From the NCBI RefSeq assembly GCF_032362555.1, contig NC_083506.1:481501-545500 (forward strand): 64,000 bases of DNA. Reading direction: 5' to 3'. The stretch comes from Amyelois transitella (lineage: Eukaryota > Arthropoda > Insecta > Lepidoptera > Pyralidae). The notes below the pieces were generated by a model that was not told the origin of the DNA, searched no databases, and was given only the letters and a program-made list of their open reading frames with translations. Shown in pieces: positions 1 to 64,000 of this stretch. The translations under genes were made by a program, and so were the position numbers. Each line of letters opens with the position of its first letter. Positions within the stretch are counted from its first letter, which is position 1.

Positions 1-14
1 GTTTGTTTGTTTGT
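1..14. repeat. GTTT microsatellite at window edge
   Basis: Three and a half copies of GTTT open the window. Matching AAAC/GTTT runs end several LINE-derived repeats elsewhere in the window, so this may be the tail of a repeat cut by the window edge. Confidence 0.6.
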
Positions 15-74
15 AATATCTTTAAAAAAAATTAGTAAGTATATAGTTATACATACATACATACATACATAAAA

Positions 75-3000
75 TCACGCCTCTTTCCCGGAGGGGTAGG
101 CAGAGACTACCTCTTTCCACTTGCCACGATCTCTGCATACTTCTTTCGCTTCGTCCACATTCATAACTCTCTTCATACAAGCTCGGCGGTTTCGGGTACT
201 TTTGACCTGACCCTTTACCAGGACGTCCTTAATTTGATCAAGATACGTTCGTCTAGGTCTTCCCACTCCGACCTTTCCCTCCACACTCTCCTTGTATATC
301 TGCTTAGTCAACCTGCTTTCATTCATCCTCTCCACATGACCGAACCATCTTAACATACCCTTTTCTATTCCTGTAACTACATCTTCTTTCACATCACAAC
401 ATTCCCTTATCACGCTGTTCCTTATCCTGTCACTCAATTTCACACCCATCATACTCCTTAACGCTCTCATTTCCACTGCATTTATTCTGCTTTCATGCTT
501 CTTTTGCCATACCCAACTTTCACTCCCATACATTAATGTCGGGACCAACACGCCCCTGTGCACAGCCAGTCGAGCCTTTTTGGATAGTTTCTGACTGCTC
601 ATAAAGGCATGCAAAGCTCCATTCACCATGTTCCCCGCGTTCACTCTCCTTTCAATATCACTATCATACTTGCCATCTGATGTAAACTTTGATCCTAGAT
701 ATACAAACTCTTTCACTTGCTCCACTTTTTCTCCTCCAATCAAAATATTACATGCTGTCATTTCTTTCTCCATTTCAAAAACCAGTGTTTTAGTTTTACT
801 TACGTTCACTTTCATTCCTTTCTCTTTTAAAGCTTCATGCATACAGTTTACCATCTCCTGTAACTCCTCCGCTGATGACGCCAGTATAACCTGATCGTCG
901 GCATAGAGCAGACATTTGACGAGTAACTCATTCATCCTTAATCCACTTTTAGACTCTTTCAAATCTGTCAAACAGCTATCCATAAATAGGTTGAACAGCC
1001 ACGGTGACGCAACACATCCTTGCCTAACGCCTTTCTCAATCTTAAACCACTCAGTGTGCGCTCCGTTTATCCTGACACAAGCACTCGAATCCTCATATAA
1101 GGATTTCAGTGCTCGTATTAAGAGACTGCTCACCCCATGCATAGAAAGTGCTGACCACAATTCATTCCTCTCAACTCTGTCATAGGCCTTTTCCAGATCT
1201 ACGAATGTGCAATAGACTTTTTGACTCTTGGCCAAAAACTTTTCGGCTATGCACCGCAAGGAAAAGACCTGATCAGTACATCCCATTCCCTTTCGAAATC
1301 CCGCTTGAGCATCCCATATTTTGTCATCAGTTTCATTCCTGACTCTATTAATCAATACCTTAGCATACAATTTGCCGACGACGCTAAGCAGGCTTATACC
1401 ACGATAATTTTTGCAGTCCAGCTGTGACCCTTTTCCTTTGTAAAGTGGCACGATAACAGCCTTACACCAATCTTTTGGTACTCGGTCGCTTCTCCAACAC
1501 AAATTGAAAAGGCAGTACAACTGACTAGCTACTACGCCTTTTCCTGCTTTAAGCATCTCGACCGACACTCTATCACACCCAGCAGCCTTTCCCGCTTTCA
1601 TACTCTTAAGTGCTTCCACAATTTCGAACATTTCAATTTCGCCTTCCATCTCATTCTCTTTTTCTTCGCTATAGCAGAAATCTTTCTTATTTCCTTCCTT
1701 TTTTTCAAATAAACTTTCAAAATAGTCCTTCCATATCTTTAGTACACATTCTTCTCCTTTCACAACGCTACCATCCTGGCATCTGATCCTAGTCAGCTCT
1801 CTGGTTATAGTATTTCCTCGGGCTGACCTTACGGATTTCCAGAATACTTTCAGATTTGACTGAAAGTCTTCTGATAGCCTTTTATCAAAATCCTCTTTAT
1901 ACTCTTCTTTCTTTCTAATCACAGCTTTCTTAACCAAATCTTTCATTTTCTTATATTCCTTACGTGCTTCATTCACATCTTCATCTATAACCTCTTGCAT
2001 TCTTAAGTTAGCTTTTGCTGCTAACAAATCCAGCCATGCTTTCTTCTTTAATCGCACAAGTTCTTGCACATCTTTACTCATCCACGCATTTTTGTGATTT
2101 TTTCCTTTCCTTCTTCTACTTACACCACACACTTCAACAGCTACTTTCACAATTCTTTCTTTAAATTCCTTCCATCCATCTTCAATATCGCTCATTTCAT
2201 CTAAATCTTCAAATTCATCCTTCAGTCTATTAATATACTTCTTACCTACATCCATATCTTGCAAATTTTCTACTTTTACTCTTTCCAAAGCGCTGGTTTG
2301 CTCCCTTACCCTGTGCCGCCAGCGATTGAAGATACCCCTTATCCGGGATATCACCAGTAAATGGTCCGAGTCAATGCCAGCACCGCGATATGCACGGGTA
2401 TCCAGCACTTTGTTCTTCAATCTTTCATCTACAATCACAAAGTCTATCATACTTTTTAAAATACCTTCCACTCTTGTGTAGGTGTGGATCTCTTTATGTT
2501 GAAACATTGAGTTCGACACAAAAAGATCCCACTCTAGACAAATTTCTAATACACTTCTTCCATTATCATTCACCTTTTCGTCACCAAACGCACCAAGCAC
2601 CTTTTCATATCCATCACGCTTTACACCCACCCATCCATTAAAATCACCTAACATAATAATCTTCTCATTTGGCTTGGTAACTTTCAATACTTCTCTTACA
2701 CTATTCCAGAACTCCTCGTTTTCGCTTTTTGCTGATGTTGTACCCCTCGAACCCACATCCCAAGGTGCATAAACACCTAGAACGAAGATCCGAGTGATTC
2801 CAACTTTCAGCCTAATCCATAGAAGACGAGGGCTGACACACTCATACTCATTCACGCACTCAGCCATTCGTGCAGAAAGAATTAGACCGACCCCTTGACA
2901 GCCTCGGCTGGTACTGGAAATTCCAGACCAATACGCCGTGTAAGGGCCGTGCTGCGTCGCGTCGCATCCTTTCCGCTTCGTTTCATTCACGCACAACACA

Positions 3001-3185
3001 TCCAAACGTCTTTCATCCATCATCTGGCATACTTCCTCAATCTTATCCTTCATTCCTCCTCTTACATTCATCGTCGCAAAGCGGCTTTCAGCAGACCGCA
3101 TACCGCTCCCGCCGGGAACGAGACGTGATGGGGTGCGGACACCATCGCCGCCATCTAGGTGCTCTTTCAAAAAATTTGCATCCAT
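75..3185 (-). CDS. LINE ORF2: endonuclease/reverse transcriptase (1036 aa)
   Basis: An intact retrotransposon polyprotein that nicks target DNA and copies the element RNA. The N-terminal apurinic-type endonuclease (about residues 36-285) shows N40, the catalytic glutamate in CVNETK (E68), GDFN (181-183), IDF (D248) and SDH (273-275). The reverse transcriptase (about 510-830) shows FVDLEKAYD (661-669), a GVRQG block (about 719) and the catalytic YADD box (761-764). The C-terminal region carries GHVERM and GRPRR motifs typical of RTE-like proteins. No frameshift or stop interrupts it and the key catalytic residues are present, so the copy may still be competent if transcribed. From residue 369 it matches the second copy at 58272-60278 except at two residues. 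Confidence 0.93.
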   Translation of the reverse strand: MDANFLKEHLDGGDGVRTPSRLVPGGSGMRSAESRFATMNVRGGMKDKIEEVCQMMDERRLDVLCVNETKRKGCDATQHGPYTAYWSGISSTSRGCQGVGLILSARMAECVNEYECVSPRLLWIRLKVGITRIFVLGVYAPWDVGSRGTTSAKSENEEFWNSVREVLKVTKPNEKIIMLGDFNGWVGVKRDGYEKVLGAFGDEKVNDNGRSVLEICLEWDLFVSNSMFQHKEIHTYTRVEGILKSMIDFVIVDERLKNKVLDTRAYRGAGIDSDHLLVISRIRGIFNRWRHRVREQTSALERVKVENLQDMDVGKKYINRLKDEFEDLDEMSDIEDGWKEFKERIVKVAVEVCGVSRRRKGKNHKNAWMSKDVQELVRLKKKAWLDLLAAKANLRMQEVIDEDVNEARKEYKKMKDLVKKAVIRKKEEYKEDFDKRLSEDFQSNLKVFWKSVRSARGNTITRELTRIRCQDGSVVKGEECVLKIWKDYFESLFEKKEGNKKDFCYSEEKENEMEGEIEMFEIVEALKSMKAGKAAGCDRVSVEMLKAGKGVVASQLYCLFNLCWRSDRVPKDWCKAVIVPLYKGKGSQLDCKNYRGISLLSVVGKLYAKVLINRVRNETDDKIWDAQAGFRKGMGCTDQVFSLRCIAEKFLAKSQKVYCTFVDLEKAYDRVERNELWSALSMHGVSSLLIRALKSLYEDSSACVRINGAHTEWFKIEKGVRQGCVASPWLFNLFMDSCLTDLKESKSGLRMNELLVKCLLYADDQVILASSAEELQEMVNCMHEALKEKGMKVNVSKTKTLVFEMEKEMTACNILIGGEKVEQVKEFVYLGSKFTSDGKYDSDIERRVNAGNMVNGALHAFMSSQKLSKKARLAVHRGVLVPTLMYGSESWVWQKKHESRINAVEMRALRSMMGVKLSDRIRNSVIRECCDVKEDVVTGIEKGMLRWFGHVERMNESRLTKQIYKESVEGKVGVGRPRRTYLDQIKDVLVKGQVKSTRNRRACMKRVMNVDEAKEVCRDRGKWKEVVSAYPSGKEA

Positions 3186-3387
3186 GCGATTCCCACGAGA
3201 CGCTAGGGAAAAATTTTGTCCGCCCCAGCAGAGCCCCGCATGCCAGGGTAAGGCTAGCCATTACCTGGGGGTCGCCCAACCCCATGGCGGAAGTGGCACG
3301 CTCGAGACTAGGCTCGCCCCTAGCCATGCATCCATCGGCGCGGCAGACCTTAGATTGGCAGGGATTTACATTAAAGAGGAATCCCAA
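3088..3387 (-). CDS. possible small ORF1 of the LINE (99 aa)
   Basis: An open frame of 99 residues starts in the LINE leader and overlaps the start of the big ORF by about 98 bases in another frame. Some RTE elements have a short upstream ORF overlapping ORF2, which makes this a candidate, but no domain is recognisable. It could equally be chance reading of GC-rich leader. Confidence 0.25.
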   Translation of the reverse strand: MGFLFNVNPCQSKVCRADGCMARGEPSLERATSAMGLGDPQVMASLTLACGALLGRTKFFPSVSWESHGCKFFERAPRWRRWCPHPITSRSRRERYAVC

Positions 3388-3476
3388 GTCTATCCCTTAG
3401 TCGGCTCTTACGACATCCGTGGGAAAGAGATGGAGTGGTCCTATTCTTTTGTAATGGTGCCGGGAACCACACGGCA
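3373..3476 (-). repeat. SINE-A head joined to the LINE 5' end
   Basis: Read on the minus strand this begins with GTGCCGTGTGGTTCCCGGCA and runs through the GACTAAGGGAT block, matching the first part of full-length SINE-A copies such as 38041. It then passes directly into the LINE leader. Target-primed integration truncates 5' ends, so a head without a tail next to a LINE 5' end is better explained as part of the LINE than as a separate SINE. Confidence 0.7.
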
Positions 3477-3847
3477 ATGATGACTTTAATCCAAGAGTAT
3501 GAGTTTTGATTTAAGATGGCCAGGTGATTCTATGTACACCCCAGTATCGAGTCATAACAGCTGGATAATCACTAAGAATTTCCCAAAATTCCTATAGGAA
3601 TCGACAATTGTTTCAGGTTAAAGCTCTCACATCTTAGCCTCAGAGCCCGAGGTATAATAAAACTATTACAATACTAAAGCTGTTTCCCTCTATAGAAACA
3701 TGCAACTTTGACTGTATGTCAAAAAATTCATATTTACATAAATGTATCATTACATAGTACACCATGTTAATTTTAACAATCTCAAAGTCACAGCTGCATC
3801 AGCGAACATATCAGAAATAGAAATGTCTTCATTATGTCACTGAGTTA
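3477..3847. other. no gene seen
   Basis: AT-rich single-copy-looking DNA between the LINE and the orphan ORF. No repeat or coding signal was recognised. Confidence 0.6.
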
Positions 3848-4198
3848 CTAACAAAAGTACTTCTTTTGCTTTCTTTCACCATCATCACTGTCTGAGAAGC
3901 ACTGTGCGAACCCACTCTTGTCCCTAGACTCTCTTCGAGAACGGTAGTTGTCCGAATTCCGCACTTGAGTCTTCCTTTGGATCCGTTTCTTTTTTGACTG
4001 AACATTTGCAGGGCTAGCGACGTTGACACTAGGTGAAGAACTCAATTGATCAGTCAAGTTGTTCACAACTAACACCGAATTGTCCTTCTGCCTTAAAGAC
4101 AGTCCTAAATTACGTCCGCTTCGTGTTCTAGAGACATTGTCTGGATTTTCTTTCCTCTCAGAATTGTATATATTATTTGCCTTTTTCCTTCTATCCAT
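3848..4198 (-). CDS. orphan ORF, 116 aa, basic and serine-rich
   Basis: Not recognised. The frame starts MDRRKKANN and ends KKYFC. It is rich in Lys, Arg, Ser and Asn, with an acidic serine patch (SDSDDGE) near the C-terminus, a composition seen in disordered nuclear proteins. No transmembrane segment, signal peptide or catalytic motif is visible. There is no obvious AATAAA signal downstream on the minus strand. It may be a real small gene, one exon of a larger gene, or a decayed retrocopy; it is unlike the transposon ORFs around it. Confidence 0.35.
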   Translation of the reverse strand: MDRRKKANNIYNSERKENPDNVSRTRSGRNLGLSLRQKDNSVLVVNNLTDQLSSSPSVNVASPANVQSKKKRIQRKTQVRNSDNYRSRRESRDKSGFAQCFSDSDDGERKQKKYFC

Positions 4199-4429
4199 GT
4201 TAGGTCTCTCGTTTATCTATTTATATAGTTATAAAGGAAACAAATCACTTGCAATGGCGGACTTATCCCATGAAGGGATCTCTTCCAGTCAACCGGTAAA
4301 CAATAAAGGAACTAGATAATTCAGTAAAAAGCGGCAAGTCACTGTGTTTTTAGCAACTTTTGTTACAAGATTTAGGAGTTGCCCGTCCAATTAAGAAAAC
4401 TAGGTTAAGTTTGGTTGACGTTATCAACC

Positions 4430-4550
4430 TACATGTTACATCAGTAACGTCTATATCCCTTGCAGGGCAGACAGAGCCAACAGTCTTGAAAATACTGAAA
4501 GGCCACTTTCATTTGTATGGCTAAATGATGGAATTGAGATTCAAATAGTG
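4430..4550 (-). repeat. SINE-A, 5'-truncated
   Basis: Tail half only: the rc of the CTACCCCGCAAGGGATATAG block, then AGACTGTTGGCTCTGTCT and the ATTTGAATCTCAATTC block, diverged. Confidence 0.75.
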
Positions 4551-4610
4551 TTAAAGTCAGACGTTATGAAATTTAGCTTTTTTGCGTGACGTAAGTCGTT
4601 TTTAAAGGTA

Positions 4611-4878
4611 TTAGTTACCACCAATAGGAAAAAGAAAAGGACCACTCCATCTCTTTCCCATGGATGTCGTAAAAGGCGACGAAGGGATAGGCTTATAAAC
4701 TTGGAATTCTTCTTTTAGGCGGTGGGTTAGCAACCTATCACCTATAACCTATTTTAATCTCAATTCTATCTAGCCACACTATAAAGCCACATAGCTGAAC
4801 GTGGCCTATCAGTCTTTTCAAGACTGTTGGCTCTGTCTACCCCGCAAAGGATAAAAACGTGATTATATGAATGTATGT
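4611..4878 (+). repeat. SINE-A, almost full length
   Basis: Head diverged, then the CCACTCCATCTCTTTCCC block through the tail; ends in a degraded TATG run. A 15-20 base duplication sits near the ACCTATCACCTATAACCTA stretch. Confidence 0.85.
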
Positions 4879-5564
4879 TGTTATTACTTTAATTTAGCAG
4901 CCTCAAAGTGAAGGTCTTTTGGAACCAATCAACTAACCGAGCAATTTAAAGTCCATAATAATACATAGATGTGATTTTTTGTGGTGCAATTAATAGTTAT
5001 TGTAAGTATAATAAGTTAATATGATAAGTCTGTTTGTACATACCTAAAGACGCACGAATAACCAAAGTTTACAAGAGTAAAGGATACTTTTGCAAGCCCT
5101 GCGGACAAACACACATACATACGTACATCGTACCGTGTATAAACCCCGGTGTGGAAGACGTGAGAAAGTGCCCGGTACAAAATGCAGCTTTCAATTTAAT
5201 TCCTGCAATTTCTACATTTTTAAACGCACGTTCCTCATAAATTTTGCATTGCGATGTTTTGTATGTATATTATTTCATGTTAAAACTACTAAAAAAAGAT
5301 GATAACAAACTAAAATTAAATTTACAAATAGTACAGTCCCCGCATAGCATCAACTTGCGGCAGTGTGCCCAGAAGGCTGGCAGCATTGCCATTTTGAATG
5401 ACAATGCTGGTTCTCTGAGCCAGATATTTTCCAGCCCTCCGGTCACGAGATACCTCAATCAGCTTTTTAGACAATTGTTTTCATGACAAATGTCGACAAT
5501 TTTCATGCTAAGATAGCTTTTGCCTGTGAATTTTTCATGTATTGACGCTTGAACGTTGGCTTAT

Positions 5565-5630
5565 GGTTTCCGGTACGTTAGAATATGTTCCCTAAGGATG
5601 TTGTTAAAGAAAACTAAGGGATAGGCCAAC
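5565..5630 (+). repeat. SINE-A-related head fragment
   Basis: TTTCCGG followed by a diverged GAATATG...GACTAAGGGATAGGC-like block. Resembles the variant heads at 22331 and 31869. Confidence 0.45.
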
Positions 5631-5687
5631 CGCTGAGGCCGGAGATCTAATATATTAAATTATTTGTTTAAATACTTTATTCTATTG

Positions 5688-5903
5688 GTGCCCGTTTGGT
5701 TCCCGGCATACAATATATACATACTTACTTGTTACTAAGGGATGGGCTTATATACTTGGGATTCCTCTGTTAAGCGATGGGCTAGCAACCTGTCACTATT
5801 TGAATCACAATTCTATCACTGAGAAAAACAGCTGAACGTGTTCTTTCAGTTTTTTGACGACTGTTAGCTCTGTTAACCCCACAGGGAATGTAAACGTGAT
5901 ATT
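5688..5903 (+). repeat. SINE-A with internal deletion
   Basis: Starts GTGCCCGTTTGGTTCCCGGC, lacks the CCACTCCATCTC block, resumes at GACTAAGGGATGGGC-like sequence and runs to the tail. Confidence 0.75.
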
Positions 5904-6454
5904 AAGTAATATATTATTTAAATAATTGATTTCCTTTCAAAGTAAGTTGAAATAAACATGTTTATCCATTTTTGGGTAAATCGAACGCACCTATGCGACC
6001 CCTCGAGGCTGAGAAGTGAAGACGCGTGGAAAATTCGGGGATGATTCCATCGTTTCCAATTCGATTCCAGCAATTTCCGCACGTTATTTACTTTGCACGG
6101 GGCGCGGGACTGAATAAGTAAATAGGTACTCCGCAGTTAATATTTTAGAATGGGATTTGACGATACAATGGCAGACATGTTTGTTTTGAAGTTCCTCGTA
6201 ATATTATGCTTGGTTCTTCTCAGTATAATACCGTCCACTCTTAAATATAATGCCCCTTTTGTGTTTTTTCAAATAGTATTAAGATGCGGAGGTTTGATCA
6301 TATAAGGAAACATATTATATAGGCATAATACGAAGTATTACCTAAGTAAATAAGTATAGACACGTATAAAATGTAATGAATTTTGGGTACAATACAATCT
6401 TCCAGATTATGTTATGAACTTTCTATACATACATACACATACAAAAATGCATAC

Positions 6455-6556
6455 ACGTACATACATATAACCACGTCGCGACCCCTTACAGGGTAGACAG
6501 AGACAGTCTTGAAAACACTAATAGGCCACGTTCAGCTTAATGATAGAATTAAGATA
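6455..6556 (-). repeat. SINE-A tail fragment
   Basis: CATA repeats followed by the reverse of the CGCAAGGGATATAGACGTG tail and the GAACGTGGCC block; about 100 bases. Confidence 0.75.
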
Positions 6557-6833
6557 CATTATCGATGACATTTTTCCCTTTTTTAACTTCAAATGGCTAG
6601 TAAATTATTTCCTTAAATATTTGATGACCAAGAAAGTAGCCTTCGAGTCAGCCACATTTTTAACGAGTTATTTTGCAAGAATTTTGCCTGGCCGAGACAG
6701 GATATTTCTTGTAGGTCTTTGACATGATATTTAAAAAGAAAATTCTTTGCTGCCACTCAAAAGGGTGACATTTTTTTTTTCATATTATTTGACTTTAAAT
6801 ACAGCGTGAGACTTTGATTTAAAATTAAAGATC

Positions 6834-6883
6834 AAAGTTATAGGCACTGATTAATTTTAAAATTAATCAGTGCCTATAACTTT
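6834..6883. repeat. perfect 50-bp palindrome
   Basis: Two 25-base arms, AAAGTTATAGGCACTGATTA onward and its exact reverse complement, meet with no spacer. The transcript of either strand would fold into a perfect hairpin. Could be the relic of a small inverted-repeat element. Confidence 0.9.
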
Positions 6884-6950
6884 TAACTAAATATTACATT
6901 AAACATTAAACTACAGGTCATTGAAAGTAACAGTGCATGTCATTGAGTGA

Positions 6951-7128
6951 CAATACCATACAATACAATACAACACAATACAATAACTCTTTATTGCACC
7001 ACAATAAATTACAGCAAATTCACAATCATGTAACATTAAAAACATAGCAGCAAAAGGCAAATTTTATCACTAAAAGCGATCTCTTCCAGGTAACCTATAA
7101 ATTGTGTATAAACTTCACCCAGAGAAAA
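6951..7128 (-). repeat. LINE 3' end (jockey/CR1-like type) with TTGTA-type tail
   Basis: On the minus strand it reads GGAAGAGATCGCTTTTAGTG, then GTGGTGCAATAAAGAG and a TATTG-repeat tail. This is a common lepidopteran LINE 3' UTR form; no coding part is attached. Clade not certain. Confidence 0.6.
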
Positions 7129-7754
7129 GATTACACATGTTAATTAATTATTGTGTCCTTAATAAATCTGTTATACGAAAAACCTTTTTTATTGACATAC
7201 AATAAATAAGCATTCCTCTGCACTTCGCCGAATATTTACCAACTTTTCATGTAACCAAGAATATATTCCCTAATATATCCGACACTTATCTCCCAGTCTT
7301 TTGTTTTCCAATAATCTCTCACAATATTTATCCGCGACTCTCGAGACTTATATTGAAATTCCGAAGACGAGTGACTCTCAAACAGAGCACAGGTCCCAGC
7401 CAGGCTTCATTACTCTGTGCTCTTGAGCTTGCGAAGAAAAATACTGTCACAAAAGTATTGAGCCAAAACTGAGAGTAAAAATTGTTTTTTTTTAATAAAG
7501 TATAACAGGGTAAGTTGTCAGGTGCGTATAAACAATCATACATTAACAACCTCTTTTTCCTTCTGACGTTAATGCCGGTTACTTCTCACTAACTCTCTTC
7601 TACTTACTTCTCTTGAGAGAAGACGGAGGGCGGCATTTATCCATGTACCTGGATTGAATTAGCCAGTTTTTTACATGAAGCACCTCCCGTCTGACCTCCC
7701 CAACATTATTGGACCCATATTGGATTATGGTAAAAGCTACATTAGATACATGTG
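7129..7754. other. no gene seen
   Basis: AT-rich DNA. Nothing recognised; the 73-residue open frame on the minus strand here looks random. Confidence 0.5.
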
Positions 7755-7828
7755 CCTATTTCCTTATTCGTCCTTCACGACATCTATTGGAAAGAGATGA
7801 AGCGGCTCCATTCTAAACCACACGGCAC
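7755..7828 (-). repeat. SINE-A head fragment, diverged
   Basis: Reads as the reverse complement of GTGCCGTGTGG..., then the CATCTCTTTCC and GTCGTAAAAGGCG-like blocks with many changes; the tail half is missing. Confidence 0.55.
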
Positions 7829-8313
7829 ACCTTCATTACGGTTGTAGCGCATGTGGAAAAAATCATGGCCAATTTCGCCAGACCCATTACGGAACCTTTA
7901 CCAAAAGTAAATACCTATCATATTCGAAAATAATTAAAATAACTCAATGATTACAGAGCTAGAGAAAAAAGAGACCCGTGCGACGCAATAGAGTTGGATT
8001 ATTCCGATTTCCTCTGTACAAACATTTTAAAATTTTAAACAAGAAACTCGGGAAGATTCAAATCTGAAATTCAAATGGGCGTAAAAAGCACGTAGCGTAT
8101 TAAACTCCAACTTTGTAAATTATTATATTTCTAAAGGAAAATCCTTAGGACTGTTAAAGCGATATAAAAGGGAAAAGTGCATATAAAAGTTTAAAGATAA
8201 GTGAAAATTCGAGGAAGGAGTAATATTAAGCTCCTCGGAAGGTAATTGGATCAAGATTTATGATTTTTATACGACGATGAAGATTAAGACGATATTGTTA
8301 TTTTTATAATATG
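7829..8313. other. no gene seen
   Basis: AT-rich DNA with no repeat or coding signal recognised. Confidence 0.5.
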
Positions 8314-8365
8314 AAGTTGGCTCTGTTTGCCGAGTAAGGAATTAAGACGTGATTATATGTATGTA
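8314..8365 (+). repeat. SINE-A tail scrap
   Basis: About 50 bases: GTTGGCTCTGTTTGCCGAGT, then ACGTGATTATATGTATGTA. A strongly 5'-truncated copy. Confidence 0.7.
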
Positions 8366-8848
8366 ATAAAATGTAGATGGTCCACTTCTTGCTCAATCTG
8401 ACATCTTATAATATTATATTAATAAAGGATTTAAATCAAAAACGACTATTTGAATGTCCCCAATAAAATCTAGCTAGTTATTAAGTTTTAATTTAGTATC
8501 ATGTGTTGTTAGTATTGCTTGTGTGCGTAGATAAGGAATTTGTTATGATAAATACAGGTTACTGTTTTTAATATATTGAAAAACATTGCTAAATATCTTC
8601 CATTTTAAACTTTAGGAATGATGTGACGTCAACTGTCATCGTACGAAATCATCTGCACATTCTAAAGCTGACAAATAAATTTCAGATTTCACGTAAAAGA
8701 CAATACATGCAGACATCACTATCACCCGTGCTTACTACTTTCATAGTATGGCCGAATTTAATAATCTCCATCAACCATAGAAACCGCTCGTAGGACGTCA
8801 GAAATAGGTAAAAATACTCGTACCTATGAGTATCTCACACACATATTC

Positions 8849-8922
8849 CCATATAATCACGTCAACATCCCTTGCGGAGTAGACAGAGCCAACACTCTTG
8901 AAAAGACCGATAGGCGACGTTA
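8849..8922 (-). repeat. SINE-A tail scrap
   Basis: ATATAATCACGTC to the GACTGATAGGCCACG block, minus orientation; about 75 bases. Confidence 0.7.
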
Positions 8923-9740
8923 AAATACCTATCTATTCACAGTAATTTCGCCTATTCAGAATAAGTGACTGAATTCAAAATAGACTTTCTGATTCAGCAG
9001 AGGTCTCGGAGTATTACCGTGAGTTCTATCGTTTTATTAAAATCGCTACATTAATTCAGAAGTTATAACTGCGGAAGTTTCTCGGCTCCGCTCGGCTCGG
9101 AGGAGGTTTTTTGTTTACGCCGCCTTCAACCTAGATAGAAATTTTGTTTCAGAAGTGTCGATTACCGCCGTGGTATCAAATTACCTTGTTGAAAAATACA
9201 AGGAAATATTGTGAAAAACATTTTTGCTGTGTTAATTGTCGTTGAATGAATTAAAGTTGATTTTAGATTGTTATTTTCAAAATTTCAATGTCAATACGGC
9301 ATTTCTTTTTTTATATATTATTCATATTTCTAAAGTTAAGGTCAGACAACTACCCCTTATATGAGATTTTAAATTGTTCCATTCTACCTCCAAGAAAAAC
9401 CGCCAATTTAATTTTTTTAAATATCTAAAGCTCATCATTTTTAAGCACTAAATTCTCGAGAATGTCACTACACCAATCAGAACACATATAATTAAACACG
9501 TGATATGATCTCCCTCAGTCAGAGACACGCTCATCCATCACAAGCGATGTCTGCGACATGTTTTTACACAATCATTACACAGGATTGTGTACTGAGCGGT
9601 GTGATTAATCTGTGGACATAATGTGTGCATTTTTGACGGTTGTAATTTGAGATTGGCTTATAAAAAAAATAAAAATAAACAAGGCTTCTATAAATATATA
9701 ACAAATCGTATAATATATGTGTATTATACTCAAAAATATG
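8923..9740. other. no gene seen
   Basis: Holds a short GC-rich patch near 9080-9105 (CTCGGCTCCGCTCGGCTCGG) but no frame or element I recognise. Confidence 0.5.
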
Positions 9741-9941
9741 CCAAGACCACTTCATCACTTTCCCATGGATGTCGTAAAAGGCAACTAAGGGATGGCCTTA
9801 TAAACTTGGGATTCTTCTTTTAGACGACGGGCTGGCAACCTATCACTATTTGAATCTCAATTTTATCTTTAAGCCACTTTCAGAACTGTTGGCTCCGTCT
9901 ACCCTGCAGGGGATATATACGTGATTATATGTGTGTATGCA
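9741..9941 (+). repeat. SINE-A lacking the head
   Basis: Begins in the GACCACTTCATC block and is complete to the tail except for a short deletion after AAGCCA. Confidence 0.8.
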
Positions 9942-10601
9942 TATGCACAAATTCCAGAGATTTTAGCCATAAAAAAAGTTTTGAACTAGTGTTTTAGAAA
10001 AAAAAATACATGAAACGCCAGCCAAGGCACTGAATTGATTAAGCTGTAATTTGGAACATTGATTTCAGCTAAATTCAGTTAAAATCAAGATTTTTGAAAA
10101 CTCTTATGGAAATAAATAATACAAAAACTAATATATATATATATACAATTTTTGAAATTAATAAGGTACATACAATGTTCTTTTCTACGTAGGTACGTTA
10201 ATGTAGACTTTTTCAAAGGCGTCAGAAATTAGAATCAGGAGAACATTATACTGTTACTTTTGCTCAGTTGGACTGTAAACCACTTATATCGATAACAACT
10301 TTAACTTTTGTGAACTGAATATTAAATCTCAAATCATCTTGGAGTCGAGATCAGTTTGTTATCTCTCAGCTGTTTATGTAAACCGGATTACCTAGCCCAG
10401 GGGCCTGCCTGACATGTATAATTAATTATATTGTTTGGCCAAATATTATTGAAGGGGTGAGCTCAAGGCGCTAATGTAATCCTCATTGTTTCTGTTGTTG
10501 CCAACGGCTCTAAAGATAATATTATTGATTGATAACTTAAGAGATGATGTTTTTTAAAGACTTTCTTTTTCATAGTTCAATTACTTTGGGGTACTTTTGA
10601 C
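9942..10601. other. no gene seen
   Basis: AT-rich DNA including a TA run near 10130-10143; nothing else recognised. Confidence 0.5.
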
Positions 10602-10848
10602 GGCCTCCGTGGCGCAGCGGTGGTACGCTTGTCTGTGACACCGGAGTTCGAATCCCGGCCAGGGCATGATGAGAAAAGAACATTTCTGATTGGCCTGGGT
10701 CTTGCATGTTTATCTACATATATAAGTAAGTATTTATTATAAAATATAGTATCGTTGAGTTAGTATCACGTAACACAAGTCTTGAACTTACCTCAAGGCT
10801 AACTCAATCTGTGTAATTTGTCATGTATATATTTATTTATTATTTTAT
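10602..10848 (+). repeat. tRNA-derived SINE (SINE-B)
   Basis: The head resembles a tRNA: A-box-like GTGGCGCAGCGGTGGTACG and B-box-like GAGTTCGAATCCCGG, which would act as an internal RNA polymerase III promoter. The body includes TTTATTATAAAATATAGT and GTTGAGTTAG, and it ends CTGTGTAATTTGTCATGTAT. It matches the copy at 18434. Not a functional tRNA, because the cloverleaf is not continued. Confidence 0.8.
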
Positions 10849-12189
10849 TTGGGGTTGGTAAAGTATGAAAGTTTGTTTAAATTTGTTAAGGTCATCTCAA
10901 TGGACACTACTTTTCTACTCTAAAGCAAGAGTTTCTTTGTTCCTTTTTCATAGGCTTTATTTTATAAAAATAGAGAGAATCAACATAAGATAAGCGATGC
11001 TGTTTAAGGTGCAATAGAACCTCAGGTCACTTCCTGTGGTGTGACATTTCAACCATCAAATTCTGTTGTATCAGGATATTGCTATTCTTCAAGAAGAACC
11101 AAAAGGTAATTTTTTGTGTAAGTGAGTGAAGTTCATCCTAAAAAAAAATAGTTTATATAATTTTTTTAACATAACAGAAAAAATATATATATTATTTTTT
11201 AAACATAACATCGTTTTTAATTCTAACCATTCAATTGATTATAATTAGAATTATTAAATATTTCTCATCTTAATGCAGAGATTTAAAAAACAAAATATAT
11301 TGCGCTGACTTGTTTGACACTTGCGCACCAAACTTCTAAAACAATACTTATTCACAAACGACACCAAAACATATTTACTGAAAATTGGAGATACAAAAAG
11401 TTACATCTCCATAACATCAAAAATGACTTTGTTTACGTTTTAAACAAAAAAGGCCTCGGAAAAAAACATTTTCTTTTAATCACGAGAAATCAAGCGAGAC
11501 AACATTCAACAGAAAAATGGCGCCAAAAAACAAAAGGACCTTTCTCGCGTAATTACTGACGAATGTTTTTAAGGAAAACGTGAGGAATAATTGTCGAAAT
11601 TCTATTTGTTTCATTACACCGTGCCCCAGGTGACAAAAAACAATAAAAGATATAATTTCCTGACGCCTATAAAGTATTATTTTAATCCGGCATAGCTCCG
11701 GCGCTGAATATTCAGTGAATGCGGGTCGTCCATATTTTTATTTGAGTTTTTATGCAAAATAACCCCGCCCGATGTCGGATATTTTAATCTACTCTATGGA
11801 ATCGCGTTTATTCACTCCGATTCCTTCATTCATTCGCGCGGACATAAAAGAAATGCAGCCAATATTCGCTTAATTGAAAAAAATAAATAAACGTATATTT
11901 TATTTTGGCAATAACTCAATGATTTAAAGGATTTTTGAAAAACCAAACTTTATTTATAGAGAAATTCCAAATTCTTCTTTAATTCCGTGTCGTTTTTTGT
12001 AAAAGAATGTTAAATTCACATTTTTCATACTTAGTTCTTACTCTTTGTAACATATAATAGATGTCGCATGGTTTGAAAAATGTACAAGTAAGTTTTATGC
12101 TTTTGCTGCGACATCGATTGCGCACATTGTTGTTTGCATCATCGCTTGAAAAGTCATGAGGGAGACTGAAACGAGCTTGCCTTAAAATG
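10849..12189. other. no gene seen
   Basis: About 1.3 kb of AT-rich DNA. Open frames at 11314-11559 and 11979-12218 lack any recognisable motif and are probably chance. Confidence 0.5.
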
Positions 12190-12290
12190 AAGCGATAAGT
12201 ATGCAGGGATCGCGGCAAGTGGATATATACATTTAGTCTCTGCCTACCCCTCCGAAAGAAGTGACTTGAAAGAGGTGAAATTTTATGACC
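12190..12290 (+). repeat. LINE 3' tail, diverged
   Basis: GAT-AAGTATGCAGGGATCG, GCGGCAAGTGG and TAGTCTCTGCCTACCCCTCC match the end of the LINE ORF, then a degraded tail. Confidence 0.7.
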
Positions 12291-12655
12291 TTCTAAGTTC
12301 TTCTAAGCGCCACGCGTGCGCCTCGCTAAGGCACGACACATGACCAAATTCCATAAAGGCTTTCATATCTAACTGTCGATTAATATTACGTCGCGGTACA
12401 GGCTAAAATTGGGAAAAAACACTTTCGCAGTCTCAACTCGTTAGGAAAGTGGAATAAGCGAAATAAATTTGGTGGATTTATTTCTGGAGATTATCGGAGC
12501 AATAAGTCGCGTTCACGGCGGCCCGCGGATGCTTTACAAAAAGTTAAATCAAAAACGTGAGGCGGCGACAAACAAGAGGGGGCGACAACACCCCCCTGCA
12601 ATTTATTTACAACTTGTCCCGCGATAACCTGGCCCGAATGTTTTTGTTATTTATG
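12291..12655. other. no gene seen; GC-rich patch
   Basis: A GC-richer stretch around 12500-12600 (GGCGGCCCGCGGATG, GGCGACAACACCCCCC) with no extended frame or recognised element. Confidence 0.4.
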
Positions 12656-12873
12656 CATACATACATTCATATACTCACGTTTATATCCCTTACGGGGCAG
12701 ACGAAGCCAACAGTCTTAAAAATACTGATAGGCCACGTTCAGCTGTTTGGCTTGATGATAGAATTCATATTTAAATAGTGACAGGTTGCTAGACCATCGC
12801 CTAAAAGAAGAATCCTAAGTTTATAAGCCTATGCCTAAAACGCCTTTTTTGACATCCATGGAAACGAGATGGA
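12656..12873 (-). repeat. SINE-A lacking the head end
   Basis: CATA tail, then blocks in order to CGACATCCATGG; the GTGCCG head is missing. Confidence 0.85.
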
Positions 12874-12921
12874 TTGGATTGGATGGAAATTGTTTTTTAT
12901 CTTTTTATCTTTGCCTATTTG

Positions 12922-13078
12922 TGATCAAATCAGGGATCTCCTGGTAATGGGCCGTCAAGAGAACCTCAAACCCATTAGCTTGTATAAAAAGATTTATGAA
13001 TATGACTGAATCAAAAGAAGTAAGCAGGGATGATGGCTAAATGGAAAGAAGTAGCTCTTGCTATTCCCTTCGGTAAAT
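12922..13078 (+). repeat. LINE 3' tail, old copy
   Basis: GATCAAATCAGGGATCTCCT, GTAATGGGCCGTCAAGAGAA, and GAATCAAAAGAAGTAAGCAG align in order with the last about 55 codons of the LINE ORF, with many substitutions and small indels. Confidence 0.65.
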
Positions 13079-13216
13079 AATCTTGATATTAATTAATGTA
13101 TAATTTTCATTTTCAGAGATGAAAATTATAGCACCCAAGCTCTGAATAATGACGAATCATACCTTCAATCCGTTCGTAGACCGAACGACCGTCAAAGATT
13201 AGTTTCAAACTTATTC

Positions 13217-13410
13217 GGGCCAGGTTGCAAACATTCAGTCGGGTGCCATCAGAAGGTTGTAAAGTGAAATCGGGCAAGAAGTCTTTCCTTCCGAAAAACA
13301 GGTCTGATGTAAGTTTTATTTGATCTATAAACTATACTTCAGGCCAGGTTGTAAAAATCTGCGCTCAGATGGTTCGAAAGTGGGAAAGAGCGCAGAAAAA
13401 GTGTCCGCTT
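13217..13410. repeat. pair of diverged direct repeats
   Basis: GGCCAGGTTG(C/T)AAA occurs at about 13217 and 13344, each followed by similarly spaced TCAGA-GGTT and AAAGTG blocks. The period is about 127 bases. Origin unknown. Confidence 0.4.
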
Positions 13411-13612
13411 GAGATTTATCGCGTCCGCATCGTGCTGCGCCAACTCGGCGGTAGGCTCGGCCGCTGAATTCTGAGTAGACTGCTGTCAATGGAGATAAGA
13501 GGTTAAGGAAAACATTGTGGAAGAAATGGTGAACAACTTTTTAAGAAGTTTTGTTATTAACTAAATAAGAAATTTTAAGCTTTGTTTATAAATAATACAG
13601 GTATGAACCACC

Positions 13613-13701
13613 CTGAACGTGACCCGTTAGTCTTTCAAGACTGCTGGCTCTGTCTATTCCGCAAGGGATGAAGACGTGACTATATGTACCATATGTATGT
13701 A
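13613..13701 (+). repeat. SINE-A tail scrap
   Basis: TGAACGTGACC through GGCTCTGTCTATTCCGCAAG to a TATG tail broken by one insertion. Confidence 0.75.
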
Positions 13702-14669
13702 TCTAGGGATTACCTTCTTTCGTAACCTGACCTTTGATTCCTTACATTGATCATAACATCCCTTTCCACAATATGTATCACTTGAATTTTGACCTCATCA
13801 TTAAACCATGCAGCTAAATGTCTTCAAGCCGCTTATGATTACTTGTACAACCTATATACATTTACATTTATCTACCCCATAAGGGGTAAAGTGATAAAAG
13901 TATATTGGTAACTTATTGACAACAAAAAATCTAAAATCGTAAGTTGCACCTACGTCGTAGCACCAGCTACGCGGACCCGCTACGAGACGCTACGAGGCTA
14001 CGAACTCTGTCAAAAATAATTTATGTACATTCAGATTCAGTCGTCTGGATTTCTGTCTGTAGTTACGAGTTTGAATAAAAATTTATCACACAACGTATTT
14101 ACATGTAAAAGTGGAATATTTGGTATACAGACCATACTGAAATAAATTCACAAAATCTCAATTTAAATTTGAAGAGAAATAATGGTTACATAGTAAAGTG
14201 AAGATTTTATTAACAAATATTTGTTAAATTCATTCGAATATAATGGAATATTTGCAATATCTGAACTCAAAGCTGGACAAAGGAAAACATAAAGGGTTAA
14301 ACACAATACAACAAACAACTGAAATATTACTACCTATATTATAATTTTTCAGATACCCAAATTCTTAAACCGAGCCTTACATAACTTTGTTCAAAAATAA
14401 ATCTTATTACAAATACGGTTGAACTCATTCTCGACTGACAACTTCAAACGCCATCTGTTCATATTTTACATGCAATATGTAACTTTCCGCGAGAGATCCA
14501 AAGTTCTTTTTCATTTGAATATCGGAAAATGTTCCGGGTTTCTCGAGTGACACTTCAAAGGAAAAGGTGACTTATTGGATAAAAGATAATGTTGTTATTT
14601 CAACAGACATAAATATTAATTAACTCGGCAGGCCGTGTGAACTCCATTTGGTATGTACATCTTTTCAGA
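13702..14669. other. no gene seen
   Basis: AT-rich. A short repetitive TACGAGACGCTACGAGGCTA stretch lies near 13980-14000; no element or gene recognised. Confidence 0.5.
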
Positions 14670-14765
14670 GATTGATGAATGTGAATGAAATAAAGTAAGT
14701 ATGCAGGATTGTGACAAATGTTAAGATGGAGTCTCTGCCTATTCCTCCAAAAATAAAGACAGTAA
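14670..14765 (+). repeat. LINE 3' tail, diverged
   Basis: GATGAATGTGAATGAAATAA, AAGTATGCAGGATTGTGAC and GTCTCTGCCTATTCCTCC match the final codons of the LINE ORF. Confidence 0.65.
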
Positions 14766-15150
14766 TGACATCTTTATCTCTAACGGGGAAAACAATCATA
14801 TGCTGTAATATAGGATTGAATTTATGTATAGTGTATACGTTTAAAAGGCTCTCATAACTATTCTGGTAGTAAAGAATCCCATCAAGAACATCCTAAAAAA
14901 ATACAAAGTGGTCAATTAAACATTCACTTAAATTTGTAAAGTCAATATATTGTAAAATAAAACTTAAGTCATTGCAATAAACATAAAATAAAACGTGAAT
15001 TAAAAAAATAAAAACAATTGACTCTCATCTTTTAAAAATTAACTTTTTTTATATGCCGCCAGTGCGCTTGCAAAACAAACACCGAGTCTCGCAACTTAGT
15101 TTTTTCAGTACTACTTCTTTTCTCGGCTTCGACTAATTTCAACAAAAAAA

Positions 15151-15276
15151 TATGGACTAACAACCTGTCAACATCTGGATCTCAATCCATCATTAAGTCA
15201 TCCAGCCAAACGTGGCTTTCCAGTCTCAGTGATCATTATGTCTCCCTCGTAAGAGATAAAGGTTTATATATGTATG
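15151..15276 (+). repeat. SINE-A tail half, diverged
   Basis: GACTAACAACCTGTCAACAT to a weak tail TTATATATGTATG; blocks in the SINE-A order. Confidence 0.6.
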
Positions 15277-15520
15277 AAAACTAAAAACAATTCCCATCTT
15301 GCCACAGCTAACAAACACAGCATTAAGAAATCATCATCTTGCTATCTCTTTCGTGTAATGCTAGTGCACACTGAATCTATTCATAATTGAGTGGATTGTA
15401 CGCCGGCGTCACATCGGGGACTGCCCGCTAGCTGTGTATACTCTACACTGTAAGGGTTAACATAATTCGTTTAAGCAATCTACTAAGATTGAATTTTGCA
15501 TTTATAAGCGCTTAATATTG

Positions 15521-15605
15521 ATATGGGTGAAGCGAAAGAAGCACCCACTGATCATGGGAAGTAGAACTATATAGTCTCTGCTCACATCTCTGTATAATTA
15601 TATCA
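15521..15605 (+). repeat. LINE 3' tail scrap, old
   Basis: GGGTGAAGCGAAAGAAGCA, GGAAGTAGAACTATATAGTC and TCTCTGCTCAC are a decayed match to the end of the LINE. Confidence 0.45.
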
Positions 15606-15624
15606 TCTAATCCAGTGCAAGACA

Positions 15625-16490
15625 TACATTCAGTCAGAAAAGTATCGGGAATGGATTATTTATTTATGGTTCCAAATTCAAATTTTTGTTTTTTTTTGTT
15701 GTTGTTAGATTGGCACAACTGTTTTCCATTTTGGCGCGGAGTTTGAGTTGCATCTGTTGTTTACATTAAATACAGTGCTATTTTTATTTATATCATATCT
15801 AGTGTGTATTGCTAATTTCATAATGGATAAAAACATCGAACAAAGAGTTTGTCTTAAATTTTGCATTGCCAATGGAATATCGTGTTCGGAGTCACTGAAA
15901 ATGTTACAGAAGGCTTACGGTAAATCGACTTTATCAAAAACTCGTGCTTATGAGTGGTACAAAGCGTTCAAAAGCGGTCGATTGTGCACTCGGAATTCTT
16001 GCCGGAAGGTCAAACGGTAAATAAGGAATATTATTTGAGTGTTATGCGGCGTTTAAGAGAGCAAATCCGACGAAAAAGGCCAGATTTGTGGAAAGAAAAT
16101 TCTTGGATTTTGCACCATGATAATGCACCTTCGCACAAGGCCATCATTGTGAACGAATTTTTAACCAAACACTCAACAAATACCATCGAGCAACCACCAT
16201 ATTCACCAGATATGGCTCCAGCCGACTTTTTTCTTTTTCCTAAACTCAAATTACCACTTCGTGGCACCCGTTTTCAATCGGTAGAAGACATAAAAGAGAA
16301 TTCGCGGCGAGAACTGACCTCAATTCCGGAAACAGCGTTTAAAAAATGTTTTGATGATTGGATTATTCGTTGGCGTAAGTGTATCGTTTCTAAAGGAGCA
16401 TATTTTGAAGGTGATAAAATAAATTTGGATGAATAACAAACAGTTTGTGTATTATTGATCTTTTCCTGCTACTTTCTTGACAGAGTAGTA
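15625..16490 (+). mobile_element. mariner (DD34D) with internal deletion
   Basis: Imperfect terminal inverted repeats: 5' TCAGTCAGAAAAGTATCGGG (from 15630) and 3', read on the minus strand, TCTGTCAAGAAAGTAGCAGG (to about 16485), flanked by TA on both sides. The element is about 0.87 kb against about 1.3 kb for a complete mariner. The transposase is split into two frames by loss of the middle, so it cannot move itself but could be cross-mobilised through its ends. Confidence 0.8.
15824..16436 (+). pseudogene. mariner transposase, broken
   Basis: Two pieces. The N-terminal part (15824-16020, start MDKNIEQRVC) is the DNA-binding helix-turn-helix region ending ...EWYKAFKSGR. The C-terminal part lies in another frame from about 15986 to 16436 and holds HHDNAPSH with the second catalytic Asp, then, 34 residues on, the third Asp in YSPDMAPAD, which defines the DD34D class. 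The segment with the first catalytic Asp is deleted, so the enzyme is inactive. The join falls near 15985. Confidence 0.85.
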
Positions 16491-17326
16491 TGTATCTACG
16501 ACCAAAAATGAACAAAAAAACAGGTGCAATTCCATCTATGTATATTTGTTTGCAAAATTCTTTTTAAAGATAAAGTTTTCATCATTTTACGTCTTTAGGG
16601 GCGATGGCATCATTTTACGTCTTAACTTGCTTTCTCTTTCATATAATTGTAATCTACTCGAAGTCATTTATAATTGAGAGGACTGTACACCAACTTAACA
16701 CCAGGGACTGCTTGCTCTAATATCTTGCAATATTTACTATGCAAGGGTTAAAATAATTCGGTTGAAAAAACAAATATCTATGAACAAAAATGAAAATAAC
16801 AGGCGCGATTATTTCATAGTTGTATGGAAAATTATTACAGTCTTCATCATTTCACTAATAGACGTGTGACATAAAGACATTTACTTATTATTTCTTTCAT
16901 ATAATTCTAATCTACTCGAAGTTATTCATAATTGAGATGACTGTACACCAACGTCACATCGGGGACTGTCCATGTTTATTTTGCACTGTAAGGGTTAATG
17001 TAATTCAATGTTGCAATCCACCAAGACTAAATTTTGCATTAATAAACCCTCTTCGTAATTTATTGCAACTTGCATAAAAATGAATAAGCGCAATTGTATC
17101 AAGAAAAATAATTACGATGTCATCTATAAAACTATTAATAAAAAAGCTACCAATACGTAACAGAACATAACAAATTTTTATTTTTAAATCTCATGCCTCA
17201 CTCGGGTAACGTTATAGGATAAAATTACAATTAAATAGTTGATAATATGTCTCTCATGTCATGTAAGTCTATTCTAAACAAAGCTATTGCCAGCTATCCA
17301 TAATTAAGAGATTGGAACGCGATCGG

Positions 17327-17563
17327 TGTCGTGTGGTCCCCGGTAGTTTAGAAAAGGACCACTCCTCTTATTCATGGATGTCATAAAAGGCGACTAAGGG
17401 AAATGCCAATAAACTTAAGATTCTTCTTTTAGGCATTGGTTAGCAACCTGTCGCTGTTTGAATCTGAATTCCATCATTAAGCCATAAAGCACGTGACCTT
17501 TTTGACTTTTAAAAACTGTTGGCTCGTATCTACCCCGCAAGGAATACAGACGTTATCAATTGA
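17327..17563 (+). repeat. SINE-A, nearly full length
   Basis: GTGTCGTGTGGTCCCCGGTA head, all internal blocks, and a tail that has lost the TATG repeat. Confidence 0.8.
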
Positions 17564-18375
17564 ATTATTGAACTGGATTTCTTATTTTACACCGTGCAAA
17601 GCCTCCAAAATTCATCTCGTAAAATAAAGCAATAATATTACTGTACTTTCTCCGCTATACTAATAAAAAAAAATATGTAGTAAAAATGACTCTCCCCTCC
17701 CTAATAAACAGTGGGGTAATTAATTGTCTTAAGAAAACAGGCGGTACCTTTATGTAATTTTTTAATGAACATTGATGTGTCATAACAATTTGACAAGTGT
17801 GTAATTAACGTTGACATAAAGATGTAACGACAAAGTGTCATTGACAACTGTGCTATGAGAAATAATTTGTATGTAAAAGCAATTACCTTTATACAACCAG
17901 CCTGTATGTATGTATGTATGTATGTTTTTTAATATCATAGTGCGTACCAGCTGCTGTTCTTCCCACGCAAATTGTAAAAGTAAATGAAGGGAAAGGCTCA
18001 AAAACTTAAGTTTGTGCGATATTGCTACATAAAAATACAGATGAAACAATAACAATGACATACATATAGGTGTGAAATAGATGGACCATAAAATGAAAAA
18101 TTTTATAAATAATAAATAAATCTGGGGGCACGGCAGTATATAATTGTAATGTTCATTGTGTTTTCATGCGATGTCCAAGTCGATCTTTTTGTTTAAACTT
18201 AAAACATTTTTAATATTGGCATGATAATAACTTATGTAATAACTTAAGACAGAAGGTCCTTTAAGTAGAGACTAAATAGATTAACCGACTTGGTATGACA
18301 TGGATCTCACAACTTTTTGCGGTAGAAAGACTGAGCTGCGAGACTTGGGTTTTTTTACAGAATGTTTTTGATGGC
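17564..18375. other. no gene; TATG microsatellite and SINE-like scrap
   Basis: A TGTA run at 17905-17924, then a 17930-18016 segment (CCCACGCAAATTGTAAAAGT, AGGGAAAGGCTC) shared with 34389 and probably a diverged SINE-A relative. The rest is unremarkable. Confidence 0.45.
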
Positions 18376-18432
18376 ATAAATATATACGGGACAAATGACA
18401 CAGATTGAGTTATCCTCGAAGTAAGCTCAAAA
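18376..18432 (-). repeat. SINE-B tail, inverted
   Basis: Reverse complement of the SINE-B end (AACTCAATCTGTGT...TGTCCCGTATATATTTA). It lies head-on against the complete SINE-B that starts two bases later. Confidence 0.75.
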
Positions 18433-18433
18433 C

Positions 18434-18677
18434 GTACGGCCTCTGTGGCGCAGCGGTAGTACGCTTGTCTGTGACACCGGAGATCCCGGGTTCGAATCCC
18501 GTAATGGTAAGAAAAGAACTTTTTCTGATTGACCTGGTTCTAGGATGTTTATCTATATAAGTATTTATTATAAAATATAGTAGCATCGTTGAGTTAGGAT
18601 CTCGCAACACAAGTCTCGAACCTACTTTGAGGCTAACACAGTCTGTGTTATCTGTCCCGTATAAAATTTATTCTTTT
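18434..18677 (+). repeat. tRNA-derived SINE (SINE-B), full length
   Basis: A-box-like GTGGCGCAGCGGTAGTACG and B-box-like CCCGGGTTCGAATCCCG are better preserved than in the 10602 copy. The body and CTGTCCCGTATAAAATTTAT end follow. Confidence 0.85.
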
Positions 18678-18678
18678 G

Positions 18679-18726
18679 TAAGCCCGCGCTAACTTCACGC
18701 GGGCGAAGCTTCGGGTTAAAGCTAGT
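18679..18726 (+). repeat. LINE 3' fragment (CGCGGGCGAAG type)
   Basis: CTTCACGCGGGCGAAGCTTC ending TAAAGCTAGT, an end shared by many lepidopteran LINE fragments in this window. Confidence 0.5.
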
Positions 18727-18931
18727 GCTACACACACGCCAATGCGATACAAGTGAAAGCTCGCAGCTTACAAAGCTCAAGATCGTGCGGCTCGGGACGA
18801 CCCGGCCGTTTCCCGAGGGATTATTATTATGGAACTAAGCTTCACTTAAAATTAATTACTGCTGCTCTAATACTCTTAAAAGCTGCTGAAATATGTGCTC
18901 AAATAAAAGTTTATCTAATAAAATTTATTTT

Positions 18932-19193
18932 GTGCCGTGTGGTTCCCGACACCAATAAAAAAAAAGAATAGGACCGCTCTATCTCTTTCCCATGGATATC
19001 ATTAAAGGTGACTAAGAGATAGGCTTATAAACTTGGGATTCTTCTTTTAGGCGATAGGCTAGCAACCCGTCACTATTTGAATCTCAATTCTATCATTAAG
19101 CCAAACAGCTAAACGTGGCCTATCAGTCTTTTCAAGACTGTTGGCTCTGTCTACTCCGTAAGGGATAAAGACAAGATCATATGTATGTATGTA
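18932..19193 (+). repeat. SINE-A, full length, with 12-bp target duplication
   Basis: Reference copy. It starts GTGCCGTGTGGTTCCCGACA and contains, in order, CCATGGATATCATTAAAGG, CTTGGGATTCTTCTTTTAGG, GCTAGCAACCCGTCACTAT, GAATCTCAATTCTATCATT, AAGCCAAACAGCTAAACGTG, TTCAAGACTGTTGGCTCTGT and a TATGTATGTA tail. AAATTTATTTTG flanks it exactly (18921-18932 and 19194-19205), showing target-primed insertion. There is no clear tRNA-like box pair in the head. Confidence 0.93.
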
Positions 19194-19205
19194 AAATTTA
19201 TTTTG

Positions 19206-19424
19206 AACTAGAGGCCGCGTTATCGTCCGCGTATGTTATTATTTTCAATAATGAATCAATCCCGCGTAAAAAAAATCAAAAGTAGCCTTTGTGTTATTAT
19301 GGATCTTCGGCTACTTACAAATACCAAACTTCATCGTAATCGGTCCAGAAGTATTTGAGTGAAAGAGCAACAAACATTCACACATAATTACAAATTTTCG
19401 CATTTATAAAATTAGTAGGATAGG
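19206..19424 (+). repeat. LINE 3' fragment (ATTAGTAGGAT end)
   Basis: CCGCGT...TCGTCCGCG, ATCGGTCCAGAAGTATTTGA, GTGAAAGAGCAACAAACATT and TTTATAAAATTAGTAGGAT. Same family as 54530-54745; noncoding. Confidence 0.6.
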
Positions 19425-19432
19425 ATTCCTAC

Positions 19433-19536
19433 AATCATTAAGCCAATATGTACTGAAAAAAAGTGGCCTTTCAATCTTTTCGAGACTGTTGGCTCTGTCT
19501 GCCACGTAAGGTATAAAGACGTAATTATAAATGTAA
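19433..19536 (+). repeat. SINE-A tail
   Basis: CATTAAGCCAATATGTACTG to GGCTCTGTCTGCCACGTAAG and a weak tail. Confidence 0.7.
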
Positions 19537-19542
19537 TTATAA

Positions 19543-19595
19543 TGATGCATGAAGCAAAAGAAGTATGCAGGATCGTTGCAAATGGGAAGTTAAAA
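19543..19595 (+). repeat. LINE 3' tail scrap
   Basis: ATGCATGAAGCAAAAGAAGT, ATGCAGGATCG and TTGCAAATGGGAAG correspond to the VDEAKEVCRDRGKWK codons of the LINE; the CCTACCCCTCC end is gone. Confidence 0.6.
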
Positions 19596-19637
19596 TTTGT
19601 AATATTAACCGAAAAAATAATCTCAGGTTTACGAGTA

Positions 19638-19712
19638 TTAGCCTTTCCCTTAGTCGCCTTTTACGACACATCCGTGAGTGAGATGTGGATTGATGCTATT
19701 CTAAAACACATG
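19638..19712 (-). repeat. SINE-A head fragment
   Basis: CCCTTAGTCGCCTTTTACGA plus the GAGATGTGGATTG-like block, minus orientation; a variant head. Confidence 0.6.
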
Positions 19713-19844
19713 GTAACTTCAAAAACTTCCAATATCTATTTTATTTTTATTTTTTTTTTCAAAAATTACGTATACCAGCATATATTGTTTCAATAACATC
19801 TCATAAATTAGTGGAAATGGAATAATGTATGTGAGGTAAAATGA

Positions 19845-20086
19845 GGTGGTTCCCGGCACCATTAAAAAAAAAGAAGAGGACCACTCCAACTCGTTCCCAT
19901 GGATGTCTTATTAGCTTATAAACTTGGGATTCTTTTTTTAGGCGATGGGCTAGCAACCTTCCATTAATTGGATCTCAATTCCATCATTAAGCCAAACAGC
20001 AGATCCTGATCCTGTGGTCTATCAGTCTTTTCAAGAAGGCTCTGTCTACCCCGCAAGGGATAAAGACGTGATTATATGTATGTATG
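19845..20086 (+). repeat. SINE-A, nearly full length
   Basis: GGTGGTTCCCGGCACC to TATGTATG, with a deletion after GATGTC and a short duplication (GATCCTGATCCTG) before GGTCTATCAG. Confidence 0.88.
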
Positions 20087-20164
20087 AGTAAAAGTGTCTT
20101 TGTTTTTCGTCTATTTGCAGTTAACTGAATGGTTTTGTCAAAGGTATACTACACGTGGTAAGGA

Positions 20165-20235
20165 CGGCATAGCACGCGTCTGTAGGGCAGTGGGTTCGGT
20201 GCCGGGTCGTGCCAGCCTCCGTCCGCGGAAACTCA
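20165..20235 (+). repeat. possible tRNA-derived SINE scrap
   Basis: GCATAGCACGCGTCTGTAGG followed by GTGGGTTCGGTGCCGG resembles a tRNA-type A/B-box pair but is too short and degraded to assign. Confidence 0.3.
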
Positions 20236-20329
20236 ATATAATCCCATACAAAGTTAACTAAAGATATTTGCTTTAGCACGCAAATGTAATCTACATAGGT
20301 ATATCTCATTTGTTTAAATATTTGTTTTA

Positions 20330-20577
20330 CATACATACATAAAATCACGCCTCTTTCCCAGAGGCAGAGACTACCTCTTTCCACTTGCCACGATCTCTGC
20401 ATATTTCCTTTGCTTCATACATACATACATACATAAAATCACGCCTCTTTCCCGGAGGGGTAGGCAGAGACTACCTCTTTCCACTTGCCACGATCTCTGC
20501 ATACTTCTTTCGCTTCGTCCACATTCATAACTCTCTTCATACAAGCTCGGCGGTTTCGGGTACTTTTGACCAGACCC
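20330..20577 (-). repeat. double LINE tail inside one target duplication
   Basis: Read on the minus strand: about 160 bases of the LINE 3' end (20577-20417) with its TATG tail, followed at once by a second, shorter LINE 3' end (20416-20340) with its own tail. The pair is bounded by one perfect 16-base duplication, TTAAATATTTGTTTTA, at 20314-20329 and 20578-20593. Hence the doublet behaves as one insertion, or the second inserted into the tail of the first. Confidence 0.88.
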
Positions 20578-20593
20578 TTAAATATTTGTTTTA

Positions 20594-22330
20594 TTTGTAT
20601 AAAATCTATTTATTACTAAAAAATTTTATTTTAAAAAAATATATTAATCTATCCTCGCAAACAACACAAATTTATAAACGTTAACGTTTCCTCATCCTAC
20701 TAACAATTTCATAGCTGCTTACTTCGCTATTATTCAAAAGAAAAACTACCTAAGTATCATTTTCCACGCCGAAACTTAAAACCTGAAATTCAGGCTGAAA
20801 TAAAATACACTTATCCTTACATGTCTCCTGTTACGTAACCCTCGAACCCGGGACACCACAGAATCACTGCACATGACAATTTTCACATTATCATATAGGT
20901 AACATATACGACACTATCACAAATCGTAAGGGAGGTTACACACGCGCGCACACAGCGACCGCACGGCGAGTACTGACGCGCGGCCTCTCCCCACACCCCT
21001 CGCCCCTGAGCACCGCTCTGAAAATCCTTTTCAATAGGGAATTACACTTGTAATAAATAAAAATGAGAAACTTTGACGTCGTCATTAAGTCGGACAGTGT
21101 AATCTGCGCGGAAATTTCAATTTCTGTTCGCGACTTTTATTGGGTTGAGTGGCTTTGCTTGGTTACTGTTGATCTGGATGTTAATTCTGTTAAGGGTTAA
21201 AGGAAAAACCGATGAAAATTATTGCTCGTATACGTTTTAAGTGTCGAGCACTGGAGGGATTTTAAAAGGTTAAACGCTTTTACTAAATAAAAATTATGTT
21301 TAAACTTTTTATCTTAAAGGACACTGCATTTAATAAGGTACTTATGTTATTCTATGAATTAAATTTACTATGACACTAAAATAAGTGTAGTTTATATTTT
21401 TTTTTAATGTTAGGGATGATACATCAAAAAATCAATAACATTTTTTATTTATTTTATATACAACGTTTAATATTTTTTTAAATGTGCTACTTTTATGAAA
21501 AGCTAGAACCGAAAATCTAGTTAAATGAGTTCAAGTTCCTTTACTAACGACAATAGTTTCTTTCACAGTCAAAAAAGTCATACAATGTTGACTTGTGGCA
21601 AATTGGTCGAATCTTCGATAAATCAGATTAAACAAGCTTGATTTTTTTATAACTAATTAAAATACATCAAAATATGAAGTAACAATGTAATTCATTTCTG
21701 AAAATAATCAAAAAGAATGCACGTCACATCGTCACTATTAGCGCGAAATTAAAGAGGTAAGATTGGTTATGATGTTAAGTTTTGAATTGTATGACAGCGA
21801 TGTACCTATATATATGAAATAACTTTATTATTATTAGATACAACGTACGGCAAAGATCAAACATAATGAAAATCCTTTAAAAAAATCAATAATATTTTTA
21901 GGATACATTTAATTTTGCAAAGTTATTTTAAAATTCGATCAATGAAAACTAAAATGTTACTTTATTTCTTTCTATTCATATGCTATCTTTCAAATTCAAA
22001 ATAAAAAAAATCTGGCATGGCCACTGTCAGTGTCGTTCCATTCCAAGTGATTCCAAGTATCTTTTTTTTTAATTCCAAAATTACTTTATAGACACGAAGC
22101 AAAGAACATACCTACAAGAACAATCGAATTGTAAATCTTAGTGTGAAATCAGTTAAAAAACTTAACAAGGAAACTGACGTCCATCAGTTAATTGTTGTTT
22201 ACACCACGGATATTTCAGTAAATTGCGGTCATAAATTAGCTGTTATAGCGTTTTTATCACCCAATTCTTGTCCTGAACAGATTTACTGGGTTGCCATTCT
22301 CAAAAGGAACTTCATACCAAGTTTAACAGT
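20594..22330. other. no gene; short GC-rich island
   Basis: About 1.7 kb, mostly AT-rich. 20938-21005 is GC- and CpG-rich (CACGCGCGCACACAGCGACC, ACGGCGAGTACTGACGCGCG), unlike its surroundings, and could be a promoter or noncoding first exon. A B-box-like GAACCCGGG on the minus strand near 20845 is isolated. Confidence 0.4.
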
Positions 22331-22417
22331 CACGTGATTTCCGGCACTTCAGAATAGGACTATTCCATATATTTCCTACGGACGTCGTTAAAGGCGACTA
22401 AGGGAAAGTCTATTAAT
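22331..22417 (+). repeat. SINE-A-related head, variant
   Basis: GTGATTTCCGGCACTTCAGA, ACTATTCCATATATTTCC, GACGTCGTTAAAGGCGAC. Same variant as 31869; tail absent. Confidence 0.55.
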
Positions 22418-22604
22418 ACTGCTCACCTTTTGGCCTGGTATAAAAACGCTTGTTATGGAGATACTTTTCAGATCATTGGATTGAATTTCATCACACGCAG
22501 ATACTGTCTAGCGAGCGACATTTTAACCATAGGCTAATTCGTGAAGCAAATGAAATAAAAAAAATATCCGAACAATTTCAACAGGGACGATAGAGTTAAG
22601 TTAT

Positions 22605-22708
22605 CTACATACATTCATATAATCAAGTCTATATCCTTCGCGGGGTAGACAGAGCCACTAGTCTTGAAAAGACTGGTAGGCCACGTTCAGCTATTTGGCT
22701 TTAAGATC
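22605..22708 (-). repeat. SINE-A tail, left arm of inverted pair
   Basis: TACATACATTCATATAATCA to GTTCAGCTATTTGGC; abuts an opposite-strand tail directly. Confidence 0.85.
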
Positions 22709-22838
22709 ACCTGTCACTATTTGAATCTCAATTCTATCATTAAGCCAAATAGATGAACGTGGCCATTCAGTCCATTCAAGACTGTTGGCTCCGTCTACCC
22801 CGCAAGGGATATAGACGGGACCATATGTATGTACGTAT
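22709..22838 (+). repeat. SINE-A tail, right arm of inverted pair
   Basis: CCTGTCACTATTTGAATCTC to CCATATGTATGTACGTA. Together with 22605-22708 it forms arms of about 95 bases that could pair. Confidence 0.85.
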
Positions 22839-22928
22839 AATGCAAATCAGTTATAATAATTTGAGTGCGTTTGACCTCAATCTGCCTGGTCGATAATACA
22901 AGGTGGAGGCGAAGATGGAATAAACAAC

Positions 22929-22951
22929 AAACAAACAAACAAACAAACAAA
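22929..22951. repeat. AAAC microsatellite
   Basis: About 5.5 copies of AAAC. Confidence 0.85.
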
Positions 22952-23264
22952 TTATGTAGGTACTCCTTGGCACATCCTTCGATTCTCGAGAAAATTCCGT
23001 CCAAATAAAACCAATCACGCTGTTCAGTAATCTGAAAATATAAAGTTTTGAAATCTCCGAATCGAAAGTTATAAAACGTTGGGAAGCCGTCAAAAGGGAA
23101 CAATCTTAATAACATTTATTCACAGACAGCGTATTGGACCTTATTTCTTTTGCGTGTATTTATTGGAACTGTTTCACCGACTTTGACAAAAGGAGGTGTT
23201 ATGATTTCATCTCTTATAAGTTTTTACCCCTTCCAACGGGACGCGTTGGTACACTTATATACAA

Positions 23265-23518
23265 ACATACATACATATAATCACGTCTATTCCCCTTACG
23301 GGGTAGACAGAGCCAACAGCCTTGAACGACTGACAGGCCACCTTCAGCTGTTATACATGATAGAATTGAGATTCAAATAGAGACAGGTCGCTAGCTCATC
23401 GCCTAAAAAAGATTCCCAAGTTTATAAGCCTACCCCTTAGTCGCGTTTTACGACATCCATGGGAAAGAGATGGAGTGATCCTATTCTTTTTTGTTTTAAT
23501 GCCGGGAACCACCCGGCA
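23265..23518 (-). repeat. SINE-A, full length
   Basis: Tail at 23265, head end ACCACCCGGCA at 23518. All blocks present, with an A-to-G-level divergence of a moderately old copy. Confidence 0.92.
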
Positions 23519-23808
23519 GACTCCTTTCTCATTCAGATTAAACAAAAAAGCAGACGAACAGCAGGCAATACAGACCGGCCTCTGAGACTAGGGCATATAT
23601 TCTCATATTTGTCGACGCGAGTTTCAAAGAGTTTAGATCCAATATCGCGATATTAATATACGATGTAATACAGTATTGTATGATACTTGAACGTGATCTA
23701 AACGTCTTCATAACTAAGGCTCGATGGAAATAGGCACTACCTATTGATATTACTCTCATAAATAATAATTCGTTTCGTTATTGTAAGAAATTGTTTTTAT
23801 ATATTCAT

Positions 23809-24064
23809 ATACATACATTTGGTCACGTCTATATCCCTTGTGGAGTAGGCAGAGCCAACAGTCTTGAAAAGACTGATAGGCTAGGTTCAGCTATTTGGCT
23901 TACTGATAGAATTGAGATTCAAATAGTGACAGGTTGCTAGCCCATCGCCTAAGAAAGAATCCCAAGTTTGTGAGCCTATCCCTTAGTCGCCTTTTACGAC
24001 ATCCATGAGAAAGAGATGGAGTGGTCCTATTCCTTTTTGTTGTAATGCCGGGAACCACTCGGCA
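23809..24064 (-). repeat. SINE-A, full length
   Basis: Tail reads ATACATACATTTGGTCACG; head ends CCACTCGGCA. The CATATGGTCACG tail subtype, distinct from the ATATAATCACG subtype. Confidence 0.92.
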
Positions 24065-24344
24065 CTGACGGCACGGAACGAGAAACAAATTGGTGAACAT
24101 AACACTTTTTTTTTCGTACGGTCGCGTAAAAATTTCCACGATATGAGTTCAAGTGTCACGCCAGACGGGAACCAATCATTCTGTCAGGGAAATCAAAAGA
24201 GAAAACTGTCTGCGACGGTGTCTTCACATGAAATATTCAATTCAATTTCATTGCTTCATATCAAATGATATTTACTTTAAAAAAAAAACATTTATTTTTC
24301 TCTTTAGAGACTAATCTAATAAAGGTCAGGTCAAAAGTTAACCT

Positions 24345-24420
24345 TAATAAATATGGATGAAGCAAAAGAAGAATGCTCGTAATGTGGAAAGGTGTAGTCT
24401 CTGCCTGCCTCCCGGATAAA
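24345..24420 (+). repeat. LINE 3' tail scrap
   Basis: AATATGGATGAAGCAAAAGA, AATGCTCGTAATGTGGAAAG and TAGTCTCTGCCTGCCTCCCG match the end of the LINE ORF. Confidence 0.65.
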
Positions 24421-24493
24421 TATAAACCGAATTTATTGTACCTATATGTATTTGAATTTTCACGATTTTGTTTTAACATACCAAAACACGTAA

Positions 24494-24722
24494 AGCTTGT
24501 CTCATCAAAATCGGTCAATAAAAAAATATCATAATAAAAATGAACTCGAGGCATTGACATATATACCTATATTAACTTACTAATATTACGAGTATAAAGG
24601 TGTAAACGTGTTTGTTTGTCAATCTTTCACGTGAAAACCGCTGATCCGATCTCCATGAAATCTTGCATATCTAAAGGACATAAGGTACTTATCACGCAGG
24701 CGGAGCCGCACCAAAAGCTAGT
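24494..24722 (-). repeat. LINE 3' fragments
   Basis: Two adjoining pieces: TCTCATCAAAATCGGTCAAT (24494-24558, shared with 40720) and ACTAATATTACGAGTATAAA to CGCACCAAAAGCTAGT (24579-24722). Noncoding. Confidence 0.5.
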
Positions 24723-24965
24723 CATAAATATTAATAGTATAACTACATAATATATTGTAATTTTCTAGATTACAAGCTACAAACATGACCCTTTAGTTTG
24801 ATTACAGTAATTCCCGCAGATTACTCACTTCGTAATTAGTCGGTTTAATATGACATGTTCGTAAAATATGAAGAGCTCAGAAGGATACGTTGTACTCGAA
24901 AAATTAGTTTTAGAAGCTTATTTCATCTGCTAAGAAGTATTTTATCTAAAAAACATAAAATAGGA

Positions 24966-24983
24966 CACTGACTGACTGACTGA
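24966..24983. repeat. CTGA microsatellite
   Basis: Four copies of ACTG. Confidence 0.7.
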
Positions 24984-25242
24984 CCTGTCAACGAACAGCC
25001 CAAACTTAGTCTAGGGTTTGCAGTAAAAGAGAATTTTCCGAAATTCACACGAAATTTAGGCGAAATAAGAGATCTGTCTTCGCATTGGGTACGCCGATTT
25101 ACAAGGATTCTGACCTATCCAAGATCATGGTCTTATTGCGCACCCTGGGCCTCTCTTTATAGTGGTGAGTAACCGGGAATAAACCCAGGGGAAAGAACAG
25201 TATAGTTAGACAAAAATATGCGGCGTAGTAGGCACTATTTAC

Positions 25243-25367
25243 AGCAAGCAACCTGTAACTATTCATCAATTTCATCAATAAACCTTACAGCTAACAGTGG
25301 CCTTTATTCTTTTTGAAACTGTTGGCTCTGTCTACCTCGTAAAGGATAAAAACTTGATTAATATATG
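25243..25367 (+). repeat. SINE-A tail half, diverged
   Basis: GCAAGCAACCTGTAACTATT to CTACCTCGTAAAGGATAAAA. Confidence 0.65.
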
Positions 25368-25680
25368 TTGGAAAGGTTAAAAAGTTATCTCAACTCCAGC
25401 CAACGTAATACAAAGTCATTCGCAGCAGTTTACAGCTAAGTAGGTTTGCGGGCAGGCAAATTTTTTTTTTCTCTTAAAATTATTTTAGGCGAAGGTAGCT
25501 CCGAAAGGGCGCAGCATGGCGTATAAAAAGGTCTCGTTCTGCGAGCCGTAAAACTTAGTCTGTGACGCAACGCGTGTAAGGTACCCGCGGGCACACACTT
25601 TCAGATATGGATAATAAACTCTTTTGTTTTTTAAATTGAAGACGTCGTGGTATAATTATGAGGAACTAACTTTTATCTGC
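25367..25680 (+). repeat. possible solo LTR
   Basis: Begins TGTTGGAAAG. Holds a TATA-like GTATAAAAAGGTCTCG (about 25519) and, about 90 bases on, AATAAACTCTTTTG (about 25613), the spacing of a TATA box and polyadenylation signal in a short LTR. No second LTR, coding domain or clear CA-end and target duplication was seen, so this is tentative. Confidence 0.3.
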
Positions 25681-25701
25681 AACTTCCCTTGCGTGATTTT
25701 A

Positions 25702-26066
25702 ACGCCATCTACAAAAAGCGACGAATTAAACGCCACTTACAAAAAGCGACGAATTAAACGCCACTTAAAAAAAGCGACAAATTAAACGCCACTTACAAAA
25801 AGCGATGAATGAAACGCCACTTACAAAAAGCGACGAATCGATCGCCACTTACAAAAAGCGACGAATTAAACGCCACTTACAAAAAGCGACGAATCAAACG
25901 CCACTTACAAAAAGCGACGAATTAAACGCCACTTACAAAAAGCGATGAATGAAACGCCACTTACAAAAAGCGAAGAATCAAACGCCACTTATAAAAAGCG
26001 ACGAATTAAACGCCACTTACAAAAAGCGATGAATGAAACGCCACTTACAAAAAGCGACGAATTTAG
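25702..26066. repeat. 28-bp minisatellite, 13 copies
   Basis: Unit ACGCCACTTACAAAAAGCGA + CGAATTAA. Variants cluster by unit (GATGAATGAA appears in three copies, GACGAATCAA in others), indicating higher-order duplication. The unit length is not a multiple of three, so the open frame at 25945-26193 across it is not a gene. Confidence 0.95.
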
Positions 26067-26080
26067 CGCCTCATACAAAA

Positions 26081-26585
26081 GAATACAGGATTTTCGCAAC
26101 TACCACGGGAACTATAGTTTTTGTCGGGATGAAAAGTACGCTATGTCCTTCTCCAGACTCTTAATTATATATGTGATATTTGAAGTAGATTAAATCAGTA
26201 GATAATCCCTGAAGAGGTACTAAACAAAAATACAAACAAATAAACTTACTTTCGCATTTATAATATTATTATGGGATGATCACCATTCAATAAAAGAGCC
26301 CACCGATTTATTCACAAAGATTCACTGTATAATAGTCACAGCGCTGGGCAATTGTTGATTGACATTTGTTACGATAACTTATATACTGTCTAATGAGATA
26401 TAAATCTTCACATTTTATTAGTTCTTGTTGTGTGTTGTTGTGGAAACTAAATGACTCTATACCTTTTTCACCGATGCCGAATAAAAAAAATCGCAAGTGT
26501 GCGCGCCAACAGAATGTATCATGAGAATTAATTCGTAATGAGTTACGCCCGCTTTGCGCACAACACATCAAAAGAATAGCGCACA

Positions 26586-26587
<2 letters not shown>
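26081..26587. other. no gene seen
   Basis: AT-rich DNA between the minisatellite and the CA repeat; nothing recognised. Confidence 0.5.

Positions 26588-26640
<53 letters not shown>
26588..26640. repeat. CA microsatellite
   Basis: About 26 uninterrupted CA copies, long enough to be highly polymorphic. The open frame on the minus strand is a repeat artefact. Confidence 0.97.
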
Positions 26641-26644
<4 letters not shown>

Positions 26645-27544
26645 TACACGTCACACTCAGTGACGTATATTTGTTGTTATATTTTAAAGGGATTTAGGTG
26701 AGCGAATAAAAAATCGTGATGATGAATTCATACTACACTATGACAGACAGGAGCCGTCTCCATGAATATCGATTCATCCAATCCAGAATAAGGAAGCAAG
26801 GAAAAAGAAGACGACATAGAAGAGGTCACTGACTGATTGATATATGAATTCGCAGCTTAAATCGCCAAGTCAAAATTTTGCATGTAGGTATCGTGGCCCA
26901 GGGGAGCAAATAAACAGCAAAGCAAATAACAAACTACATACCAAAAGTAACTAAAGAAAATCAGACCAATGGTTCGATAGTTAACGCATTAAAAGTACAA
27001 TATATATACAAAAAAAGAAAAGAAATTGTACCAAGTTGATTGGTACACCTCAGTCGCTTCGCTTGCTCAGTATAATTTACCGTTTTGTAATTGGAAGAAA
27101 ACAGCTAAAGCACTGATTATAACGAAATCTAACACCCTTGTAACCTGTTTTCACAAAATATATTGATAATTGATAATAAATTTACCAAATCGCTAAACAC
27201 TAGAATCAAGAGCCCGAGCCGAGAATAATTATTAATAATGTTTGCATTTATCGCGATTAATTTTCCGATTACTAATAGCTTTCTCAGAATTGGGTTTAAT
27301 TAAAATAATTAATTTTAAGTTCCGTAAACGTCCCTTGAGGCTACACGTGCAAGGTTAACACAAAATACGATTTAATATTATTTCATACAATTCTACCTCA
27401 ATATGAACAGGAATTACGTGGCTCGTCGTTCTAGGAAAAACAAATCTGGACATTTACAAGCATGTTAATAGGATGAGATTAATATGAAACAAAAACAATG
27501 TATTTATATTTTAAAAAACTAACGAAAGCTCGGTGTTCGACTGA
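26641..27544. other. no gene seen
   Basis: About 0.9 kb of AT-rich DNA without recognised repeats or exons. Confidence 0.5.
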
Positions 27545-27770
27545 GCTCGGTGCCCTAAAAGACGCAAGTCATGAGCACCGGTTCAAATTCTATCTCGGCC
27601 ATGTACCAACAACTGTTTTCTGAATTATGTACATTAGTTAGAGTGCTAACTGATGCTCTTACGGTGAGGGAAAACATCGTGAGTAAAGCTACACATTCAG
27701 GCAACTGAATCTCAGTCGAATGATGTTTGTGCCCTTTAATTGTGTAACGCAATGTACCAGACACCCTGTT
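27545..27770 (+). repeat. tRNA-derived SINE (SINE-D), decayed
   Basis: A B-box-like CCGGTTCAAATTCTATC, then GGTGAGGGAAAACATCGTGA, CACATTCAGGCAACTGAATC and TGTGTAACGCAATGTACCAG. Shares the GGTGAGGGAAAACAT body with 32737. Confidence 0.6.
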
Positions 27771-27793
27771 TAAGCATCTAAAATTCTAAGCTA

Positions 27794-27945
27794 TCATTTT
27801 TAGGCGATGGGCTAGCAACCTGTCACTATTTGAATCTCAATTCTATCATTAAGCCAAATAGCTGAACGTGGCCATTCAGTCTTTTCGAGACTGTTGGCTC
27901 TGTCTACCTCACAAGGGATATAGACGTGACCATATGTATGTATGT
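27794..27945 (+). repeat. SINE-A, 5'-truncated, with 12-bp target duplication
   Basis: Starts inside the TTTTAGGCGATGGGCTAGC block and ends TATGTATGT. AATTCTAAGCTA flanks it perfectly at 27782-27793 and 27946-27957. Confidence 0.93.
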
Positions 27946-28149
27946 AATTCTAAGCTACGTCGATTATTTTCTGGTACCAAAAAACTGAGTGTTACTCATA
28001 CAGCTCCAACTTTATGTACCACATACATAGTGGATTTGTGTATGAGTATAAACTTACGCTCCGTAACATAAATTGTTTTATTGTAGTCCCGCCAGTAATT
28101 TTGGTTACTCTTATCATCAATATTTGCTGAAAATTATAACTTTAACTTT

Positions 28150-28402
28150 GTGCCGTGTGGTTCCCGGCACCAATATAAAAAAATAGGAACACTCCATCTC
28201 ATTTGCCGTGGATGTCGTAAGAGGCGACTAAGGGATAGGCTTTTAAACTTGGGATTCTTATTTTAGGCGATGGGCTTTGATTTGAATCTCAATTCGATTA
28301 TAAAGCCAAACAGCTGAACGTGGCCTGTCAGTCTCTTCAGGACTGTTGGCCCTGTCTACCCCGCAAGGGATATAGACGCGACTATATGTATATATGTATG
28401 TA
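28150..28402 (+). repeat. SINE-A, full length
   Basis: GTGCCGTGTGGTTCCCGGCA to TATGTATGTA; short deletion after GCGATGGGCT. Confidence 0.93.
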
Positions 28403-28577
28403 AAACTGTAACACACAGAATAACAATTAGCTTTCTCGCGCCATAGAGAGCATCAATTACATGAAAACGAGCACGTCTCGAGTGTCGCAGATCATTCGCA
28501 AGCACCCCTCGTTTGGGCGATGAAGCCTCAATTGCAGGCTCTCAACATGCTCACGTGATTTTGTTTAAATTTTCCTT

Positions 28578-28837
28578 TACATACATATACATACGTACAT
28601 ACATATGGTCACGTCTACATCCCTTGCGGGGTAGACCGAGCCAACAGTCTTGAAAAGACTGAATGGCCACGTTCAGCTATTTGGCTTAAAGATAGAATTG
28701 AGATTCAACTAGTGACAGGTCGCCTAAAAAGAATCGTAAGTTTTTAAGCCTATCCCTTAGTCGCCTTTTACGACATCCATGGGAAAGAGATGGAGTGGTC
28801 CTTTTCTTTTTTGTATTGGTGCCGGGAACCGCACGGT
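28578..28837 (-). repeat. SINE-A, full length
   Basis: Long CATA tail at 28578, CATATGGTCACG tail subtype, head end CCGCACGG. Lies 175 bases from the opposite-strand copy at 28150, forming a spaced inverted pair. Confidence 0.93.
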
Positions 28838-29070
28838 CATATTTAGCGGGAAATTGATGGATGATTTTTGTTCTGCTTTTTAGTTTTTAAATCCGTGTAG
28901 GATTTATTCTAGGCATACGTCATAGTTGAACGAATGAACCATTACTCGTACGTAGTACACAAACGTATGATATAATCAATGCCTTTGGTAGTAACCAATA
29001 CCACAAAGTTATATTAAATACAAATTTTTATTATGAAAATTTCCTTTTATACCGAGTGGTTGTTTAAACA

Positions 29071-29320
29071 GTGCCGTGTGGATTTTGGCACTGTAGAAAA
29101 GAACCATTCCATATCTTTTCCATTGATGTCGTAATAGGCAACTAAGGGATAGGCTTACAAACTTGGGAATCCACTATTATGGGCGATGGGCTGGCAAACG
29201 GTCACTATTTGAATCTCAATTCCATCATAAAGCCAAACAGCTGAACGTGGCCTTTCAGTCTTTTGTGGACTTTCAACCCCGCAAGGAACATACCTGTGAC
29301 TGTATGCAGGTATGTATGTA
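29071..29320 (+). repeat. SINE-A, full length, diverged head
   Basis: GTGCCGTGTGGATTTTGGCA; the GGCTCTGTCTACC block is partly deleted. Confidence 0.88.
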
Positions 29321-29600
29321 TTTAATTTTTATTAGAATTTTCATAGTAATAACTTAACTTCAATTGTTGCTCAAAAAACAGCCCTAACTAGTTTTAATAT
29401 ACACTGTCAGCAGCAAAATTCCACTTTACATAAGCTGTGTCGTGTCTAGGAAGCTTAGAGCTTAGAAAATGCTGTATTTTTTCTTCTACAGTAGGTACCC
29501 CGACAAAAGCAAAATTTCATTTCATTTCATACCAGCCTAGTTAATCTATTTGATAATTTAGGACATTCTTAATTCTTAAACCGATGAGCTTACTTGTTAT

Positions 29601-29832
29601 ATACACATACATTTATAATCACGTCTGTATCCTTTACGGGGTAGACGGGCCTAACAGTCTTTAGAAGGCTTAATGATAGAGTTAAGATTCAAATACTGAT
29701 AAGTTTCTAGCTGATCGTCTACATGAGGAATCGCAAGTTTATAAGCCTACTATCCCTTAGTCGTCTTTTATGACATCCATAGGAAAGATATAAAGTGGTT
29801 CTACTATAAAATGCCGGTACAACCACACGATA
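29601..29832 (-). repeat. SINE-A, nearly full length, old
   Basis: CATTTATAATCACGTCTGTA to CCGGTACAACCACACG; many substitutions. Confidence 0.8.
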
Positions 29833-30285
29833 TACTCGTATGGAAACTATATTCTTATAGTTTTTTTTTTGATACGTCTACCCGTTTTGCGATAAACTGT
29901 GATTAACAATATGACTATACTCTTAACAGTACGATAACATTTGACCTACATAAATAATAAATTAGCTTATTGTTGATTCTAAACACGCGCCAGTGTTTTC
30001 GAGAGACAGAGAATCACACAGTCTCACGGTTAGAGTTTTCAATTTAACTTCGCGCAAGTTCCGCATAACTTAGAAACTGATTGTCCGGTGGAAGTGAAAC
30101 AGACAAACAGACAATCTGCAGATGAGATTAGTCAGATCACTATGTTCCTTGTGCACTAAATAAACTGGATCTTAAGTAAGTTTTTTCAAAAACTATGCTT
30201 TTTCCAAGTCTTTCTTGTAAAGTATGTCTAAAGGGGCAAACTTCCTTACGATGTTAATTTACCGTTAAAGTATTGATAAGATTTA
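29833..30285. other. no gene seen
   Basis: AT-rich DNA without recognised features. Confidence 0.5.
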
Positions 30286-30544
30286 GTGCCGTGTGGTTCC
30301 CGGCACCAATAGGAAAAGAATAGGACCACTCCATCTCTTTTCCCATGGATGTCGTAATAGGCGACTAAGGGATAGGCTTACAAACTTGGGATTCTTTTTA
30401 GGCGATGGGCTAGCAAACTGTCACTATTTCAATCTCAATTCTATCATTAAGGCCAAATAGCTGAACGTGGCCATTCAGTCTTTTCAAGACTGTTGGCTCT
30501 GTCTAACCCGCAAGGGATAAAGACGTGACCATATGTATGGTATG
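30286..30544 (+). repeat. SINE-A, full length
   Basis: GTGCCGTGTGGTTCCCGGCA head, all blocks, CATATGTATGG tail; one of the best preserved copies. Confidence 0.94.
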
Positions 30545-30545
30545 T

Positions 30546-30690
30546 TGAAACTAGAACGACTTGGGGATGTCCTGATGGACTCGGGAAGTGAATTCCAATA
30601 CCTAACAGACATAACAGCGGAAGAATTATTACCAGCTGAATGAGGCTTTACGCACCAACTATAACACCAATGGCTAGCGGTATACATACA
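30546..30690 (-). pseudogene. LINE ORF C-terminal remnant
   Basis: A minus-strand frame reads RYWNSLPESIRTSPSRSSF, the W-N-S-L-P...I-R...S...F signature found near the C-terminus of jockey-like and related reverse transcriptases. Only about 45 codons remain. It is interrupted by the LINE-tail insertion at 30685. Confidence 0.6.
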
Positions 30691-30771
30691 TACATAAAAC
30701 CACGCCTCTTTCCCGGAGGGGTAGGCAGAGACTACCTCTTTCCACTTGCCACGATCTCTGCATACTTCCTA
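30685..30771 (-). repeat. 87-bp LINE insertion with 12-bp target duplication
   Basis: Only the last about 87 bases of the LINE (CATA tail, then CCCGGAGGGGTAGGCAGAGA and CTTGCCACGATCTCTGC). GCTAGCGGTATA flanks it at 30673-30684 and 30772-30783. Confidence 0.92.
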
Positions 30772-30900
30772 GCTAGCGGTATATTGGTTGAAAATAATTT
30801 AATTTTATCTACAAAGCGGTTCGCGTGATCTGAACACACATATCACGAAGACAAACGGCGCATGCGGCCGGCCGGTGTTTATCTATTAATTGTTTGTTAT

Positions 30901-30958
30901 TTGTTACTGTTAGCTCTGTCCACCCCGCAAGAGATATAGACGTGATTATATGTACATA
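30901..30958 (+). repeat. SINE-A tail scrap
   Basis: GTTAGCTCTGTCCACCCCGC, GACGTGATTATATGTA. Confidence 0.75.
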
Positions 30959-30969
30959 TATTGATTAAT

Positions 30970-31042
30970 AGAGAGGTAGGTAGGTAGTCTCTGCCTACCC
31001 CTCCGGGAAAGAGGCGTGATTTTATGTATGTATGTATGTATG
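30970..31042 (+). repeat. 73-bp LINE insertion with 13-bp target duplication
   Basis: GTAGTCTCTGCCTACCCCTC to a TATG tail, preceded by an AGGT run of uncertain origin. TATATTGATTAAT occurs at 30957-30969 and 31043-31055. Confidence 0.9.
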
Positions 31043-31082
31043 TATATTGATTAATTACTAAATAAGAAACAAGTTATAGACA

Positions 31083-31140
31083 AACATTCACAGAATCACA
31101 CCTCCTTGGCTGGGAGGTTAGGCAGAGACTACAACTCTTT
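31083..31140 (-). repeat. LINE 3' tail scrap, diverged
   Basis: AATCACACCTCCTTGGCTGG, GGAGGTTAGGCAGAGACTAC. Confidence 0.6.
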
Positions 31141-31253
31141 ATTTAAAAAAAAAATGTCCAGATGCTACAAGGAAAAATTATCATTTAGTTAGTACATTTC
31201 ATTTTAATATAGACAATGTGCATTCGTCCACGATTTAAGAGATCTATATTTAT

Positions 31254-31418
31254 AAATTGACGTCCGATGAAAATGCTGCAGTGTAGTTTGTTCCGCCGCT
31301 TCTTCTACACATGCGCTCTGGAAGCGGTAGTAGTTATAATTAGATTTAAGTTATGTGACGTCAATAATTGATACCTTATATCCAATTTTGAAAATAAATC
31401 TATTCTATTCTATTCATA
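31254..31418 (+). repeat. LINE 3' UTR fragment with TTCTA tail
   Basis: AAATGCTGCAGTGTAGTTTG, CTCTGGAAGCGGTAGTAGTT, GACGTCAATAATTG and a CTATTCTATTCTATTC tail. Same family at 53483 and, inverted, 63690. Confidence 0.65.
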
Positions 31419-31689
31419 AACCATAAAATTATTTACATAACAAAAACACATCACGATGCAATAGCTCCCATCAGAAAAAGAGGTTGCAAGCTAGATTTAT
31501 AAACAGGATTTGCGTGTGCAAACCTACCACGCCCTCTGTCGGCCGGCCAACAAGTGCGAGATAATCTGGATACCGGCGGGCGATACACTGCGCATTTGAA
31601 TAAAACCCATGCTGACCAGAACTAGCTGTTTCGTGAAATGTGTTTGTTTATTCTGCACTTTTTCATTTAATGTGTCGGATTAGGTTTCT

Positions 31690-31756
31690 TATATACATAT
31701 AGTTATGTATGTACGTATGTACGTATTTATGTACTTATGTATGTACGTATGTATGA
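31690..31756. repeat. degenerate TATG/TACG microsatellite
   Basis: TATGTATGTACGTATG-type repeats, about 16 units with changes. Confidence 0.85.
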
Positions 31757-31868
31757 TATTTTTCCTTTTTAAGTATTCAGATACTAAAGAGAGCTTTACA
31801 GGTGTAAAAAAAAGACAATAAGGATAAATAGAGCTTAAGAAACACTTAATTTTGTCATTGCCTAATCT

Positions 31869-32055
31869 GCCGTAGGATGGTTTTCCGGTTTCCACTTTAG
31901 AATAGAACCACTCCATATATTTTCCACGGATGTCGTAAAAGGCGACTAAAGAAAATTAATGGAAAGGGAATTGGGATTCAAAAATTTCATTTCAATGGTC
32001 TTTCAGTCTTTTCAAGACTATTAGTTCTGTCTACCCCACAAGGGATATAGACGTG
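31869..32055 (+). repeat. SINE-A variant with internal deletion
   Basis: Head variant TTTCCACTTTAGAATAGAAC, CACGGATGTCGTAAAAGGCG, then jumps to GGTCTTTCAGTCTTTTCAAG and the tail. Confidence 0.75.
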
Positions 32056-32367
32056 CATTGACGTGAATTGACGTGCCTAATCAGATTGCGGTGTCTACTT
32101 TTTATTTATGTAACATGTTCTAAAGGTCTGTCTTAAAAATCGCTGACTGGAACGCGACACATGCGCAAGGTCAGAAATCCTTACACACGTGACACCGTCG
32201 AGTCTTACTTAGAAGGATCCCCCCACCCCCCGCAGTCTGTTGCAAGCTCGGATCCCTGTTTCTGATGCTGACTCAATATCAATATAAAAAAATTCATTGA
32301 CAAAACTGGCGTGTCGGACTGCGGGTAATGTAGGTTTTCAAAGTAGTTTTTTGGTAATAAAATAATG

Positions 32368-32438
32368 TACATACATATAAATGTCCCTTACGGGATAGAC
32401 AGGTAAGGGATATAGACGTCATTATATGTATGTATGTA
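32368..32438. repeat. two SINE-A tail scraps in inverted contact
   Basis: Minus tail (32368-32402, TACATACATATAAATGTCCC) meets plus tail (32403-32438, AAGGGATATAGACGTCATTA). Arms of about 30 bases. Confidence 0.75.
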
Positions 32439-32736
32439 ACTAGGTAACTAACACTGATGATAGCCAATCATCAGAGTGATAAAAACGGACTTAGATAGCG
32501 TGACTCCGAAAAACTTGCACGCTTCAAAACCCGCTCCCGGGCGCACAGCCGCGTGCAAATCTCCTAAACCCTTCCACTCCAAAACTTCGTGACAAAAACT
32601 CAAAGACTCTCGACACTTGGGAATTGTTGAACATTTTAAATTGCGTTAATTTGCCCAAAGTCGGCCGGCCGACTCGGCAAACAAATTTTAAGTAAGCGAT
32701 TTATCATCGGTTGCACAAATTTAGCACGAATAAAGA

Positions 32737-32940
32737 AAGCGTCATTGGTCGAATCGGTAAGGAGCCTAGTTTAAATGCATTTGGCGGAAAAGGGCACAGG
32801 TTCGAATCCCACCCCCACGGCCATGTATCTTTTCGAAGTTATGTGAATTAGTTTGATTACCAACCGTTGATCGACGGTGAGGGAAAACATTGTGAGGCAA
32901 TCTGCACATATTCAGGTTACTGAATCCAATATGGGTAAGG
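32737..32940 (+). repeat. tRNA-derived SINE (SINE-D)
   Basis: CGTCATTGGTCGAATCGGTA, a B-box ACAGGTTCGAATCCCAC, then GGTGAGGGAAAACATTGTGA and ATATTCAGGTTACTGAATCC. Confidence 0.7.
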
Positions 32941-33420
32941 TTTTCTAGGGGGGGGGGGAGAATGACAATAATTAAAACCGCAGAGTTTCCTTAAAGATTG
33001 ATTTAGCTTATGAGCATATTCAGATTGTATCGGATTACATGCTTGACATAAATGGAAGCTTCAAAAATTTATTTTATTTTATTCAGCTAATGCATTACTG
33101 TACCTTAAATATTCGTGCTAAATTTGTATTGCATCCTCACCTCTTTGGAGAGGTGCCCGGAATATGCCTTCGATTACACAAACAATTATCAAGATAAAAT
33201 TTCACGTTGAAACTTGATTCTTTCCCAAATGAATCACCTGGGTTAAGCGTTCCTTAGACCGTCTCTATTGTTTCTAAGTTTTTGTTTAATCATTGTCGCA
33301 AAACTTGTTGCAAAATAAGATCCGCCACCTCTTTGTTCTCAAAATCGCTCTGAAGCGACGACGGTAGGGTTGTTAGAACCAAAAAATATTATTTATTTAA
33401 TAAAAAAATGTATTATTTTC

Positions 33421-33655
33421 ATTCATTCATATAATCACGTCTATATCTGACTGATGAGACTGGTAGGCCACGTTCAGCTGTTTGGCTTTATGATAGAATT
33501 GAGATTCAAATTGTGACAGGTTGCTAGCCCATCGCCTAAAACAAGAATCCCAAGTTTGTAAGCCCATCCCTTAGTCGCCTCTTACGATATCCATGGGAAA
33601 TGAGATGGAGTGGTCCTATTCTCTTTTATGTAGGTGCCGGGAACCACACGGCACG
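33421..33655 (-). repeat. SINE-A, nearly full length
   Basis: Lost the AACAGTCTTG block; head end CCACACGGCAC intact. Confidence 0.9.
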
Positions 33656-33711
33656 GAAAATGTAATCTCTTTATTAATTTTATTCGTATCTCGATTCAGA
33701 ATCTCCTTTTG

Positions 33712-33787
33712 CTTTTTCAAAACTGATGGCTCTGCCTACCTCTAAAGGGATAAAGACGTGATAATAATACGTATTTATGTATGTAAA
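33712..33787 (+). repeat. SINE-A tail scrap
   Basis: AACTGATGGCTCTGCCTACC to a broken TATG tail. Confidence 0.7.
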
Positions 33788-33867
33788 AACTTTATAATAC
33801 AAAATCTACGAGTGCTAAGTACAAAAGACAGATTTATTAGAATAAAAATATTCATTTGTAAAAGGAT

Positions 33868-33900
33868 GAATGAATGAATGAAAAAAAAATGAATGAATAT
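33868..33900. repeat. ATGA microsatellite
   Basis: GAATGAATGAATGA interrupted by a poly-A, then ATGAATGAATA. Confidence 0.8.
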
Positions 33901-34061
33901 GCTTACAAACTTGGGATTCTTTTTTAAGGCGATGGGCTAGCAACCTGTCACTATTTGAATCTTAATTCTATCATTAAGCCAAACAGCTGAATTTGGCCTA
34001 TCAGTCTTTTCAACACTGTTGGCTCTATCTACACCGCAAGGGATATAGACGTGATTATTTT
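33899..34061 (+). repeat. SINE-A, 5'-truncated
   Basis: From GCTTACAAACTTGGGATTC to AGACGTGATTA, then poly-T instead of TATG. Confidence 0.85.
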
Positions 34062-34388
34062 TTGTCGTATATATCTGAAGGATTAGTGGTAACCCTAGGT
34101 CAGGATCCTTAGCAGGCACTCGCTCAGTTTCCTCAACGCGTTAGCCGTTACCTTTGATTGAATTTCTCCTACCATGTATGTACCTTCGAACCCTTTAAGA
34201 TATCGTGATATTAAACGAATCTCCATTGTAGTCTTGAAGAAGCTATCATTTGATAGGTGTGAGCTGATCTTAAGAGCCTTACCTTGTAACTTTTTAATAT
34301 CAAGTGGAACAGATAAGAAAGATTTAATTTAAGTGAGCAGGTGAAAAATATAGAACAAACATTTATTTATTAACAAAACTTTTTATTT

Positions 34389-34582
34389 ACTGCTGCTTCT
34401 ATTCCCGTGCATATTGTAAAAGTCGATTATGGGAGAGGCTCATAAACATGAAATTCGTCTTTTAGGTGATAGGCTAACAATTAAACCTGCCATAAAGATA
34501 TCAATTCAATGATTAAGCCATACATGTGAACGTGGCCTTTCTACCTCGTAAGGGAAAGAGATATGTTTATATGTAATAATGT
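34389..34582 (+). repeat. SINE-A relative, diverged
   Basis: Head TTCCCGTGCATATTGTAAAA replaces the usual one; the GCTCATAAACATGAAATTCG and GTGAACGTGGCC blocks follow in order. Shares its head with 17930. Confidence 0.55.
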
Positions 34583-35778
34583 AAAAATTAAACACATGAA
34601 GGGTAAATATGTTTGTGATTATGAGTTAACTAAGACACCTGTATTTAACTTAGATTTCCGTTTTACCGTATATTAATCGGATAATTAACTTTATTTATAT
34701 TAAAAAATATATGTAAATAATTATGAACTTCAGCCGTTAAGGCTGAAGAAACTGTTAGATAAAGTTATGCTGATTATTGAAACCATTCAATTTAAATTTT
34801 TTTTCAAAAATAACTCACAAATTTCTTAAAAAATAAGTAGACCTAATAATTCCAATATTAAACATGATAAATTGTAAAAGCAGCATTTACAAAATTCTTT
34901 GATAAAACACTATATTTTTACCGTCTTCGGACCCAAGAATTTTCATTTTCTTGATAAAACATTAAGAATGGAGCGTCCACGCCTTGGTTCCAAGAAAAGC
35001 AGAGAAAACTAACCGTTGCTTCGATTAAAAACTACTTAAAAACATCTATTTAGAGTCGTGCCGTCGGCATAATTAAGAGCTGGACGTTTGAAAAAAATAC
35101 GAAAAGATAAGTTTTAATTTTGCATTAAACAAATAAATGAGATTTGCGCGGATTAAGCCGCTGTCAGGCGACTCCTCCATTTGTTGTGAGGAACGCAACT
35201 GGATTTAACTTTTAAATTAAGTATACGGCATCAAATCTAAATGCAATTTATGGTTTTTAGACGAAAAAGTAGAAAAAGTATTTTATATTCATTGTGTTAG
35301 ACTTTTTATGAAGTTAATCCCTGGAGTTATTAACTGATCAGTAACAATTACTTTTTTTGTAAATAAATTTAACCTTGTTTGAATATTTACTTATTTACAT
35401 GCATATTTCTATGAACATTTTATTACATTTGAATTAAAAGAAATATATAGTTTTATGAAGTGTATAAAATAATATAAATAAAAGTGTAAAAATTTTATCA
35501 TTTTGTCCATCAAAAGTAATAAATACCTGTCTATATTTGAAAAGCCTCCGTCTTCGCGGGTAATTTTTTCCGTTCCGATGGAAATTCCCAAAAATCTCCT
35601 TACGCCAAATTTCAGCTTCCTTAAACAAATTTAAAACATTTCCACATCAAACACAATATAAATTAAATACTTATTACACTCTCAGATTTCTAGGTAGGAT
35701 AAGGAAATTACTTCTAGGAATAATTTCACCATTGTACATCTTTTTATATTAAGATTTTGTACAATTAGGAATTCACTA
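34583..35778. other. no gene seen
   Basis: 1.2 kb of very AT-rich DNA. Contains a small hairpin TTCAGCCGTTAAGGCTGAA at 34731-34749. No exon or element recognised. Confidence 0.5.
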
Positions 35779-36107
35779 CATACATACATAAAATCACGCC
35801 TATTTCCCGGAGGCGGAGGCAGAGACTACATCTTTCCACTTGCCACGATCTCTGCATACTTCCTTCGCTTCATCCACATTCATAACCCTTTTCATGCAAG
35901 CTCGGCGGTTTCGGGTACTCTTGACCTGACCCTTTGCCAGGACGTCCTTAATTTGATCAAGATACGTTCATCTAGGCCTTCCCACCCCCGATCTTTCCCT
36001 CTACACTCTCCTTGTATATCTGCTCAGTCAACCTGCTTTCATTCATCCTCTCCACATGACCGAACCATCTTAACATACCTTTTTCTAGTCCTGTAACTAC
36101 GTCTTCT
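35779..36107 (-). repeat. LINE copy, 5'-truncated to about 330 bp
   Basis: CATA tail, then the last about 105 codons of the LINE ORF on the minus strand, back to the sequence for the EDVVTG region. It differs from copy 1 by scattered substitutions, so it is an older insertion. Confidence 0.92.
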
Positions 36108-36372
36108 TAACTTACAAACTATATTAGTGCATTTCAACCGCACATATATCACAAGTGAAGTAATTACAAGAAAATTCATTAAAAATACAGAGCAGTACCC
36201 AGACTTGGCACCGTTTAATTTAACCCACTCCTTTAATTAGCGGTATGCTATTTAGGGTCCGTATATCGTTTGAATATTAATAAACACACTTTGTTGTCAG
36301 GTACGGGAACCTGGTAGCTTTATATATTATGTAGGTAGCCGTACTGGTAAGAACAAAGTGAAAGTTATCTAA

Positions 36373-36555
36373 TAAGCCGTCTGGTTTTCAGCACTTTAGA
36401 ATACAACTTATAAACTTTGAATTCCTCTTCTAGGCGATGGGCTATCAACCTGTCACTATTTGAATCTCAATTCCATCGTGAAACCATTCAGCCGAACGTG
36501 GCCTTCCTTTGTTGGCTTTGTCTACCTCGCAAGGGATATAGACGTGATTCTATAA
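36373..36555 (+). repeat. SINE-A variant with internal deletion
   Basis: Variant head TTTTCAGCACTTTAGAATAC, then CTTATAAACTTTGAATTCC and on to AAGGGATATAGACGTGATTC. Confidence 0.75.
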
Positions 36556-36660
36556 CAAAATAAAAGCTACCAGTGTACCTATCAGCAGCACCTCACACAT
36601 TTTGTATTACCTACATGTCCATGAATGTGCAGGTTTAGGCACATTCGTCTAGTACAACTT

Positions 36661-36838
36661 ATACATACAAACATATATTCACGTCTATATCCCATGCGGG
36701 ATAGACAGAGCCAACAGTCTTAAAAATACTGATTGTCCACGTTCAACTGTTTGGTTTAATTGTAGAATTGAGATTCAAATAGTGACAGGTTACTAGCCCA
36801 TCGCCTAGAAGAAGAATCTCAAGTCTATAAGCGTACAG
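36661..36838 (-). repeat. SINE-A, 5'-truncated
   Basis: Tail to the CTTATAGACTTGAGATTC block. Confidence 0.85.
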
Positions 36839-37199
36839 CTTATATCATGCTTAAATAAAGGTAAGTTTTCCTGCAAAGGTTCCGTACGAATTAACTTCAA
36901 AAGAAACATATATATATGACACAAACTGACGCACAAAATGAATGGTATTTCCTCATTTTTCCGAGTATTCAATACGTCTGATTTTATACTGTATAGAAAG
37001 AAAATACGCCGCAAAAGGCTGTAACGAGAGAAATATTGCCATTATTTGTATTTTAGCACGTAAAAAAGGAAAAACACAACGTATCTATACAAGCCGACGC
37101 GACCGGAAGTTGAACGTCCTAGAGAAAAAAGAAGGAAGGAATTGTCTACAATTACTTACTCGTATATGAAAATTTGTAATCCAAATATTTAGGTTACAT

Positions 37200-37446
37200 T
37201 ACATACTTACATATAATCTCATCTTTATCCCTTTCGGGGTAGACAGAGCCAACAGTCTCACAAGGATTGAAAGGCCACGTTCAGCAGTATGGCTTAAAAA
37301 TGGAATTGAGATTCAAATATTGATTGGCTGCTAGTCCATCGCTTGAAAGAAGCATCCGAAGTTTATTAGCCCATCCGTAAGTTGCCTTTTACGACATCCA
37401 TGGAAAAGAGATGGAGTGGTTCTATTCTAAAGTGCTGAGAAACACT
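37200..37446 (-). repeat. SINE-A, nearly full length, old
   Basis: CATATAATCTCATCTTTATC tail; head degraded to GTGTTTCTCAGCACTTTAG (variant head on the minus strand). Confidence 0.82.
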
Positions 37447-37541
37447 TTTCACAAACGCTAAGGTTATTTTATGTGAGAGTTTATATGTAACTATATTACG
37501 CCTTTACGGCTTAACCGCTGGACTGTTCAGATGATTTTTTT

Positions 37542-37594
37542 AAAGTAGTTTGTTAATATAAAAAGATATTATTTATATATAAACAAACTACTTT
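37542..37594. repeat. short inverted repeat
   Basis: AAAGTAGTTTGTT (37542-37554) and its reverse complement (37582-37594) around a 27-base AT spacer. Confidence 0.8.
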
Positions 37595-38040
37595 TTATAA
37601 AACTTTATAAGTACTGCAATGTCTTTCACAATTTAAAAAATAATTTATCTTAATGTTGGAAACCTGAATTTTTTTTTCGTTGTCACCCGTTGGCGGTACA
37701 AAACATACTGTCAAAAAAAATACTCTAAAATATGTATACAGTCAAAAAATTAAGTACCAAATTTTAACTGACGGAAATATGAGATGCGCAAATAGAAATG
37801 CGACCGCGCTGAAAGTATGTATGTATTAATTTACAAGCGAATAAACTGGCGGCTATTACCAGTTGACAGTCGGCAGTTTTAGGCTGGCACTCCACCAAAC
37901 TGCACGAGGTCAACGCTGAGCGAAGCGAACGGACAGATAAAAGGTTTCATTTAAGGAAGTAGTAAAAAGAGAGAAGCTTAGTCAGTCAAAGTGCAAAGTT
38001 TAAGTTGCGAATTAATTTAAATTTTCTATTATTTATTTTT
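37595..38040. other. no gene seen
   Basis: AT-rich DNA; nothing recognised. Confidence 0.5.
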
Positions 38041-38322
38041 GTGCCGTGTGGTTCCCGGCACCAATAGAAAAAAGGATAGGACCACTCCATCTCTCTCCCA
38101 TGGATGTCGTAAAAGGCGACTAAGGGATAGGCTTATAAACTTAGGATTCTTCTTTTAGGCGATGGGCTAGCAACCCGTCACTATTCGAGTCTCAATTCTG
38201 AATTCTTCTTTTAAATCACTACTAGACATCTCAATTCCATTATTAAGCCATACAGGTGAACTTGGTCTTTTGGTCCGAATACTCTGTCTATCCTGTAAGA
38301 GGTAAAGTCATTGTTATGTGTA
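38041..38322 (+). repeat. SINE-A, full length with insertion
   Basis: Intact head GTGCCGTGTGGTTCCCGGCA. A second GAATTCTTCTTTTA-type segment (about 38199) suggests a chimera of two copies, the second half being much more diverged. Confidence 0.88.
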
Positions 38323-38543
38323 TTAGTTTTCTTCAGGTTTTACATTAAAACACCTGAATTTATTTTGTTAAACGTGCAATGTTCATTTGAGGCATGTGTG
38401 TGTAATTACTACATCACGAATGGATTTGGAAACAAAACGGTTGTGTTCTAGATGACAATTATAAATAGGACGTAATTAATTTCATGTTTTTCACGTTCCT
38501 AAAACGGTTTCTACGTAAATTAGGTAGAACGCTTTTTAAGAAT

Positions 38544-38597
38544 TTCGGCTATGTCAACCCCGCAAGGGATGTAGACGTGATCATATGGATGTATGGT
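38544..38597 (+). repeat. SINE-A tail scrap
   Basis: GGCTATGTCAACCCCGCAAG, GATGTAGACGTGATCATATG. Confidence 0.7.
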
Positions 38598-38794
38598 AGA
38601 AATTCACAATACAAAACGCTGATCATTCTCATCTTTCCGTGTTCTCTTGCTGTTAGTTCTTGTTGCTCCTTCCGCCATTTTGATTCGGAGCTCGGGGTCC
38701 GCATTTCGACATAATCTCTAATTTCTTTGTTACAACATCTTTAGTTTTGTCCATTGGCATGCATCAAAAATGTTACAACATTTAAATTATACTA

Positions 38795-38985
38795 CATACA
38801 TACATATATATAATCACGTCTATATCCCTTGCGGGGTAGACAGAGCCAACAGTCTTGAAAAGACTGATAGGCCACGTTCAGCTATTTGGCTTTAGGATAG
38901 AATTGAGATTCAAATAGTGACAGGTTGCTAGTCCATCACCTAAAAGAAGAATCCCAAGTTTATAAGCCTATCCTTTAGTTGCCCT
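38795..38985 (-). repeat. SINE-A, 5'-truncated
   Basis: Clean tail and blocks to CTAAAGGATAGGC; the head is missing. Confidence 0.9.
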
Positions 38986-38999
38986 TGGGATAATGCAAG

Positions 39000-39062
39000 A
39001 CCTTACGGGGTAGACAAAAGCAATAGTCACAAGAAGACCACGTGTAACTGGATGGCTTATTG
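39000..39062 (-). repeat. SINE-A tail scrap, old
   Basis: GACCTTACGGGGTAGACAAA and AAGACCACGTG. Confidence 0.5.
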
Positions 39063-39431
39063 ATATTATTGTCACTTCATGACTTATCTAAAAGATAACA
39101 GGAAGCAAACATTAGACAATTATATCGTCTAAGTAAACATTTATCTCAAAGTATCGGATTATCACGTAAACGAGCAGCTAAGCGCCCAATTCACGCATTT
39201 AACTATCTGATCAAACTGAATCTATTCGCAATAATTGAAACACCGATCCCCAGATATTTTGTACTCCCACACGAGGAGATTTAATTATCTAACGGTTATT
39301 GCGTCGAATACATATATTGTTACACTTTAGGAACGGATATTAACATGTTTAATCTGTGAGATAATATTTGTAAAACGAACTAGTTTTGGAAGCAACTCAG
39401 CTGTTAAGCTACGCATTTTCTCTGTACAAAT

Positions 39432-39506
39432 ATAACGTCTTATACCTTACGGGGTAGACGGTTTCGTTAGGCACAAGACTCGAAATCTACGTTAAGCTGG
39501 GTGATG
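39432..39506 (-). repeat. SINE-A tail scrap, old
   Basis: ACGTCTTATACCTTACGGGG, GACGGTTTCGTTAGGCACAA. Confidence 0.5.
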
Positions 39507-39600
39507 TTATAAAAACCTAACTGACGACCCAATTCCAGGGATTATGTTCAAAAGAATGATGTAACTGAAGATGGAAATGAATCGAATGATGTCTAATAGA

Positions 39601-39841
39601 ATCTATACTAATATTATAAAGCTGAAGAGATTGTTTGTTTGTTTGAACGCGCTAATCTCAGAACTACTGGTTCGAATTAAAACAAATTTTGGTTTTGAAT
39701 AGACCATTCATCGAGGAATGGCTTTAGGCTATATATCATCACGCTGCAACTTTTAGGAGCGAAGAACTAATGGAAAATGTGAAAAATCTCGAGGGCTTCA
39801 ATTAACTATTCCACGCGGACGAAGTCGCGGACACAGCTAGT
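39601..39841 (-). repeat. LINE 3' fragment (TTTATAATATTAGTATAG end)
   Basis: Minus orientation: CTAGCTGTGTCCGCGACTTC, GTGGAATAG, then GCCTTTCCTCG-type and GAGATTAGCGCGTTCAAACA blocks, ending TTTATAATATTAGTATAG. Same family at 46471, 49603 and 55117. Confidence 0.7.
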
Positions 39842-40510
39842 GATTTTTTTAAAAAGCAGGTGATACAACGGTTTTACAAAAAGTGATAGCAGTCCTCCGT
39901 TTTGCAATCGCATCACAAGCTCTTTCCAATAACGAGAGCGTCGCAGGCCGCACAAATCATCCTGAAATATTGTTGGCGGAATTAATAAAATTCGGGAATC
40001 GGGATCGCTCCACTTTCTACCGTTAGAGTAGGTATATCATCTATAGAGCGAGCTAAGATGGATGAAAAGATTGGGTGAGTCAGGTTTTTCGTAGTGAACA
40101 ATTAGTGAGATGTAAATTTACCTGAATCTTTATGATAATAGTCCCTTGAATGGAATAAATAACTTTTCTTACATGTTTCAGGTGACATAACATCGCGCTC
40201 CCTGTCTCTGTATCTCTTTCTATTTCTTTCACTCAACTTACTTCTTCTTTCAAGTCGTCGTTAAATGAACGAACGGTTTATTTCAACCATTTATCTGCCA
40301 TGAATCATTAGACTAGTTTACAGCTGAATGATAAAATAGCACCTGAAGTCTTTTTTCCTGGATAACAATACGCGCAGCGCGACTAGGCGTTCACGCGTTC
40401 ACATATACGAGTAGAGAGAGTACTGTCGAAAAGTTTACTCATGTACTACATTTCCTTCCGCATTCAATCAACGTTAACTAGTTGAAAATTTGACTGTTTT
40501 ATCAACTAAC
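39842..40510. other. no gene seen
   Basis: Mixed-composition DNA with no recognised exon or element. Confidence 0.45.
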
Positions 40511-40870
40511 TTAATCTATACATATAATAAAACAGTAAAAATATTTTGTCTGTACATTTAGTATTTTTGACTGAAATTGATAGAGGGACACTTAGAATGA
40601 ATAAAAGAAAGCAAAAAATTTTTTTTTATTTTTTGGTGTCTGCCTGTATGATCACGCTTATCTCCGAAAGTACTGAACCGATTTACTTAAAACTTTCACC
40701 AATTGCTTTGTTTTAACTCAGAAAAACATTGAAGTTTGTTTCATCAAAATCGGTTCATAAAAAAAAAGTTATCGTCATTTGAATGAACTCAAGGCATGAG
40801 TTTGCCTACAAATCAGTTTGCGAGGAAAAATTCGAAATTTACGCGGACGAAGTCGCGGGCAACAGCTAGT
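40511..40870 (-). repeat. LINE 3' fragment
   Basis: Minus orientation: ACTAGCTGTTGCCCGCGACT, TCCGCGTAAATTTCG, ATGAACCGATTTTGATGAAA, and an end rich in TATTATATGTATAG. Noncoding. Confidence 0.6.
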
Positions 40871-40921
40871 TAATTAATAAAAAATCTACTATCAGTTTAC
40901 ATAATATGTTTCTTTGAAATA

Positions 40922-41045
40922 CCTGGTTGACTGGAAGAAATCCCTCACAGGGATAAGTCCGCCCTTATACATTGTTATTTTTAATGTATTTTTATGTATT
41001 ACTTATAATTATACAATATAGAATTTACAAACAAACAAACAAACA
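40922..41045 (+). repeat. LINE 3' end with AAAC tail
   Basis: GGAAGAAATCCCTCACAGGG, ATAAGTCCGCCCTTATACAT and an ACAAACAAACAAACA tail; same family at 48540. Confidence 0.6.
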
Positions 41046-41295
41046 GTCTTGTTGCGTGAACGGAATAATCGTCGAACCACCCCACTACTATGCGCACTCT
41101 ATTCTAAAATACATTCTATCCAGTGAATGGAATCGCTCCACTTTTGTCTGTTCGTTCTCGTCTGCTAATGTATTGTTTATATCGAGTGCGGGGGTGAGCG
41201 TGATTTATGTGGTGTTGACTGCTGAAGAACATGTTCCCGGGATGGGGAGCATGGTGTAGAAGGCTAGGTAATGAATGGGATATTTACATCATTAC

Positions 41296-41462
41296 AAACT
41301 TACATAATATAATCACGGCTTTATCCCTCACGGTAGACAAAATCATGTCATCAGTCTAACAAAAACTGCATGGCCACGTTTATCTGTAAAGGTTAATGAT
41401 AGAATAGGTTGATAGCCCATCGCCTTAAAAGAAGGTTCCCAAGTTTATTAGTAGCCTTTCAA
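41296..41462 (-). repeat. SINE-A, 5'-truncated, old
   Basis: TAATCACGGCTTTATCCCTC to the CTTGGGAACC block. Confidence 0.65.
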
Positions 41463-42097
41463 TTGACTGATTTTTATAAACCGCGCGGGAAGAGAAACTT
41501 TTAAAATAATATGATATATAATAATAAAATAAATAAAAGAAAAGTTTATTTGTTTAACTTTTTTACTGTATTCAATTTTGATTCGGATTTCCATTTACCT
41601 ATAAATACTTGTATTAGGAGAACCCGCTCTTCTTATGTGTATGTGTGTATGTTTTTGTAGGGCATAACTATCACAAAGTGGATTTTCACTTGATTCCGCT
41701 GTGTTTTACCATCAAGTGACCTTGTAGCATAAATCTACATCAAAATAATTTGATATTTTGATGAGGCTCATTTTTTAACATGCCGCGGAAGTGAAAACCC
41801 GAACGAATGCTATTTATCGATAATACCGGAATCGATAGTCACAGCATGCTGAGTTCCTTGCGAAATCCAAGCATTGAAGCCAAAAGTCGTGCATTCAAGC
41901 GAACAAACACCATAATGAGAGACATTGCTTGTTTATTTAAAACATAATGAATATTATAATTATGTAAGCTTCGTAATAACTGATGCAAAATAGAGTGGAA
42001 TTTCCAAGAAGCAATCTAAGTTGGGCCACGTTTACATCAACGTACTCGACGCGGCCTTTTTATAATTCATGTGATTATAGAAGGGTTACTCTTGTAG
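41463..42097. other. no gene seen
   Basis: AT-rich DNA; nothing recognised. Confidence 0.5.
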
Positions 42098-42346
42098 TAC
42101 ATACATACATATGGTCACGTCTATATCCCTTGCGGGGTAGACAGAGCCACCAGTCTTGATAAGAGTGAATGGCCACGTTCAGCTATTTGGCCTAATCATA
42201 GAATTGAGATTCAAATAGTGACAGTTTGCTAAAAAAGAATCCAAAGTTTTAAAAGTCTATCCCTTAGTCGCCTTTTACGACATCCATGGGAAAGAGATGG
42301 AGTGGTCCTATTCTTTTTTGTTACGGTGCCGGGAACCACACGGCGC
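42098..42346 (-). repeat. SINE-A, full length
   Basis: CATATGGTCACG tail subtype; head end CCACACGGCGC. Confidence 0.93.
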
Positions 42347-43106
42347 TTGTTAATTTTTTAACAACAATAATCCCAATAGTTAAGCTAATCGTGGGAGCTG
42401 AGGTAAACTTCAGGTGGCTCCAAGAATTCGCGCATCTGTGGCATAAGATTCGGAGCGGCTTTGAGGGAGGCAACGAAAGAAATCTAATAAACCAGGATGG
42501 TGTTTAGGATTTTTTATTTTAAAAAGAGAAAATTCGGCTGTCATGTGTCATGAACAGATCAGGGCGACAATTCGGCGTCAAAATTACCAATAACACGCAA
42601 ACGGAGTTGCGGGCAACAACTAGTATGTATAATAAACAAATAATGAGAAATCATCACAGATTAACATACTACATTATCTCCACTTGTATTCGTAGAACTA
42701 GGCCTTTCACTTTCAACATTCCAATTTGCCTGCTTTCATATTAATTTATACCTAAAAGCCTATTCCAAGGTTAAGAATAGAACTCTAAAGATAAAAAAAC
42801 AAAATTTAAATTACAAGAGAAACATAAAATAAAACAACATTGGTTTGCCTCTTCAAAAAAAAAAAACCACTGAATTTTATCACAACGAATTGTGAAATTC
42901 CCCATTCATACCATTTGCACGAAAAAATATTTATTTTAGTGTCAGCTCGTTTAGATTTTAGATAAATTTGGACGGTCTAACTTTTAGAAGTAACGAAATG
43001 GGTACAAATAAAAGTCAAATTGTACTCTCGTGCGATTCGGCGCGAATTTTAGAGGTTAACGTTTTTTTTACATGATTGTGTTTATAGGTGTTTTATGTAA
43101 ACGTGT
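42347..43106. other. no gene seen
   Basis: A short GAGTTGCGGGCAACAACTAG at 42604-42623 is a LINE-end remnant; otherwise plain AT-rich DNA. Confidence 0.45.
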
Positions 43107-43170
43107 TTTTTCAAGACTGTTGGCTCTGTCTACCCCGCAAGGGATAGACGTGACCATATGTATGTATGTG
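43107..43170 (+). repeat. SINE-A tail scrap, young
   Basis: TTTTTCAAGACTGTTGGCTC to GACCATATGTATGTATG; close to consensus. Confidence 0.85.
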
Positions 43171-43204
43171 TTTTATGTAAGTAAACATACATATATATTC
43201 ACTT

Positions 43205-43340
43205 ATATGTAAATAAAATCACGCTGTTTCCGGAGGGGTAGGCAGTGACTATATCGTTCAACTTGCCATGATAGCTCAATCAAAAAAATCAAATAGGTAG
43301 GCTATTTCGCTTACATTCATAACTTGCTTCATGCTCTAGG
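43205..43340 (-). repeat. LINE 3' tail, diverged
   Basis: AAAATCACGCTGTTTCCGGA, GGGGTAGGCAGTGACTATAT, CATTCATAACTTGCTTCATG. Confidence 0.65.
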
Positions 43341-43351
43341 TTCGAAAGAAA

Positions 43352-43613
43352 CATACATACATATAATAGCGTCAATTTCCCTTGCAGGGTAAATAGAGGC
43401 AACAGTCTTTAAAAGACCGAAAGACCACGCTCGGCTGTTTGGCTAAATGATAGAATTGAGATTCAAATAAAGACAGGTTGCTAGCCCATCGCCTAAAAAA
43501 GAATCCCAAGTATATAATCCCTATCCTTTAGTCGCCTTTTATGACATCCATGAGAGAATGGGAAAGAGATGGAGTGGTCCTATTCAAATTTTGGTGCCGG
43601 GAACCACGCGGCA
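43352..43613 (-). repeat. SINE-A, full length
   Basis: Complete; contains a 9-base duplication in the ATCCATGAGAGAATGGGAA block. Confidence 0.92.
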
Positions 43614-43919
43614 CACACATAAGTAATTACACGCGCGTAAAGTCGTGGGCTCGAGCTAGTTGGAAAATTTTGAGATTAAGTAAGACGGCAGCGGGCCGGC
43701 TCAGCCATTCTCGCGTTTTCCCGCCATTTTCTGTTCATTACGGCTCATCCCAGCTTTTAACTCACTAATATTAAGTTAATTCTTCTCAATTATGCTTCTA
43801 ATTTATACTAATTGACAAGAATTAGCGAATTTCGATAGTTAACTTCGATATAAAGATAAGAACTAATGATTTGTTTAAATTTTGTGTAGGTATGAATAGG
43901 TACTAAGAAGGGTACCTCA

Positions 43920-44102
43920 CTCCTCGTAAAAGGTGACTATAGGATAGGGATTATATACTTGGGATTTTTCTTTTAGGTAATGGTCTAGCAACCTGTCACC
44001 ATTTAAATCTCAATTATATCATTAAGCCAAACAGCTGAACGTGGCCTATCAGTCTTTTCAAGACTATTGGCTCTGTCTACCCCGCAAGGGATAAATACGT
44101 TC
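43920..44102 (+). repeat. SINE-A, 5'-truncated
   Basis: From CTCGTAAAAGGTGACTATAG to CAAGGGATAAATACGT; TATG tail lost. Confidence 0.85.
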
Positions 44103-44497
44103 AGCGGTGGCGTAGCTCCGAAAAACGTAAAATGTACTATCCCACCACCACCAACCATGGCTGTACCAACCTTCCTTTTATACGAGCCGAATCATGGGAG
44201 GAGTGCACTAAATCGCGTCTGCTCTCTCAGAGCACCTTGTCTTGATTTCCTGCAAAATTTGAACAGTGTCTTTTAGTTATGTGTTAGTCGTAGGCGTAAC
44301 GTGTCATTAGGCGTAAGTAATGGGAGTCCTGTCTAGAATAGGGGATCTGTAATGCAGAACTAAAGGAACACTGAATAAATTTTTTAGAAAATCCAGGAAG
44401 GTGGCGCTGTAGGTGAAAGCAAACGGGAGGGAATCATACCCTTTTCATGCAAACAAAAACCCTTCTCATGATTGAGCGCATATAACGAGACATGTTT
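44103..44497. other. no gene seen
   Basis: Nothing recognised; the 69-residue open frame from 44067 begins in SINE-A sequence. Confidence 0.5.
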
Positions 44498-44810
44498 CTA
44501 CTTTCCAAAATAATCTCTGCATAACTAATTCTTTCGCTTTATCAATTCACAAGTCTCTTCATGCAAATTCATCAGTTTCGGGGACTCTTTATCTGACCTA
44601 TTGCCAGGACCCGATTTGATCAAAGTACGTTTGTCTAGGCCTTCCCATTCTACAGTTTCCGTTCACACTCTTCTCGAGTATTTCCTTAGTCAACTTGCTG
44701 TCATTCATCCTCTCCACATGACGCTTTCCTTTTTCCATTCCTGTCACTATACCTTCCTTCACATCACGGCGTTCCCTTATCACGTTCCTAAGCTAATTGC
44801 TTTCTGCAAA
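44498..44810 (-). repeat. LINE copy, 5'-truncated, old
   Basis: Matches the last about 110 codons of the LINE on the minus strand (GRPRQTYFDQI-type, RHVERMNDSKLTKEI-type) with indels; the 3' microsatellite is gone. Confidence 0.8.
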
Positions 44811-46189
44811 TTCAGCTATCAAGGCATACCCAATTTGAACACATTATTTTAATTTTTAATGTCCACCGCTAGGTCAGCGCGCAAATCGTGGTACAGCAAA
44901 AAAAAGCATGACTCCGTTATCTCATTCCGCCCTAATGCCTGTGAGTTTATGGGATGCGGGCGAGGTTTACTGCGGCTTTAATTATTGAGTGGACGATGTT
45001 GGCGACACATACCCTGGTGAAAATGTTGGCTAAAATGTTGGTTTTTGGGGAGTCTGAAACTAGTATTATATTTATTTCCGTTCCCTACTGTCCTCTCTTG
45101 CCTGATTTGTTGCATTAGTAGGTACTCGGTCGGCTGGATTTAAACTCTTGTCCACTTCCTAGATTGCATGTAATATGTATAACACATACAAATATCACAT
45201 CTCTTCTTCCTATCTGTGTTAGCCTGGTTTATCGAGTCGGGAATTATGATTAACGGCTATGCTAGACCCCACAGGCTCGTGAACAAAGGCGCATTTACCC
45301 TTCTCCGAAGTAGATCTTAGTCCCACATTCTGTCAGTGTAAAAACTAGCTGGGCGGACACAGAAAATTTAACAGTATTGAACATTGAAGGTTTTTCTATA
45401 CATAGGAAGGTATCTTATCAGCGCAGATAATCAGGGTTCCAATCCCAAGACGTCAAATGAGTTTTCTTGCCTGCGTCGCTTCGCCAGCAAATCTGCATCG
45501 AGTAATCTTTGCTGCACGTAATATTAAAGGCGTTTGGCTTCGTCCTACATTGAATAGATACCTTTCAAACGAAGTGAAATCAGTACTTTCTGTGAAGTAT
45601 CAAGTATTAAGTTCTAGGTTTAACTTATAAGCCTTTATACTAAGAAATCGAAGTGGATGAAACATAGATTTTTTGTTTGAAATAACACATAAATGGCCGG
45701 ATATAAAAAATATATATTATCTATTTAATTAGGCATGGCCTCTAGAATAACAGTGAAATAGGTAGGAACCTACTTGTATTTACATAAATCAAAAGGCAAT
45801 AAGTTAAATTTATTGAAATAGTTTAAAAAGTAAAAAAAATAGTTTACGTACAACTGATTAAGTGTTCGATGAACGATAAATCTAAGCATTTAGTAGGTAC
45901 CGAAATATTTTTTAAGCAAAAAGTGAAGAGATTCTTCTTCTTACAAAACATTCTTGGAACGCTCACCTTTTAGCGCGTTTACAATTAACGTCATCTTTCC
46001 CTCTTGCCGCACATTTTGACGAAAAATATATTCTGGATTCTGTACATTGTCAAATTCTGGAACCTCCTCGAAAACATTCCTTCCAATTACTTAGTTCAAA
46101 CACTTTTCAACAGATGGCACTCTGACTGATTGTTGTTTCTTATATCATAGTGGCAACACTAGGTAGTGCTGCATAAATATTTTACGACT
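44811..46189. other. no gene seen
   Basis: 1.4 kb without a recognised element or exon. Confidence 0.5.
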
Positions 46190-46394
46190 TAAACCTAGAC
46201 GAACGTATCTTGATCAAATTGAGGACGTCCTGGTAAAGGGTCAGGTCAAAAGTACCCGAAACCGCCGAGCTTGCATGAAGAGTTATGAATGTGGATGAAG
46301 CGAAGGAAGTAGGTATGCAGAGATCGTGGCAAGTGGAAAGAGGTAGTATCTGCCTACCCCTCCGGGAAAGAGGCGTGAATTTATGTATGTATGT
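46190..46394 (+). repeat. LINE copy, 5'-truncated to about 205 bp
   Basis: CCTAGACGAACGTATCTTGA to CGTGAATTTATGTATGTATG. A possible TTAAACC duplication flanks it. Close to copies 1 and 2, so fairly recent. Confidence 0.9.
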
Positions 46395-46470
46395 TAAACC
46401 AAACAAAATAAAAATAATTTAAACTACTATACCCTAGTTGGGCTGGTAACATCATACTCGTGACTTTCTA

Positions 46471-46744
46471 CATCTATACTAATATTATAAAGCTGAATAG
46501 TTTGTTTGTTTGAACGCGCTAATCTCAGGAACTATTGGTTCGAATTGAAAAAATATTTTTGTGTTGAATAGACCATTTATCGAAGAAGGCTTTAGGCTAT
46601 ATAACATCACGCTGCAAGGAGCACTTTAAGGAGCGAAGAAGTAATGAAAAATGTGAAATGAACGGAGAAAATTATTCATCCTTGAGGGCTTCATGATGCC
46701 CCATATAACTATTCCACGCGGACGAAGTCGCGGGCACACCTAGT
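46471..46744 (-). repeat. LINE 3' fragment (TTTATAATATTAGTATAG end)
   Basis: The longest copy of the 39601 family here, complete from CTAGGTGTGCCCGCGACTTC to the terminal block on the minus strand. Confidence 0.7.
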
Positions 46745-46922
46745 CAAATATAATATCTCTTCTCTTGTTCCTTGTTATATGATACGCAATGAAGTTAACA
46801 ACACTTAATAAGGAACTCAACCTGCAGCAAAAATATTCAAAACATCCAAATAAGGTAAATGTTTATATTTTTGTGAAGTGGGTCAATAATAAAAACGAAC
46901 TAGGTAATTACCGAAAGAATTA

Positions 46923-46928
46923 TTTATT
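46923..46928 (-). terminator. polyadenylation signal of the small HSP gene
   Basis: AATAAA on the minus strand, about 100 bases past the stop codon of the HSP gene. Confidence 0.6.
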
Positions 46929-47024
46929 TATAACACTAATAACATAACAACTAATCAGTCAAAATTTTGGAAAAAAAATCACAGAATACAAAAAATTAGG
47001 AGACTCTAGATCTATTCCCAATGT

Positions 47025-47531
47025 TTACGAAGATTTGCCGCCTTCTGAGGACGACTTGTCCTGGATCGGTATGGTTCTCTCCGCAATGGGCTCCGCTCTG
47101 AACGCGACCAATTTCAACTTGCCCTTATCCAGGTGGCACTCCACACGCTCAGGAGGGAACCCCTCGGGTAAAAGAAACCGCCTCTCAAAGTTACTCCTTA
47201 TCCAACCATCCTCACGCTTAACCTCCTTTTTGCCTTCAACCATAATCTCATTTCCCACGGTTTTTACTTGAATCTGATCAGGTGTGAAGTTCTGAACGTC
47301 CAAGTGTACCTCCACCTTCTTCCCGTCCACTTTCACCTCGTGATCGGAGTAAATGCCGTCGATTCCGTGGTGGTCCTCCAAAGCCGGCGTCACTTGGCGA
47401 ATGTACTTCATTGGGTCGCGGAAAAATGGGTCCTTGGAGAATACGGTGAATGGATCTTCCAGCATCCTGGCGACGGGGTCCCGGTACGCCAAGTTCCGGA
47501 GATGGCGCAACCAATACGGCACTAAAGACAT
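47025..47531 (-). CDS. small heat shock protein (Hsp20 / alpha-crystallin family), 168 aa
   Basis: A molecular chaperone that binds unfolding proteins in the cytosol without ATP and holds them for refolding by Hsp70. The alpha-crystallin domain spans about residues 63-145, with the conserved ERRFLLPEG strand region at 116-124 and a GKLKLVA variant of the usual G-x-L segment at 137-143. The C-terminal IPI (154-156) is the I-x-I motif used for oligomer assembly. The N-terminal arm has aromatic residues (Y6, W7, F28, F31, F36, F37). Length fits insect sHSPs of the l(2)efl/Hsp20 type. Single exon, as expected for heat-inducible genes. The first ATG follows a TATA box by about 85 bases. Exact orthologue not determined. 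Confidence 0.96.
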   Translation of the reverse strand: MSLVPYWLRHLRNLAYRDPVARMLEDPFTVFSKDPFFRDPMKYIRQVTPALEDHHGIDGIYSDHEVKVDGKKVEVHLDVQNFTPDQIQVKTVGNEIMVEGKKEVKREDGWIRSNFERRFLLPEGFPPERVECHLDKGKLKLVAFRAEPIAERTIPIQDKSSSEGGKSS

Positions 47532-47616
47532 TTTTCTAAATTTTTCGCTTTGTTTGACACTTCGCGCTGCGTCACTTTGATTAAATCAACTAATTTGGAA
47601 ATGGCGCGCTCCGGTC

Positions 47617-47624
47617 TTTATATA
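47617..47624 (-). promoter_or_regulatory. TATA box of the small HSP gene
   Basis: TATATAAA on the minus strand, about 86 bases upstream of the start codon. It predicts transcription start near 47590 and a leader of about 60 bases. Confidence 0.8.
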
Positions 47625-47663
47625 CAGTCGGCAGTCGCGATATCTGTTGTCGAGAAGCGAAAC

Positions 47664-47698
47664 GAAGATTCTCGAAATGTTGAGAAACATTCAGAATT
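47664..47698 (-). promoter_or_regulatory. heat shock element cluster
   Basis: Two arrays of alternating pentamers: GAAGATTCTCGAA (47664-47676) is a perfect three-unit nGAAn/nTTCn site, and GAAACATTCAGAA (47684-47696) is a near match. They lie 40-80 bases upstream of the TATA box, the usual place for heat shock factor binding. Confidence 0.85.
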
Positions 47699-47756
47699 AC
47701 CTGGAAAGTGCGGACCAGCAGCGCAGCTAGTAGCGTGTCGTCCGTGCTTTTCTATT

Positions 47757-48015
47757 GATAGTGACATCTATTGGTAGGTAATAGTAATATTTACAATGTA
47801 GTAATATTTAAAAAAATATTATTAGGTTTGCATAGTGTTTTTTCGATATCTAGTTATTATTATCAGAGTACAAAATAGTAATAATTTTTTTTTACTTCTT
47901 AAAAAACATACAAAAATGTAAAATTTTTCTTTAATTTACAGCGACATCTATTGCTTCTGACATGACAAGAAACCATTAGTAGGAACTACTTTTTGGAGCT
48001 AGTGACGACATCTAT
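47757..48015. repeat. three GACATCTATTG motifs
   Basis: An 11-mer GACATCTATTG recurs at about 47763, 47943 and 48006 in the same direction, upstream of the HSP gene. No longer homology joins the copies. Confidence 0.5.
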
Positions 48016-48539
48016 TGATGAATAGTAGCAACATTTTGGCGCTATTTTTGTATCGAAAGTAAAATAAACTGATTTCAAAATAAAAAAATATCCTTGGAGA
48101 TGCCAGAGTTTTTCTTTTTTTAACAATCTTGTTGAAAATAAACGAAATTTAATTTACTATGAGATTCATTCTAACAAAATGACACAAACATATTTTTGGT
48201 ACAAACAAGCATGACATCCCCAAAAATAAAACAACTCTTTCAAATTACGCTGTTTATTGAAAAACAAACCAACAATAAAGGAGTGTAGCAATTTCCAAAT
48301 AATAAATTCGACAAATCTACCAGAAAAATTAAAGGAATTGATCTTTATATATTTATTAGCGTCACTACGCGTCGAGAAATCGAACTATAGGAACTAGCAA
48401 GTTCGAGAGAAAACTCGCGCGAACTAGATGACTCCCTAAGTTGTACTAAAAAAAATCAATAATGAATTGAATATGACGCGTATAAATATTTACTTAGAAT
48501 GATTACGAACACATCCCGTTGAATTTACGAACACATCAC

Positions 48540-48662
48540 ATTGAAGAAATCCCGATTGGGATAAGTCCGCCATTGTACATATTCTTTTATATTCAATGAC
48601 TGTTCTGATTTTGTTATATTTATTTTTATGCGCAATAAAGAGTTAACAAACAAACAAACATC
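48540..48662 (+). repeat. LINE 3' end with AAAC tail
   Basis: TTGAAGAAATCCCGATTGGG, ATAAGTCCGCCATTGTACAT, GCAATAAAGAGTTAACAAAC. It has its own AATAAA-type signal. Confidence 0.65.
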
Positions 48663-48826
48663 AGTGCTTAGGTTGATGGCACTTTACAATTTACTTATTT
48701 AAAAACATGCGACTTAAAATGAAAATGTAGAAAAATACTTTAGTACCTAACTACATGAAGGTGCATTGATTCAGGCGTAAAAAAGGTGCAAATAGAAGCG
48801 TGCAAGTTTTTATTAATTACTAGCTG

Positions 48827-49031
48827 TGCCCGCGACTTCGTCCGCGTGGAATAGTTATTTTGGGCATCATATTTATTTTTGCAAACATTCTCCTCGGCTT
48901 TATCTATTATAGCTGCTAATTGTTATGCGACTTGGCGACGACTTGGCCCACATCATTACCCGCGACGGAACGGAGACCGTATATAGTGAGATGAGAGGCC
49001 TTTGCCCAGTAGTGGGATCTTACAGGCTGAT
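48827..49031 (+). repeat. LINE fragments
   Basis: ACTAGCTGTGCCCGCGACTT (48827, 39601-type 5' end) followed by an RTE-like 3' end, GACTTGGCCCACATCATTAC to GGCCTTTGCCCAGTAGTGGG (48945-49031), of the kind that follows the LEAYxQ codons seen at 53080. Confidence 0.6.
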
Positions 49032-49602
49032 ACTTTACTTTACTTTAAAATAGTAAGATCTTCTAAGATGTTCATTGAAATTAAGTGATATCAAAGACAG
49101 TTGTGTTTACAATTAAATACCTACTCATAATCGACAACAATCTTAAAAGATAGACATAATCAGCGGTCAGGCGGTCACGCGTATTAGAAAGAACGCTGGT
49201 TCGCCGTATTAAATGTTTCGCTGCAAATTGCTTATAACGACTTTATCTCAAAACCTATTCGTCTGATTTATATACTGTAAATGGCAATTTTAGTCTACAT
49301 GAAAAGCCGAAAGTAATAAACATATTTATTTGGATAAGGATTAATACTGAATTAAAGAAAATTGGTTTCAAAATAACTTATGTTTTTAATGAAAAAATAA
49401 TCTTAAAAAATGAACATAAAAGTGGTTATTGTAAGTAAACCTTAAGAGTTAGATATATGCTCTCGCGGACTTTTTTGTGGCAAAAAATGAGTACTTCACA
49501 TCTTTAGTACATTGTTTTAGTATATCTTTGTTGGTTTGCGCAGCGTTCGCGTGGAAAGCTCGCATATGGCCGACTCATTCAACTTTCACCTGCATTGTTG
49601 AC
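49032..49602. other. no gene seen
   Basis: AT-rich DNA without recognised features. Confidence 0.5.
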
Positions 49603-49772
49603 GTTTCCCGTAGGAAATCCGGGATAAAATGTAGCCTATAGCCTTCCTCGATAAATAGACTATCTAACAGTGAAAGAATTATTCAAATCGGTTCAGTAGT
49701 TTCTGAGATTAGCGCGTTTAAACAAACAAACAAACAAAATAAACTCTTCAGCTTTATAATATTAGTATAGAT
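49603..49772 (+). repeat. LINE 3' fragment (TTTATAATATTAGTATAG end)
   Basis: TTTCCCGTAGGAAATCCGGG, CTTCCTCGATAAATAGACTA, GCGCGTTTAAACAAACAAAC; 5' part missing. Confidence 0.65.
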
Positions 49773-49836
49773 AGAAGATGATCATACACTCATGTGCACT
49801 ATACCTATTGGGCAACTAAGAAAATCATATCCAACA

Positions 49837-50332
49837 AAAATAAATAATAGTTTAAAAAAAACTAAAAAACTACGCTTTATTGCTAATCAAACTAAAAAAT
49901 AGAAAATAAAATTTAAAGACAAAGGAATTATAAAACAGTAGTAGCAAGTCGAACAATCGGTTATAGTCAATTACCTCCGATTAAAATTATAACAAAATTA
50001 AATTTATAAACAAAACAATTGAAATCTGAGTAAAAAGCATGGGGTGCCTGATGTAGTAAATATTAAAATCATTCTATTAGCATATATTTATGACAAGAGA
50101 GTTATGAAAATGAAGTAAAATGCACCCCACGCTTTTTACTCTGATTTAAATTGTTTTGTTTATAAATTTAATTTTGTTATAATTTTAATCGGAGGTAATT
50201 GACTATAACCGATTGTTCGACTTGCTACTACTGTTTTATAATTCCTTTGTCTTTAAATTTTATTTTCTATTTTTTAGTTTGATTAGCAATAAAGCGTAGT
50301 TTTTTAGTTTTTTTTAAACTATTATTTATTTT
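49837..50332. repeat. inverted repeat: 211-bp arms, 74-bp loop
   Basis: Left arm 49837-50047 and right arm 50122-50332 are reverse complements with only three mismatches, all near the loop. The arms start AAAATAAATAATAGTTTAAA and end next to the loop at GGGGTGC/GCACCCC. The loop is 50048-50121. No coding frame. The right edge carries an extra, diverged copy of about 65 bases of arm end (50333-50400). Confidence 0.95.
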
Positions 50333-50400
50333 CTATTTTTTAGTTTGATTAGCAATAAAACGCCTAGTTTTTTAGTTTTTTTATACAATTATTTTTTGGT
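50333..50400. repeat. tandem duplicate of the arm end
   Basis: CTATTTTTTAGTTTGATTAG and AGCAATAAAACGCCTAGTTT repeat the outer part of the right arm (50268-50332) with a few changes. Confidence 0.85.
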
Positions 50401-50563
50401 AGAAGTGTTAACTTCCTACTTCTTCTACTACGCTGTATAACTATCTTACTAGAAATGACTTTCGCAACCATGCGCCCATCGCCGGAGGTTTTCACAACTA
50501 ACTTTCTTAAAGTTATATGTGGCCTGATTGGATTAAATCTCATAATATTCTCATCATCATGAT

Positions 50564-50723
50564 TCTTTTTTAGGCGATGGGCTAGCAACCTGTCACTATT
50601 TGAATCTCAATTCTATCTTAAAGCCCAATAGCTGAAGGTGGCCTATCAGTCTTTACAAGACTGTTGGCTCTGTCTACCCCGCAAGGGATATAGACGTGAT
50701 TATATGTATGCATGTATGTATGA
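50564..50723 (+). repeat. SINE-A, 5'-truncated
   Basis: CTTTTTAGGCGATGGGCTAG to TATGTATGCATGTATGTATG; close to consensus. Confidence 0.92.
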
Positions 50724-51870
50724 TGATTGTTAAACCCAGTTGAAAAGAATTTTATAGTGATAAATCACTGTTAATAATATTTTTGACTATCCAGCAAACA
50801 TAACAATTTTCGATTGTGGCCTTGCCAGGAATCAAACCACAAGATTAAGAGGCAGATTGATACAGGAACAAAAATATTTCAAACATACCTCCACTGCCTT
50901 TACAACCAGGAACGCAACAATGTTTATCTGAAGACATCGTGGCACTTTTGTAGTAAAATCTGTCTTTCACAAAAACAAACACAAACTTGGGACTCCTATC
51001 TCAAATAATCAGGTACTTTTTACAGGAGTCCTATCTCAAAATATCTGCACAACACAGTGAACACAGTCAGAGTCCAATCTCAGATGATAAAATCACACGA
51101 ATATCCGGAAGAACAAAGCTCGACTCAACGGAAGATTCCAAACTCCAAATAACGACAAGTTATCAGCACAAAACAAAGTGCAAATAGGTAAATACACAGG
51201 CACCGGTAAAAAAACAGAAAGAAAGTTTACAGATGTTAGAATCGAATTCAAAACTTACTGCAAAACTTATTTTACATAAATAAACAAACTGTCACTCATT
51301 TTCCAAGCGAGTATTACAGTGTTGCTATTATAAATATGCAAAAGTTACATAATGTTAATTCAAGAATCGCATTAATATGTTAAATACGTATTAAATATCG
51401 CAAAGTTCTGTAGGTAGTAACTTTATTCTTGTATTGTTGTAAATTTAGTTGTTCAATTTTCATTTATTACTTTTTTTTTATTACTTATATATTTTTTATT
51501 GTTTTAAAATATTCTACTAATTCTACTATTGTTTCTAATGGTAATTCTAAATAGAGCGATGCGATGAAATAAAAAAGCCTCAGGTTAATAGTAACATTAT
51601 ATGGAAATATATTACATCTCTTTTTGGACTCCTTATGCGTCAGAACTTCTTGGTTTCTTGTATGGAGATTACTGGCACTGGTGCTATCTCTGTCTCTCTT
51701 ACTCTCATACGAAGGATCTAAAAATGAATTTATTAATCCTGGCAGTTTTAATAAGGATAATGAGAAACTCTTATCAAAATATTGCATTGTCATCGGTCCT
51801 TGATACGTGTGCAAAGTTTCAAGTTGATCAGACGTTTAGAAATCAGTGAAAATTAAGCTCAAAGATTCCG

Positions 51871-51901
<31 letters not shown>

Positions 51902-52047
51902 CAACCCAAGCTAATAATAAAAGCGTAGTAAAAATGTTTACTAAAATGATGAAATCTTATTCCTATGTAGGTACTTACTTAACCAATGTTGATGTGGATG
52001 ACCCAATGAAAATCTGGTATTTTTTGTGGCCTACCAGACCCTTTGCC
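50724..52047. other. no gene; TACA microsatellite
   Basis: 1.3 kb AT-rich. A TACA run of eight copies lies at 51872-51902. Open frames at 50814-51187 and 51485-51849 have no recognisable domain. Confidence 0.45.
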
Positions 52048-52125
52048 CGTGCAGTCGGTTTAGTTTAGGTACTCACAACCTGACCTATTACCACAACGTC
52101 CCTGATTCGAAAAAAGGCCATAATG
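52048..52125 (-). repeat. LINE 3' scrap, old
   Basis: CGGTTTAGTTTAGGTACTCA, CCTGACCTATTACCACAACG, CCCTGATTCG match the GQVKSTRNRR codon region on the minus strand. Confidence 0.5.
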
Positions 52126-52348
52126 TCTGATATTTGCTAAATAGATTACTTACCAATAGTGTGCGTCAAAGAGATGATTCAAAATAAAAGTGTGGATAAA
52201 AATTTAGATTTAATTCACACAAAAACATGTGCGTCAATCACCAGTTTGTACCAGTTTAGATGATTAAGTTAAACGAACAATTGAATTCAGATCATGAGAT
52301 TTGTCAGTCCGCCTAATTTTAAATTATTTACACCTAGGTAATTCATAT

Positions 52349-52599
52349 GTGCCGTGTGGTTCCTGGCACCAATAAAAAAAAGAATAGGACCACTCCATCT
52401 TGTTCCCATGGATGTCGTAAAAGGCGACTAATGGATAGGCTTATTAACTTGGGATTCTTCTTTTAGGCGATGGGCTAGCAACCTGTCACTATTTGAATCT
52501 CAATTCCATCATAAAGTCAAACAGCTGAACGTGGCCTATCAGTCTTTTCAAGACTGTTGGCCCTTAGCTAGGGATATAGACGTGATTATATGTATGTTA
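52349..52599 (+). repeat. SINE-A, full length, with about 12-bp target duplication
   Basis: GTGCCGTGTGGTTCCTGGCA to TATATGTATGTTA. TAGGTAATTCAT (52335-52346) and TAGGTAATTTAT (52600-52611) flank it with one change. A deletion removes the CTCTGTCTACCCCGC block. Confidence 0.92.
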
Positions 52600-52611
52600 T
52601 AGGTAATTTAT

Positions 52612-53079
52612 AGATTGTCGCCCAGACAGCCCTATTGAGTCCCTGGCAAGTCGCATTGAGGAGCCGGAGCGCATCGTGGTGAAATACCATGCGATTCCAT
52701 GATGTCCTCAAAATGGCAAGGGCGCACCGGAGGGATTTAAATGAGTAGGCTGGCGCATTAGAAGCCAGGAGTCTCACGCTCTCACGGGTGAAGACCCAAG
52801 GCGCAGTCAGATAAAAGGAGTTCCCCTTCGAAAATAGGTAAGGCTGAAAGTTGACTAACTATTAGTAGTAAATGCTTAAAGCAGCTTAGAGACTCAATAA
52901 AAAAAATTTTAGTTTTAAATAAAATAATAACCACCCTGGGAATTATACGCGGACCTTTTTCATCGAGTGGAGTCAAGAAAGAGTTATGTTATTTAAAAAA
53001 TAAACGCGGTTTTTTGAGAAGGTTCCCAATATACCTACCTACCTTAAACAAAATGAAAAAACTTCTTCTTCAGCCCATA
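52612..53079. other. no gene seen
   Basis: 52620-52800 is GC-richer (GAGGAGCCGGAGCGCATCGT, GGAGTCTCACGCTCTCACGG) and may be a fragment of a coding retroelement; I could not place it. Confidence 0.35.
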
Positions 53080-53290
53080 TTCATCTACTGCTGGATGTAG
53101 GCCTCTAGTAATGCACGCCATTCTCCACGGTTTTGTGCTTTTATCATCCACCTCCTTCCAGCAATCCTGACCAGATCGTTCGTCCATCTGATAGGTGGTT
53201 TACCCACATTCCGGCGACCAGTTCTGGGTCTCCACTCCAGTACCACTTTGCCCCAGCGGTCGTCTGTGGTGCGGCATATATGGCCCGCCC
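53075..53290 (-). pseudogene. C-terminal fragment of a second RTE-type LINE
   Basis: On the minus strand from about 53265 a frame reads DDRWGKVVLEWRPR, then GKPPIRWTNDL, then GEWRALLEAYIQQ and a stop. This is the standard R-W...W-P-R...G-R/K-P...R-W...D-L...W-R...L-E-A-Y-Q ending of BovB-like RTE proteins. It is distinct from the LINE at 75-3185. Only about 65 codons survive. Confidence 0.75.
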
Positions 53291-53482
53291 ATCGCCACTT
53301 TCTTTGGGGTACTTCCTGAGCAATGACAATAAGCCTTGTCCGTCTTCGGATTAAAAAACTTATTTTAAGTCTAAATTTACCTTCATATTATCAGTATAAC
53401 AAGTTTGTGTGAATAACTAAATGTTATTGAAAATTATTAAAGTAATGGCCTTTAACTAATTCATACCTTATAATTTTGTGAA

Positions 53483-53610
53483 GTTGACGTTGTTGAAGAA
53501 AATGCTGCAGTGTAGTTTGTTACCGTTTATCAGCTCTGACGCTTTGGAAGCGGCAGTAAACTTAGTAGCGGTAGTTTTAAGTAATTTATTTGACGTCAAC
53601 CAATGTTGTG
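53483..53610 (+). repeat. LINE 3' UTR fragment
   Basis: AAATGCTGCAGTGTAGTTTG, CGCTTTGGAAGCGGCAGT and TTTGACGTCAACC; same family as 31254. Confidence 0.6.
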
Positions 53611-53882
53611 AAACCAAAAGGTATGACAATTATTATGTGATACGAAGTGTCCCATAATAATGCATAAAATTGTTGAATTTGAAAATATACTTAAATTCTA
53701 CACGCGCCAAGTCGGGACCGGTCACTAGTACCTAGTGAATAAACAAGTATGTTTAACCAAATAATTTAAATTGTACCGTTAACAAAGCGAAATAACAATG
53801 TATTTATTATATCCATTATTACACCCGCACACCGTCACATCCTTATGAGTGGGGATAGATTTGCTAACCTAAATATATACAA

Positions 53883-53890
53883 TATATAAG
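53883..53890 (+). promoter_or_regulatory. TATA box of the secreted-peptide gene
   Basis: TATATAAG, 74 bases upstream of the start codon. An initiator-like TCACATT lies about 25 bases downstream (near 53909). Confidence 0.65.
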
Positions 53891-53963
53891 AAAGGGCTGC
53901 ATCAAAAATCACATTCAATTTCAAACATTCTAGTCTTCTACTTGTCCTAAGAATATAATAGAA

Positions 53964-54051
53964 ATGGCCAACTATTGTACATTTGTTTTTATGTTAGTAG
54001 CTACAGTTAGTGCCGTTTTGTGCAAGCCTCTTGATTCTGTGGAGAATTTTG
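53964..54051 (+). CDS. secreted-peptide gene, exon 1
   Basis: Start codon in the context GAAATGG; encodes the signal peptide and residues 21-29. Ends TTTG followed by the strong donor GTAAGT. Confidence 0.8.
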
Positions 54052-56047
54052 GTAAGTTATTAATTATGTAACTACCTACTTACATTCAATTCGTAACTGG
54101 TTATCAAGCAAGAAAAAAAAACCATGTTCAATATCTGGTTATTAAAGATCAGCTGCGAAGGTGGGTTACAGGAACAATATGTACTGTTATCTAAAATTGA
54201 CCAGTCTGTTGTCCTTTCACGGCTTAACCGCTGGACCGATTTTGATAAAATTTTCAATAAATATTTTTTTTTTTCAGCTAGTGAAGAAAACAGTCATTAT
54301 TTTAACAACTTACATTTAGTAAATGTTACAAACATTAAATAGAATATTTATTAATTTGCGTTATACTTAAAAAAAATTATTCTAGATACAAGCGCCGGCG
54401 CACATAGCATCGCAAAAAGGTTCGTCAATCCTTTCCTCACTTCTGGTGGGTTCGAAGACACAGGACTCGGCAAAATGAGGACAAAGAGAAGGTAATGAAT
54501 AGAATAATATGTAGGATTATATTACACCAGAGGCCGCCCGCGACTTCGTCCGCATGGAAATCCTATCAATCCCGCGGGAACTCTGGGATAAAAAGTAGGC
54601 TATATGTTATTCAGGGTCTTCAGCTACCCACATACCAAATTTCCTCTTAATCGGTTCAGTAGTTTTTGCGTGAAAGAGTAACAAACATCCATACTGACAT
54701 TCTGACATACTTAAAAACTTTCACATTTATAATATTAGTAGGATTTACCTATGTTCAGCAGTAGACGTCCTACGGCTAAAATGATAATGATGATATATAT
54801 ATAATGTTATATGTAGAATTATATTAATAGTCACTATATGAATCTCATTTCTGTCATTAAGCCAAACAGCTGAACGTGGCTCATCAGTATTTTCAAGGCT
54901 GTTCTTCCTCGCAAGGGATATAGACGTGACATATTTATGTAATGTAATACCTAAGTTTGTCCAAACAAAACTTAATTATATGTTTAAATCTTTGTTTTTA
55001 GCGCTGAAGACTGCGAAAAGCTTCAGTTGTGTAAGCTCCACGCGCGCTCTAACAGGAATTTCTTGGCAGCTTTCGAGTTGTATTTTGTTAAGTAAGTATT
55101 AAATTACAAAGTAAACTATACTAATATTATAAAGCTGAAGAGTTTGTTTGTTTGTTTGAAGCGCTTATCTCAGGAACTACTGGTTAGAAATAAAAAAATA
55201 TTTTTGTGTTGAATAGACCATTTATCGAGGAAAGCTTCAGGCTATATAACATCACGCTGCAACTATATGGAGCGAAGAAATAATGGAAAATGTGAAAAGA
55301 AACGGGGAAAATTAATCATCCTAGAGGGCTTCAAGTATTCCACGCGGACGAATTCGCGGGCACAGCTAGTAATTGATATTTCTAGTTACGTTAGTAACGT
55401 TACTGGTTGCTGGTAGGCAACTTTACAGATGATATGGAGATAGAACTAAGGTACAGCCGCCTGGAAAGAGACGTCACCATGGTTTTGGTTTGTATGAACG
55501 GGGTGTCTTGTTTCTCCGTAAGTGACTGTACACTTGACATACAATAACTAACAATGAAGCCATACAGCTGAGCGTGGCCTTTCAATCTTTCCGAGACTGT
55601 TGGCTTTGTCTACCCCGCAAAGGATATAGACGTGAATGTACCTATGTATGTATGTAAAAATTACTAATAACGTAAGTACATAATATGTACTCCAGCAAAG
55701 AAATTTGGAAATATATATTTTGATGACTGACCATTAATTAATCTATTATTTTTACACATACCAATTATATAAACACGTCTATATCCCTAACGGTGTAGAC
55801 ACAGAACGATCTCAAAAAGACAGGCAGGCCATGTTCAGAAGCATGACTTAATTATGGAATTGAATTCAAATTAACAGTGACAAGTTACCAGCCCTACGCT
55901 TAGATCTCCAAACTCCCCCAAAATATTGAATGTGTTTTAACGAAATTCCATCTTTTATGTTACAGCAAAGAAAACGCCCGTCTCTGGGACCACCGCGTCC
56001 ACAGCATAGCGGATTGCGAAAGAAGATTCAGCTGCTACGATAGATAA
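53964..56047 (+). CDS. secreted peptide precursor, 121 aa, four exons
   Basis: Not a family I recognise. Exons 53964-54051, 54386-54491, 55002-55091 and 55966-56047 join in frame at GT/AG sites (phases 1, 2, 2) to 366 coding bases. Residues 1-20 are a hydrophobic signal peptide (MANYCTFVFMLVATVSAVLC), so the product enters the secretory pathway. Pairs of basic residues follow: KR at 40-41 and RTKR at 61-64, the latter a good furin/prohormone convertase site. Cleavage would release a peptide of about 19 residues (42-60) and a C-terminal chain (65-121) with exactly four cysteines spaced C-x5-C-x36-C-x5-C (69, 75, 112, 118), suggesting two disulfides holding a helical hairpin. It looks like a neuropeptide, hormone or small secreted ligand precursor. 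TATA box upstream and AATAAA signals downstream support a real gene. Confidence 0.8.
54386..54491 (+). CDS. secreted-peptide gene, exon 2
   Basis: After acceptor TTATTCTAG; encodes residues 30-64 with both dibasic sites. Donor GTAATG. Confidence 0.8.
54530..54745 (+). repeat. LINE 3' fragment (ATTAGTAGGAT end), intronic
   Basis: CCGCCCGCGACTTCGTCCGC to TTTATAATATTAGTAGGAT, in intron 2 of the peptide gene. Followed at 54749-54793 by a short RTE 3' scrap (ATGTTCAGCAGTAGACGTCC). Confidence 0.65.
54828..54950 (+). repeat. SINE-A tail, intronic
   Basis: AATAGTCACTATATGAATCT to GGGATATAGACGTGACAT, also in intron 2. Confidence 0.8.
55002..55091 (+). CDS. secreted-peptide gene, exon 3
   Basis: After acceptor TTTGTTTTTAG; encodes residues 65-94 with the first C-x5-C pair (CEKLQLC). 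Donor GTAAGT. Confidence 0.8.
55117..55370 (-). repeat. LINE 3' fragment, intronic
   Basis: 39601-family copy in intron 3, opposite to the gene. Confidence 0.7.
55547..55657 (+). repeat. SINE-A tail, intronic
   Basis: ACAATGAAGCCATACAGCTG to a TATG tail; intron 3. Confidence 0.8.
55757..55910 (-). repeat. SINE-A, 5'-truncated, old, intronic
   Basis: AATTATATAAACACGTCTAT to ACCAGCCCTACGCTTAG; intron 3, 56 bases before exon 4. Confidence 0.65.
55966..56047 (+). CDS. secreted-peptide gene, exon 4
   Basis: After acceptor TTATGTTACAG; encodes residues 95-121 including the second C-x5-C pair (CERRFSC), then TAA. Confidence 0.8.
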
Positions 56048-56082
56048 AATAACGTGTTTTCGGCACAATATTTAAGTTTAAC

Positions 56083-56100
56083 AATAAATTTATCAATAAA
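56083..56100 (+). terminator. polyadenylation signals of the secreted-peptide gene
   Basis: AATAAA at 56083-56088 and again at 56095-56100, 36-50 bases past the stop codon. Confidence 0.7.
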
Positions 56101-56266
56101 AAACATTTTGCATTGTTTTTTAAAGACTCTTTCTTTACAGATTTTTTCAGGATCGTAAGAGGAAGCATGACATCCTATTTTCATATTGTAGGCAACCTTC
56201 TTGTGCGCCATAGACACGGTTACCACGGTATTGTTAGTTAGGTAAAGAATGACAGATTTAATTTTT

Positions 56267-56334
56267 ACATACATACATATGGTCACGTCTATATCCCTTG
56301 CGGAGTAGACAGAGCCAACAGCCTTGAAAAGACA
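56267..56334 (-). repeat. SINE-A tail scrap
   Basis: CATATGGTCACGTCTATATC to CAGCCTTGAAAAGAC. Confidence 0.85.
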
Positions 56335-57349
56335 AATATATATAATTTTTATAGTCAAATATTTACATTTTATGTCCAATAATATAGTATTTTAAATTGA
56401 TTTTTTTCTCTCCTCTTTTCTCCTTCTATCTTCTGTAGGAATAACTAACTTTGTAACTATACTTCCTACACATATTACTATTTCTACCCTCTCACACTCC
56501 ACTGCACCTTTTTCAAAATCAACTTGCGTAATAATGTCACCAATAGTTTTTCTTGTGCAGTAAAATAAAACACATCATCTACCAACAGTCCATTTATTTT
56601 TAAAATTAATACTCAAACGTTACCACACAATAAATGCAAATCATAAATCATTTGAAATAAAAACAACATTTTAGGTATTAAATAAATAATTTTAACTGAA
56701 CAACATTCTTTAAAACAGTAGGTACCGCAAACTGGTTCGTGTAGTTATTATTAGGTGAATAACAAAATAATTCCATAAAACAATTCTCTTCTTCTTAAAA
56801 TTTAAGAGTTAAGTGGAGCTTTTTCTATGCTTTTAATAGTTATTGAGGTATATTTTTTATTACTATTACGTTCCCCTTTTTTAACCAAATGGAATATTCA
56901 ATATTAAAGCTGTAATTTTGATACACCCCAATTCACCCACAGCTAAAATTAAAAATTCTGAAAACTAAACTTGGAATGTCCGATTATTATAAAAGCAGTT
57001 TTACAAATAAAGTTTTACTTATTCACGTAGGTATTAAAACATTATTCTATGTGTTTGTAATAAAAAAGTAACTTTATTTAACTAGCTTTTATATATGTAA
57101 TACCCTAATTACCATTTATTAAGATGCTTAAAAATATAGAATACACAGAGTGGTTCACTTAATTTTAATCGACGATCCGAAAGTCACAAAATCGTATAAA
57201 GAACACTAGACGCCATTTTACATTATTCTGAGTAGACAAGCAAATAATTTGAAGATAACTGTACCGAGCGTCTGAAGACTGTAGATACTGTATCGAATAG
57301 TGGCATAAGAAAGGGTAATACACGTTTAATTACATAAATACCAGGGTCG
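56335..57349. other. no gene seen
   Basis: 1 kb of very AT-rich DNA with a pyrimidine run at 56400-56430; nothing recognised. Confidence 0.5.
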
Positions 57350-57491
57350 GCAGAGACTACATCTTTCCTCTTGCCTCGATCCCTACAAGGATGCAAGTAA
57401 TTCGCTTTATCTACATACATTAAAAAATCACTTCACACAATCTCGTCGGTTTCGGATACTCTTGACCTGGCCGTCCTTGATTTGATCAAGT
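57350..57491 (-). repeat. LINE 3' tail, diverged
   Basis: GGCAGAGACTACATCTTTCC, CTCGTCGGTTTCGGATACTC, CGTCCTTGATTTGATCAAG; an internal CATA-containing insertion. Confidence 0.7.
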
Positions 57492-57504
57492 TTCAAAGTA
57501 AATG

Positions 57505-57850
57505 AAATCTATAATATAAAAATGAATCGCTAAATGTGTTGGTAAGCGCATAACTCAAGAACGCCTAGACCAATTTGGCCAATTCTTTTTTTTTAATATT
57601 CGTCGTAGCTCAAGGATGGTTTTTACGGCGAAAAAATACCAAATAATTGCCTAAAAAACCTTAAAAACAGTCCTTTTCTTTATCCCATACAAACGTTTTC
57701 TAACTAATACGTACAGTCAATTTGAGCTTTATTGCTAATATATAAAGTTCACTGTTGTCTAAGCAATGTAGGTCAAATAGTCCGATAGGAACAAAAAACT
57801 GTCATATTACAAATCTTTTTGACAGAACGAAGTCTGTCGGGTCCGCTAGT
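57505..57850 (-). repeat. LINE 3' fragment (ACTAGCGGACCCGACAG type)
   Basis: On the minus strand it begins ACTAGCGGACCCGACAGACT and ends in TTTTTATATTATAGATT. Noncoding; a common lepidopteran repeat end. Confidence 0.65.
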
Positions 57851-58245
57851 AAAATAATAAATAATCACATTTGGCCACCATAAACTGTGACCACACTAAG
57901 AAAAATAACTAAAATAGTTGATACTTTGGGACATTACTTATTGAAATAAATTTAATGATATTTTCAACCACTGCAAAAAAAAATATACAGACGCCTTCGT
58001 GAAAGAGGCGATCTTAAATTTATAAGTAACATTGTGTCCGATTGAAGTCTTTCTTTATGAATTTCTAATGTACAGTATCCTGAAACATGTCATCATCTTC
58101 ATGCAGACAAAACCACAGCATCGTCAAATAAGTAATATTACAATTTCGGAGCATTTTTCGAACGGGAAACTTTCTCACTTGCACAAAACCCAGTAACTTA
58201 TCAATTTAAGTCCATCAAACAGACAAAGTCCTATTTTTCTTTAGT
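57851..58245. other. no gene seen
   Basis: AT-rich DNA upstream of LINE copy 2. Confidence 0.5.
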
Positions 58246-58262
58246 TATTTTTCTCTAAAAAA

Positions 58263-60301
58263 AATGCGTGGATGAGTAAAGATGTGCAAGAACTTGTGCG
58301 ATTAAAGAAGAAAGCATGGCTGGATTTGTTAGCAGCAAAAGCTAACTTAAGAATGCAAGAGGTTATAGATGAAGATGTGAATGAAGCACGTAAGGAATAT
58401 AAGAAGGTGAAGGATCTGGTTAAGAAAGCTGTGATTAGAAAGAAAGAAGAGTATAAAGAGGATTTTGATAAAAGGCTATCAGAAGACTTTCAGTCAAATC
58501 TGAAAGTATTCTGGAAATCCGTAAGGTCAGCCCGAGGAAATACTATAACCAGAGAGCTGACTAGGATCAGATGCCAGGATGGTAGCGTTGTGAAAGGAGA
58601 AGAATGTGTACTAAAGATATGGAAGGACTATTTTGAAAGTTTATTTGAAAAAAAGGAAGGAAATAAGAAAGATTTCTGCTATAGCGAAGAAAAAGAGAAT
58701 GAGATGGAAGGCGAAATTGAAATGTTCGAAATTGTGGAAGCACTTAAGAGTATGAAAGCGGGAAAGGCTGCTGGGTGTGATAGAGTGTCGGTCGAGATGC
58801 TTAAAGCAGGAAAAGGCGTAGTAGCTAGTCAGTTGTACTGCCTTTTCAATTTGTGTTGGAGAAGCGGCCGAGTACCAAAAGATTGGTGTAAGGCTGTTAT
58901 CGTGCCACTTTACAAAGGAAAAGGGTCACAGCTGGACTGCAAAAATTATCGTGGTATAAGCCTGCTTAGCGTCGTCGGCAAATTGTATGCTAAGGTATTG
59001 ATTAATAGAGTCAGGAATGAAACTGATGACAAAATATGGGATGCTCAAGCGGGATTTCGAAAGGGAATGGGATGTACTGATCAGGTCTTTTCCTTGCGGT
59101 GCATAGCCGAAAAGTTTTTGGCCAAGAGTCAAAAAGTCTATTGCACATTCGTAGATCTGGAAAAGGCCTATGACAGAGTTGAGAGGAATGAATTGTGGTC
59201 AGCACTTTCTATGCATGGGGTGAGCAGTCTCTTAATACGAGCACTGAAATCCTTATATGAGGATTCGAGTGCTTGTGTCAGGATAAACGGAGCGCACACT
59301 GAGTGGTTTAAGATTGAGAAAGGCGTTAGGCAAGGATGTGTTGCGTCACCGTGGCTGTTCAACCTATTTATGGATAGCTGTTTGACAGATTTGAAAGAGT
59401 CTAAAAGTGGATTAAGGATGAATGAGTTACTCGTCAAATGTCTGCTCTATGCCGACGATCAGGTTATACTGGCGTCATCAGCGGAGGAGTTACAGGAGAT
59501 GGTAAACTGTATGCATGAAGCTTTAAAAGAGAAAGGAATGAAAGTGAACGTAAGTAAAACTAAAACACTGGTTTTTGAAATGGAGAAAGAAATGACAGCA
59601 TGTAATATTTTGATTGGAGGAGAAAAAGTGGAGCAAGTGAAAGAGTTTGTATATCTAGGATCAAAGTTTACATCAGATGGCAAGTATGATAGTGATATTG
59701 AAAGGAGAGTGAACGCGGGGAACATGGTGAATGGAGCTTTGCATGCCTTTATGAGCAGTCAGAAACTATCCAAAAAGGCTCGACTGGCTGTGCACAGGGG
59801 CGTGTTGGTCCCGACATTAATGTATGGGAGTGAAAGTTGGGTATGGCAAAAGAAGCATGAAAGCAGAATAAATGCAGTGGAAATGAGAGCGTTAAGGAGT
59901 ATGATGGGTGTGAAATTGAGTGACAGGATAAGGAACAGCGTGATAAGGGAATGTTGTGATGTGAAAGAAGATGTAGTTACAGGAATAGAAAAGGGTATGT
60001 TAAGATGGTTCGGTCATGTGGAGAGGATGAATGAAAGCAGGTTGACTAAGCAGATATACAAGGAGAGTGTGGAGGGAAAGGTCGGAGTGGGAAGACCTAG
60101 ACGAACGTATCTTGATCAAATTAAGGACGTCCTGGTAAAGGGTCAGGTCAAAAGTACCCGAAACCGCCGAGCTTGTATGAAGAGAGTTATGAATGTGGAC
60201 GAAGCGAAAGAAGTATGCAGAGATCGTGGCAAGTGGAAAGAGGTAGTCTCTGCCTACCCCTCCGGGAAAGAGGCGTGATTTTATGTATGTATGTATGTAT
60301 G
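58263..60301 (+). mobile_element. RTE-type LINE, 5'-truncated (LINE copy 2)
   Basis: A 2-kb copy lacking the endonuclease. It starts in the codons for NAWMSKD and ends in five TATG repeats. TATTTTTCT occurs just upstream (58246-58254) and just downstream (60302-60310) as a 9-base target duplication, with a few extra A residues at the 5' junction. Its near identity with copy 1 indicates recent transposition from the same or a very close source. Confidence 0.93.
58272..60278 (+). CDS. LINE reverse transcriptase, truncated (668 aa)
   Basis: Corresponds to residues 369-1036 of the copy-1 protein. Complete reverse transcriptase with FVDLEKAYD (293-301) and YADD (393-396), plus the C-terminal region, but no endonuclease. 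It differs from copy 1 at only two residues (V for M at 46, G for D at 199), so purifying selection or very young age is implied. The start is an internal methionine, and there is no sign that it is translated here. Confidence 0.88.
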   Translation: MSKDVQELVRLKKKAWLDLLAAKANLRMQEVIDEDVNEARKEYKKVKDLVKKAVIRKKEEYKEDFDKRLSEDFQSNLKVFWKSVRSARGNTITRELTRIRCQDGSVVKGEECVLKIWKDYFESLFEKKEGNKKDFCYSEEKENEMEGEIEMFEIVEALKSMKAGKAAGCDRVSVEMLKAGKGVVASQLYCLFNLCWRSGRVPKDWCKAVIVPLYKGKGSQLDCKNYRGISLLSVVGKLYAKVLINRVRNETDDKIWDAQAGFRKGMGCTDQVFSLRCIAEKFLAKSQKVYCTFVDLEKAYDRVERNELWSALSMHGVSSLLIRALKSLYEDSSACVRINGAHTEWFKIEKGVRQGCVASPWLFNLFMDSCLTDLKESKSGLRMNELLVKCLLYADDQVILASSAEELQEMVNCMHEALKEKGMKVNVSKTKTLVFEMEKEMTACNILIGGEKVEQVKEFVYLGSKFTSDGKYDSDIERRVNAGNMVNGALHAFMSSQKLSKKARLAVHRGVLVPTLMYGSESWVWQKKHESRINAVEMRALRSMMGVKLSDRIRNSVIRECCDVKEDVVTGIEKGMLRWFGHVERMNESRLTKQIYKESVEGKVGVGRPRRTYLDQIKDVLVKGQVKSTRNRRACMKRVMNVDEAKEVCRDRGKWKEVVSAYPSGKEA

Positions 60302-60324
60302 TATTTTTCTACAGTTATATACAA

Positions 60325-60558
60325 AACTAGCTGTCCCGGCAAACGTTGTTTTACCATATAAATAACTATTAACTATGTTTGGTTAAAAAAAAATGTTAAG
60401 TGTGGACAACCCTTATCACTAAGGGTTATGAAAAATAGATGTTGGCCGATTCTCAGACCTCAACTCAATATGCTCACAAAATTTCATGAGAATCGGTCAA
60501 GCCGTTTCGGAGGAGTACGGAGACAAACATTGTGACACGAGAATTTTATATATAAGAT
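60325..60558 (+). repeat. LINE 3' fragment ending at the NOMO stop codon
   Basis: ACTAGCTGTCCCGGCAAACG to GAATTTTATATATAAGAT. It lies in the 3' UTR of the NOMO gene, its end being only a few bases from the stop codon. Confidence 0.7.
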
Positions 60559-60561
60559 ATC

Positions 60562-60822
60562 TCACTGTTTCTTCTTACTGGATCTCTTGCCGGCGGCGTT
60601 GACCGTGGACACTATGTGGTCGATGCTGGCTTTGTCCAGCAGATCCGGTCGCTCGGCGCGCTGTCTCGCGGGGTGGGCGGCGAGGCGCGCCGACAGCGTT
60701 CCCGCGAGAATTCCCGCCTGGGAACAGAGGGCGTCCCGCCGGTGGTAGGCGACAGCTAAAGCTATCAGCAAGGGCACCACTAGGAATGAGGTCTGCCGTA
60801 ACTCTTGCTCAGATAATTTCAC
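60562..60822 (-). CDS. NOMO: NOMO, last exon
   Basis: Begins VKLSEQE after acceptor CTTAACTTTCAG (phase 0) and ends TGA; holds the transmembrane segment and tail, 86 residues. Confidence 0.88.
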   Translation of the reverse strand: MKLSEQELRQTSFLVVPLLIALAVAYHRRDALCSQAGILAGTLSARLAAHPARQRAERPDLLDKASIDHIVSTVNAAGKRSSKKKQ

Positions 60823-63170
60823 CTGAAAGTTAAGAAAAAAATTAATAAATGTTTTTTCAAATTTACTAAAAATTACGAAAAGAAGTCTGTTACTTTGTAT
60901 ATCTTCAGAACTTAAAAGCAGAAGTTTGACATTCAAACTTTGTCCAAATGAGAGATGAACGTATAGCTTTTTTTTATGGAAAAAAATATATTATAGAATG
61001 CCTTAAAAAATGTTCTGCAATAAAACAAGAAGCTAATTGCATGATATGATGTAAAACAATAACGAATATATATTAATCCACACTAATAATAAAGAAAAGA
61101 TTCGTATTTTTGTATGTTTTAACGAATGAACTCAAACAGTCTCATTTGCATCTTTGCGAGTAATATAGACTACTTTTTTCTATAATTTCCCACGAGACCG
61201 AAGGTCCGCGCAAGAACTAGTGATTTTATAAAAGGTAACTTTTGTTCTTCTCTCTAACTTTATTGTATCTACAGAAATACTGCACCGATTATGAAAATTC
61301 TTTCACCGTTAAGAGGAACATTATCTGCGGATGTTATAGCCTATGTATGTACCACAGACAAAGCCGTGGCAGGCTGCTAGTAAGGAATAACAATAAAACG
61401 TAGCAATCTCTTACCTTAGGAGCGAACTCGATATCAAAACTCTTGAATTTACCATCTGATACGAAATAATGTACTTCGTCGCTATAAACATGCGTCGCTT
61501 TGGACAAAGTGGACTCTAATTGTAACACATAAGTCTTATTATCCGCCGGCAACCTGCAAAGAAAGAAATATCTTTAATAAAAGTTAAACACTTTCACTTG
61601 CAGGGTATGATAAGAAACGTGCCGTGTGGTTCCCGGCACTAATAAAAAAAAAATAGGACCACTCCATTTCTTTCCCATAGATGTCGTAAAAGGCGACTAA
61701 GGGATAGGCTTACAAACTTGGGATTCTTTTTTAAGGCGATGGGCTAGCAACCTGTCACTATTTGAATCTCAATTCCTATCATTAAGCCAAATAGCTGAAC
61801 GTGGCCATTCAGTCTTTTCAAGACTGTTGGCTCTGTCTACCCCGCAAGGGTTATAGACGTGACCATATATGTATGTATGATGAGAAACGAACTTTCTCTC
61901 ATTGTCCTGGTGCTTAGATGTTTATGTATATAATTATTTATTATAAAAAATATGTATAGTATCGTTGAATAAGAATCTCGTAACACAAGTATCGAACTTA
62001 CTTCGAGGCTAATTCAATCTGTGTAGTGTGTCCCGTATATATTTATTAGTAGCACCTACACATTTGATCCTAATAGATTAGTAAGTAATGCCACTCTTGG
62101 AAGGTTTAACCTTTAACTTTCCTACCTTCCTCTCCTAATCTAATCTATCCTCTTCATAATATTTGCAAAATTGTAATAATAAACTAATCGCTCCTATATT
62201 TATTAGTTCGTATTTTTTTTGTCATTTAAATATATAAGTCATATTACCTCGGCAGGACTTACATTAATGCCAGGTTCAACAACTGGTTATAACCGGTCGG
62301 ATCCAGTTATAGCGAGTTTATATGTATATTGGCGCGTTTGGTATAGCTGGGTTCGCTAGGGCCAATCTAAGGGTTTTGTACCTTATTTTTATCAAAATTA
62401 AAGTTCAATATCTTACCTGGGCAGGACATACATCAGTCCTGGGTTCAACAACTGGTTATAACCGGTCGGATCCAGTTTCGTCGAGTATATGGGCGTGTTT
62501 GGTGTAGATTCGGCGGCTAGGGTCAATCTTAAGGTCTTGTAGTGTTCTATATTGGGCGCATGGACCAGTACGTTGACATCAGTCAGCTGCTGAGGTTGGA
62601 TGACGATGATCTTCACGTTCACAATGTCCTTGTTGTCTTTCACCTGAAAACGGAGATAAATTTCGACACGTACACACATATGTACATACATATTTTTTAA
62701 AATTGAAACTTTATACACGTAAAATGTGCAACAGGTGGACTTAATGTTATGTTATGTCATATATGTGGTTCTCTCTCACCATCTTTTTTCCCCTGGATGA
62801 CGTAAAAGGCGACTAAAGGATAGATGAGATTCTTCATGTAGGCGATGGCAACTTATCACTATTTGAATCTCGATTCAAACATAAAGCCATACAGCTGAAC
62901 GTGACTGAAACGCCACCTACACAAATTAAATAAAAAAAGTCCAGTTAGCCAAATAGCTGAACGTGGCCATTCAGTCTTTTCAAGACTGTTGGCTCTGTCT
63001 ACCCCGCAAGGGATATAGACGTGACCCAGGCCGTATGTAGGCCCAGTTTTTAGAGATTACCCACCTCTAACGAAGCAGGTGCTTTGACCAGTCTCAAACC
63101 GGCTAACTCTGGATTAGTAGACTCTTTAAGCTCGATTTTATACACGCATCCTGGTAGGAGACCTCGGATT
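60562..63170 (-). CDS. NOMO: NOMO (nodal modulator) orthologue, C-terminal four exons
   Basis: NOMO is an ER membrane protein with a long lumenal array of Ig-like/carboxypeptidase-regulatory-like repeats; with nicalin and TMEM147 it forms the BOS complex of the multipass translocon. Seen here are about 244 C-terminal residues from exons 63065-63170, 62417-62643, 61415-61553 and 60562-60822, joined in frame at GT/AG sites. In order: RGLLPGCVYKIELK, a DIVNVKIIVIQ strand, TYVLQLESTLS, FDIEFAPKVKLSEQELRQ, the single transmembrane segment TSFLVVPLLIALAVAYH, and a short basic cytosolic tail ending KRSSKKKQ. These landmarks match the end of animal NOMO proteins. The 5' exons lie beyond the window. 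Confidence 0.87.
61079..61382 (-). repeat. LINE 3' fragments, intronic
   Basis: Two pieces in the last NOMO intron: 61079-61222 (ACTAGTTCTTGCGCGGACCT on the minus strand) and 61236-61382 (CTAGCAGCCTGCCACGGCTT). Confidence 0.5.
61415..61553 (-). CDS. NOMO: NOMO, penultimate exon
   Basis: Encodes LPADNKTYVLQLESTLS... to FDIEFAPK. Acceptor TTTCTTTGCAG; donor AAG followed by GTAAGA. The first base completes an Arg codon. Confidence 0.88.
61603..62047 (+). repeat. SINE-B split by a SINE-A insertion, intronic
   Basis: A short SINE-B piece (GGGTATGATAAGAAAC, to 61618) and its continuation (GAGAAACGAACTTTC to GTGTCCCGTATATATTTA, 61881-62047) surround SINE-A. The repeated ATGATAAGAAAC/ATGATGAGAAAC is the target duplication. 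Confidence 0.8.
61619..61880 (+). repeat. SINE-A, full length, nested in SINE-B
   Basis: GTGCCGTGTGGTTCCCGGCA to CCATATATGTATGTATGA. In the intron between the 61415 and 62417 exons, antisense to NOMO. Confidence 0.93.
62245..62386 (-). pseudogene. decayed duplicate of a NOMO exon
   Basis: Matches the 3' two thirds of the 62417-62643 exon and its donor (shared stretch GGTTATAACCGGTCGGATCC in both on the plus strand). The frame LDPTGYNQLLN is still readable, but the TAT of LMY has become a TAA stop, and there are indels upstream. The donor GT remains; the 5' part with the acceptor is not found. A partial tandem duplication left in the intron. Confidence 0.85.
62417..62643 (-). CDS. NOMO: NOMO exon
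   Basis: VKDNKDIVNVKII... to GLMYVLP, 75 codons plus two bases. Acceptor ATCTCCGTTTTCAG, donor GTAAGA. Confidence 0.88.
62768..62912 (+). repeat. SINE-A, diverged, intronic
   Basis: CACCATCTTTTTTCCCCTGG, GACGTAAAAGGCGACTAAAG to GCTGAACGTGACTG; no tail. Confidence 0.7.
62943..63027 (+). repeat. SINE-A tail, young, intronic
   Basis: AGCCAAATAGCTGAACGTGG to GGGATATAGACGTGACC; ends 37 bases before a NOMO exon with the TATG tail missing. Confidence 0.85.
63065..63170 (-). CDS. NOMO: NOMO exon, most 5' in the window
   Basis: IRGLLPGCVYKIELKE... to KAPASLE, 35 codons after one base completing the preceding codon. Acceptor TTGGTTTCAG, donor GTGGGT. Confidence 0.87.
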
Positions 63171-63420
63171 CTGAAACCAATGTAACAGTTGTGTAAGAAT
63201 TACAGTTAAAATATATGAGACTAAGTGGATTAATCACAAAGATTGGCTTAGCTTCAAAGTAACATGTGTCATGTGGAACTAACTATACAATTGTTGATAT
63301 ATGATTTCGAAAATTGTAACAAATTATAATTAATATTTTTAACGTCTAAGAGTATCAATAAAACATCATTCTCAACATCACGACCAGTGGGGGTAGCAAA
63401 GACCGCGCGACGCCGTTTTT

Positions 63421-63486
63421 ATCGCGCTAAAAACTGTCGCTGTTTGTAATGTCGTGAAACGGGACAGCGATAGTTTATCGCGCGAT
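63421..63486. repeat. imperfect inverted repeat, intronic
   Basis: ATCGCGCTAAAAACTGTCGC (63421) pairs with GCGATAGTTTATCGCGCGAT (63467-63486) around a short loop; CpG-rich and unlike its surroundings. Confidence 0.7.
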
Positions 63487-63689
63487 CAAATCGTAGATAC
63501 ACATTACAGCAACTGAAGGCTGGTTCTACATGAAAAGTCACCTTTGGAATCCATTAATTTAATAAGTACCTATAAAAGTTAATCCTGTCCCTGCTTATTT
63601 CAACTTATTTTTACAGAAAACATCTTATATTACAAATGCGAAAGTAATGTTTGTTTGTTACCTCTTCACGCGTTATCTATGGAACTAAT

Positions 63690-63838
63690 AGAATAGAAAA
63701 GATTTATTTTCAAAATTGGATACAAGGTATCACTTAATGACGTCACATCACTTAAATCTAATTATATAACCTACTACCGCTTCCAAAGCGCATGTGTAAA
63801 GGAAGCAGAACAAACTACACTGCGACATTAATCTTTTT
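63690..63838 (-). repeat. LINE 3' UTR fragment
   Basis: 31254-family copy on the minus strand: ACACTGCGAC/GTCGCAGTGTAGTTTG, GCGCTTTGGAAGCGGTAGTA, GACGTCATTAAGTG and AAAATAAATCTTTTCTATTC. Confidence 0.65.
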
Positions 63839-63857
63839 TTATAATTTGCATAAGAGT

Positions 63858-64000
63858 CTGGATAAGAACATTGGGCTATAAACCCGGCGACGATTCGCGT
63901 ATCATTTACCACGGGTCCAGCAGGACCGGGAACCGACCCCAGGCCACACGGTTCACAGGCGAGAACGAAGCCGCTGCGCCAAACACGCCGCCCGTGGTGG
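63858..64000 (-). repeat. tRNA-derived SINE, partial at window end
   Basis: On the minus strand: GGCGTGTTTGGCGCAGCGGC (A-box-like), then GGGTCGGTTCCCGGTCCTGC (B-box-like) and a body toward 63858. Distinct from SINE-B and SINE-D. Mostly GC-rich. Confidence 0.6.

Follow-up and report, generated by a model that had tools for sequence, protein, structure and literature searches.

A SINE-like head forms the 5' end of an RTE-like LINE in Amyelois transitella, which shares both of its ends with an abundant short element

We found that the LINE present in the window, by which we mean the whole 64,000-nucleotide stretch of the Amyelois transitella genome that was analysed (NC_083506.1, positions 481,501 to 545,500), begins with a head that also begins an abundant short element, SINE-A, and that the two elements have their 3' ends in common as well (Table 1). 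Since the head was found in all scored copies and target-site duplications flank the head plus the LINE, it is the true 5' end of the LINE. The LINE is young and active, and SINE-A is older and very abundant. The best explanation as a whole, to which we give about an even chance, is a SINE/LINE pair that shares both ends and in which the head was captured by the LINE.

Table 1. Positions in the window of the LINE, SINE-A and their flanking features
Feature	Position	Strand	Remark
LINE ORF	75..3185	-	1036 aa, endonuclease and reverse transcriptase
LINE 5' leader, absent from SINE-A	3186..3372	-	
SINE-A-like head, LINE 5' terminus	3373..3476	-	matches SINE-A consensus 2-115 at 98 of 104 aligned bases
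3' stretch common to LINE and SINE-A, with hairpin and stop codon	68..105	-	31 matches, 7 mismatches, 1 gap
(TATG)n tail	52..67	-	read from the sequence
Target-site duplication, probable 3' copy, TATAACTATATA	40..51	-	
Target-site duplication, probable 5' copy	4222..4233	-	exact 12-bp match
Host-gene piece fused to LINE 5' end	3477..4217	-	adjoins a LINE only here
Second LINE copy, 5'-truncated	58260..60304	+	99.76% identical to the first; TATTTTTCT on each side
Full-length SINE-A used as seed	30286..30557	+	
Full-length SINE-A near consensus	61619..61888	+	flanked by ATGATAAGAAACG / ATGATGAGAAACG

The LINE ORF matched the Pfam families RVT_1 (3.8e-41) and Exo_endo_phos_2 (3.1e-06), and was 80% identical to a Phthorimaea protein. 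We refer to the LINE as RTE-like, a clade name that comes from the sequence-only reading and would follow from structure and from similar published elements. It has one ORF with an AP-type endonuclease and a reverse transcriptase, a 3' UTR that is very short and made up of simple repeats (the stop codon is followed by TTTTATG and then (TATG)n) and target-site duplications of variable length, which are counted below. The sequence-only reading had described a single long LINE copy in the window, which was wrong, as a second, nearly identical copy lies further along the opposite strand. A scan of viral contigs with the head, tail and ORF gave no relative, and the scan of genome contigs returned nine matches, with 22-34% identity, in bacterial records. 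No homologue was found in a search with a 116-aa ORF, the translated leader resembled the N-termini of the proteins P0004 and P0014 no better than shuffled sequences did, and sequence strings looked up in published text gave no match.

When the SINE-A consensus, built from 17 window copies, was aligned with the minus strand of the window at 3476-3373, its positions 2-115 gave 98 matches, 6 mismatches and 2 gaps (score 152; maximum of 500 dinucleotide shuffles, 23). The head stood at the 5' end in 40 of 40 scored genome copies, the window copy included, with head and leader identical (291/291); this count is biased, as the query held the head and 40 of 1,698 candidates were scored, the 41st match being a 27-nt piece. 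Two copies found via the leader alone (L082 and L084) also carried the head. Duplications of at least 8 bp with at most one mismatch surrounded the head and LINE in 25 of 37 testable copies, compared with 21 of 1,332 mismatched pairs. In 21 of the 25 they lay no more than 2 nt from the head, and when only exact duplications were accepted under stricter terms the count was 17/37. Three of the 40 copies (L048, L054 and L057), in which the 3' end was not recognised, had been dropped before this count. Full-length LINE copies without the head were sought among 42 distinct copies and none was seen, all 42 being headed. The first 24 nt of the leader occur, with up to three mismatches, at 472 places genome-wide (control, 1). 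Together with the flanking duplications, these 42 copies strongly support the earlier suggestion that LINEs of this family regularly carry the SINE-A head on their leader. That the junction is instead a chance neighbour or a one-off chimera of this locus is therefore extremely improbable; the window copy does lack a duplication directly at its head, but the same junction recurs in the 42 distinct copies, most of the testable ones with duplications at the head. A chance junction of the head is refuted, and such a junction holds for the host-gene piece at 3477-4217 only. Since every examined copy has the head, 5' transduction was also ruled out as the origin of the SINE head.

One copy, L065, has 21 nt of a second head, as judged by eye, and was counted among the jumps. 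None of the three stretches that were folded, the LINE head (z = -0.15), the SINE head (-0.61) and the leader over 150 nt (+1.13), had an unusual secondary structure.

In the window copy the head is fused to host-gene sequence. Positions 4217-3475 were 99.06% identical over 743 nt to a locus on another contig (L080 on C13); this one other genome copy of the host piece has no LINE at the junction, and the sequence there is open for at least 386 aa. The 12-bp match between 4233-4222 and 51-40 has only two copies in the 64 kb and never arose when the upstream 8.6 kb were shuffled 400 times, and no duplication was found directly at the head. The sequence that now adjoins the head on its 5' side in this copy is unlikely to be the original flank. 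The fusion is best read as a jump of the reverse transcriptase; instead of by a template jump, the piece may have come from an unassembled LINE allele at the C13 locus. The host-gene piece came to light through the same duplication search that had first suggested 5' transduction.

SINE-A is represented in the window by about 55 pieces (62 BLAST clusters, from which the seven that belong to the LINE, one head and six tails, were subtracted), which agrees with the earlier count. Target-site duplications were found for 4 of 13 window copies against 4 of 156 in the null, and many copies are old. At the 3' end, LINE and SINE-A aligned over 39 bp with about 82% identity (31 matches, 7 mismatches and 1 gap; score 36, maximum of 500 shuffles 26), and the last codons of the LINE and its stop codon sit inside this shared stretch, as the sequence-only reading had described. 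Of 33 distinct tails, 27 have U-A and 5 have C-G at one stem pair of the hairpin. Pairing barely exceeded that of shuffles, of which 39/500 had at least as many paired cells and 11/500 at least as high a covariation score, while for pairs altered on both sides 452/500 were at least as high; of 61 tails, 12 incomplete ones were left out and 34 of the remaining 49 entered this alignment. A genome-wide pattern for the 3' ends matched 12,471 places, which include young copies because the pattern excluded three consensus bases rather than four.

It had been proposed from the sequence that SINE-A was built from both ends of the LINE. The sharing of both ends was strongly supported, and the origin from the LINE fared less well, with the SINE-A middle absent from the LINE. 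On the two strands the middle scored 18 and 21 against the LINE, within the range of 100 shuffles (mean 20, maximum 27); since it has no LINE counterpart, SINE-A is more than the present LINE with its interior deleted. A bipartite SINE-A is a tentative but serious possibility that falls short of an even chance: an ancestral member of the LINE family would have supplied both ends, the middle would be either a novelty or a remnant of the 5' region of an older LINE, and the LINE would copy SINE-A via shared start and end signals. Both ends are indeed held in common, no recognisable Pol III promoter was seen in SINE-A (the Rfam part of this result being weak), and MAR4, RTESINE1, Bov-A2 and RTE1-N1_LA are listed precedents (Table 1 of PMC3747384). 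Against this, the tails were more diverged than the heads (match:mismatch 31:7 versus 98:6, p = 0.042, where constraint may differ between the ends), and SfSE1, PxSE5 and PxLINE1 are described as widely divergent in their 5' regions (PMC8010984). The LINE head was also nested among SINE heads as sister to SINE S1, which counts weakly (support 0.76 in an unrooted tree of about 115 bp). Finally, almost no mutated 5' LINE copies were found: patterns that detect a copy only if it has changed at some of four selected positions (at least one) and little elsewhere matched four places for the leader, one of them a clear leader and three chance-like (control, 5), and one place for the 5' ORF (control, 6).

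Since the LINE head nests, the tails differ more and mutated 5' LINE copies are scarce, we lean towards the LINE having captured a SINE head, as somewhat likelier than SINE-A having been made from LINE ends. That the result is a propagating SINE/LINE chimera, which owes its new head to SINE-A RNA and went on to reach about 470 leader-bearing copies, could equally be right or wrong in our estimate. Several points weigh against capture. The nesting is weakly supported, recent arrival of the LINE from another species or its survival at low copy number would likewise leave few old 5' copies, and a captured head brings no evident gain if the SINE head has no promoter. In addition, neither the 8-bp deletion of the LINE head nor two of its substitutions occurred in any of the 27 SINE heads that were sampled, and these therefore include no donor SINE; this sample left out duplicates and heads not spanning consensus positions 12-100. 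The lack of a donor among these 27, along with the window LINE being joined to unrelated RNA at its 5' end, would fit a head taken independently by both elements from a third source, such as a Pol II transcript or another SINE. This is improbable, as it requires two events at an identical head boundary and no third carrier was found: 26 of the 27 sampled non-LINE heads run on into the SINE-A middle and the 27th does so partly.

The usual definition of a SINE names a Pol III head and a tail borrowed from a LINE. SINE-A has the LINE-shared 3' tail and the flanking target-site duplications of a canonical SINE, and it departs from one in its head, for which derivation from tRNA, 5S or 7SL RNA with an internal Pol III promoter was not found. 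Using a simple box consensus, with one tRNA gene as positive control, we gave the SINE-A consensus a score of 11 of 17 for a pair of A/B boxes, where shuffles averaged 11.03, 365 of 500 shuffles scored as high or higher and the control reached 17; the 27 SINE heads scored 10-12, and 25 of the 27 had TTTT in the first 200 nt. ARAGORN found no tRNA in SINE-A. Rfam gave no tRNA or 5S match to SINE-A, a weak negative because the tRNA gene called by ARAGORN at 18439 was not listed as a tRNA by the scan either. At E up to 5, Rfam likewise gave no ribozyme, HDV-like ones included, in window positions 2900-3700, where a remote one could escape. A tRNA, 5S or ribozyme origin of the head is unsupported by Rfam at this weak strength. 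Since A/B boxes did not exceed shuffles and no tRNA or 5S match was seen, a Pol III start of SINE-A is unsupported; a promoter that has decayed or is of an unusual form may still be there.

The common head of about 104 nt probably carries the start signal of both elements; since Pol III signals were not found, an internal promoter for Pol II would be the likeliest. In the mechanism we propose, modelled at its 3' end on known SINE/LINE pairs, the LINE reverse transcriptase would start at the shared 3' hairpin and TATG tail. It could then jump from the LINE 5' end onto SINE-A RNA, so that the SINE head would become the new LINE 5' end, and the re-headed LINE would have spread to the roughly 470 leader-bearing copies.

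Parts of this arrangement have counterparts in known systems. For MAR4, RTESINE1, Bov-A2 and RTE1-N1_LA the promoter is given as the '5'-end of RTE/BovB' (PMC3747384, Table 1); as listed there they resemble SINE-A in being non-autonomous, with an RTE 5' end and tail rather than a tRNA head. These elements are mammalian. In the present pair the SINE-A middle has no similarity to the LINE, and the head of the LINE falls among those of SINEs. SINE-A thus has a 5' terminus in common with its LINE, as Bov-A2 does, but a body unlike the present LINE, for which an older LINE 5' region is possible. In the trypanosomatid pairs ingi/RIME and L1Tc/NARTc the first 77-79 nt are common and are described as an internal Pol II promoter (PMC2323293, PMC4748587). 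There too a LINE and a short partner share a 5' module of about 80-100 nt; the likeness is one of layout, and here no ribozyme was among the Rfam matches at E up to 5. Among moths, a 43-bp SINE tail is reported to be 82-84% identical to a LINE for HaSE1/HaRTE1 and PxSE5/SfSE1/PxLINE1 (PMC3272025, PMC8010984), and PxLINE1 and SfSE1 have an ATGT tail (PMC8010984). HaSE1, PxSE5 and SfSE1 resemble SINE-A in having a tail common to SINE and LINE, but, compared by their descriptions, they are tRNA- or 5S-headed, and those descriptions report no shared 5' end (PMC3272025, PMC8010984); the 5' region of PxLINE1 is said to differ (PMC8010984). LINE chimeras joined at the 5' end to a SINE, small RNA or mRNA in one event are described in Magnaporthe (PMC2104539) and for human L1 (PMC13174262), where L1 loci are also reported to regain promoters from nearby genes (PMC13174262). 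The headed LINE would be like these in having a foreign RNA joined at its 5' end; unlike U6/L1 chimeras, which as described usually do not propagate further, it exists in many near-identical copies.

SINE-A is a short element with a LINE-type start and tail, and the LINE itself opens with a SINE-like head. Should the LINE have taken this head, an exchange of 5' ends would have spread instead of stopping at a dead-end chimera. Should SINE-A derive from the LINE, an insect case would join the four mammalian ones listed in PMC3747384, and elements of moths that have been classed as tRNA SINEs at 58-67% identity would merit re-examination. Since SINE-A shows no clear promoter of the usual kind and both ends are shared, the LINE and SINE-A may trade ends and share the signals for being made and copied.

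The RTE-like LINE and SINE-A, the very abundant short element of the window, resemble each other at both ends. Against positions 2-115 of the SINE-A consensus, built from 17 window copies, the LINE head matched at 98 positions and mismatched at 6; the alignment also has an 8-bp gap and a second gap, and it scored well beyond shuffles. For the tails, a 39-bp alignment has 31 matching and 7 mismatching positions plus 1 gap (score 36 versus a shuffle maximum of 26, n = 500). As both alignments beat shuffled sequence, the claim of the sequence-only reading that the LINE bears a SINE-A-like head and shares its 3' end is borne out. Comparison of the SINE-A middle with the LINE revealed no counterpart. 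The named proteins nearest to the LINE protein come from Phthorimaea, Tuta and other Lepidoptera, which points to a moth as host. Elsewhere in the window, ORFs at 15954-16436 and 47025-47531 (minus strand) resemble, by eye, a mariner transposase fragment and a small heat-shock protein, respectively.

Features of the RTE-like LINE in the window
Feature	Position	Strand	Description
ORF, 1036 aa	3185-75	minus	reverse transcriptase and endonuclease domains
3' terminus	after ORF	minus	TATG repeat
5' leader, 187 nt	upstream of ORF	minus	between ORF and head
Head, 104 nt	upstream of leader	minus	matches SINE-A

The genome (327 Mb, 33 contigs) was searched for the head plus leader, and 40 of 1698 candidates were scored, a biased sample as the query contained the head. 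These copies, including that of the window, were identical over 291/291 positions of head and leader; the search also yielded one 27-nt piece. Used by itself as query, the 24-nt start of the leader matched 472 genome places, versus 1 for a control, and all four of these matches that were fetched carried the head. Two of these were already among the 40, while the other two, L082 and L084, lay outside them and had small changes in their heads. Whether full-length copies begin with the head had been proposed as a check; all 42 distinct copies examined do so. The sequence 5' of the head varied between fetched copies. Target-site duplications (at least 8 bp, at most 1 mismatch) were found in 25 of the 37 copies with an identified 3' end, compared with 21/1332 mismatched pairs, and 17/37 copies had an exact duplication under a stricter count. 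The duplication lay within 2 nt of the head in 21 of the 25; in the other four (L064, L050, L062 and L067) 6-13 extra nt intervened. Since duplications abut the head in most testable copies, the mobile unit comprises head, leader, ORF and tail. Identity to the window copy was at least 99.3% in 36/40 copies, window copy included, with one copy (L057) aligning over 653 nt only, and the reading frame, counted from the exact start string, was open for at least 1000 aa in 13/40. In one copy, L053, the LINE is preceded by an inverted piece of the SINE-A/LINE head.

A Pol III start for SINE-A is not supported by its sequence. The best A/B box pair in the consensus scored 11 of a possible 17 (shuffle mean 11.03; 365/500 shuffles scored at least as high), while a tRNA gene in the window, used as positive control, scored 17. 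Among 27 sampled heads scores ranged from 10 to 12, and none stood out. ARAGORN found no tRNA within SINE-A. At E up to 10, Rfam reported neither tRNA nor 5S RNA for the window, a weak result as it likewise did not list as tRNA the tRNA-His that ARAGORN called at 18439-18509; this tRNA has perfect A and B boxes and may be the head of another, genuinely tRNA-derived SINE. TTTT is a Pol III stop, and it occurs within the first 200 nt in 25/27 SINE-A copies. Since a Pol III start is unsupported, the simplest guess would be another start signal, putatively located in the common head. An active LINE and a short element lacking a recognisable Pol III promoter do share both ends, and this held for every copy examined.

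The same predicted hairpin can be folded from the LINE and SINE-A tails, and shuffle controls lend it modest support. Paired cells reached 89.6%, versus 88.5% in shuffles (39/500 as high); 11/500 shuffles were at least as high for the covariation score and 452/500 for the number of pairs with changes on both sides. At one pair of the stem, 27 of 33 distinct tails have U-A and 5 have C-G; all five with C-G come from the LINE, so this is essentially a single change between two groups. Translated in the LINE frame, SINE-A tails read YPARD, which by eye is nearer the C-termini of two other LINE proteins of this group (P0014 and P0004) than the YPSGK of this LINE; SINE-A may have received its tail from another LINE within that group. 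The LINE 3'-end pattern, with up to 3 mismatches, occurred at 12,471 genome places in many variant forms versus 472 leader starts, which we read as 3' ends of mixed age alongside a young 5' half.

Capture of a SINE-A head by the LINE is our slightly preferred reading, at about even odds. Capture is favoured by the nesting of the LINE head among SINE heads, beside one having two of its changes (unrooted tree, support 0.76), by lower LINE versus SINE-A divergence in heads than in tails (p = 0.042), and by the scarcity of mutated LINE 5' copies. Patterns for the latter, which miss strongly changed copies, recovered one clear leader copy and one 5'-ORF copy, itself 5'-truncated and uninformative on the head; 14 SINE-A copies, by comparison, had heads 3.5-16% off consensus. 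However, the deletion and two substitutions of the LINE head occurred in 0/27 SINE heads, one of which has a different gap there, and the picture would be identical had the LINE arrived late from elsewhere; both count against capture. The converse, that SINE-A derives from the two LINE ends, appears somewhat less probable, and is favoured by the lack of a recognisable Pol III promoter in SINE-A and by Table 1 of PMC3747384, which lists four SINEs whose 5' end is that of an RTE element.

Moth SINE/LINE pairs with common 43-bp tails have been published (PMC3272025, PMC8010984); in the portions consulted of these papers we found no description of a common 5' end, and PMC8010984 describes SfSE1, PxSE5 and PxLINE1 as widely divergent in their 5' regions. 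Among the top-ranked titles of a literature search, none indicated an already described case. SINE-A may itself be one of the named moth SINE families.

The window copy is fused to host sequence. The stretch immediately upstream of its head, 4217-3475, shares 99.06% identity across 743 nt with part of another contig, C13, the only other genome place among the matches listed. There, a reading frame stays open for at least 386 aa, and a presumed 3' UTR of 371 nt then reaches the junction, at which neither LINE nor SINE is present and the overlap is 2 nt. The 12-bp sequence TATAACTATATA is repeated at 4233-4222 and 51-40, its only two occurrences in 64 kb, and was found in 0/400 shuffles. In two further controls, any 12-mer from the first 34 flank bases recurred in 3% of shuffles, and random real 12-mers recurred within a 1.1-kb stretch in 26/4000 cases; 4 nt between repeat and C13 homology are unaccounted for. 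Given this homology and the flanking repeat, the window copy was most likely inserted along with a piece of host RNA. In L065, another LINE copy, the head is preceded by 21 nt from the start of a second head, by eye within a repeat in its flank. Comparable 5' chimeras are reported, in the parts of the sources consulted, for Magnaporthe (PMC2104539) and human L1 (PMC13174262). Together, the window copy and L065 suggest that jumps at the 5' end happen in this LINE family, and such a jump would be the step required for head exchange, whichever its direction.
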